Source: an uncultured Pseudomonadota bacterium (lineage in GTDB: Bacteria; Bdellovibrionota_B; Oligoflexia; Oligoflexales; CAIMVM01). From it: a stretch of 35,993 nt of DNA. Position numbers and translations under genes: made by a program. Below are positions 1-35,993 of this stretch, in pieces; within the stretch, counting starts at the first letter, position 1; each line of letters opens with the position of its first letter. Below the pieces are notes generated by a model. It searched no databases and had not been told where the DNA came from. It worked only from the letters and a program-made list of their open reading frames with translations. Where the stretch lies: contig CAIMVM010000028.1 of the NCBI GenBank assembly GCA_903844895.1, positions 1-35,993 on the forward strand, read 5' to 3'.

Positions 1-1
1 A

Positions 2-220
2 GACGGATTTGAACTTGTTTCCGAATTGAGACGTCGTGGCTCCAAAGCTTTAATTTGCCTTCACTCAAATCGCACCATCGGTGCCGACAACAAGAATGCC
101 TCTAAGTCAGGTGCAGACACCTTTGTGCCTAAACCTGCTTCACACGCCCAGCTTTTACGGTTGGTACTCCAAGCCGCATCAGCAGTAAAGGCTGCGACTC
201 CATCTCCAGGGGTACTATAG
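2..220 (+). CDS. Response-regulator receiver (CheY-like) domain, C-terminal part; gene starts left of the window
   Basis: The reading frame is open from base 2 to the TAG at 218-220, so only the last 72 codons are present. The frame begins DGFELVSELRRRG, the typical helix that follows the phospho-acceptor strand of receiver domains. It then shows a GADTFVPKP segment, matching the conserved lysine of the beta5 strand (K-P) of CheY-like folds. The chain ends soon after the final helix, so this is either a single-domain receiver or a protein with a C-terminal receiver. The Asp phosphorylation site and any output domain lie outside the window, so the process it controls cannot be told. An internal TTG at 26 is not a credible start because the domain continues upstream of it. 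Confidence 0.8.
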   Translation, partial: DGFELVSELRRRGSKALICLHSNRTIGADNKNASKSGADTFVPKPASHAQLLRLVLQAASAVKAATPSPGVL

Positions 221-273
221 AATTGATGAAGCCCACATTCCATTTAGTGTTTCTTAATTTTCGCCATTTCCTC

Positions 274-1332
274 TTAGCACTGATCCTTACAGAAGTCGTC
301 TTTAGACTCCACTTCTAGGGTGCAGTGAAACAGACCTAAATTAGAAAGCTTATGGCGAATTTCATTTTTTAGACGTTGCGCTTGGGAAGGGTCTTCTGCC
401 ACTACATGGGCTGTTAAGATTTGGGTCATTCCATTTAAACTCCAGACATGGAGGTCATGCAAAGCAGATACACCTTCCACCGAAGAAATGACAGCCCTGA
501 TGTCTTCTACGGTGGTGTCTTCCGGCTTCGCCTGCAAAAGGATGTCCAAGGTGCGCCCAAAACCTCTTATGACATTAATGGAAACAAAAACCGCAATGCA
601 GATGGCTAATAAGGGGTCTATCCAAATCCAATTTGTAAAGTGTATGATCACTGCGCCTACAAGAACAGCGACCCAACCTGCAGCATCCTCGAACATATGC
701 CACTTAAGGTTCTTGTCTAAATAATGGGAGCTTCTCGACATTTTAAAATAAGCATATCCATTAACCAAAACACCAAGGAGGGCGAACCCCATCATGGACT
801 CGGTCGTGGGAGCCACAGGGTCGGCAAATCGTTTGAAGGCGCCGAAGACGATAAAGATGCTGCTGATCATGATGACCATGGAAACGATCATGGAGCCTAG
901 TAACGAGTATCTCGCATAGCCATAGGTGAATTTATGATCCTTAGACTTTCTGCTGTAGCGCTCCAGTAGCCAAGCAATGCCAAACGTTAAGCTATCCCCG
1001 GCATCATGCAAGGCGTCGGCTAGAATGGCATAGCTTCCCGTCAGGAATCCTCCCAGGATTTCAATCAGAGCAAATCCAAAGTTTAAAAAGAATGCCAGAC
1101 CAACTTTGGAGGAGTCTCCTCCCTGCAAAGCGCCTGCCCCACAATTAAAATGATGGTGATGATGCCCATGGGAATGGCCATGTGAATGCCCATGACTATG
1201 AGAATGCCCATGGCTGTTAGACATCTGTTGGTTTTCCCTAATATGATGTCCTTCAGAAGGTTTAAATGAGTCACGTTGCCCCTTAGGGCTGAAAGGGACT
1301 CCAGAGCTGCTCTCTATTTTTTTAAACTTCAT
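274..1332 (-). CDS. CDF-family Zn2+/cation efflux transporter with His-rich N-terminus
   Basis: A 352-residue inner-membrane antiporter of the CzcD/ZitB branch of the cation diffusion facilitators, which export Zn2+ and similar ions in exchange for protons. Residues about 38-62 are an almost pure His/Gly/Ser stretch with many His-Gly-His units, a likely metal-sensing or buffering tail. About six transmembrane segments follow. The two intramembrane metal-site motifs are visible as HDAGD in TM2 and HMFED in TM5, the HxxxD/HxxxD pattern of zinc-preferring members. The cytoplasmic C-terminal domain carries HDLHVWSL, typical of the family dimer domain. A second possible start is the ATG at 1224 (MSNSHGHS), which would remove 36 residues of low similarity to family members. 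Neither start has a strong ribosome-binding site. It is a single gene with no metal regulator beside it. Confidence 0.93.
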   Translation of the reverse strand: MKFKKIESSSGVPFSPKGQRDSFKPSEGHHIRENQQMSNSHGHSHSHGHSHGHSHGHHHHHFNCGAGALQGGDSSKVGLAFFLNFGFALIEILGGFLTGSYAILADALHDAGDSLTFGIAWLLERYSRKSKDHKFTYGYARYSLLGSMIVSMVIMISSIFIVFGAFKRFADPVAPTTESMMGFALLGVLVNGYAYFKMSRSSHYLDKNLKWHMFEDAAGWVAVLVGAVIIHFTNWIWIDPLLAICIAVFVSINVIRGFGRTLDILLQAKPEDTTVEDIRAVISSVEGVSALHDLHVWSLNGMTQILTAHVVAEDPSQAQRLKNEIRHKLSNLGLFHCTLEVESKDDFCKDQC

Positions 1333-1508
1333 AGCGATTATATTTCATCAAGAGGTCTCCCACTGAAATCCATTTGAAGCTGCCTAGACCGTTTACCATC
1401 GTGGTCGCTACTGAGGCAGGGCAGGCTACGATTTTACTGCCAGCATTGGGGCGAGCTTACCTACGATAGTGTTCTAGCGGCAACGTCGCAAATAAAAATT
1501 CTTCCCAA

Positions 1509-2408
1509 CTAATTAAGAAAACCGCCCAGAACTCCCTTTACCGCAATAGCACTGGCATTGTGGGCATGCAAACTTTCAAAGTGAGTGACCTCCACTCTAA
1601 AGTCTGTGAATTCATCTCTCGTGCGAAGGGCGCGAGCAACTTTTCTTGCAGCGTCTTCTGCAAACATCAAATGAGTGGCATTTAATCTAGCAAATTCCTG
1701 CTCATCTTCGCGCTTCACAGCTGCTTGCACGGGAGTACCCAGGGCCTCTTCAATTTGATCGAGGATTTCTACGACGTCAGGTGTTGAGTTAACTTTCATG
1801 GTGACTAGGGCATGAGACCTTTGGCCATGGGGAGTCGCCGAAATGCCTTGCTCCTGTCCCAGCCAAGAATGGACGTCTTTAAAGTTAAGAGTGGCGTCTG
1901 AAAAGGAACGCGCAAAGTTTTCTTGAATCAACTGCCTTGAAAGGGCAGCAGAACAAGGGCAGGTGCTGGAATAAGTTACTAAAACTTCCAAAAAAAGTTC
2001 CACGCCTTCTGGGCTCGCTTCGCCCTTCCACTTAAGGGGATAAGTTCTCCAGCCCTGATGGTTTGACTTTAAAGCTTTTCTCTTAAGGGGGAGATCGTAT
2101 CTAACTTCGACAAAGGCTTTTTTACTTAACCCTTGGTGGGAATTCAAAAAAAGTCCAAGGATATGCCTCAAACTATCGGCGTCACATGGTTTTGATTCTA
2201 GGGTGGATGTGAGTTCAAGAAAGAGCCTCGACATATGAATGCCTTTTGCATCTGCCTGATCGAGGCTCACAAAAGCATCTGCTTTGCCTGGAATCAACAT
2301 CATGCCCTGAGGACTGGGGACCAGAACAGGAATTTCAATATCCGTCATTCCGACTTTGGCGAGGACTCCCGAAGAGCGGGGCGCCGCTTCAGAGGCGATA
2401 TCTGGCAT
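1509..2408 (-). CDS. folE2: GTP cyclohydrolase FolE2 (type IB, MptA family)
   Basis: Converts GTP to 7,8-dihydroneopterin triphosphate, the first step of folate synthesis and, through the queF pathway, of queuosine. It belongs to the T-fold, metal-flexible IB class, not to FolE. The diagnostic active-site stretch SSTCPCSAALSRQ is present, as are THLMFAEDAARKVARAL near the C-terminus and the VEVRYDLP strand. A longer frame opens at a TTG at 2462, but I chose the ATG at 2406-2408. The protein then starts MPDIASEAA, close to other family members, and an AGGAAA lies upstream. The gene is divergent from sufE with about 130 bases between them. FolE2 can use metals other than zinc, which would suit zinc-poor growth beside a zinc exporter, but no Zur-type site was recognised. 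Confidence 0.92.
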   Translation of the reverse strand: MPDIASEAAPRSSGVLAKVGMTDIEIPVLVPSPQGMMLIPGKADAFVSLDQADAKGIHMSRLFLELTSTLESKPCDADSLRHILGLFLNSHQGLSKKAFVEVRYDLPLKRKALKSNHQGWRTYPLKWKGEASPEGVELFLEVLVTYSSTCPCSAALSRQLIQENFARSFSDATLNFKDVHSWLGQEQGISATPHGQRSHALVTMKVNSTPDVVEILDQIEEALGTPVQAAVKREDEQEFARLNATHLMFAEDAARKVARALRTRDEFTDFRVEVTHFESLHAHNASAIAVKGVLGGFLN

Positions 2409-2540
2409 GGATTTCAAATTGGTTTCCTTTCCCGCGGGTGGACTTGAAAATAGACTCCACAATACTTAAGTTGACTTATTTACGCAAGTTAGCGATAGAT
2501 GTGCCAGATAGGTTTCCTTTTGCCGTGAAGAGGTCTTGCC

Positions 2541-2978
2541 ATGATGATGATCCAGGATAGGAAAGATAAACTACTTCAGGAGCTTAAGGCTCAACCCAGC
2601 CCGGATGACCGATTTCGATATCTCATCAAAAAGGCTGGGGAGCTGGAAATTCTGACGGAAGCTGAAAAAAACGACAAGTTTTTAGTCAAAGGCTGCATCT
2701 CTCGAGCTTGGTTGATTCCTCGTTTTGATGGGGAGCGGGTTTATTTTAAAGCAGATTCGGAAGCTTCTATCGTCAAAGGAGTCATAGCCGCCCTAGTGCA
2801 GGTTTATTCGGGTGGCACACCTGAAGAAATCATGGCCCTATCGCCGGAGTTTCTGGCGGAGGGAGGGGTTTCTGATGCTCTTTCCATGAATCGACGAAGC
2901 GGCTTGGCAAATATGCTCAAGCAAGTCCGCCTTTATGCTTTTGCCTATCAATCCTTGGCACAAAAAGACTCTAAGTAG
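2541..2978 (+). CDS. sufE: SufE-like cysteine desulfurase sulfur acceptor
   Basis: A 145-residue member of the SufE/CsdE family, which takes persulfide sulfur from a SufS/CsdA cysteine desulfurase and passes it to Fe-S cluster assembly. The sulfur-carrying cysteine is Cys52 in the motif VKGCISRAWL, matching the family V-x-G-C-x-S-x-x-W signature. The remaining fold pattern (an FKADSEASIVKG strand and helix, then GLANMLKQVRLYA) also fits, and the length is normal. Three consecutive ATG codons occur at 2541-2549. The GAGG about seven bases upstream of the first favours 2541. No suf or isc genes lie next to it, so it stands alone. Confidence 0.92.
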   Translation: MMMIQDRKDKLLQELKAQPSPDDRFRYLIKKAGELEILTEAEKNDKFLVKGCISRAWLIPRFDGERVYFKADSEASIVKGVIAALVQVYSGGTPEEIMALSPEFLAEGGVSDALSMNRRSGLANMLKQVRLYAFAYQSLAQKDSK

Positions 2979-3224
2979 GCTTAGCGGGGCATTTCGTGCG
3001 CCTAATTCTGAGTCCGCTATGCGCACAATCGCCTTTAGTCCAGCCCACGAGCTCCTGGCTTCAGGAGGATTATTTTTGTCGGCAAACCTTCGAAAATGAT
3101 TGCGCCTGACAAATCGAGCGAGAACTTGCGTAAGGCAACGGAAATCCTGTACTGAGGCGCCCTGAACCCAGTTTTTGGTCCGTATTTTTCCTAGAGCGCC
3201 AAAAAACATAGGGGCTTGCAACAT

Positions 3225-4997
3225 TCAGACTAAGCCCTGGAAAACTCGATTTAAATCTCCTGAGATAAAATCATTTTCTACGATATTCACGAGAACGTAG
3301 GTAGCATGAACCCTCTCAAAAAGTTTTCTGGAAGGTGAGCCTTTTTCATAAATGTAAGCCCAATCATTGAGCCACAAATCAAAGGCTTCATCGCGCCATA
3401 TTTTAAAACTTGCAGTATCGACGACTGTAGGTTGGACGATTTCTTTTCCTGGAAAAACGCCCCAAGTAACTGCATTTGCAGCTCCTTCTGCCATATTAGA
3501 ATCGTAGTCGCCACTAAAGTCAACCGCTTGCCAAGTCATCGAAGGAAAGGCTTTAAGATTAGCCTTTAAAGCCTTCCACTTTGCAGGTGTGGTGAAGAAT
3601 TCTAAATAAGCCTTTTGAAAGACGAAGCCGCCCGGGCCGCCCCAGCCTACTGCGGGATGAGTGCTAGGGGAGCCATTCACCTGCGGCTGGCTGTTTATGG
3701 TTAAAAACCCCGCGCGATTTAAAGCCACCAGAGTTTCCGTAATGGGGCTGGATTCTGCTTGGAGACCCACGTCGGACCAGGGAAGCCGGTCTACGGTTCC
3801 TAGGCAATATTTCGCAAAAACCTCATAGAGTTCGGTTTCATTGATGGGCTCACCCCAAATCTCTTTACGCTCTTCTCGAGCCTTGGTGCTTGAGCGACCA
3901 CTCCGCAGGAGATGGTAGTCCGATAGCTCCCCAAAGGTGGGGCTTCTGGAGTCGCCCCAGCGACCATTGGGAAAGTCATCCCAGGTTGAGGTTCGTGCCA
4001 GATAACTGGCAGTGCGGTTTGACCAGTAGATGGGTCTAATTTCTTCTGTTTGCTGGCGACCGTCGGTTGTGGCTTGGCGCCAAGGAAATGCTTTTCGCTC
4101 TCGGGAGTCTTCGGTGAGTTTAAGGCGAACAAGCACTTCCGTAACGGAATTCTCTAAGTTTAAGGTATAAAAATGAATGCCTGGCACGCCTGCAGAAAGA
4201 AGCTCTTCACAGATTTCGACGCAGTGGTCAATACCGACTTTCATGACTTTCGAATCATCACTTTTGATGGGTTCTAGGCGAGATTTCAGCGAGTCTGGCA
4301 CGGCGACGCCGCAAAAATCCGTAAACTTAATAAATCTCGAATAATTATGAATAGGCATGATACCCGGTATGATGGGAACGGAAATGCCAATCTCTTTTGC
4401 GTAATCTCGAAACCGCAAAAAAGCCTTGGCATCGTAAAAAAGTTGCGTGATGACAAAGTCTGCCCCATGATCGACTTTTTCCTTTAAAAAATGGGCATCC
4501 CGTCGCCAATCTCCGCCAGATTCTTGGTGGGCTTCCGGGTAGCCGGCCACACCAATAGAGAATTCCTGTTGGAAGTTTTTTCTGATAAAGGCCACGAGGT
4601 CTTTAGCATGCTGAAACTCGCCGTCAGCCTTTGGGGAGCTTTCTGAAGTTTGAGGAGCATCGCCTCTGAGGGCTAAAATATTCTTGATGCCGTGGGATTT
4701 AGCGGCAGTTAATGCTTCCAAGATGGATTTCTGAGTCATATTGACACAAGTCAAATGCATCATCACGTCGAGCCCAAAAAACTTCTGAATCTTTCCGGAC
4801 ATTTCTAGGGTGAGGTCCGCCGTCGAACCGCCTGCCCCCCAGGTAATATCCACAAAGGCCGGCTCTAAGTTGGCCATTCGCTCCATGCGTGAATATAGGT
4901 TTTCTAGGCCAAAGTCCGTCTTCGGGGGAAAATATTCAAAAGAATAAAAAGGTCGACTTTGCTTAGCAAAGTTAGAAATCTTATCAGTAATTTTCAT
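3225..4997 (-). CDS. metF: Two-domain, eukaryote-type 5,10-methylenetetrahydrofolate reductase
   Basis: Reduces 5,10-methylene-THF to 5-methyl-THF for methionine synthesis, using FAD. At 590 residues it is about twice the length of ordinary bacterial MetF. Residues 1 to about 300 are the TIM-barrel catalytic domain: catalytic Glu21 in SFEYFPP, then DITWGAGGSTADLTLEM, NILALRGDAP, GADFVITQLFYD and PGIMPI. Residues about 325-590 match the C-terminal regulatory domain of eukaryotic MTHFR, including the linker RPIYWSNR...DDFPNGRWGDS...FGELSDY, then LTINSQP, VGWGGPGGFVFQKAYLEFF, AVTWGVFPGKEIVQPTVVD and LVNIVENDF. In fungi and animals this domain binds S-adenosylmethionine and inhibits the enzyme. 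The disordered phospho-serine N-terminus of the animal enzyme is absent, and wording resembles plant and yeast forms most. The start ATG has only a weak ribosome-binding site. Assignment is very secure; the evolutionary origin is inference. Confidence 0.96.
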   Translation of the reverse strand: MKITDKISNFAKQSRPFYSFEYFPPKTDFGLENLYSRMERMANLEPAFVDITWGAGGSTADLTLEMSGKIQKFFGLDVMMHLTCVNMTQKSILEALTAAKSHGIKNILALRGDAPQTSESSPKADGEFQHAKDLVAFIRKNFQQEFSIGVAGYPEAHQESGGDWRRDAHFLKEKVDHGADFVITQLFYDAKAFLRFRDYAKEIGISVPIIPGIMPIHNYSRFIKFTDFCGVAVPDSLKSRLEPIKSDDSKVMKVGIDHCVEICEELLSAGVPGIHFYTLNLENSVTEVLVRLKLTEDSRERKAFPWRQATTDGRQQTEEIRPIYWSNRTASYLARTSTWDDFPNGRWGDSRSPTFGELSDYHLLRSGRSSTKAREERKEIWGEPINETELYEVFAKYCLGTVDRLPWSDVGLQAESSPITETLVALNRAGFLTINSQPQVNGSPSTHPAVGWGGPGGFVFQKAYLEFFTTPAKWKALKANLKAFPSMTWQAVDFSGDYDSNMAEGAANAVTWGVFPGKEIVQPTVVDTASFKIWRDEAFDLWLNDWAYIYEKGSPSRKLFERVHATYVLVNIVENDFISGDLNRVFQGLV

Positions 4998-5173
4998 GGG
5001 GTTACGTGTGACCTCTGGCGGGTTAAATCTAAGAAAGCCTATTTTGGGAGCTTAGCATACACATGGCACAGGCCAAGCAGAAAATGCGACCTTCTTCCTT
5101 GTGGATTCCCGGTGTTTTCTGATACATAGGAACTGAAAATGTCATGCACACCCGAGCCACGGAGCAGCCACTC

Positions 5174-5725
5174 ATGATCCTAACTGATCAAATGATATTG
5201 AATGCCATAGAAGCAAAGACGATCGTCATTGAACCCTTTAAACGCTCCTGCCTAGGTAGCAATAGCTATGACGTTCATTTAGGGAAGTGGCTAGGAACCT
5301 ACCATAGCGAGGTTCTCGATGCAAAACTTCACAACCAAATCGGGCTTATAGAAATTCCGGAAGAGGGCATCGTCTTGCAACCCCATGAGTTCTACTTAGG
5401 AGTCACTGAGGAGTACACGGAATCCCATGCTCACGTGCCGTTTCTGGAAGGCAAGTCGTCCATAGGGCGCCTTGGCATCGACATTCATGCTACGGCGGGC
5501 AAAGGTGATATTGGCTTTTGTAATACGTGGACCCTTGAAATTTCCGTCAAGAAGCCTGTTCGCGTGTATCGCGGCATGCCCATTGGTCAGCTGATCTATT
5601 TTGAAGTTTCTGGTTCCGTGGTGACTCCTTACCACACGAAGCGAAATGCCAAATATGCTCGTCGCGGGGAACACCCCGTGGAATCCATGATGTTTAAAAA
5701 CTTTGAAGATTTGTCTCTAAACTAA
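5174..5725 (+). CDS. dcd: dCTP deaminase (possibly bifunctional dCTP deaminase/dUTPase)
   Basis: Cytosolic nucleotide enzyme that deaminates dCTP to dUTP, feeding dTMP synthesis. The signature EGKSSIGRLGIDIHATAG and the catalytic-Glu strand NTWTLEI are clear, followed by MPIGQLIYFEV and a basic C-terminal tail. The TAG-x-x-D-x-GF context resembles archaeal bifunctional enzymes that go on to dUMP, whereas the E. coli monofunctional form has TAHRIDPGW. I cannot settle which activity it has. I chose the ATG at 5174 (MILTDQMILNAI), because family members start M-I-L-[ST]-D and an ACGGAG sits ten bases upstream. A longer form from the ATG at 5144 is possible. It is followed by a convergent gene. 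Confidence 0.92.
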   Translation: MILTDQMILNAIEAKTIVIEPFKRSCLGSNSYDVHLGKWLGTYHSEVLDAKLHNQIGLIEIPEEGIVLQPHEFYLGVTEEYTESHAHVPFLEGKSSIGRLGIDIHATAGKGDIGFCNTWTLEISVKKPVRVYRGMPIGQLIYFEVSGSVVTPYHTKRNAKYARRGEHPVESMMFKNFEDLSLN

Positions 5726-5731
5726 GTCGAC

Positions 5732-5763
5732 GAAAAACGAGCGGTAGCTCTGCTGCCGCTCGT
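5732..5763 (-). terminator. Rho-independent terminator of uup
   Basis: ACGAGCGGTAGC (5737-5748) pairs with GCTGCCGCTCGT (5752-5763) through one G-U pair, leaving a three-base loop. On the minus strand the hairpin is followed by a run of five U (bases 5733-5737). It lies between convergent dcd and uup. The U run is only on the uup side, so it should end uup transcripts. Confidence 0.8.
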
Positions 5764-5798
5764 GATCTATAACAAACCAACGGAAAAGCCGACAAAGA

Positions 5799-7601
5799 CT
5801 ACGCATCTAAGTTGGCTTTTTTCTCCTCTAAATCAGCCCATCGCATATAGGTTCGCTCCAGAACATTTCTTTCCGTGGTGAGTTCTGCATAGAGCGATGC
5901 CGTTTCCGAGGCATTTCCATTTCCTGAAGACTGTTCTAAGCGGCGCTCTAAAATGAGAATTCTCTCTTCCGTTTTGGCGATGAGGCCTTCTGCTTCTTCC
6001 AACTCAAATTGTTCTTTAAAAGACAGCTTTTTTTGCTTTCTCTCGCCTTTGCCCGATGTCGGAGCTACCTCGCGAGTTCCTCCGCGGCCTTTGAAGACTT
6101 CTTTTTCCCACTGCTCATAGGATGCTACAGCAGTAAATCCACCTTGGCCATCAATGCCCAAAAAGTGGGTGCAGACTTTTGTGAGGAGGTGACGATCGTG
6201 GGACACCATAATGATCGCTCCCGGAAACTCCAACAGACTGGCTTCCAAGACTTCGAGGGTATCGATATCCAGGTCATTGGTGGGCTCATCTAAAATCAAG
6301 ACGTCAGCGGACTTGAGCATAAGGCGTGCTACCAGAAGGCGAGCACGTTCCCCCCCGGACAGTTGCGCTACGGGGGTGTCTAGTTGATCATTATCAAATT
6401 GAAAGCGTCTCGCCCACGAGACAATGTGAAGACTTCGCCCCTGAAAGATGACCGCATCGCCTCCATCACCTAAGGCTCGTTTTAGCGTCCATGTTGGGTC
6501 TAGAGCTTCTCGATGCTGGTCAAAGTAAACTACGGAGAGATCTTGGGCGTATTTGATCTCGCCTCCACTGGGCGCGAGTTCCCTTGATATGGTTTTTAAA
6601 AGACTTGATTTTCCACTGCCGTTTTTTCCAATGATTCCTGTACGACTACGCGCCGAAATCGTATAAGACATGCTGTTGATAAGGGTCCTGTCCCCTCTGG
6701 ACACCTTAAGGTCGATAAGCTCCACAAGTTTCTTGGTTTTGCGCCCGGAGGCACTAAATTCGATGTCGCTTTGCTGAGTTCGGTTAAGTCGACTCTTGAG
6801 CTCAGATAAGTCCGCTTGCAGCCGCATAGCCTCATCGATGCGAGCTTGTTGCTTGGTAGTGCGAGCTTTGGGGCCTTTTAAAAGCCACTCGTTTTCACGT
6901 CGGACTTTGTTGGCTAAGGATTGGCTTTCTGATTTTTGGGCCTCAATCCAGAGGCCGCGCTTTTCAATGTGAGTGGAATAGCCACCATTGGTCTGAAAGA
7001 AGTAGCCAGGAAAAACACCAGACAGCTCCACTATAGTTTTTGCAGTGCGGTCCAAAAAATATCGGTCGTGACTGATAAGAACCCAGGCGAAGCTAGATTC
7101 TTTTAGGATGCCTTCAAGCCAAATAATGCCTTCCAGGTCAAGATGGTTGGTAGGCTCATCTAGGAAAACAAGGTCTGGTCTTTCCAAAAACATGCGTGAT
7201 AAATGGAGTCTTTTCTTTTGGCCACCTGAGAGGGAAGATGCCAATACCTCAGGATCCAAAATATGAGACTTTCCAAGGGCAGAAGCAATGAGTCCGGTCG
7301 CCTCATCAGGAGCGAGCCCCGAGGCTACCGCATGTTTAAACAAAAACTCTCGGGCAGTAATATTTTCGGGGACCGTACTATCTTGATCGATCCACAACGT
7401 TTTAAGTCCGCGTTTACGGCTTAAAGTCCCGTCATCCACCTCTTCAAGTCCCACTAAAATCTTCAAAAGAGTAGATTTACCTGCGCCGTTAGGACCAATC
7501 AGGCCGATGCCGGCACCCTCGTCGATAGAAAAGCTGAAATCGCTAAACAGTGGTTCAGATCCGAATCTTTTGCTAATGTCTTTCACGCTAACTAGGGCCA
7601 A
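5799..7601 (-). CDS. uup: ABC-F ATPase, Uup subfamily
   Basis: A 600-residue soluble protein with two ABC ATPase domains and no membrane segments, as in ABC-F proteins that act on the ribosome or DNA. First domain: Walker A GPNGAGKST (about residues 36-44), signature LSGGQKKRLHLSR, Walker B LVFLDEPTNHLD. Second domain: GKNGSGKSS, LSGGERARLLVAR, LILDEPTNDLD. A charged linker lies between them. The last 80 or so residues form a coiled coil rich in Glu, Arg and Lys, the DNA-binding tail typical of Uup and lacking in EttA. The start is a TTG at 7599-7601 preceded by a strong AAGGAG six bases upstream, which decides it. In E. coli, Uup affects transposon precise excision and ribosome function. The role here is inferred from family. 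Confidence 0.94.
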   Translation of the reverse strand: MALVSVKDISKRFGSEPLFSDFSFSIDEGAGIGLIGPNGAGKSTLLKILVGLEEVDDGTLSRKRGLKTLWIDQDSTVPENITAREFLFKHAVASGLAPDEATGLIASALGKSHILDPEVLASSLSGGQKKRLHLSRMFLERPDLVFLDEPTNHLDLEGIIWLEGILKESSFAWVLISHDRYFLDRTAKTIVELSGVFPGYFFQTNGGYSTHIEKRGLWIEAQKSESQSLANKVRRENEWLLKGPKARTTKQQARIDEAMRLQADLSELKSRLNRTQQSDIEFSASGRKTKKLVELIDLKVSRGDRTLINSMSYTISARSRTGIIGKNGSGKSSLLKTISRELAPSGGEIKYAQDLSVVYFDQHREALDPTWTLKRALGDGGDAVIFQGRSLHIVSWARRFQFDNDQLDTPVAQLSGGERARLLVARLMLKSADVLILDEPTNDLDIDTLEVLEASLLEFPGAIIMVSHDRHLLTKVCTHFLGIDGQGGFTAVASYEQWEKEVFKGRGGTREVAPTSGKGERKQKKLSFKEQFELEEAEGLIAKTEERILILERRLEQSSGNGNASETASLYAELTTERNVLERTYMRWADLEEKKANLDA

Positions 7602-7681
7602 GTTCTACTCCTTGAAGTCGTTGAGATGCAGCTTGCGGCGACAAATCGAGACTTAGGTCAAATGTAAAGGGAAGGTCTATC

Positions 7682-8284
7682 ATGAAATCACGGTTGATTG
7701 CATTGTTTTTGCTTGCTGAGGTTGCGCTGGGCCATTCCCAGCAAGGAAAGCCGGTTTCTGACGCCATGTCAGTAGTACCATCTGGTGGAATTCAGCTAGC
7801 GACTTTTCAGCTTACAGACCCTTCCGGTGCCAAAATTTTATTTCCTGATGTCTCTCGAGGCAAGACAGCTTTAGTCTATTTTGGATTTACCACTTGCACA
7901 GAGGCTTGCCCGCTTGCCGCAGCTTATATAAAAGGGGAGCTAAATGGGCTTGCAAAATCCACCATATCTCCCCAATTCTATTTCATATCCGTGGACCCTG
8001 AGGCAGACACTCCCAAAAAGGTAAGCACCTGGCTTAAGGTCTTTGATCCAACCTGGGTAGGACTTCTAGGGAATAAAGAAGCTCTGTCTCGAGCTGCTAA
8101 ACCTTTTGGAGCAAGCTTCGAAAAAGCTCTCCCAGAAGCAAAGGCGACGGAAAAGGTACTTCATTCTTCGATCGTTTACCTGGTGAATGCTGAAGGCAAG
8201 TGGACCCAGTATTTGCGATTGCCGGCCAAAAAAGGTGTTTTAAGTCGAGCAATTGATGACCTAAACGCAAAAAAAGCCAACTAA
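7682..8284 (+). CDS. Sco1/SenC-family copper chaperone (thioredoxin fold), exported
   Basis: A 200-residue protein with an N-terminal signal peptide (MKSRLIALFLLAEVALGHS), so it acts in the periplasm or at the outer face of the inner membrane. Sco proteins deliver copper to, or reduce, the CuA site of cytochrome c oxidase. The copper ligands are present: CTEAC (CxxxC) after the FGFTTC turn, and the distal histidine in KVLHSSIVYLV. The FISVDPEADTPKKV strand and helix is also typical. A good AAGG ribosome-binding site is seven bases from the ATG. No cox genes are adjacent. It is followed closely by yhbY on the same strand and may share a transcript with it. Confidence 0.9.
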   Translation: MKSRLIALFLLAEVALGHSQQGKPVSDAMSVVPSGGIQLATFQLTDPSGAKILFPDVSRGKTALVYFGFTTCTEACPLAAAYIKGELNGLAKSTISPQFYFISVDPEADTPKKVSTWLKVFDPTWVGLLGNKEALSRAAKPFGASFEKALPEAKATEKVLHSSIVYLVNAEGKWTQYLRLPAKKGVLSRAIDDLNAKKAN

Positions 8285-8366
8285 ATCGCTAATTTCATTG
8301 CCTTTTAAAAGGGGCTTGAACTATCTGGCGGGTTTTGATACCAAGGGGGCCTTGTCGGAGGTTCTC

Positions 8367-8678
8367 ATGAAAGTTCTAAACGTTAAGCAAAGAAAACACC
8401 TTAAAGGGCTTGCCCACCACCTAGATCCATTTCTACAAGTGGGAAAGAGCGGTTTATCAGAACCTGTAGTGAAGGAACTCAGCAGGGCTTTATCCGATCA
8501 TGAACTGGTAAAAACACAAATATTTGAAGATGATCGTGAGACTTTCTTAGAGCTAAGTAAAGAACTTGCCGAGAAGACCACTTCCCAATTGGTATTTACG
8601 ATCGGGCGAAAAGCCACTTTCTTTAAGCAGTCTCCCATTCAAGATAAAAGAAAAATTTCACGAGCGCTTCCCAAGTAA
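8367..8678 (+). CDS. yhbY: YhbY-type CRM-domain RNA-binding protein
   Basis: A 103-residue single CRM domain (the YhbY/CRS1 fold), which binds RNA and associates with the pre-50S ribosomal subunit. The family motifs LNVKQRKHLKGLAHHLDPFLQVGKSGLSE at the N-terminus and LVFTIGRKATFFK near the end (the GxxxxxY/F tail) are clear. The frame opens earlier, at 8298, but the CGGAGG at 8356-8361, five bases before the ATG at 8367, decides the start. The extra upstream residues would not match the family. The gene sits 80 bases after the Sco gene and ends just before a rho-independent terminator. Confidence 0.93.
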   Translation: MKVLNVKQRKHLKGLAHHLDPFLQVGKSGLSEPVVKELSRALSDHELVKTQIFEDDRETFLELSKELAEKTTSQLVFTIGRKATFFKQSPIQDKRKISRALPK

Positions 8679-8707
8679 CCAGCCATGGTGAATGAATCGT
8701 CTGAATC

Positions 8708-8732
8708 AAGCGAAAGAAACTTCGCTTTTTTT
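8708..8732 (+). terminator. Rho-independent terminator after yhbY
   Basis: AAGCGAA (8708-8714), a six-base loop and TTCGCTT (8721-8727) form a seven-base-pair stem. It runs directly into a seven-base T run (8726-8732). It is 30 bases past the yhbY stop and probably ends the Sco-yhbY transcript. Confidence 0.8.
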
Positions 8733-8916
8733 ATACCTCCTCCTAAATCCTTTTTCTTAACGCTTAAGAGGCGAGGTTTGACTTAAGGAATGCTGTGCCA
8801 AGGGGGGGGAGACGCTTGAACAAGGATTTGGAAACCAAATCCATGCCTCGTAATACCTTCTGTCCAAGTCTGTTCTGGACCTACGACACGTCAAGCAGGT
8901 TCAGACAAAAGGGTTG

Positions 8917-8958
8917 CGCTTTCCGCTTTCCGATTTCCAATTTCCGATTTCCGCTTTC
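8917..8958. repeat. Six tandem copies of a 7-bp unit, CGCTTTC and variants
   Basis: Read in sevens, the copies are CGCTTTC, CGCTTTC, CGATTTC, CAATTTC, CGATTTC and CGCTTTC. All share the frame C-x-x-TTTC, with changes only at positions 2 and 3. It is a heptanucleotide short tandem repeat lying in intergenic DNA with no coding role. Whether it recurs elsewhere in the genome cannot be seen. Confidence 0.85.
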
Positions 8959-9106
8959 TGACGGTCAGCCATTGAGAGTAAACATGTATCGATTTATTTA
9001 AACCGACTTCCTAGAGAGATAAAGCGGTCCAATTTGGATCTATTTGACTCGAGCCTAGTTATCAAGCATAGTAGGTCTCTTAGTTTCCTCGAAAGTTCAA
9101 TAGTTT

Positions 9107-9150
9107 AATTTTAGACGAGCTCCTCGCCGAGGTAGGGCTTTTCTAAAATT
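9107..9150. promoter_or_regulatory. Inverted repeat with nested CCTCG/CGAGG arms, function unknown
   Basis: AATTTTAGA (9107-9115) is perfectly complementary to TCTAAAATT (9142-9150). Between them lies CCTCG-C-CGAGG (9122-9132). It is 85 bases upstream of the methyltransferase GTG and has no U run, so it is not a simple terminator. It could be an operator or a leader-RNA structure. Confidence 0.35.
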
Positions 9151-9234
9151 GAGCAAATTGATGCCGTGCCTGCAAGTATTTGAAGCTAGGACTCATAGAG
9201 TGTTAAAGCAGTAAGAAATTTTAAGGAGTTTGAA

Positions 9235-10032
9235 GTGTCAGAATCTCGCGACAAATATAGTCTCTATTTTAATTCTGTTCAAAATCCTGAGGCTGATATT
9301 GCCGTCATGAAACAGGCTTGGAAATCTAGGTATAAGGGCGAAATGTTTAAAGTCCTTCGGGAAGATTTTTGCGGTACCTTTGCGAATACCGTGGCGTGGG
9401 TCAAACAGCACAAGCTCAATCGCGGCATCGCCATTGATCTCGATAAATCCCCTATTGCTTACGGCAAAAAGAACTATTTGTCGACCTTGACGAAAGATCA
9501 GGAGTCGAGAGTCCAAATTTTAAACGAGAATGTATTGAGCAGTAAGCTCCCCAAAGCCGATGTCATATTTGCCTTTAACTTTTCGTATTACTGTTTTCAA
9601 GAGAGGAAAGTACTGAAGGCCTATTTTAAAGAAGTCTACAAGAAGCTAAATTCAAAAGGAATGTTTCTCATGGACTGCTTTGGCGGTTCTCTGACTCAAT
9701 TAACCAATGACTATAGCGTGTATTTTCCGTCGATGAAGTATACCTATCATTTTGAGCAGCTTTCCTTTGATCCTATCAATTCACGAGCAAAGCTTGCCAT
9801 TCACTTTCGATTTAAAAAAGGCAAGCCGCTTAACAACGCATTTGTATACGACTGGCGGATGTGGAGCATTCCTGAGCTTCGAGAAATTCTAGAAGAAGTA
9901 GGATTTAAGACGAGCACTGTTTTATGGGAGGGGCTTACGAAGTCAGGGGATGGAAATGGCAAATACCTGCCCAAGAAAACTGGGGAAGAATGTGAATCCT
10001 GGATTGCCTATATAGCAGCCTATAAGAGTTAA
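9235..10032 (+). CDS. Class I SAM-dependent methyltransferase, substrate unknown
   Basis: A 265-residue soluble protein with a Rossmann methyltransferase core. Motif I is degenerate (LREDFCGTFANTVAWV, where many members have E/D-x-G-x-G), but the following acidic strand GIAIDLDKSPIAYGKKN is the normal motif II that holds the SAM ribose. KADVIFAFNFSYYCFQER matches motif IV and LNSKGMFLMDCFGG motif V/VI. The C-terminal half has a YDWRMWSIPELREILEEVGF segment seen in small-molecule and protein methyltransferases of this type. The start is GTG with AAGGAG six bases upstream. It is a single gene ended by a strong terminator. I cannot name the substrate. Confidence 0.8.
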   Translation: MSESRDKYSLYFNSVQNPEADIAVMKQAWKSRYKGEMFKVLREDFCGTFANTVAWVKQHKLNRGIAIDLDKSPIAYGKKNYLSTLTKDQESRVQILNENVLSSKLPKADVIFAFNFSYYCFQERKVLKAYFKEVYKKLNSKGMFLMDCFGGSLTQLTNDYSVYFPSMKYTYHFEQLSFDPINSRAKLAIHFRFKKGKPLNNAFVYDWRMWSIPELREILEEVGFKTSTVLWEGLTKSGDGNGKYLPKKTGEECESWIAYIAAYKS

Positions 10033-10071
10033 AATTTTTCCTCCATGCGTCACTCATTTTCTCAGTGTTTG

Positions 10072-10106
10072 CAGACCTCTCCGATCCTTGGGAGGTCTGA
10101 TTTTTT
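10072..10106 (+). terminator. Rho-independent terminator after the methyltransferase gene
   Basis: CAGACCTC (10072-10079) pairs perfectly with GAGGTCTG (10092-10099) across a 12-base loop, followed by ATTTTTT (10100-10106). It lies 40 bases after the stop codon at 10032. Confidence 0.85.
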
Positions 10107-10357
10107 GTATTCCCTTGTTGTCAGAAATGAATCTTATAGAAGGAGTTTTTCCAAGCCCTGTTTCGTGCGCAAAGAGATTTTTTAATTTACGCTTTCTGTA
10201 ATGATCAAAGTTTGACTGGACATTTACTGGCTGCAAATTTTATCTGTTTCAGTAAATAGGCTCCCACAGCTTCATTGCTTCAAGGCCTCTTTTGCCGCTG
10301 CAATAAAACGGAATAAGAAAAGTTAGCATGCCTATAAACAGGTTGCGCATTTTGGCT
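10107..10357. other. Gene-free gap between convergent genes
   Basis: Together with the terminator this fills the 325 bases between the methyltransferase gene and dus. I see no coding frame with a start signal and no further structure. A minus-strand frame at 10054-10236 has no recognisable product. Confidence 0.5.
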
Positions 10358-11437
10358 TTAAGACTCAGTTTTGAGCTTTTTTAGCTCCCCAATCATATCC
10401 TCAAAAGTGTTAGCTCTAAGAGGTTCTGGAGCCATAGACGTCGAGTTCCAATTGGTGCGCATGTAACTCCAGATCATTTTGGTTCGAGCCAGAGATCGTC
10501 TTGTATTTCGATCTGTGTAAACGGCATTAATTTTTGCAAGCGCTTCTAATTTTTCGCGATAGAGGAGCCAGGAGTCTAGGGTTGGATTGGACTTAAGGGA
10601 AGCAGCGTCCAAAAGGCAGGGGAGAAAACCTTCAGGGTTTGCGTCATTCCAAAGTCTTGTCAGCCAATGAAAGACTTCTAAGTATATGAGAGCAAGTTCA
10701 TAGGAAACTTCGACCTTAGAGCCTTGAAGCTCCGAAAAAATCCAAGGTTTCTGAATGGCTCCTCTCGCTATAAATACGCCGGATAATTTGGGCGCGGTCT
10801 TAAGCCGATCTTCCATCATCGACTGGGAAACAATGTCACCGGACCCAAAAACCTTTCCTTTAAAAATACGAGAGGCTCGATCAATCATATTCCAGTCGGC
10901 ATAGCCAGAGTACTTTTGCTCGCGAGTTCTTCCATGAACCGTCAAATGTTTGAGAGAGTCTGCAGGGAGACAAGACACCAGTTCTTCAAAAAGGCTTTCA
11001 TCATGAAAACCAGTGCGCATTTTAAGACTCATCTTAGGACCGTCGAAATGGCTTACACATTCTTCAACAAAACTTTTAAATCCCTCAACAGTTTTCAGTA
11101 GGCTCGATCCTGACCCCTTGCCCGTAACCATTTTAGATGGGCATCCACAATTCATATCGACGGAATCTGCATCTTCAGGGAGTTGCTTACGAAGGCGGGC
11201 TAGAAATGATGGGTCAGGAGTCATAACTTGTAAGTGCGTCTGCCACCAAACCAGGTCCGTAAAAGAAGGAATTAAAACTTCCGGCCAAAATTCGGAGGGA
11301 AGTTCATTGTGTGGAAAACTTTCGGTTAGTCTTAAAAAAGGGGTATAAGAGGACGTGGGCTTTGAGATGAGGTTTACCCACATCCTAAACGGAAAGTCAC
11401 TTACGCCCTCCATGGGCCCTAAAATAGTTTCAATCAT
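10358..11437 (-). CDS. dus: tRNA-dihydrouridine synthase (Dus family)
   Basis: An FMN enzyme that reduces specific uridines in tRNA to dihydrouridine using NAD(P)H. The start MIETILGPMEGVSDFPFR is the FMN-binding PMxGVTD motif. The catalytic loop is DMNCGCPSKMVTGKGSGSSLL, containing the Cys that protonates the base. LSLKMRTGF, LTVHGRTREQKYSGYADW and FGSGDI complete the barrel motifs, and a helical domain typical of the tRNA-binding C-terminus follows. At 359 residues the length is slightly above average. The pattern does not let me pick DusA, B or C safely; DusC-like is my best guess. The ATG has no strong ribosome-binding site. Confidence 0.9.
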   Translation of the reverse strand: MIETILGPMEGVSDFPFRMWVNLISKPTSSYTPFLRLTESFPHNELPSEFWPEVLIPSFTDLVWWQTHLQVMTPDPSFLARLRKQLPEDADSVDMNCGCPSKMVTGKGSGSSLLKTVEGFKSFVEECVSHFDGPKMSLKMRTGFHDESLFEELVSCLPADSLKHLTVHGRTREQKYSGYADWNMIDRASRIFKGKVFGSGDIVSQSMMEDRLKTAPKLSGVFIARGAIQKPWIFSELQGSKVEVSYELALIYLEVFHWLTRLWNDANPEGFLPCLLDAASLKSNPTLDSWLLYREKLEALAKINAVYTDRNTRRSLARTKMIWSYMRTNWNSTSMAPEPLRANTFEDMIGELKKLKTES

Positions 11438-12602
11438 GCCGCAAACTCAGAGAAGAAAGGCATTATGTAGCATTCTCAGGTTGAGATTGCCATGGGTATT
11501 TGGGCTCTAACCTGCTTCTTATTGTAGTGGTAGATTCCAACAATTCAAACTTTTTGCCAGTTTAGGGTGATATTCAAGTTTGCTCTTTCAGCGCTTCAAC
11601 GACTGAGTTGGGAACTAGAAACTTGGCGACGCTATGCCGCCTAACGGGGTAACGATCGCCCAGGTATTTGTCTCCAGACGAGACACACCATCGCCATGGA
11701 TAAGCAAGTGATTTTCGCGCCGCTCCATGAAACTAATGCAAACTTGCAAAAAACACGTCTACTGTTCTTTTCCCAATTCTTCGATGCTGGCGGATCTATG
11801 GAAAAGCCTCCAAAGATGACGAGCAAAAAAACTTCCCGCTGTTACAACATGGAGTTCGGACATCGTTTCTTTAAAAGTTCTCAGACTGGTTTATAGCAAG
11901 TCGCACGCTTGGATTTCTTCAAAAAAAGTGTTTTTCTGGTGATAACATTCATTCCAAGCTCCGGTCCCAATAGGGAAATAGTTTTTGAGGATCTAAAGAT
12001 CCTTCAAATACTTTGTAAGCGCTTAGAGAAAGTCCGAATTTCGCTACCGCATTACTAGAAAAGAAAGCTCCCAGACTCGATATGGCCGACAAATTTCTGA
12101 TCTATCTGGAGACGCGCAAAATCAAAGGTCTGCACCTGCTCGGTCTTTTCATGCGAGAAGCCGAGCAATCATGGCCCTCGAAAACTACATGAAAGTATCC
12201 CCGTAATGAATCACTGCAAGGAATCTCCGCAAGGAATCAAAAGCTTTGAACACACTTATACTCTAAACAGGGTAGTTCCATAAATCGAACGTGGTTCAGA
12301 AGTCGTAATGCCTAAAATCAGATATGCATATGTAACTAGCCATATAATTTAACCTTTGTTTTTTTTTCGAAGCCCTAAGACAACTTCTCTTAAGAGCCTC
12401 TACCTGTCATCCTGAAAGCTTTAGGTTCAAATGTGACAGGCTATGGGACTTTGTTTAAAAAAGTAATGAATCCATAAATATAGCTGAGGGTTACAAAACA
12501 GATTTCCACAATGCGCCAGCAAATTCCAAATTAGAACTAGGGCAAAATTGATGATGAATTTATGATTTTTTTGATAATGCTGTAGAATTAAGAGGTGTGC
12601 AC
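11438..12602. other. 1.16-kb gene-poor stretch with protein-like but broken frames
   Basis: No complete gene is supported here. The frame at 11696-11896 (+) has an ATG but no ribosome-binding site. It continues after a TAG (11894-11896) in the same frame into 53 more protein-like codons, and a shifted frame then runs to 12192 (see separate entry). A minus-strand frame ending near 11590 reads MERRENHLLIHGDGVSRLE, also without a credible start. No transposase, repeats or RNA gene was recognised. It could be an eroded gene cluster or simply non-coding DNA. Confidence 0.4.
11897..12192 (+). pseudogene. Possible eroded gene of unknown family
   Basis: From 11897 the frame reads QVARLDFFKKSVFLVI...VFEDLKILQILCKRLEKVRI and stops at 12056-12058. 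The frame one base over then reads ALLEKKAPRLDMADKFLIYLETRKIKG...FMREAEQSW to a TGA at 12190-12192. Both halves have normal, amphipathic amino-acid composition. Together they would need a stop removed and one frameshift. There is no ribosome-binding site and no family match that I know. This is a weak call and chance open frames are a real alternative. Confidence 0.2.
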
Positions 12603-12678
12603 TGGTGGAGATAAGCGGATTCGAACCGCTGGCCTTCTGCGTGCAAGGCAGACGCTCTACCAACTGAGCTATATCCCC
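12603..12678 (-). tRNA. tRNA-Ala (anticodon UGC), CCA encoded
   Basis: The minus strand reads GGGGATATAGCTCAGTTGG from 12678. This gives a seven-base acceptor stem GGGGATA/TATCTCC with one G-U pair, a normal D arm, an anticodon loop CUUGCAC with anticodon UGC, a TTCGAATC T loop and discriminator A. The CCA end is encoded at 12603-12605. The length of 76 nt and GGGG start are typical of tRNA-Ala. It stands alone, not in an rRNA operon, although tRNA-Ala(UGC) is often found in the rRNA spacer. Confidence 0.96.
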
Positions 12679-12784
12679 AAGTGCAGAAGGAAATTGCCTG
12701 AAAAATTGTTTCTGTGCAAGTAAGAAATTCGAGAATCGTAAGTAATTTCCTTTTTTTTTAACTCTCTGAGATGTAGGGGGAAAT

Positions 12785-14371
12785 ATGGCGAAGATAAAGT
12801 GCCGAAAGTCAATCGCAACTGCTCTGATTTTAATCTCTTTAGGGTGCGGCAGCAAAAAAGGCAATTCTCCGGTGGCGCCAAATAGGGACAGCTCAGCTCT
12901 GCAGACTAAAATTGAGCTCTTGTCTGCAAAGAGCAAGGTGCCCAGTCGCATGCTATTGGCTGTGGCTTGGATGGAATCTGGCATGAATACCAAAAAAGCA
13001 TCGGTCGTCAGTCCAGATGGGAGTCAAACAAGTGGCTTTTTAGTGGGCGAATCGGCTTTTGGAATCGACAGAAAAACCTTAGGACTTGCCGATGATAAAA
13101 ACTCAGATGATCTAGAATATCAGGCTGAAAGATGGACCGATTTTGTGAATTTGAGGCTTTCCGAAGCGGATGTTAAGCTCAATCCTACCCCTAACACACT
13201 AGAGGAAAAACTGCGTTGGGTTTGGGAACTCTCCCAGATTCATCGGGCGGGCACCAAGGCGCGCTCAGACATCCGTTCCTTATTTGCTAAGGAGCTTATT
13301 AATACACTTAATAACGGCTTTCTTTGGGGGTCAGAAGCAGGAGACATCTTGCGGCTTGCCCCAGAAAATCCGAAAATCGACCTCGCCAATCTCCCTCCTG
13401 CCTATAAAGAGCTCCTGGCATTAGAAACGAGCAACCGCTCCGATAGCCCCAATGCCGACTTTTTGCCGCTGGTTTCAGTCATTGGTGAGGATGGCAATAA
13501 GCCCGATCATGTGGAAATCATTCAATGTCCCTTTTCTCTTTCAGCATGTCTGGAGCTGCAGGTTCCTAGAGGTGACAGTCCTTTCCGTCTTGAGGCGCAC
13601 TATGTCATCCCTCAAGATAGGTCTCTACTAAAGGGCCCTGTTCAAATCACGAGACACACGCAAGCTGTCCGATTAAGTGCCAGCAATGGCACACTAAGGA
13701 AAGTCGACAATGGCATTGTGATCATGCTTGTGGGCTCGAGCGGCCGCCTCGAAAAAGGAGTGCGAACTGAGGTCAATCCAAGTTGGCTTACCAAACGCCA
13801 GCTTTTAGATTTGTCGGTCATCGTCGAAGACGTCTGCAGTGCAATTGGTGCGGGAGAGCCAGAAAAAGAAGCTAAATGTATGAAAATCCCCCTCGACCGA
13901 GCGCCAGAGCCAAACGAAATCCATGTGCAAGGAGCCGGCACTCTTTTAAACTGGGGGGACGTCCCGGATTTTGATCCCATGATATTCTCGGCCTATTTTG
14001 CCAATCCAGGAAATGACCTTCCGGGTGGGCTCAGTCTTTCTGCGTCGTCAGTAGAGGTCAAAGCGGGTGAGCCGATCACGATGCATGCCCTCTTTACGGA
14101 CAGGGTTCGTCAAATCGTCTTTGAGCGAATGGTTCGTTGCCCGGATCAATCGATAGCTTGGACCAAAGTGAGTGAGTCACAAATCCGATATTCCACGAAA
14201 TTCTCCGACCAGTTTCAAATATGGGATGCGGGCCCCAATAACAACGGCAGTCATTTTATAAGAGCTAAAGCCTATGGCAAAGAAGGGCTTCTAGGGTGGG
14301 ATGTTCTTAAAATCTTCACTACAGGTTATGATCGCGACTATGCTGATGTGGTGGAAGATTGCCGAAAATAA
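12785..14371 (+). CDS. Lipoprotein with a lytic-transglycosylase-like N-terminal region
   Basis: A 528-residue exported protein. A signal peptide (KCRKSIATALILISLGC) ends at Cys21 in a near-canonical lipobox, so it is probably membrane-anchored in the periplasm. Residues about 42-100 read IELLSAKSKVPSRMLLAVAWMESGMN and later SAFGIDRKTLGL. This matches the start of SLT/goose-lysozyme-like domains, with Glu64 in ESGMN at the position of the catalytic acid and a G-[IL] segment after it. The remaining 400 residues, with several Cys, match nothing I recognise and may form beta-rich domains. AGGGGGA just upstream of the ATG supports the start. Peptidoglycan cleavage is an inference from the short motif only. 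It is convergent with the next gene. Confidence 0.75.
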   Translation: MAKIKCRKSIATALILISLGCGSKKGNSPVAPNRDSSALQTKIELLSAKSKVPSRMLLAVAWMESGMNTKKASVVSPDGSQTSGFLVGESAFGIDRKTLGLADDKNSDDLEYQAERWTDFVNLRLSEADVKLNPTPNTLEEKLRWVWELSQIHRAGTKARSDIRSLFAKELINTLNNGFLWGSEAGDILRLAPENPKIDLANLPPAYKELLALETSNRSDSPNADFLPLVSVIGEDGNKPDHVEIIQCPFSLSACLELQVPRGDSPFRLEAHYVIPQDRSLLKGPVQITRHTQAVRLSASNGTLRKVDNGIVIMLVGSSGRLEKGVRTEVNPSWLTKRQLLDLSVIVEDVCSAIGAGEPEKEAKCMKIPLDRAPEPNEIHVQGAGTLLNWGDVPDFDPMIFSAYFANPGNDLPGGLSLSASSVEVKAGEPITMHALFTDRVRQIVFERMVRCPDQSIAWTKVSESQIRYSTKFSDQFQIWDAGPNNNGSHFIRAKAYGKEGLLGWDVLKIFTTGYDRDYADVVEDCRK

Positions 14372-14391
14372 CTAGCAATATGCTAAGAAGG

Positions 14392-14745
14392 CTAAGGCCA
14401 TCCTAAATACTTGTTAGATACCGGATCATCTTTGGGTTCATAAATGACTCCATCACGAATGATCCGGTCTCGCACCGAGACGTCTGTATAGTTGACAAAC
14501 GTCGTTTCCCCATCCTCTTTGCTGAGCTGAAGCACGTTTGGATTTTTCCAACTAATGTGTTTCACAGAGTAATCGGAGTTTTCTACCCAGTCCTCGTTTT
14601 TACTTTGCTTTAGTTCTACGACGTCTGTTGGTAAAATATCATGGAGCTTTTCAGGAGGTCTTCGAACAATTTTCTTCACTTCGCCTGCCTGGTCTTTATA
14701 CCAAACCGTATAGCGATTTCGTGGAAATTGTATCGAATTACTCAT
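14392..14745 (-). CDS. Conserved-looking small protein of unknown function
   Basis: A 117-residue protein, MSNSIQFPRNRYTVWYKD..., with no signal peptide, membrane segment or motif I recognise. It is rich in charged residues and short beta-type stretches (RYTVWYK, TTFVNYTDVSV, GVIYEP) and ends YLGWP, so it looks like a small soluble beta fold. TTAGGAG stands six bases before the ATG, which makes it a convincing gene. It is divergent from hpt, with about 100 bases of shared promoter region. The A/T-rich stretch there (14790-14830) is a likely promoter zone. Confidence 0.65.
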   Translation of the reverse strand: MSNSIQFPRNRYTVWYKDQAGEVKKIVRRPPEKLHDILPTDVVELKQSKNEDWVENSDYSVKHISWKNPNVLQLSKEDGETTFVNYTDVSVRDRIIRDGVIYEPKDDPVSNKYLGWP

Positions 14746-14846
14746 TTCGGGCTCCTAAAGGACAGCCTGTTTTCGTCATGAATCCTAATTTCTTTATTGA
14801 GTTCTGTTATAAAATCGATTTAATTGTATGATATTAGGAGTTTGGC

Positions 14847-15377
14847 ATGAGTTACGCAGAACAAAAAGTACGGGTTTATCTCACCGCTGAGCAACTGTCG
14901 GCGAGAGTTAAGGCCTTAGGAGAAAAGATTACCGCTGATCTTCGTGGAAAGCCGCTTGTGGTGATTTCCATTATGAAAGGAGGCGCCATGTTTGCTGCTG
15001 ATTTAGTTAGGCACATTGATTTGCCCATGGAAATGGAATATCTCTACGCCCGAAGCTATTCGGGGAGTAAAAGTACGGGAATTGTTGAAGTGGAGCGAAT
15101 TCCGCGCCTTGATTTGAAAGGCAAGAATCTTCTATTGATTGAGGACATTATCGATACGGGGCTCACCATGGATACTATCAAGGTAGAGATGACTAAACTT
15201 GGCGCTGAACGAGTTCTGCTTAGCAGTATGCTTTCAAAACCTGCAAGGCGAGTCGTCGAGATATCCATTGACTATTTAGGCTTTGAAATACCGGATGAGT
15301 TTGTCGTGGGATATGGTCTAGATTATAACGAAGACTATAGAAATTTGCCTTACATTGGCATCTATTCCGAAACCTAA
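14847..15377 (+). CDS. hpt: Hypoxanthine(-guanine) phosphoribosyltransferase
   Basis: A purine salvage enzyme that joins hypoxanthine or guanine to PRPP to make IMP or GMP. It has 176 residues, the normal length. The PRPP-binding loop is LLLIEDIIDTGLTM, the pyrophosphate loop is VVISIMKGGAMFAADL, the flexible loop segment is YLYARSYSGSKSTGIVEV, and the base-contact strand is PDEFVVGYGLDYNEDYRNLPYIG. All are typical of bacterial Hpt. TTAGGAG lies before the ATG. It is a single gene followed by two small convergent genes. Confidence 0.96.
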   Translation: MSYAEQKVRVYLTAEQLSARVKALGEKITADLRGKPLVVISIMKGGAMFAADLVRHIDLPMEMEYLYARSYSGSKSTGIVEVERIPRLDLKGKNLLLIEDIIDTGLTMDTIKVEMTKLGAERVLLSSMLSKPARRVVEISIDYLGFEIPDEFVVGYGLDYNEDYRNLPYIGIYSET

Positions 15378-15388
15378 GTCAAATATAT

Positions 15389-15598
15389 TTACTTCTTTTC
15401 TAAATTCTTCAAATCTTGCATCAGTCGATTGATGCGATCGAGGCTAGACTTGATTTTTTGAAGTCGTTCTGGGAGGGTTCCCGAGGCTTCATTGCCAACC
15501 TGAGTGGTTCCTAGAGGCTTTCGGCTGCCCGAAAACGTTTCATGGGCTATTTTTTTGTTTCTAAACGACGCTAAATCCACAACAGTTGCCTTCGACAT
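15389..15598 (-). CDS. Small protein with VVDL-type N-terminus and C-terminal coiled coil
   Basis: A 69-residue soluble protein. It opens MSKATVVDLASFRNKK and ends in a predicted amphipathic helix or coiled coil (ERLQKIKSSLDRINRLMQDLKNLEKK). GGGGGA is five bases before the ATG. The neighbouring minus-strand gene also begins with a VV-x-L-F-x-x-KK type motif, so the two may be related or bind the same partner. No family assigned. Confidence 0.6.
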   Translation of the reverse strand: MSKATVVDLASFRNKKIAHETFSGSRKPLGTTQVGNEASGTLPERLQKIKSSLDRINRLMQDLKNLEKK

Positions 15599-15638
15599 TT
15601 GAATCCCCCAGTATTAGCAAATGATTTACAGTAAAAAC

Positions 15639-15851
15639 TTAGTCTTTGATGTTATAGGTACGAAGAACCGATTTGTTAGCCTTCAGACGTTCCTGTCTCA
15701 TTCTTTCCGCATTTTCTACGTTCTTCTTCATGCTATTTAAAAAACTGTCGGCAGACTGTTCTGCGTTTAATTCCTTAGGTGCGTTGACATGAGAAGGAAC
15801 TGTCTTTTTGGCTCCAAACAATGAGACTACATTGGTGGCTTCGTTTTTCAT
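15639..15851 (-). CDS. Small protein with VVSLFGAKK N-terminus, unknown function
   Basis: A 70-residue soluble protein, MKNEATNVVSLFGAKK..., with a charged helical C-terminal half (FLNSMKKNVENAERMRQERLKANKSVLRTYN). The open frame reaches further up, to 15914, but AAAAGGAG six bases before the ATG at 15851 decides the start. It lies 40 bases upstream of the preceding small gene on the same strand, so the two are probably one transcript. The shared N-terminal motif with that protein is the only clue to its role. Confidence 0.6.
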   Translation of the reverse strand: MKNEATNVVSLFGAKKTVPSHVNAPKELNAEQSADSFLNSMKKNVENAERMRQERLKANKSVLRTYNIKD

Positions 15852-16486
15852 CGTGACTCCTTTTCTCTGTCGAATGACTTGTCTTTCATCAGATGGGCCG
15901 TTCCCAACTGTCATACTCTATCTTCAAGCCTCGTGCCAACAAGAAAACTCTCAGGCCATTAGGTAACTGCCTGCTATTACTAGCAAATTCAAAAAAGTGC
16001 CAGCTGCCATTCGGGTCGTGCTGTTAGGTCTCTTTACACTTCCCTTGAAATCTCGACAAAGGGAGGTGGCGGGGCAGCGTCTCAACTATTTTATTAGTAT
16101 TGTTGGGAGGTTATGGCGCGAGGCTCGCCCGATTTCAGCAGTTTTCGAGGGGGGTCGCTAGACTCTAAGGGCCCCGGCCGGCAAACATCAGAAAAGACCG
16201 GCAAAAAGCCCCAAAAGAAGCAAATCTTCGACTAAGATGCGTCACAGGCGATCAAGAAGGCCCCCTCAAAAAGCACTTAAGGAGTTTAAAAAGTCTCCTT
16301 ATACCGACTGGTGACGGCTCGCTTTTAGTGCTTGAAGCACTAGAAAATAGAGGTAGAGGAAACCTCCAAAATTCAGCCATGCAGGGCAAAAAGCCCTGCC
16401 GACACCGCAGCCTCTAAGGACGCGGCTTAAAGTAGGGCCCTGCAAATGAGCTTGCGCGCTTTCACCGGTAGCTCAAGGCCCAGGAA
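15852..16486. other. 635-base gene-free stretch rich in inverted repeats
   Basis: No credible coding frame is present. The left part contains the promoter region of the small-protein pair. The right part (about 16,270-16,440) holds a series of perfect short hairpins, listed separately. GC-rich tracts such as GGGCCCCGGCCGG (16170-16182) stand out from the A/T-richer spacers elsewhere in the window. No tRNA, tmRNA or SRP RNA pattern was found. Confidence 0.5.
16279..16399. ncRNA. Cluster of four perfect hairpins, candidate structured RNA
   Basis: In 121 bases: AAGGAG/CTCCTT (16279-16284 with 16295-16300); TAGTGCTT-G-AAGCACTA (16326-16342); GAGGT/ACCTC (16350-16354 with 16362-16366); and GCAGGGC-AAAAA-GCCCTGC (16381-16399). 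A further GGGCCCTGC follows near 16435 and could compete with the last stem. None is followed by a T run, so they are not ordinary terminators. Strand and transcription are unknown, and a repeated-element remnant is an equal alternative. Confidence 0.3.
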
Positions 16487-16921
16487 TCAAAGCTTAGCAT
16501 CAATCATCTTTTGAAAGCCTTCAAACATTGCAGGAAGGCTAGACTCAGTCACTTTTTTTACGACCATCGAAGGCACGAGGCCTTTGAAATCTACATCGAG
16601 AAAGTATTCTGCCTTGGTTTTATTCTTTCCCGCTGAAGCTAGCTTCCACTTGCCTTGGTTAGACTTCATGAGGTTGGAGTCTACCAGCTTCCAGCTAATT
16701 TCATCAGGCTCTCCATGATACATATCTAAAACATAGAAGAATGTTTTAACGATGTTTAACTCATAGCGCACGGAAACGGCCGCTTTAGGGTCCATGGGTG
16801 GCAAAACTTCGACTTTTAAAACCCCCGGCAAGTATTCCGGATAATGCTCATAGCTTGCAATTGCCTTAAAACAGGCCGTTTGACTTCCTGAAAATATGTG
16901 CTCTTTTGTAACACTTGCCAT
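16487..16921 (-). CDS. START-like SRPBCC protein of the Coq10/RatA type
   Basis: A 144-residue single-domain protein with the polyketide-cyclase/START fold: a pair of helices after the first strand (ACFKAIASYEHYPEYLPGV), then alternating strands, and a long C-terminal helix (SSLPAMFEGFQKMIDAKL). The YPEYLPG motif is characteristic of Coq10/RatA proteins, which bind ubiquinone or, in E. coli RatA, interfere with ribosome subunit joining. No RatB-like partner is adjacent. Lipid or quinone binding is the more general expectation. The ATG follows GGGAAAATT. It is divergent from khpA with 93 bases between. Confidence 0.82.
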   Translation of the reverse strand: MASVTKEHIFSGSQTACFKAIASYEHYPEYLPGVLKVEVLPPMDPKAAVSVRYELNIVKTFFYVLDMYHGEPDEISWKLVDSNLMKSNQGKWKLASAGKNKTKAEYFLDVDFKGLVPSMVVKKVTESSLPAMFEGFQKMIDAKL

Positions 16922-17014
16922 AATTTTCCCAATAGCGATTAATTGATTTAAGGTTTACTATTACTATTCTATACTCAAAAAAGCGATATTGATTTCTACG
17001 AAGGAAAAATTCTA

Positions 17015-17278
17015 ATGGCTGAACAAAGTGGACAAGACCCTTCCATGAAAGAACTTGTAGAGTTTATTTCAAAAGCATTGGTGGATACTGTCGATCGGAT
17101 TGAGATAAATGAAATCCAAGGCAACCAAACAAATATAATTGAACTTAAAGTAGCAAAAGAAGATATTGGCAAAGTGATTGGCAGGAATGGCAGAACAGCC
17201 GACGCCATTCGTACTATTTTAAACTGCGCGGCAGCAAAAGTCCAAAAGCGGTATATACTTCAAATCCTTGATGAGTGA
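17015..17278 (+). CDS. khpA: KH-domain RNA-binding protein KhpA
   Basis: An 87-residue single KH domain. Its GxxG loop is visible as IGKVIGRNGRTADAIRTIL, the hallmark of the KhpA/YlqC family of RNA chaperones. In many bacteria this gene follows rpsP in the ribosome-maturation operon. Here it instead precedes nagZ. AAGGA lies nine bases before the ATG. The last eight bases overlap the next coding frame, so translation of the two is likely coupled. Confidence 0.93.
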   Translation: MAEQSGQDPSMKELVEFISKALVDTVDRIEINEIQGNQTNIIELKVAKEDIGKVIGRNGRTADAIRTILNCAAAKVQKRYILQILDE

Positions 17279-18275
17279 GCAGATGAATCAACTTGCAGCA
17301 TCCGTGATTGCCGGTTCTCTTGAAGGAAAAGAGCTTACTAGCGATGAACTTAAGTTTTTGGAGTCCATGCCCCACGCGGGCTTGACGATTTTTGGCAGAA
17401 ATATCGATCAAGATCATCATGAGGCTCTTTCTACACTCTGTCAAAAGATTCAAAAAGGTTCCTCTCTGCGCCGATTGATTATGATTGATCAAGAAGGTGG
17501 CCGAGTAGCTCGCTTAAAAGCGAACTTCCCAAATCCAGGGGCCTCTTTAGATCTAGAGGAAGGCTCAGATTCCAGTGAGTCTCTTTCTAGAATCCGCGCC
17601 TATGGTCAAACCGTCGGACAGGCTCTTCGAGAGCTTGGCATCAATGTAAATTTCGCTCCTGTTGCAGATATTTTGACGGAACCAACCAACACTGCCATTG
17701 GCAATCGGGTTTGGGGAGTGGAGGCACTTCCTACTTTAAATAGATCCCGCGCTTGGCTAGAAGGTTTGCAGTCTACCGGGATTTTGGGGTGTATCAAGCA
17801 TTTCCCCGGACAAGGCGATGCAAAGTTAGACACCCATTTAAGCGAAGCTGTTATTGATTTGCCGGCATCTGTTCTTGAGTCAAGGGAGCTGGTGCCCTTT
17901 AGAGGTCTAATGGGAATTTCTCCCATGGTCATGATTTCCCACTGTATCTATCCGGCCTATGATACCAAGCCTGCATCTCTTTCTAAAGTGATTATGAGCA
18001 ACCTCCTTCGTCGTCAAATGGGATTTGAAGGGGTGATTGTTTCTGACGACATGACGATGGGAGCCATCCCGGCAGATGAGAAGTCTTGGGGTGAAGCCAT
18101 TGTGACAGCAATTGCCCATGGGGCAGATTTGATATTGGTTTGCCAAAAATTAGAGCTATGGCGTCTTGCCATTCAGTTCGTGAGTGAAGAAGCAAAGAAG
18201 TCAAAAGCATTTGCGGAAATTTTAGCGTCTGCTTCCCAAAGGGTTTCCAAGATGCGTGAACAGCTTGTTTGCTAA
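17271..18275 (+). CDS. nagZ: Beta-N-acetylglucosaminidase NagZ (glycoside hydrolase family 3)
   Basis: Cleaves GlcNAc from anhydro-muropeptides in peptidoglycan recycling. It has 334 residues, a single (beta/alpha)8 domain as in Gram-negative NagZ, with no signal peptide, so it is cytosolic. Motifs: MIDQEGGRVARL; NVNFAPVADI; the catalytic loop KHFPGQGDAKLDTHLSEA, where the acid/base Asp-x-His dyad is intact (DTH) but the usual PGHG is PGQG; and the nucleophile Asp in VIVSDDMTMGAI. I chose the ATG at 17271, inside the end of khpA (ATGAGTGA overlap), in preference to the TTG three bases earlier. It ends convergent with the CorC-type gene. Confidence 0.94.
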   Translation: MSEQMNQLAASVIAGSLEGKELTSDELKFLESMPHAGLTIFGRNIDQDHHEALSTLCQKIQKGSSLRRLIMIDQEGGRVARLKANFPNPGASLDLEEGSDSSESLSRIRAYGQTVGQALRELGINVNFAPVADILTEPTNTAIGNRVWGVEALPTLNRSRAWLEGLQSTGILGCIKHFPGQGDAKLDTHLSEAVIDLPASVLESRELVPFRGLMGISPMVMISHCIYPAYDTKPASLSKVIMSNLLRRQMGFEGVIVSDDMTMGAIPADEKSWGEAIVTAIAHGADLILVCQKLELWRLAIQFVSEEAKKSKAFAEILASASQRVSKMREQLVC

Positions 18276-18373
18276 TTGATTTTAGGGATTGGCGGCTTTT
18301 TAAAATTTTAGAACACTACCAGTTTTTGAAAAGCCTAAAAATTAATGACTCTGCAATTACACTCCAGCAGAAG

Positions 18374-19669
18374 TTATCCGGAAACGTCCGACAATGGCTC
18401 AGAAGCATATCGCGGGTGGTCGGGTTTCAGGGTGACTTTTGTTTTAATGATACGTCTTCTATCTGCTTCTGTAATCTCGATGAGTAATGGGCCAATATCG
18501 ACGCTTTGGCCTTTTTCCGGGATTTCTTGGGTTAGCTGAGTCACCCATCCTCCCAAAGTGTCTATGTTTTCTGGTCGTACATCTTCGCTGAGAGAGTGGA
18601 TGTCCATGTGGAAGAACTCCATAAACTCGTCAATGTTGACCAAACCAATCACCTCAAAAACACCTTTCCCCAACGCTACAATGCCCACTTCTTCTAAATC
18701 ATGCTCATCTTCGATTTCACCCACAATCTCTTCAAGAATGTCTTCCATGGTGACTATGCCGGACGTCCCGCCGTACTCATCTACGATTACCGCCAAATGA
18801 CTGCGGGCGCGCTTCAAGTCTTTTAGTACCTCAGCAAGGCTTCTTGATTCTGGAGCAAATGTCACCTCTCTTAGAATGTCAGAGGCTTTCGAACTAGAGG
18901 CCTTTCCATCCACATCTAGCCGCATAATATCTTTTGCCAACACGATACCTGTAATGTCATCGAGGTCTGCGTTATAGACGGGGAGTCTGGAATGGCCGCT
19001 GGAAACAAAAACCTTTTTGATTTCGGCGATGCTTGTGCTGGAGTGAATTGCTACCATATCTAATCTTGGCGTCATAATTTCGCGCACTTTTGTTTCTTCA
19101 ATTTCAAAAGCGCCTTCCAAGATGTCTTTCTTTACATCTCCCATCAATCCCGACATGCGACCTTCTGCTAACATAAACTCTAAACGATCCTCTGAGCGAG
19201 ATTCCGTTTGATCTTCCTTCTTTCTCTGGTTGTTTTGATTGGAAAGTAAGCTAGCTAGGGGCCGTCCTAGAAAAAGTATAAAACTTGCGCCCACAAGTGC
19301 AGGTCCAAAAACCACAGCAGGAAATTTTCGCGCAAAGGATTTTGGAAACACATAGCCAAGAAGAAAAAACAAGCCTATGGAAAGTCCCGACCATAGTGTC
19401 AAATTCTCAGGGTGGGAGTGGATTTGTCCAAGGGCTACAATAATAGCTACTGCCATGCTAATCGAAAAAAGCATAGTAATGGCGATGGAATAACGGAAAA
19501 CAGCCGAATTTTCCGCCCATTTAAGAAGTACCTTTTTAAGCTCAGGCGAAGCTTTAACTTTAATCTGAGCAAACTCATAGTCGCCGATTCGATTAAAAGA
19601 ACTTTCAGCGGCTGAAAAAAAACCAAATATCAAAAGAAAAACAACAAGCCAAAAAAGTTGAAAAATCAT
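18374..19669 (-). CDS. CNNM/CorC-HlyC type membrane protein with CBS pair
   Basis: 431 residues. An N-terminal CNNM (DUF21) membrane domain with about four hydrophobic segments (residues 1-20, 58-80, 90-112, 118-140) starts with FFSAAESSFNRI, the conserved first-helix motif. A tandem CBS domain (about 200-325: IMTPRLDMVAI, GHSRLPVYN, HLAVIVDEYGGTSGIVTMEDILEEIVGEIEDEHD) follows, then a C-terminal CorC/HlyC transporter-associated domain. Members take part in Mg2+ export or magnesium/cobalt resistance. The old haemolysin name is misleading. Its ATG overlaps the ybeY stop by four bases (ATGA), giving the common ybeY-corC arrangement. Confidence 0.93.
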   Translation of the reverse strand: MIFQLFWLVVFLLIFGFFSAAESSFNRIGDYEFAQIKVKASPELKKVLLKWAENSAVFRYSIAITMLFSISMAVAIIVALGQIHSHPENLTLWSGLSIGLFFLLGYVFPKSFARKFPAVVFGPALVGASFILFLGRPLASLLSNQNNQRKKEDQTESRSEDRLEFMLAEGRMSGLMGDVKKDILEGAFEIEETKVREIMTPRLDMVAIHSSTSIAEIKKVFVSSGHSRLPVYNADLDDITGIVLAKDIMRLDVDGKASSSKASDILREVTFAPESRSLAEVLKDLKRARSHLAVIVDEYGGTSGIVTMEDILEEIVGEIEDEHDLEEVGIVALGKGVFEVIGLVNIDEFMEFFHMDIHSLSEDVRPENIDTLGGWVTQLTQEIPEKGQSVDIGPLLIEITEADRRRIIKTKVTLKPDHPRYASEPLSDVSG

Positions 19670-20178
19670 ACTCTGCTCACCTCAATCAAACCTTCCCAAT
19701 CCTTTTCACTGAGTTCACTGAGAATTAGGTTTTGTTGCTCAAGCATTACAGCTTCCTCAGAGGCATTTAAATGGTCATGTCCACAAAGATGCAAAATACC
19801 ATGAATTAACAAAAAGCAGCCTTCCCTAGATAAGGTGTGGCCTATGGACAAAGCATTCTGTTCGCAGATCTCAGGACAAATGGCTATATCGCCTAAAACT
19901 TTATGGAAGCTATTCGAATGCAAAGTATCACCAAACCTATGGGGAGTGGCGAATTCTATTTGGGGAAAAGACAAAACATCTGTTGGTTTATCCATATTGC
20001 GAAATTCCAGATTTAATTGCCGCATTTCTTCGGAGGTCAAAAATTCAAACGACAGCTCATATTCCGCAATATTTAAAAGGGACAGTATTCGCAGATAGAG
20101 AAGTTCTAATTTATTTTCATCAATAAAATAGGTCTCAAGGGTGTTTTTAACTACCGAGATTTTCGAAGGAGGCTCCAT
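19666..20178 (-). CDS. ybeY: Endoribonuclease/rRNA maturation factor YbeY
   Basis: 170 residues, the usual size. The zinc-site motif HGILHLCGHDH (HGxLHLxGYDH in the family) is intact, and LNLEFRNMDKPTDVLSFP is the second family signature. YbeY acts in 16S rRNA 3'-end maturation and 70S quality control. It is the middle gene of a three-gene minus-strand operon. Its start overlaps the stop of the upstream small gene by one base, and its end overlaps the CorC-type gene by four. The phoH gene that often precedes ybeY is not here. A small unknown protein is in its place. Confidence 0.95.
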   Translation of the reverse strand: MEPPSKISVVKNTLETYFIDENKLELLYLRILSLLNIAEYELSFEFLTSEEMRQLNLEFRNMDKPTDVLSFPQIEFATPHRFGDTLHSNSFHKVLGDIAICPEICEQNALSIGHTLSREGCFLLIHGILHLCGHDHLNASEEAVMLEQQNLILSELSEKDWEGLIEVSRV

Positions 20179-20423
20179 TAGGATTTATCCGAAGTCTTGG
20201 CAGAATGCAGAGCTCTTGTTCTGGTCGAGGGTTGTTTTAGAGACGATAAGTCCCCCACGTGAGCAGCTTTAATTTCCGAATTTTGAATTCCTTGTTCGAC
20301 AAGACAAATATCTTCAGCAAACTTTAAAAAAGAGCTTAATGATTCCATCTTGTAAGGCTCTTTTGCGGCGGGTGTCTTCGGCCCTTTGACTAAACTCAAT
20401 TTTGGCACCTTTGGCTCGGTCAT
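20178..20423 (-). CDS. Small unknown protein, first gene of the ybeY operon
   Basis: 81 residues from the ATG at 20423 (MTEPKVPKLSLVKGPKTPA). I prefer this to the upstream ATG at 20444, because AGGA stands six bases before it and nothing resembling a ribosome-binding site precedes the other. The N-terminal 30 residues are basic and proline-rich. The rest is a predicted helix (SLSSFLKFAEDICLVEQGIQNSEIKAAHVGDL) and a disordered Ser/Thr tail. There is no signal peptide or known domain. Its tight overlap with ybeY suggests co-translation. Confidence 0.6.
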   Translation of the reverse strand: MTEPKVPKLSLVKGPKTPAAKEPYKMESLSSFLKFAEDICLVEQGIQNSEIKAAHVGDLSSLKQPSTRTRALHSAKTSDKS

Positions 20424-20636
20424 TCCTATTCCTATGCTAACCATACGTTTTCTATAGTTAAATCTTTTATTTTCCTACAAGAAAAATAAAAATTCTACAC
20501 ATAGAACAGACATTGTATCACAAAAATAGGGACTTAAAAACTAGTACTATCACCCAGCAAGAAGCCTGGTTCCCTAGTCGGCGAACTTCTAAAGCCTACC
20601 CTAGAACCCCTCCCCAGCTGCCCAAATCAGCCCCCA

Positions 20637-20652
20637 AGAACTTTAAAGTTCT
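20637..20652. promoter_or_regulatory. Perfect 16-bp palindrome AGAACTTTAAAGTTCT
   Basis: The two halves are exact reverse complements with no spacer, as in a dimeric-regulator operator. The right half plus the next bases (TTTAAAGTTCTGT) recurs at 21098-21110, about 45 bases before the first gene of the motor-like operon. Which regulator, if any, binds is unknown. Confidence 0.35.
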
Positions 20653-20750
20653 GTAATTAGGAGCCTATTTTAAAAAACATCGACGGTTCCAAACCTGCTT
20701 GCCGTCAAGGATCTAAGCTTAAGCCAGCATTCTGAGAACCGTGGCGGCTC

Positions 20751-20830
20751 AAAACAAATAATGCCTAGGCAAAACAAATAATGCCTAGGCAAAACAAATA
20801 ATGCCTAGGCAAAACAAATAATGCCTAGAC
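20751..20830. repeat. Four direct tandem copies of a 20-bp unit containing GCCTAGGC
   Basis: The unit AAAACAAATAATGCCTAGGC is repeated head to tail at 20751, 20771, 20791 and 20811. The first three copies are identical and the fourth ends CCTAGAC (one change). Each complete unit ends in the 8-bp palindrome GCCTAGGC. A 20-bp period is close to two helical turns, so the palindromes face the same side of the DNA. There are no spacers, so it is not a CRISPR array. Confidence 0.95.
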
Positions 20831-21152
20831 ACAAAAGCCATTTCTATCTGGTTTGCGGCTCATTCTAAGGAGAAGCCTGCCAGAACCTAGCGGAACTAGG
20901 GTCGGCTTTTGATTCCTTTAAGGTCTCTAAGCCGACAGCCTGAACGACTAAAGCGCTTTTTTTTTGAGAATAGTCAATTGTGGTCCGCTTAGGGAAACCT
21001 TGATGGCTCAAGGAAGGACTGTTTAGCTCGAACGCCCTGGCTCAGCATATTGATTTCCTCTGGCCGACTTTCTAGGAAGAAAGCTCCTATTAATCTTTTT
21101 AAAGTTCTGTCCGATCAATTCCAAGTAAGAAGTATGAACAAATGAAGTTTAG

Positions 21153-21860
21153 ATGGGAACAGAGAGCGATTTCGCAATTTTAAAGTATTTGGTTCTAAAA
21201 TCTAGAGACGTTGGGGACATTGACGTGAATGAGGCAGTGAAAAAAACATGGTTAAGGTATCTCAGATATCAAAAGTATCTTTTGGGTGTAGATTTTCTCA
21301 TGGTCTTGATTGTTGCGAGCCTAAGCGCTTGCAGTCACCTTGTTGTCGTCAAAAGTGAACCCTCTGGTGCGCGCGTTAGAATTGTAAATGAAAATGGGAA
21401 ACCTGGGCCCTCGCTTGGTGTGACACCTTTAGATCTGAACTCACTTCCCAATTCCGATGCTGTGGTGCTTGAGATCGACAAAGAGGCTCACCTTCCTAAG
21501 CAAATCGTCGTACCAAAGGCCACAGGAAGTCGTTTGACCATTAGCACCAAGCTGCAGCCTCTTTCTAAAGAGTATCTTGCAGAAAGAAGTCGGGTTGACT
21601 TTGCAGCGTCTTTAAATGCTAATCTCTTCGAAATCTTCAAGCTTCAAAGCCTCGTCATAGAAAAAAATTCTGCTGAGGTAATGAAAATGGAGATAACTAT
21701 GCGTGATCAGTGGGAGGGTATAAGTCTATTTCATTCACTGTTAGGAAATTTCTACTACCTCACAGGAGACTATAAGAAAGCAAAAAATAAATATGAAAAG
21801 GCGCTTTCTCTCGACCCGAGAAATGATGAGGCCCGAAACATGCTAAGCAATTTGAGGTGA
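21153..21860 (+). CDS. PEGA-domain lipoprotein with C-terminal TPR, first gene of motor-like operon
   Basis: 235 residues from the ATG at 21153. The canonical lipobox LSAC (Cys60) follows the hydrophobic stretch GVDFLMVLIVAS, so translation may really begin at the GTG at 21225 (GGGG eight bases upstream) or the GTG at 21237, giving a normal-length signal peptide with basic residues ahead of it. After the lipid cysteine comes a PEGA-type beta domain (VKSEPSGARVRIVNENG...GVTPLDLNSL), common in envelope and surface-layer-associated proteins. A TPR pair (LGNFYYLTGDYKKAKNKYEKALSLDPRNDEARNML) is at the end. It is likely an outer-membrane or periplasmic lipoprotein. It ends three bases before motA. 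Confidence 0.78.
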   Translation: MGTESDFAILKYLVLKSRDVGDIDVNEAVKKTWLRYLRYQKYLLGVDFLMVLIVASLSACSHLVVVKSEPSGARVRIVNENGKPGPSLGVTPLDLNSLPNSDAVVLEIDKEAHLPKQIVVPKATGSRLTISTKLQPLSKEYLAERSRVDFAASLNANLFEIFKLQSLVIEKNSAEVMKMEITMRDQWEGISLFHSLLGNFYYLTGDYKKAKNKYEKALSLDPRNDEARNMLSNLR

Positions 21861-21863
21861 TCT

Positions 21864-22655
21864 ATGGCTAGCTATGCAATTGGTTTTTTAATATCAACAT
21901 TGGTTGTCATAGTTCCCATCTTAGTGATGGCTAATAATCGCGCTGTCTACATTTCTCTAGAAGGATTTGTGATTGTGATAGGTGGAACCATAGGTATTGC
22001 TGTAAGTGCCTTTCCCTTTAAGCGCCTCGTTCATACCATCAAATCTGTAGTTACAATTTTAAAAAATGAAGTGGATGACGGCCCCGTGGTCGTCCGTGAA
22101 ATCATCGAACTGTCTCAAAAAACAAAAGGCGAGAGAGCAAGTCTTAATAAAGAAGTGGACTCTATTAGGTATCCGTTTCTAAAAGACGGCGTTCAATTGA
22201 TCATCGATCGTATTGACCATAAACTCGAAGATATCTTAGTGGATCGCATCAGAACGCGGCAAGAAAACGGTCAGTCGATTGTCAATATAGTGAAGACTTT
22301 GGGTAAGTTTCCACCTGCCTTGGGGCTACTGGCTACGGTGCTATCCCTTGTAACCCTCTTGGAGGGACTTGGCGGTTCTAAATCAGGAATGTCAAGTCTG
22401 GGTCCTTCCATGGCGGTAGGTCTGGTTGGTACCCTTTATGGAATCGTTCTGGCTAACTTAGTGTTTAGCCCGATGGCAGAAAACTTAGCTGTAAAAAGCT
22501 CTCTGGATACCAGAAATCGCCAAATAACGATGGTGGGCCTCTTACTTCTAAGAGATCAGGAAAGTGCTCTTGTAGTCCAGGAATCCTTAAACGCGATGTT
22601 AGAAATTCATCAGAGAGTAGACGTGTTAGGTTTAGACGAAAAGGCGGCTGCATAG
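21864..22655 (+). CDS. motA: MotA/PomA-type stator subunit
   Basis: 263 residues with the four-helix MotA plan: TM at about 4-22 and 31-50, a cytoplasmic domain (about 51-148), TM at 149-168 and 180-203. Signature stretches: FVIVIGGTIGIAVSAFP at TM2, then LGKFPPALGLLATVLSLVTLLEG with the conserved Pro at the start of TM3, and GPSMAVGLVGTLYGIVLANLVFSPMAENL in TM4. Together with MotB it should form an ion-driven rotating or force-generating complex. The gene follows the TPR lipoprotein by three bases and is one base before motB. It is a full MotA, not a TolQ/ExbB homologue (two adjacent N-terminal TMs and the large cytoplasmic loop). Confidence 0.93.
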   Translation: MASYAIGFLISTLVVIVPILVMANNRAVYISLEGFVIVIGGTIGIAVSAFPFKRLVHTIKSVVTILKNEVDDGPVVVREIIELSQKTKGERASLNKEVDSIRYPFLKDGVQLIIDRIDHKLEDILVDRIRTRQENGQSIVNIVKTLGKFPPALGLLATVLSLVTLLEGLGGSKSGMSSLGPSMAVGLVGTLYGIVLANLVFSPMAENLAVKSSLDTRNRQITMVGLLLLRDQESALVVQESLNAMLEIHQRVDVLGLDEKAAA

Positions 22656-22656
22656 A

Positions 22657-23643
22657 ATGGGAAAAAGGCTTGAAAAAATCAAACCTCTTTTAAAGGAGAC
22701 GCCCGCCTCTAAGGTTCAAGTGGTCTATAAACCGGCGCGTGCTAAATTGCATGCGAGTCACCCCGAAGGTCAGGGGGGACATGATGAAGGCGAAGGTACG
22801 TGGATCTTTAGTTACGCGGATATGATCACCATTCTAATGATGTTCTTTATACTACTTCTGTCCATCTCAAGTCTTGATGAACAGAAATTTCAGGAGCTTA
22901 AGGGCGCCATTGCTTCTACAAGCAAAACAGCTTCTAACTCAGGAGATTCTGGAAACATGGGGGAAAGCTCAAACCGGAGCACCATTTCCAAGTCACAAGC
23001 TTTGGAAGCTTATGTCGGAAAAGTTTCGATTATGGCCTTGTCAGAAAAAGCACTTGAGTTGGCGGCATCAGACAGCAATACACAAATTCTTGCCATCATG
23101 CAGATGCTTCTCGGAGCCGTTGATAAAGACGCCATTAAGAATTCTCAAAGGAAGGAAGAGCAGTTCAAAAAAGCTACGAAAGAGCTTGAAACTCTTGCTG
23201 CTGTCAATCAGGCAGAAAAAGTCGCTACTGAGTCGAAGTCCAATGAAATTAAAGTTTTGCTACCTTCCTATCTCTTGTTTGATAGTAAAGGAAGCTTCAC
23301 CGTAAAAGGTAAAAATATTCTTAATCAGCTGTCATCAGGTATGGCAGGACTTGGTGAAAGCTCCCAGATTGCGATTTCCAGCTACGTCAGTAGATCTCAA
23401 CATGAGAATCCTGGAAAAGCTACCGAGATTTCCTCCACTAGGGCTCGTCAGGTCTATGACTATCTGGTGGCCAGGAAAGTTGATGCAGACTCCATCTCCA
23501 TTGCTGGTTATGGCAATAGCAAGAAACTCTTAAACGAGGTAGACGCCTACGGGCGTCGCATTGAAAATGTCAAAAAAATGAATGATCGTCTGGAAATCTT
23601 GATTCGAAAACGGGTTAGAGACAATCGAAAGGGTGAATTATGA
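22657..23643 (+). CDS. motB: MotB-type stator subunit with OmpA peptidoglycan-binding domain
   Basis: 328 residues. One N-terminal TM, WIFSYADMITILMMFFILLLSIS, carries Asp55, the ion-binding residue of MotB. A long linker rich in Ser/Thr and helices follows, then an OmpA/MotB domain (about 195-320) with NQLSSGMAGLG, STRARQVYDYLVARKVDADSISIAGYG and NDRLEILI, which anchors to peptidoglycan. The basic 45-residue N-terminal extension (KIKPLLKETPASKV, with His/Gly-rich HPEGQGGHDEGEG) is longer than usual. It overlaps the next gene by four bases (ATGA). The pair is stator-like and should work with a rotor partner. Confidence 0.93.
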   Translation: MGKRLEKIKPLLKETPASKVQVVYKPARAKLHASHPEGQGGHDEGEGTWIFSYADMITILMMFFILLLSISSLDEQKFQELKGAIASTSKTASNSGDSGNMGESSNRSTISKSQALEAYVGKVSIMALSEKALELAASDSNTQILAIMQMLLGAVDKDAIKNSQRKEEQFKKATKELETLAAVNQAEKVATESKSNEIKVLLPSYLLFDSKGSFTVKGKNILNQLSSGMAGLGESSQIAISSYVSRSQHENPGKATEISSTRARQVYDYLVARKVDADSISIAGYGNSKKLLNEVDAYGRRIENVKKMNDRLEILIRKRVRDNRKGEL

Positions 23644-25769
23644 AATACTTTAGATGGATTTACCTATTTCTTCTGTTGCAGGTAGGAGTCGTATCGGCAG
23701 CGGAACCTAAAAACCCTCCCGCAAAGAATGCAAAGAATGAGCCTGTGGTGCTTACCCCTGAGGTTAACACTATTTTGCAACAAAAAATGGCCAAATATCT
23801 TGAAAATCAGGAAGAGCGTGCGAAGCGTGTTTTGGGGCAGCAGCTCTCTGAGGGACGCTTTATTCTCTACATCAAAGCATCCATAAGTCCTGAAAAAATA
23901 TCTGAACTTTTAAGCAGCAAATCTCAGGACACTAAACTAACATCTCTTCCCATGTCGATGTCTGCCAAAGAACGGCTCAAACTTATGGCCGAGCGCCTTA
24001 CTGTGGACCAAGTGCCTTTATTCATTGGGCCGCTTACGGTTTCTTTGACTTTTGGTAATGATGTTTCTAATGGTCAAATCAATTCTCTTAAGGAAGCGAC
24101 CGCCAACGGGTTAGGGCTTGATTTGAATGCTGGTGATAGTGTCCAAGTCAAAAAAGCAGATTTGCTGCCGCAAAGCGGTAGTAAAGATGTAGAAAAATTA
24201 AGACACGATACCGTCATCGCTCAACAAAAAATTACTCAGTCTGAATCCGAAAATTCGCAACTTAAAAACGATCTAGTGGCAGCTCAGGAAAAGATTGCCA
24301 AAGGGGAGCGAATCATAACAGAGTTTGAGGCTAAGATTCGCGTTCTAGAAGAAGATCTCTCCATTTATAAAACTCCTATGGGAGACATTAAGAGAATTAT
24401 CAAAGGCTTGGAGCTTCCGCTGACAGTGCTTCCCATAGCTCTGGTTTTCTTTATATTTGCATCTTTTCTGTTCTTTCTTTACCTGCGACTTCAGGGCAAC
24501 AAAGCGACTAAATTTTTGGAAGCTGCTGACCTTTTGGCTCAAGGAATGGCTCGAGCGGGAAAAAACAATGCCATCGCAGGCCGTTCCCAGAAGAACGAAA
24601 TAGAGAAAGTCATTCAAGCATCTGAAAATGCTGGCCTAGGAAGTGGGTCAAACGGTCCCATCTTGCTTGGTGATGAAATTGTCACCTTGAAGAATGAAGC
24701 ATTAGAGGCTTGGAAAAATTTAAGCCAGTATCCCTACCTTGTTACGTCAGAACTTCGCGAGTGGCTAGTAGCAGGCGGGGCCCAGACTCAAAAACTTGTG
24801 TCTGTTATGGGAGCCCTGGGGCCAGTGGAAAGCGTAAACCTCCTTCAAAAATTCTCACCCAATGATTTAGCTCAGCTAAGGAAGTTGGAGAATAGCCAAG
24901 ATTCTGCCTCCAAGTTGCCCGGTTACTCTGCTATCCTGCAGCTTCATCGCTTGATTTCAACCCAAATCCTGAATCGCCCAGAAGCTATCATTCGATTGGA
25001 CTTTCCCGAGCTTGTTAAGGCAAGTGATGATGCCTTAGCGGATGCGCTTATCGCCGTCGAGCCCAAAAGTCTAGCCTTGTGCTTGTATATCCTTCCGGAA
25101 AATCGGCGTTTTAAAATCATAGAATCTGGCTCTGCAAAGATGCAACGTGATGCGGTTGAGGGTTTCGCGGCTCTTGAAGGAATAACGCCTGAGAAGATTG
25201 ACATAGAGCTTTCTTCCTTAAGGACGCAGCTGGTTCCCAGTCTCTTGAAGCATGCAGTCATCAAGTTTGCCGTTGCTGACGAAATCAGCCAACTTATGGA
25301 TGAGGTGTCGCCGAAAACAAGGGCTTCTCTACAAGAGGCATTGAGCCAACACAAAAGGCTGGATGATCTCATCAATGCCCGCATGATCACTATGGATGAT
25401 GTACTTACCGTAGACGATGAAACTCTTGGCGAACTTTTAGATGAGTTCTCACCAGAACAAATGGCGACACTTTTAAGTGGTTTGCGTCAAGAGGGGGTGG
25501 GACGAATTTCGAAAATCCTGCCGAGGAAGATGGCCGTTTCTGTGCAAAGTGAGCTATCGAGGCTTTCCTCAAGGCAAGGCTCATTAAAAAGAGCTCAAAA
25601 TCAAAGTTTGGAATATCAGACTTTACTTCGAGATCGCCTAAAAGAGCTTGTAATAGAAGGCGTCGTGGAACTTAACAAGGGAGAGACTTCAAAGTCAAAA
25701 GAGACTGATTCTGTGAATAGTGTTGAAAATGAGCAAGAGTCTCCATCGGACTCTAGGGAGTCTGCGTGA
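23640..25769 (+). CDS. Membrane-anchored FliF-like/FliG-like fusion protein
   Basis: 709 residues in four parts. Signal sequence 1-20 (FRWIYLFLLLQVGVVSA). Periplasmic region about 40-175: residues 55-90 (ENQEERAKRVLGQQLSEGRFILYIKASISPEKI) and 130-175 (PLTVSLTFGNDVSNGQINSLKEA..GLGLDLNAGDSVQVKKADL) resemble the RBM3/YscJ-FliF C-terminal domain of the MS-ring protein FliF, including its GD-x-V-x-V end. A coiled coil (185-245) leads to a TM helix (257-283), the place of FliF TM2. The cytoplasmic part (about 430-680) resembles FliG middle and C-terminal domains: QLHRLISTQILNRPEAI, then ARMITMDDVLTVDDETLGELLDEFSPEQMATLLSGLR and LPRKMAVSVQSEL. FliF and FliG are normally separate proteins. Resemblance is from memory of family patterns, not an alignment. 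Confidence 0.7.
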   Translation: MKYFRWIYLFLLLQVGVVSAAEPKNPPAKNAKNEPVVLTPEVNTILQQKMAKYLENQEERAKRVLGQQLSEGRFILYIKASISPEKISELLSSKSQDTKLTSLPMSMSAKERLKLMAERLTVDQVPLFIGPLTVSLTFGNDVSNGQINSLKEATANGLGLDLNAGDSVQVKKADLLPQSGSKDVEKLRHDTVIAQQKITQSESENSQLKNDLVAAQEKIAKGERIITEFEAKIRVLEEDLSIYKTPMGDIKRIIKGLELPLTVLPIALVFFIFASFLFFLYLRLQGNKATKFLEAADLLAQGMARAGKNNAIAGRSQKNEIEKVIQASENAGLGSGSNGPILLGDEIVTLKNEALEAWKNLSQYPYLVTSELREWLVAGGAQTQKLVSVMGALGPVESVNLLQKFSPNDLAQLRKLENSQDSASKLPGYSAILQLHRLISTQILNRPEAIIRLDFPELVKASDDALADALIAVEPKSLALCLYILPENRRFKIIESGSAKMQRDAVEGFAALEGITPEKIDIELSSLRTQLVPSLLKHAVIKFAVADEISQLMDEVSPKTRASLQEALSQHKRLDDLINARMITMDDVLTVDDETLGELLDEFSPEQMATLLSGLRQEGVGRISKILPRKMAVSVQSELSRLSSRQGSLKRAQNQSLEYQTLLRDRLKELVIEGVVELNKGETSKSKETDSVNSVENEQESPSDSRESA

Positions 25770-26455
25770 GCTTAGAGAAGGCATATTTCTTTCTTAGAAA
25801 TTTAAGCCAGACATTCAAAAAGCAAGAAATGGGCGATGTTCTATCTGGCCCAAAGCTGCTCACATTTTGGCTTTGTTTTTCTGCTTTAGGAGCTAGCCAA
25901 GCCAAAGCTGGTAGTGAACATTTACTTTCAGTCTCTAGCCAAGTTACGAGTATTGGAACAAAATTTGGAAATCAGGACATCAAAATATTGTCGCCCTTTG
26001 GCGTTGTGGGCCGTTATGACTACCGACCGGGTTTTTCCTCTTCCTTATACACAAACTACGTGGCGGTGTCTGACGGTAAAGGAATCATCTTAAATAGCTA
26101 TGGATTCGGCGGCGACTATTCCGTCTTGGGAGGGATGACGAAGCGTTTAGCAGCCGGTGATGATAATAGCTTTGAGTTCTATTACGGATATCGCTTGAGT
26201 GCATTTGCAGGATTTTCTTTCGGAACCTACGACTTCGGAGATTTCGTGGATTCCCAATCCTTTTCTCTAGGCGATAAAATTAAGGCCAAAGGTCGGATTT
26301 CGGGCCTCGAGATGGGGTTAGGTATGGAGATTAACTTAGGAAGTGACAGCATGGTGGTCACTCGTATGAGCTTTAGCTCCCCATCTATAGAAAACAACTC
26401 TCAGCAGTCAGGCAGTGTATTGTCTCTTTCTGTAGGTTTAGGGAAAATCTTATGA
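25766..26455 (+). CDS. Outer-membrane-type beta-strand protein of the operon
   Basis: 229 residues from a GTG that overlaps the previous stop by four bases (GTGA). A signal peptide with a long N-region ends near residue 47 (LLTFWLCFSALGASQAKA). The mature part is made of alternating short strands rich in Gly, Ser, Tyr and Phe (SSSLYTNYVAVSDG, FEFYYGYRLSAFAGFSFGTYDFG, ISGLEMGLGMEINLG) and ends SVLSLSVGLGKIL. This pattern suits a small beta-barrel or an outer-membrane-associated protein. No named family recognised. In this operon it could link the motor module to the outer membrane, but that is inferred from position only. Confidence 0.6.
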   Translation: MSLEKAYFFLRNLSQTFKKQEMGDVLSGPKLLTFWLCFSALGASQAKAGSEHLLSVSSQVTSIGTKFGNQDIKILSPFGVVGRYDYRPGFSSSLYTNYVAVSDGKGIILNSYGFGGDYSVLGGMTKRLAAGDDNSFEFYYGYRLSAFAGFSFGTYDFGDFVDSQSFSLGDKIKAKGRISGLEMGLGMEINLGSDSMVVTRMSFSSPSIENNSQQSGSVLSLSVGLGKIL

Positions 26456-27363
26456 AAAACGTCTCCCCCCCTCAAATGATTTTCCTAGAAATTAAAGAAT
26501 TCAAGACTTTCGGCAAGTCTCTAGGAATGCGTTCTATTTGTAGATGGATGTTGACGTCCCGTCTATTATTCTTTGTAGTATTCTTTCTATTTTTATTTCT
26601 ATTTCAAGTTTCGACGAGAGCTTGGGGAGCCTCGGTGGCGGCAAGGCTCACCAAATTTGAGGGGAAAATAGATTATAGACAAAGGGGTTCGATCAATTGG
26701 ATGCCCATAGGGGATGTTCGTGATCTTCAGCCAGGTGATTTGCTTTTTTTAAAAAAAAGCGCTAGTGCTGAGATTCAGTATATAGAGAGTGGGACGATGG
26801 TCCAACTTTCTGATCAAACATTATTTCGAGTGACGCAGAAAGTTCCAGTACACAGCAAGAGGGTCCACGTTTTCGGCTTTGAGAAGAACAATGTTTCCGT
26901 CAATCCACAAAAAAAACGCAATCCCTTCGAGCGTCGCATGGTTCGCAATGCGAATGAAGCTCCCGAGGGAGAGACTCAAAAGGAGAGTCGTCTGCAGGTA
27001 TACCGAAATGTATCAGAGATTGCACTCGCAAAGCCGCTTGCTGGTAGCATTTTTGTAGTGCGCCAGTTTCCTGCCAAATTGCTCGTCAAAATTGCCAAAG
27101 TGAGAGCAGAAAATAAGTATTGGGTATTTGTTTGGGGAGAGGAAGATAATGTGACGCCGATTTGGTCGAGTTACTCCAATGGCGAATTTTCCGACATCAC
27201 CATTGATCGTCCAGGAACATACGAAATTCAGGTATTTAATGAAAATGAGACAGAAATTTCTGATCCCCTCAAGGTGATATACCAGAAATCTGACGAAAAT
27301 TTTAGTGATTTAGGATCGAAGTTGAGCAATTTAAAAGGCGATCAGACAGTCATTCTGGAGTGA
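26452..27363 (+). CDS. FecR-domain periplasmic protein
   Basis: 303 residues. The ATG overlaps the previous stop by four bases; internal ATGs at 26527 and 26548 would give shorter signal sequences. A strong hydrophobic segment (RLLFFVVFFLFLFLFQVS, about residues 37-54) ends at an AWGA cleavage site. Residues about 62-125 match the FecR fold: VAARLTKFEGKIDYRQRGSINWMPIGDVRDLQPGDLLFLKKSASAEIQY and then VQLSDQTLFRV. A basic stretch (KKRNPFERRMVR) and a C-terminal beta-rich half follow, possibly a Fn3/Ig-like fold. No FecI-type sigma factor or TonB receptor is near, so this is not an iron-uptake FecR. It is paired with a SpoIIE phosphatase. Confidence 0.72.
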   Translation: MKNVSPPQMIFLEIKEFKTFGKSLGMRSICRWMLTSRLLFFVVFFLFLFLFQVSTRAWGASVAARLTKFEGKIDYRQRGSINWMPIGDVRDLQPGDLLFLKKSASAEIQYIESGTMVQLSDQTLFRVTQKVPVHSKRVHVFGFEKNNVSVNPQKKRNPFERRMVRNANEAPEGETQKESRLQVYRNVSEIALAKPLAGSIFVVRQFPAKLLVKIAKVRAENKYWVFVWGEEDNVTPIWSSYSNGEFSDITIDRPGTYEIQVFNENETEISDPLKVIYQKSDENFSDLGSKLSNLKGDQTVILE

Positions 27364-27367
27364 GATT

Positions 27368-29482
27368 GTGTCTAAAATCATTTCCATTTTTATTAAATCG
27401 TGGCGCAACTTAGCTTTCTCCGAGAGGATTGCGCTTGTATCCATTGTCGTGGGGACCTTTGTCTTTTTAACTTCCATTTCATTTGTGGCTTTTATGTATC
27501 GCTCGGATAAAGAAGCGTACCTCTATGAACTTCAAATGCTGCGTGCTCGATCCGCTTCCAATACGTACTCTTCGAGCCTTTCTAATAGCAAGGCCTACGG
27601 AAAGAAGTTGGTTTTAAGTTCAGATGCGTCTTCAATTAAGTCTTTGGGTCTAGCAAGACTTCCTGAGGGTGAAGAAGTCTTTGTAGTTTCCGGCAAAATT
27701 TTAGCTGGGCTTTTAAATGTTGACCTATCTAAAGATAAGAAAAAGATGTTTTCTGTATTTAGAGATGTTAATGGCGACCTGATGTATTCCGCAAGTGTCC
27801 TTCCTGAGCCTGAATTAGAAGATGGCACAATGCATGTTTTGACGGCTGATGGGTTGCTGATTTCTTCTTCCGGTACCAATGTAATGACGCAGAGTCGAGT
27901 TAAAGAAAATCAAGCGATTAAGGTTGGTCTCGCCAGTAATTTAACAGAAAGTACGAATACGATCGAAAGCGGTGAGACCAAGGTCATAGTTTCTCAAAAA
28001 GAGGTCCCACATACAAATGTTTTTGTCTTTGCTGAGGTGCCCGTATCCAGTCTTATGATGCCATTTTGGAAGATGTTGCAACTTTGGGTGATTTTTGGAT
28101 ATGTCTTGATTTTAGCTGGTGCCGCTGTTTCTTACATTATAACTAAGAAAGTAGCTGCTCCGACTAGAGAGGCTGCAGACCATATTCTTAAATTGACTAG
28201 GGGTGATTTCTCGATAAGAACGTCTTATAAAAACACAGATGAATTTCAAGTTATTTTTTCTGGAATTGACTTTCTAGCAGAACACGTGCAATTGAGAGAA
28301 CGTCGCCTTACGGCATTCGTATCTGGACTCGGTACCATTCTTAGCAAGTCAGCAGTTTGGGAAGAGAACTGGGATATAGACGAATTTTATAGAAACTCCT
28401 GCAAGCTCCTTGGTGGGCTTCTTAGTGGCTATAAGTTGCGCGGATTTGAGATGATCTATGAGGGTGATACAGCATTCTATGATTTAGAATTGAACTCTTT
28501 GGTACTTGGATTCGATTCAGCTCAATCCCTTTTAAAAGTGCATACCCTAAAGGTGCTATCTCACTCTGGTAAGCTGCAAATGGAGTTCAGGATTCTTGCT
28601 GGTTCCAGCGTGGACTTTTTGCCAGAGACTCTTCAAATTCTTACACAGTTTTCCGAGACTGTCGCTTCCTATTTTGACAGAAGGCGAGCTGCAGCCGCGC
28701 ATAAAGAAAAAGGGGAGCAAGAAAGAGAGATCCTATTAGCCGCTGAAATTCAGCGAAGTCTAGTCAACTATCCTGAGATTATCCCCGGTGTCAATTTCAA
28801 AAATGTATATGTTCCTGCTGGCCACGTAGGCGGCGACTGGAGTTCTGCGTACTATAATAGCTCGAGTGGATGGATGTACTTTTTCGTGGGTGATGCTACG
28901 GGCCACGGCATTGCTTCCTCCCTAGTTACTGCCGTTGTGGGCGGAGCCTCCAGATTGTTTAATAAAATCTTCGGTGAAGCGACGTTCACAGATGACAACG
29001 ATGTGGCCATGCGACTTGCTGACCTTTCTGTGAATTTAAACGAGATTGTTCTAGAAGCAGGCTCTAATAAGATTGGAATGACTATGATTCTAGGCGCTCT
29101 CAATTCCCGGTCCGGAAAATTGACGCTATTGAATCTTGGTCATCCATCTCCCGTATGGTATGCGCCAAAGGGTGTTGCGGATGTGGAAAAACCCATATTG
29201 CCTAATAATAACTTGCTGGGTAGTTCGGAATTTTCTTTGCCTCGATCTAAGACCTTTCAACTTGTGCCAGGCCAAGGATTCATCTTATTTACGGACGGAC
29301 TTTTAGAAAACTATTCTGGAAAATTAAAACGAAAAGAGCTTAAAAACTTGTTAACGGGAGCTTCCGATATTTCTAGTGCGGTAGAGGGAGTCACTCAAAA
29401 ATACCACTCCCTTGCAGATGGTCAGCTCGCTGGAGATGATGTTGCGATTCTGGGCGTGCAGTGGTTAGGTAATATTACCTAA
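27368..29482 (+). CDS. Membrane HAMP-SpoIIE (PP2C) serine phosphatase
   Basis: 704 residues from a GTG four bases after the FecR gene. TM1 (about 21-43), a periplasmic sensory region, TM2 (about 232-257), a HAMP linker (about 258-312), a middle domain without assignment, and a C-terminal PP2C/SpoIIE domain (about 466-704). The metal-binding aspartates are in place: GGDWSSAYYN, FFVGDATGHGIASSL, ILFTDGLLENYSG and AGDDVAILGVQ. RsbU/SpoIIE phosphatases dephosphorylate anti-anti-sigma (STAS) proteins or other Ser/Thr phosphoproteins in partner-switching systems. No STAS or anti-sigma gene is nearby. It is the last gene of the seven-gene operon, so it probably senses or controls that machine. Confidence 0.9.
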   Translation: MSKIISIFIKSWRNLAFSERIALVSIVVGTFVFLTSISFVAFMYRSDKEAYLYELQMLRARSASNTYSSSLSNSKAYGKKLVLSSDASSIKSLGLARLPEGEEVFVVSGKILAGLLNVDLSKDKKKMFSVFRDVNGDLMYSASVLPEPELEDGTMHVLTADGLLISSSGTNVMTQSRVKENQAIKVGLASNLTESTNTIESGETKVIVSQKEVPHTNVFVFAEVPVSSLMMPFWKMLQLWVIFGYVLILAGAAVSYIITKKVAAPTREAADHILKLTRGDFSIRTSYKNTDEFQVIFSGIDFLAEHVQLRERRLTAFVSGLGTILSKSAVWEENWDIDEFYRNSCKLLGGLLSGYKLRGFEMIYEGDTAFYDLELNSLVLGFDSAQSLLKVHTLKVLSHSGKLQMEFRILAGSSVDFLPETLQILTQFSETVASYFDRRRAAAAHKEKGEQEREILLAAEIQRSLVNYPEIIPGVNFKNVYVPAGHVGGDWSSAYYNSSSGWMYFFVGDATGHGIASSLVTAVVGGASRLFNKIFGEATFTDDNDVAMRLADLSVNLNEIVLEAGSNKIGMTMILGALNSRSGKLTLLNLGHPSPVWYAPKGVADVEKPILPNNNLLGSSEFSLPRSKTFQLVPGQGFILFTDGLLENYSGKLKRKELKNLLTGASDISSAVEGVTQKYHSLADGQLAGDDVAILGVQWLGNIT

Positions 29483-29491
29483 ATTTAAACT

Positions 29492-30193
29492 CTAGCGTAT
29501 CCATACCTTTTCAAAAATAGGTTTTCCTTCACTTGAAAATTTCTTCTCAAATTTGGTTTTGATTTCAAATTTGCACAGCTGGGGCCATTCTTCGGGCTCT
29601 TTCCAACCAGCATGCGACATAAACGATAGCGCGCTTTCAAAGTAGTTTTGGCTGTCGGTTTTAAACCAAAAGAAACCGCCCTCAGCCACTTTCTTATGTA
29701 ATAGCGAGCAGTATTCCGGCGTGAGAAGGCGATTGTGGTGTTGGCTTTTCTTTTTTTCCCATGGGTCAGGAAAAAATAAAATGACGCCACTTAGCTCTTG
29801 GTCCACAAATAAAAGATCGAGTGTTTTTGCATTGGCGTAGGCAGCCATGACATTCTTTAAACCAAGTGTTTGAGCACGCTCTGCAGCAGTAACCACTCGT
29901 TTAAACGTAATATCTAGCCCTACGAATCGAGTTTCAGGGAAAGAAGACCCAAGGGCTGTTAAAGCGTCCCCCAAATGGCAGCCAATTTCCAAGACCAGGG
30001 GGTCTGGTGAAGCCTCGTTTATTTGTGAAAATTGCTCTCGCCAATTTCCAGGAAGATCCTTAAGTAGAGGTCCGTACTTAACTGGCAGCGTTCCAGCCCG
30101 GGCTGCATCAGAAAGTTTTAATACATAAGGATTGACCTCTTTGTTCATTCTTTCTGAGATTTCGCTAAATGGATCAAAGTGTTGAAGCGGCAT
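29492..30193 (-). CDS. trmB: tRNA (guanine-N7-)-methyltransferase TrmB
   Basis: 233 residues. Makes m7G46 in tRNA using SAM. The SAM motif is LVLEIGCHLGDALTALG and the next strand RFVGLDITFKRV. The TrmB signature FPDPWEKKKSQHHNRLL (FPDPWPK-x-RHxKRRL in the family) is present, and the C-terminal TDSQNYFESAL helix fits. AGGA is six bases before the ATG. It lies directly downstream of rnpB on the same strand (18 bases) and may be transcribed from the rnpB promoter. Its stop is nine bases from the convergent phosphatase stop. Confidence 0.95.
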   Translation of the reverse strand: MPLQHFDPFSEISERMNKEVNPYVLKLSDAARAGTLPVKYGPLLKDLPGNWREQFSQINEASPDPLVLEIGCHLGDALTALGSSFPETRFVGLDITFKRVVTAAERAQTLGLKNVMAAYANAKTLDLLFVDQELSGVILFFPDPWEKKKSQHHNRLLTPEYCSLLHKKVAEGGFFWFKTDSQNYFESALSFMSHAGWKEPEEWPQLCKFEIKTKFEKKFSSEGKPIFEKVWIR

Positions 30194-30211
30194 GGGTGTC
30201 CTGTGAATAAG

Positions 30212-30584
30212 AAGAGCGAGTTCAACTTTAAGCCGGATTCTGTCTCACTTGCGTGGAGACTGTCATTCATCTGGGTCTACGGTTACCCGCAGCCTCAAGC
30301 GATCTACCCGGAGGAAACGTCGGGCAAACGAATCATCCCCCTGCTTGATCTTGCTTCGAATAGGGTTTGCCAAGAAGATATGTTGCCACACTTCTGGTGA
30401 GCTCTTACCTCACCGTTTCATCCTTACCGCTTAAGGGTTGCCCCATAAGGTGGGCGGTTTGTTTTCTGTTGCACTTTCCGTCGGGTCGCCCCGCCTGGCC
30501 GTTAACCAGTATTCTGCCCTGTGAAGTCCGGACTTTCCTCCCTTTCCTTTTGGGAAACAGCGACAGTCCATCGAACTCGCTCTT
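30212..30584 (-). ncRNA. rnpB: RNase P RNA (M1, type A)
   Basis: The catalytic RNA that removes tRNA 5' leaders. Read on the minus strand, the 5' and 3' ends form a perfect 12-bp P1 stem, AAGAGCGAGTTC with GAACTCGCTCTT. The universal core elements are all present in order: GAGGAAAGTCCGGACT, CAGGGCAGAATA, the GACCCGACGGAAAGTGCAACAG region, a GGTAAGGATGAAACGGTG segment, CCCAGATGAATGACAG, and AGACAGAATCCGGCTTA near the 3' end. About 373 nt is a normal length. It lies between the RNHCP-type gene and trmB. Confidence 0.97.
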
Positions 30585-30593
30585 TGCAAGGAA

Positions 30594-30622
30594 CCTTTAG
30601 TTCCTTCACGCGGCCTTGTCAA
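30594..30622 (-). promoter_or_regulatory. Sigma70-type promoter of rnpB
   Basis: On the minus strand, a perfect -35 TTGACA (plus bases 30617-30622) is followed after exactly 17 bases by TAAAGG (30594-30599) as a -10 element with three of six matches. This predicts transcription starting near 30586, right at the base of the rnpB P1 stem. Confidence 0.7.
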
Positions 30623-30630
30623 GTCGGCAG

Positions 30631-30957
30631 TCAGGAGGGTCTCGAGAGTTTGAGGATCGCATCTAAGTTATCAGGTTGTATGGGATCATTTAGGGAGGCT
30701 TTGTTTTTTCCAGTGAATCCGCAGCGGGTGCAGCGAAAGAGCAGCACGATGCCTTTTTTCGCCGACATTTCATAGCCATAGGCCTTCAAAAGACCATGAC
30801 ACTCCGAGCCCCTGTCGCCTGGAAATACATCCACATGTTTGGAAGAGAGGCACGCTGGGCAGTGATTTCTGCAGCCTGTTTTAAGCGGTCGTATAGACAG
30901 CCCGCAATGCTCACAGGTAAAGGGTTCGTTTATAGAGGTGAACTTAGCAGATTTCAT
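30631..30957 (-). CDS. RNHCP-family zinc-binding protein
   Basis: 108 residues with the family-naming motif: FTCEHCG, then CRNHCPACLSSKHVD, PGDRGSECHGLL and FRCTRCG. Four Cys/His clusters give two likely zinc sites (CxxC at 15-18 and near residue 78, HCPxC in the middle). RNHCP proteins are small, cytosolic and of unknown function. The name comes from the motif. It lies just upstream of rnpB on the same strand, its stop 9 bases from the rnpB -35 box. The ATG has only a weak ribosome-binding site. It is divergent from the TSP3 lipoprotein gene. Confidence 0.88.
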   Translation of the reverse strand: MKSAKFTSINEPFTCEHCGLSIRPLKTGCRNHCPACLSSKHVDVFPGDRGSECHGLLKAYGYEMSAKKGIVLLFRCTRCGFTGKNKASLNDPIQPDNLDAILKLSRPS

Positions 30958-31158
30958 ATTGGGCCAGTCAGGTGGGGGGCGGTGGATCCCCTATATCTCA
31001 TTAATAATCATAAATTACAGCTAGTTAGGGAAGCTCTCCCATGGGGCGGTAAAAACTGCCGACATAGCTCCTCATATTCTAGGCCGTAAATCCCGATCGT
31101 CTCAACATGAGGGAAACGAGCGACTTAAGGTCGTTACTTACCAAAGGGAGCTGTCTCG

Positions 31159-32712
31159 GTGCAACGAAATTCAAGAAACATCTCAAAAATTTTCATGCAT
31201 ATCTTGCTTCTTTCCCTCCTCATTCGCTGCGGGAATGCTGGCAAAGCAGGAGAAGGGAGCGATTTGCTTTCTGGAAGTGCAACCATTAAAGGGAGCATTA
31301 CATCAGAATCGGGAGGCCAGGGGGATCTTTCTGGTTGGAATTTGTGTTTATTAGATCGAGATTTTAACTATTGTCGGACAGCTGCCGTAGATACTGCGGG
31401 ACTATTTTCCTTTAAGGGAATCGACACAGGGCGGGTTTATTCGTTAGTACTCATGTCTCCATCTCTTATCTTTAGCGCGATCTTATCAGTTCCTTCTTCG
31501 GAGAAGACGGGTTTTTTAACACAGTATTTTAAAATCTCTTCTTCGAATTTACCGCGCGTCATTTATAAGGGGGCGACCTTATCGTTTCAAAATACGAGTG
31601 GCATCACCTTTGAAAAGAGTGTGGTGAAAGATTCTGATGCGGATGGAGTACCAGATGGAATGACTTCTGGGCAATTCAGTTTAGAGAATTCCAACCCTTC
31701 CTTCGCGCATCAACTGGGCTTATATGGGCAAGGGAATAGCGACCTAGATTCTCCATTTGACATGCCAGCGAGAGGCTTTGACCTGGCAGCGAATTCAGCA
31801 ACACTCGACACGGACCGTGATGGGACTCCCAATCAAAAAGATTCCGATATCGATGGCGATGGCATTCCCAACGTTTTCGATGCTGATGACGATGGGGATG
31901 GAGTTCTAGACATTTTAGACCGAGATGCTAACGGTGATTTGATAAACGATGCAACTGCGGTGCTTGGCGATGGATACTTTGGGATTGGAGTCGAGTGGAT
32001 TGCGGTAAACTATTCACTCGCGAAACAAGATGACAATTCTACGAAAAAACTTTTAACGGTTGTTGCTAAGCTCAGAAGTGGCGTCAATCCTTCGGCAGTT
32101 CAGATAAGAGCCCCGAATACTCTTATTAAAAACGCGACTGTAGACGTCATTTCAAGTACAGGAACTACGTCTTCTGCGGCTTTTGATGGCCTATTGATGG
32201 ATGATGGCAAAAATGGTGACGGTGCCGCGAATGACGGTTTCTTTGCTAGAACCATAACGTTGCCATCGACTGCTGTCACAGTAAGAAACATGGTGATCTT
32301 GGTGCAACTTAGATTTGGCTCCGATGCAGATGCAAAGTATATGGAATTTCCTTATACCTTTCCTCCTATCACCCTGGGAACAGTAACAGCCCTTCATTCT
32401 GGGTCTTCAACCCTTGGTACATTCCAGTGCTGCTCAGGCAATCCATTTGGATCCTCGGTTACAGACTTTGGTTGGTCGGTAAAGATCTTTGATTCTTCCA
32501 AGAAGTTGTTCTATTCCTCTCCCGCGCAAGCTGGAGCCTCGGCTGCCTCCACTTATACCATGCCGACAGGTATTTGGGAAAATCTAGTCAACTTAGCGAC
32601 AGCAGGGGAAACGTTTACTTACAAGATTTCAGCAAGCCTTTTTGACCGTATTCCGGGATATCCATCCTTTAATATCCAAACGAAAAGTGAAGATGTTGTG
32701 ACGGGGAATTAA
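31159..32712 (+). CDS. Lipoprotein with thrombospondin type 3 calcium-binding repeats
   Basis: 517 residues from a GTG at 31159, with GGGAG eight bases upstream. The signal peptide (RNISKIFMHILLLSLLIRC) ends at Cys24 in L-I-R-C; Arg at -1 is unusual for a lipobox, so lipidation is likely but not certain. A beta-type N-terminal domain (GSATIKGSITSESGG..., resembling a carboxypeptidase-regulatory or transthyretin-like fold) precedes TSP3-type acidic repeats at about 155-260 (DSDADGVPDG, DTDRDGTPNQKDSDIDGDG, DADDDGDGVLDILDRDANGD). These bind Ca2+. A large beta-rich C-terminal half follows with a CC pair. It is probably surface exposed. It stands alone, 200 bases from the RNHCP gene. Confidence 0.78.
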   Translation: MQRNSRNISKIFMHILLLSLLIRCGNAGKAGEGSDLLSGSATIKGSITSESGGQGDLSGWNLCLLDRDFNYCRTAAVDTAGLFSFKGIDTGRVYSLVLMSPSLIFSAILSVPSSEKTGFLTQYFKISSSNLPRVIYKGATLSFQNTSGITFEKSVVKDSDADGVPDGMTSGQFSLENSNPSFAHQLGLYGQGNSDLDSPFDMPARGFDLAANSATLDTDRDGTPNQKDSDIDGDGIPNVFDADDDGDGVLDILDRDANGDLINDATAVLGDGYFGIGVEWIAVNYSLAKQDDNSTKKLLTVVAKLRSGVNPSAVQIRAPNTLIKNATVDVISSTGTTSSAAFDGLLMDDGKNGDGAANDGFFARTITLPSTAVTVRNMVILVQLRFGSDADAKYMEFPYTFPPITLGTVTALHSGSSTLGTFQCCSGNPFGSSVTDFGWSVKIFDSSKKLFYSSPAQAGASAASTYTMPTGIWENLVNLATAGETFTYKISASLFDRIPGYPSFNIQTKSEDVVTGN

Positions 32713-32886
32713 GGTTTATGGGTGTTGGTTATCCATAGATATTGCCAAATTTTAAGATGCCTTCTGGTTTCCATGCTTCCTGGATTTTTGAAGTCTCTCT
32801 TCTCTTAGATTCGACGGAACTCCCCATGGGCATTGCGGCAAACTTTTATCCTTCCAATCCATCTTTAATCATGGAAAGACGAATTT

Positions 32887-33066
32887 GTGTCTGTTTCAGC
32901 CCTGGGCTTGTGTCTCGTGCTTTGGGTTTGCTGCTTGAACTCACTTTGGCAATTTGCCATAAGACAGCGCCAAGAAATAGAAACTAGAATTCGAGCAACA
33001 ATTCTACTACGCAAAGCTTTTGCCAATCTGTGCATCTCAATTGACAGCAACGGTAACTATAAGTAG
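32887..33066 (+). CDS. Possible small single-pass membrane protein
   Basis: A 59-residue frame with a GTG start and GGAAAG eight bases upstream. It has one strongly hydrophobic segment (SALGLCLVLWVCC), then a basic and helical tail (RQRQEIETRIRATILLRKA). It could be a prepilin-like or small membrane protein. Upstream the same frame continues protein-like through a TAA and a TAG, so it may also be the tail of a broken gene. The low confidence reflects its length and the eroding neighbourhood. Confidence 0.25.
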   Translation: MSVSALGLCLVLWVCCLNSLWQFAIRQRQEIETRIRATILLRKAFANLCISIDSNGNYK

Positions 33067-33094
33067 TTTAGAAAGTTCCTTAGGGGTTGTTTAT

Positions 33095-33505
33095 GTGCCA
33101 AACTTAGCAGCAAGACGTCTCACTCCAAATGAAATTACATCACTAGCCCAGGATAAGAAAGACTGGATTTTGGGAGTGTGTCCGCCGATTCGCATCATAC
33201 TTTCTGGATCTTCTGCCAAAATGGAAATGACAGAAGCCTCGGATATCGACCTTATAGTTGTTTTCAAGACACCTGATGATTTAAATAGTGCCAAAAGAAA
33301 ACTTTGGTCCTCTCGACCTTCTGGCGATTGGCCGGTTGACTTGGTCTTTCATACTACGCAGTCATTTCAACATAGCTGCGACAAAGGTGGCGGAGCTTCT
33401 TGGATAGCATGTCGTGAAGGCATTGTGCTTTTTGAAGAGGAAGCTCTCTTTGAAGAGGAAACTCGCTTTGAAGAGGAAACTCTCTTTGAAAAAGAATCCC
33501 CATGA
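33095..33505 (+). CDS. MNT-type nucleotidyltransferase (antitoxin-like) with tandem-repeat tail
   Basis: 136 residues from the GTG at 33095 (GGGG eight bases upstream); the frame also opens at a TTG at 33020. The minimal nucleotidyltransferase core is clear: IILSGSSAKMEMTEASDIDLIVVF, with the GS-x10-D-x-D pattern that binds metal and nucleotide, and a third acidic residue in WPVDLVF. MNT proteins usually pair with HEPN toxins and inactivate them by adding AMP. The C-terminal 22 residues are an acidic hexapeptide repeat (FEEEAL, FEEETR, FEEETL, FEKE). The stop codon overlaps the start of the HEPN frame by four bases (ATGA), the usual operon layout. Confidence 0.75.
   Translation: MPNLAARRLTPNEITSLAQDKKDWILGVCPPIRIILSGSSAKMEMTEASDIDLIVVFKTPDDLNSAKRKLWSSRPSGDWPVDLVFHTTQSFQHSCDKGGGASWIACREGIVLFEEEALFEEETRFEEETLFEKESP
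33428..33493 (+). repeat. 18-bp tandem repeat, 3.7 copies, inside the MNT gene
   Basis: Copies of TTTGAAGAGGAAACTCTC and close variants start at 33428, 33446, 33464 and 33482 (the last is partial, TTTGAAAAAGAA). Because 18 is a multiple of three, the copy number can change without a frameshift, only lengthening the acidic FEEExx tail. Confidence 0.85.
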
Positions 33506-33915
33506 TCCCGTCAAAACAAGAACGTCTGTTTGAAAAAAAATATGCCGTAGATCTTATCAGAATTGCTGAAAGTGATTTTAAGTAGCCTCGATTTCTTGCC
33601 GCAGCTTCACCAAAAGATATCTGAATCGAAAATGTCTTTTACTTGTGCCAGCAGTCCATCGAAAAATCTCTGAAGGCTGTCCTTGTTGCCAACGAAATAG
33701 CATTTCCTCTCGTTAATGACTTAGGTTCTCTTCTCAGCAGGATGCCAAAAAGTTGTGAGCCTCCCTACGGCTAGGAACTTCTTGATCTCAATCAATATGC
33801 TACGATTCGCAGATATGAAGAAGGCCATTGGCACCCATCACCTTCTGAACTAGCGGTGGTTCTTCAAAAGACTGAAGAGATGCCTCAATGGGCAAGTCTT
33901 ATGGTTGGTCAATAG
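33502..33915 (+). pseudogene. HEPN-domain gene broken by three in-frame stops
   Basis: Starting at the ATG that overlaps the MNT stop, one uninterrupted frame runs to 33915. It reads through TAG (33583-33585), TGA (33622-33624) and TAG (33772-33774). The conceptual protein has the HEPN plan: helix 1 YAVDLIRIAESDFK, helix 2 VFYLCQQSIEKSLKAVLVAN, helix 3 VNDLGSLLSRMP, then ELLDLNQYATIRRYEEG, typical of HEPN partners of MNT. The HEPN R-x4-6-H ribonuclease site may correspond to RRYEEGHWH. No frameshift has occurred, so loss by point mutation looks recent. The MNT antitoxin-like gene is still intact. Confidence 0.7.
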
Positions 33916-34355
33916 AAGATGGGCCATCTCAAAAAATGGGAGTTCAAATTTTCTTCCTAAAACCCATGGCAATCTCTATGAGGTGTCCTTTCATGATCCA
34001 GAAGGCTCCAGATTCATCTTTTAAGACATATCTATCGTTTTCAAATGACTCAATAGGATCGCTTTAAGAGAACATCTTACTAGAGACAATGGGAACCACT
34101 TCTTGAAGGGAAATCTCCGATTGGTTCCGTCATTCACCAAACATTCTTTATTTAAAAACACACAAATAATGGGGTGAGGTGCCTGAGGACTAGCAGCTTA
34201 CTTGGACAAAACCATTTTTCACAGGGTATGTCTTTTACTGTCTGGCGTGTTTTGTGTCTGCAGAAGTGCTGGAAAATATCTGCAGCTACATAGCGTGTCC
34301 AGGGCCAAACGCGTTTTTGGGGGAGCCTTCTGCGCTTGCTCGGCGGCGATTGCAG
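33916..34355. other. Gene-free decaying stretch with a small minus-strand remnant
   Basis: No intact gene. On the minus strand, a frame ending at 33944 reads SDPIESFENDRYVLKDESGAFW and IMKGHLIEIAMGFRKKI, and upstream of a TAA continues as SEISLQEVVPIVSSKMFS. It looks like the tail of a broken gene of unknown family (see next entry). The plus-strand frame at 34202-34516 is the shadow of the ATPase pseudogene on the other strand. Confidence 0.45.
33944..34127 (-). pseudogene. Remnant of an unidentified gene, one in-frame stop
   Basis: About 60 codons of protein-like sequence, with one TAA between the two halves and no start or ribosome-binding site. It follows the HEPN pseudogene on the opposite strand. 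The composition and short strand/helix pattern look coding, but no family is recognised. Confidence 0.3.
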
Positions 34356-35505
34356 CTAATCGTGATGCGCCCAGAGTCTTTCTAAAAAAGTTTGCCAGTA
34401 GAGGCAAGTCACTCCCTCCAAAACCTGATTCAGGGGGTCTTGACTCACAAGGATTCTTTCTTTCCAATCTGCTTCGTTTTGAATTTGCGTCAAACCTCGC
34501 AGGTCTCGCAAATTAACTGTTGATGTGGCTTTGATTTCCATAGCGATGTGATCATCAATAATCAAGTCGACTTCTTGCCCGTCTAGTGTCCGCCAATAGC
34601 TAAGTTCCCATCGACGCCTGGAGTAGCTTTGATAGGCTCGAACCTCTCCAATCAAAAAAAATGCTCAAAAGAACGGCCAAATAGGTCTGAATTTCGATCG
34701 AGAGCTTTCGTTCCCGTTAGTGTGTGAATGACGCCTAAATCAAAAAGAAAGTATTTGGCGGTGGAAGATGTTTTACGCTTCCTTCCTGATTTCCAAACGG
34801 GGAGTTCAAATCCGAGGAGAGTATCCTGTAGGATTTCGTAATACTCCTTGATGGTTTTAGCTGATAGGCCCAAATCGCTTGCAATATTTGCATAGTTGAT
34901 TTGCTCGGAACTCGCTAATGCAGCTAGCTTTAGAACCCGACTAAAGTTGGGCAGACTTCTCACCAAGGCTTCCGCCTGGATTTCTTCTTTAAGGTATAAG
35001 TCCACGTAGGCATAGAGCTCCTCATCTGCATTTTCGGCCAGATAAATTCTGGGAATAGTTCCGTAGCGAAGAGCTCTGTCTAAGTTAAGCTGGGTCCCTT
35101 GAATTTCAAACCAAGTTAGAGGAAATAAGGCGGCCGACCCGGCTCTGCCTCCGAGCATATTGGCATTTTGACGTTTTAGTTTACGAGTGCTTGATCCGGC
35201 GAGTAGGAAACGAAAGGAATTTTCTTCAATGAGGTTAGGGACCTCATCGAGAATTTCAGGGAGCTTCTGGACCTCGTCAATGATAGTCAAAGTTTTTTCC
35301 TGGGCCTTAATCAAAGAGCCCAATAGGCCCGGATTTTGACTCAATGGTAAAAAGTATCGGGAAGGAGGTTGAAGTTGAGAGCTTCCTGGCCCAGATCTTG
35401 AGCCATGAGGGTGGTCTTTCCTGTGGACCTCGGCCCCAACTAAAAATATGATTTTTTCTCAATTAATTTTGGTAGTTGCAGAGTTCTTTTGAATTCAGTA
35501 GTCAT
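34356..35505 (-). pseudogene. AAA ATPase with DUF4143 domain, multiply broken
   Basis: The conceptual protein starts MTTEFKRTLQL at the ATG 35503-35505. It has the Walker A GPRSTGKTTLMAQ (family GPRQVGKTTL), Walker B LTIIDEVQKLPEIL, AGSSTRKLKR, RAGSAALFPLTWFE, and the DUF4143 C-terminal part (FLFDLGVIHTLTG...WRTLDGQEVDLIIDDHIAMEIKA). Three lesions are visible: an in-frame TAG at 35440-35442 (codon 22); a frameshift near 35341-35380, where the upstream frame hits TGA and the downstream part resumes as LSQNPGLL; and a one-base deletion in a T8 run at about 34660-34667, which breaks SFEHFF from LIGEVRAYQS. The last could be a sequencing error. Such ATPases are widespread in accessory DNA, function unknown. 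Confidence 0.8.
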
Positions 35506-35786
35506 ACTTCTCTTTCTAGCAAAAAAACGGAGGTACTGGCTCCGATTCTTATAGAATCAAGAAAAACCTCCTAATTTCAACGGCTTTTAAAACTATCCAA
35601 TTAGGTGGAGTGCCGGGCCGTCAGCCAAGAGGCTTCAAAGCAAGGCCAACCTATATTCGGCAGGAAATCGTTAAAAGGAATCCATGATGCCTTTTTAGCT
35701 AAGGAGAAATTTCTACTGATTCCATGGGCTTTGATGAGGCATCCCCCATTCAAGTTCTCTTGGCGAGCAGCTCCGTGAGGCAAAGT
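35506..35786. other. Intergenic gap before the right-edge gene, with nested inverted repeat
   Basis: No gene supported. GGAGGT (35529-35534) pairs with ACCTCC (35566-35571). Inside it GATTCT (35544-35549) pairs with AGAATC (35553-35558) over a three-base loop. The structure has no following U run on either strand except the A7 on its left, which gives a weak U tract on the minus strand. Confidence 0.45.
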
Positions 35787-35993
35787 CTAAGCCCGAAGCA
35801 GCATCACCCCATAGCCTTTGGGAGTTTGTGTGTGTGAGATTTGTGTTCGCGTTGCCGAAGGCAAGGCCTCTTTTCGGCGATCAAAAATTACGAGGGTGCC
35901 TTGCTTCAGATTCAATCCATCTAAATAACGTTCGAGTTGCTCGAGACCCTCATTCAAAGGATCGCCAATATCGTCACTCCATACCTTTAGCTC
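35787..35993 (-). CDS. C-terminus of probable AAA/PD-(D/E)XK nuclease-like protein; runs off the window
   Basis: The minus strand is open from the right edge to a TAG at 35787-35789, giving the last 68 residues. It begins ELKVWSDD, the E-x-K of a PD-(D/E)XK nuclease core, followed by EGLEQLERYLDGLNLKQGTLVIFDRR, which is typical of the C-terminal nuclease-like domain found after an AAA ATPase in accessory-region proteins. The upstream (N-terminal) part is outside the window. Function is unknown beyond the fold. It lies in the same decaying accessory region. Confidence 0.6.
   Translation of the reverse strand, partial: ELKVWSDDIGDPLNEGLEQLERYLDGLNLKQGTLVIFDRRKEALPSATRTQISHTQTPKGYGVMLLRA

Follow-up and report, generated by a model that had tools for sequence, protein, structure and literature searches.

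A seven-gene operon in a draft genome of an uncultured bacterium (assembly GCA_903844895.1, contig CAIMVM010000028.1, positions 1 to 35,993, the whole of which is here termed the window) probably specifies a rotary machine of the cell envelope that is driven by ions and is not a flagellum. We give this reading a probability of about 0.78, with rotation and output being inferred. Both FliF and FliG count as flagellar proteins. Here they are found fused in one protein, which we term D, encoded next to MotA and MotB. The parts themselves are known; what is new is the assembly of stator and rotor outside the flagellum, which we have not found described. In favor of the reading, the domains of the fusion were seen again independently in a Bdellovibrio homologue, the MotA is of the flagellar type, and charges of the torque helix are kept. 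Against it, the Bdellovibrio motAB2 genes are treated as a flagellar stator, aglQ bd1480 is a rival candidate for gliding, and the torque-helix positions K264 and D288 are poorly conserved. If the reading is true, a flagellar-type stator and a fused FliF-FliG ring turn some envelope component that is not a flagellum. Conservation of stator and rotor as a unit, without the other flagellar parts, would mean that torque generation can stand alone as a machine, and this bears on the origin or disassembly of the flagellum.

Organization of the Operon

A reading made from the sequence alone had placed seven plus-strand genes at 21153-29482, and all seven open reading frames were confirmed. They are separated by gaps of 3, 1, and 4 bp or joined by one of three 4-bp overlaps, and this gene order is shown (Table 1). 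The cluster itself lacks genes for FliM, FliN, the export gate, rod, hook, and filament. Among the flanking genes, the closest ones that could be assigned to a family are CorC/HlyC-like, YbeY, and TrmB, without connection to motility; no rod, hook, or filament genes were found among the flanks tested, which hold housekeeping genes and some reading frames without a Pfam match. The genome is a 4.23-Mb draft in 372 contigs, 95.6% complete.

Table 1. Genes of the operon, their positions in the window, and the matches on which the assignments rest.
Gene	Position	Strand	Product	Evidence
A	21153..21860	+	TPR lipoprotein with PEGA-like fold motif	TPR_2 1.6e-8, PEGA 0.2
B	21864..22655	+	MotA, flagellar (PomA/MotA) type stator subunit	PF01618 2.6e-16
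C	22657..23643	+	MotB, ion-binding Asp55, OmpA-type peptidoglycan-binding domain	MotB_plug 1.3e-16, OmpA 1.1e-8
D	23640..25769	+	709-residue FliF/FliG fused rotor protein	profile, profile-profile, and structure evidence
E	25766..26455	+	~200-residue outer-membrane beta-barrel-like protein	weak barrel-type matches at the same position in relatives
F	26452..27363	+	envelope protein, membrane-anchored	no Pfam family above noise
G	27368..29482	+	membrane sensor with C-terminal SpoIIE (PPM-type) phosphatase domain	SpoIIE 5.5e-24

The initial gene assignments fared differently. MotA, MotB with Asp55, and the SpoIIE phosphatase held. The PEGA/TPR lipoprotein held with respect to TPR and lipoprotein and in part with respect to PEGA, for which the match is weak in the window copy while the motif is conserved in the family. 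The outer-membrane-type protein, gene E, is barrel-like, although the window copy has no Pfam match; its relatives at three loci (L038, L035, and L042) form one family. The label of FecR protein for gene F is unsupported, since neither gene F nor any of its relatives matched a FecR model. In the family alignment of gene A the lipobox cysteine and an LGxTP motif are invariant. Because this cysteine is found at residue 60, the start of gene A is probably located downstream of 21153.

The Stator Is of the Flagellar Type

The solved structures nearest to the gene B product are those of PomA/MotA (2e-24). The gene C product matches solved MotB chains, and the aspartate at residue 55 was read directly from the sequence. 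A published survey splits flagellar from non-flagellar stators and treats the flagellar group as motility-specific (PMC12505986). The stator of the operon meets the description of that flagellar-type (FIT) group by being PomA/MotA-like, by having a MotB_plug domain and Asp55, and by falling apart from the TolQ-type proteins in the tree.

MotA proteins encoded next to a D homologue were found to cluster in the MotA tree, requiring 5 changes compared to 15.5 in shuffles. They are apart from the TolQ-type and from most MotA genes that are not linked to D. They fall in a few groups of the tree, not in one clade, and long branches leave the placement of two loci (L083 and L193) uncertain; therefore, the data do not establish that the whole system arose once. 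The MotA belonging to a D type of ~850 residues groups with a flagellar-like MotA of the window's genome. Named matches closest to the operon MotA are mostly from Silvanigrellales MAGs, which makes the organism a relative of Oligoflexia.

Protein D Is a FliF-FliG Fusion

Protein D contains an N-terminal segment, a periplasmic domain resembling FliF RBM3 (~40-175), a coiled coil (183-240), a transmembrane segment (261-279), and a cytoplasmic FliG part with N, M, and C domains (~380-680). By domain architecture it is a real FliF-FliG fusion. Its relatives share a common order of an N-terminal signal-like segment, 200-400 residues, one transmembrane segment, and 300-400 residues with FliG.

The FliG part was detected in several ways. 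Pfam PF01706 (FliG_C) matched at 1.8e-9, above the curated cut-off, the fliG model TIGR00207 at 1.1e-6, below its equivalog cut-off, and the FliG structure 1lkv at 2.7e-7. Alignment by hhalign to true FliG of the same class gave 98.6% (E 9e-16) and spanned the N, M, and C domains.

The FliF part of the window's D is undetected by Pfam, and a search with the single D sequence against the genome contigs gave no match. PF08345 matches two D relatives (0.0017). A profile-profile comparison of 19 D N-domains with FliF of the same class gave 85.8% (E 5.3e-6) in the RBM3 region, while all controls (reversed FliF, FliG, MotA, MotB, and other operon proteins) were below 1%. With only the eight closest sequences the match is weak (4%), and it is convincing only with the 19-sequence alignment together with structure. 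The AlphaFold model of D has a mean pLDDT of 75.6, with the ring domain and the FliG part mostly at 80-95. When it was compared to the PDB by Foldseek, FliG occupied ranks 1-13 (best 2.9e-6), followed to approximately rank 31 by FliF MS-ring structures (E-values 0.09-0.4, probabilities close to 1). We consider the resemblance of the N-domain to FliF RBM3 well supported, yet it rests on three agreeing lines that are each weak to moderate. The sequence-only reading would have been refuted by a lack of FliG or FliF similarity in this protein; both were found, and the structure prediction and profile comparison that it had proposed as checks confirmed them.

FliF RBM1-2 (PF01514) is not present in D, which has the RBM3 part only; the sole copy in the genome is in a separate FliF. 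Two injectisome ring structures are included in the FliF block of the Foldseek result. Beyond FliG and then the FliF rings, there was little of note in the profile comparison or the PDB structure search.

Thirty-nine D proteins were aligned with true FliG to examine the torque helix. The position of E. coli R281 is basic in 27/39 and that of D289 acidic in 31/39; in the window's D the residue equivalent to D289 is E638. The D288 position is acidic in only 16/39, and the K264 position is also not well conserved.

The Operon Is Independent of the Flagellum

The window's genome encodes one true FliF (contig C298), one true FliG (C133), and one FlhA (C38) on contigs other than the window; no FlhA is found in the window itself. 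It has eight MotA/ExbB-family genes, seven of them outside the operon, and two of these seven adjoin MotB-like genes. The non-flagellar interpretation would also have fallen if the operon held the organism's only flagellar motAB set, and the genome-wide search showed that this is not so.

Two of the 58 class genomes searched, G001 (96% complete) and G021 (93%), carry the operon and gave no match to FliF or FlhA. In both, D is the only FliG_C protein and adjoins MotAB. The non-flagellar reading is strengthened because these two relatives carry the operon without FliF, FlhA, or another FliG. As the genomes sampled are mostly MAGs, the absence of flagellar genes from the two is strong but not absolute. 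Independence of the operon from the flagellum is shown. The interpretation as non-flagellar is thereby supported, while the proposed outputs (gliding, adhesion, or envelope work) are still inference.

Alternatively, the operon could encode an accessory flagellar stator, with its MotAB powering the ordinary flagellum and with D resembling FliG and serving as a dock or clutch by which stators are recruited or stored. Most genomes bearing the operon also encode a flagellum. In Bdellovibrio, three motAB products contribute to motility by the single flagellum according to the title of Morehouse et al. (2011; cited in PMC11323537), and expression of motA2/motB2 (motAB2 is Bd3021/Bd3020) is altered in fliL mutants (PMC11323537). 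Against this explanation are the two genomes without a FliF or FlhA match in which D is the sole FliG_C protein, the packaging of the operon with a lipoprotein and a barrel and not with flagellar genes, the clustering of the operon-type MotA away from most MotA not linked to D, and the observation that FliL-Bd1076 binds MotB3 and not MotB2 (PMC11323537). We consider it unlikely.

Conservation between Relatives

Per-gene profile searches of the 58 genomes sampled from the window's class identified related loci where D is accompanied by both stator genes and the lipoprotein, and often also by E-, F-, and SpoIIE-like genes. Neighbour clustering of ~43 loci placed D in 43, MotA and MotB in 39 each, the lipoprotein in 36, SpoIIE (gene G) in 17, including the Bdellovibrio cluster, and gene F in 16. 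These loci were chosen for D; some are located at contig ends and a few are of divergent types.

With the N-domain of D alone as query (E<=1e-7), D was found in 104 of 369 Bdellovibrionota genomes. Twenty additional loci, selected manually among the mid- and low-ranking entries of this list, had MotA beside D in 20/20, MotB in 19/20, and the lipoprotein in 18/20. We estimate a chance expectation of ~4% for a MotA/ExbB gene within 8 kb of a random place, given 7-13 such genes per 3.5-3.8-Mb genome. A chance neighbourhood was rejected, as D was found by its own N-domain and MotAB was checked afterwards. The recurrence of MotAB beside D across Bdellovibrionota, which had been suggested as a check, is thus confirmed. 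The core of lipoprotein, MotA, MotB, and D is conserved in Oligoflexia, where it occurs widely, and in Bdellovibrionota, with about 100 or more genomes in two phyla; this conservation is shown.

The operon could also be a decayed remnant of a second flagellum, functionless or in transition. Its parts derive from flagellar proteins, and the window's genome contains a paralogous operon (L035) and a lone FliG fusion of 738 residues (L028). The long open frames, the conserved catalytic and torque residues, and the spread of the four-gene core all but exclude this explanation.

Large NHL, FG-GAP, and fn3 repeat proteins that fit adhesins are encoded beside several loci. No adhesin-like genes adjoin the window's own operon.

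The Bdellovibrio Cluster and Gliding

A genome of 3,782,950 bases (G193), which we take to be that of B. bacteriovorus HD100, contains a related cluster (L175). It encodes a SpoIIE phosphatase with HAMP (2e-33), D, the TPR lipoprotein, and a protein of barrel type, together with MotB and MotA at ~2.919 Mb. Its D homologue of 577 residues, located on the complementary strand at approximately 2,913,420-2,915,153, matches FliG_C (4.6e-10), FliG_M (1.4e-7), and FliG_N (2e-5). The AlphaFold model of this protein (mean pLDDT 73.3) again retrieved FliG and FliF structures from the PDB, the FliG C-terminal domains aligning at 1.9-2.6 A. On superposition, the C-terminal domain of the model matches FliG, also FliG in complex with MotAB (1.9 A, 83 columns, TM 0.79). 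By genome position, and not by an annotated record, the MotAB of the cluster is motAB2. Bd3014-Bd3019 are named in no Bdellovibrio paper of the open-access literature searched.

Gliding of Bdellovibrio is independent of flagella and pili, its machinery is unidentified, and a 2026 review names the motor as a major open challenge (PMC13104615). Another candidate for gliding, aglQ bd1480, is up-regulated on surfaces (PMC9140294). We favor gliding as the output of the operon because the model predator of the phylum glides without flagella or pili and by an unknown motor. Gliding is nevertheless an inferred hypothesis that is slightly more likely to be wrong than right. The bolder reading, in which the operon represents a widespread undescribed class of rotary machines and the motAB2 cluster is the gliding motor of Bdellovibrio, is more tentative, and we lean slightly against it. 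The cluster does provide a named candidate in a model predator for the unidentified motor (PMC13104615).

Proposed Mechanism

MotA is known to push on FliG, and the RBM3 domain of FliF builds rings. In the rotary-machine reading, MotA5B2 stators anchored to the peptidoglycan via MotB would push on the FliG part of D, the subunits of which would form a ring in the inner membrane via their RBM3 domains. Stator and ring would work as they do in the flagellum, except that one chain provides both the rotor ring and the C-ring component. The periplasmic RBM3/coiled-coil part of the ring may move the TPR/PEGA lipoprotein together with the small barrel of the outer membrane, and these would relay the motion to surface proteins. 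The likeliest output would be surface movement (gliding) or the driving of an adhesin. The SpoIIE phosphatase may serve as a membrane-sensor switch for activity or expression. Ring formation, rotation, outer-membrane coupling, and the role of the phosphatase are inferred, as gliding is; experimental proof of rotation, of a ring, or of gliding is lacking.

A Tol/Ton-like energiser is a further alternative. Here MotAB would rotate and D would be a static adaptor that pulls or pushes the lipoprotein and the barrel for outer-membrane maintenance, uptake, or secretion, without any large ring turning. The lipoprotein and barrel partners are conserved, the operon MotB has a peptidoglycan-binding domain, and other 5:2 motors act on the envelope (PMC9389320). 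However, D has the composition of a rotor, as it retains a ring-building FliF domain and a complete FliG with the charges of the torque helix, and the operon MotA is of the flagellar and not of the TolQ/ExbB type. This alternative is therefore unlikely, and the rotary machine remains our preferred reading.

Comparison with Known Systems

Compared to the flagellar motor, the operon has flagellar-type MotA and MotB, FliF RBM3, FliG N-M-C, and torque-helix charges in common. It differs in that FliF is cut to RBM3 and joined to FliG in one chain, and in that a lipoprotein, a barrel, and a phosphatase take the place of the other flagellar genes.

The AglRQS-Glt system of Myxococcus resembles the operon in having an ion-driven MotAB-family channel proposed for gliding, with trans-envelope partners. 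AglRQS belongs to a TolQR-like group and is not known to use FliG or FliF, and Bdellovibrio aglQ bd1480 is a separate locus (~1.40 Mb, from its locus-tag number). An Agl-type motor was rejected, as the operon MotA is apart from the TolQ-type and nearest to PomA/MotA. The GldLM motor of type IX secretion and gliding in Bacteroidota is likewise a 5:2-type motor coupled to outer-membrane partners, but it has no sequence homology to MotAB (PMC9389320) and no FliF/FliG rotor; identity with the Gld motor was considered and rejected. Zorya (ZorAB) is a MotAB-family channel outside the flagellum. It was rejected as well, since PADLOC, run on both stator proteins, D, and the phosphatase, found no ZorC, ZorD, or ZorE and only a weak generic ZorB match.

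The open-access literature searched contains no account of such a FliF-FliG fusion operon, with subscription papers and preprints being outside its scope. D resembles engineered FliF-FliG fusions of Salmonella, in which a single chain assembles rings (PMC6079021). Those fusions are laboratory-made and full-length, whereas D occurs in nature, has no RBM1/2 of FliF, and is accompanied by genes for its own stators.

FliG-domain proteins outside the operon

The class-wide FliG_C search found FliG_C proteins of 740-850 residues in many genomes, several of them without adjoining MotAB. A second FliG of about 335 residues, which scored lower, accompanies the flagellar FliG in many genomes. The genome of the window itself encodes a membrane protein of 738 residues (L028) with FliG M and C domains, which stands alone and is adjoined by type IV pilus-like genes, and a 160-residue protein (L029) with the FliG C-terminal domain as its sole domain, carried on the same contig as the true FliG.

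Related systems

A divergent second copy of the system was found in the window's genome (L035). Its MotA is encoded on the opposite strand, and the FliG similarity of its D-like protein was no more than noise level in Pfam. A second type of system, consisting of MotA, MotB and a FliG fusion of ~840-880 residues (loci L082, L084, L095, and L098), has conserved neighbours different from those of the first type. One genome has two adjacent MotAB-plus-FliG-fusion systems (L261).

At three loci a separate protein of 330-343 residues with a FliF-like N-domain only immediately adjoins the fused rotor protein D. It is possible that the ring, the formation of which is itself inferred, would hold two kinds of subunit.

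Coordinates of the additional proteins and systems
Locus	Contig	Coordinates	Feature
L028	C361	5851-8067	738-residue protein
L029	C133	14127-14609	160-residue protein
L035	C79	3672-14406	764-residue D-like protein, MotA, lipoprotein, barrel-like protein, MotB, F homologue, SpoIIE homologue
L180		7217-8245	N-domain-only protein
L181		6620-7612	N-domain-only protein
L182		9679-10710	N-domain-only protein
L261		351-11205	two adjacent systems
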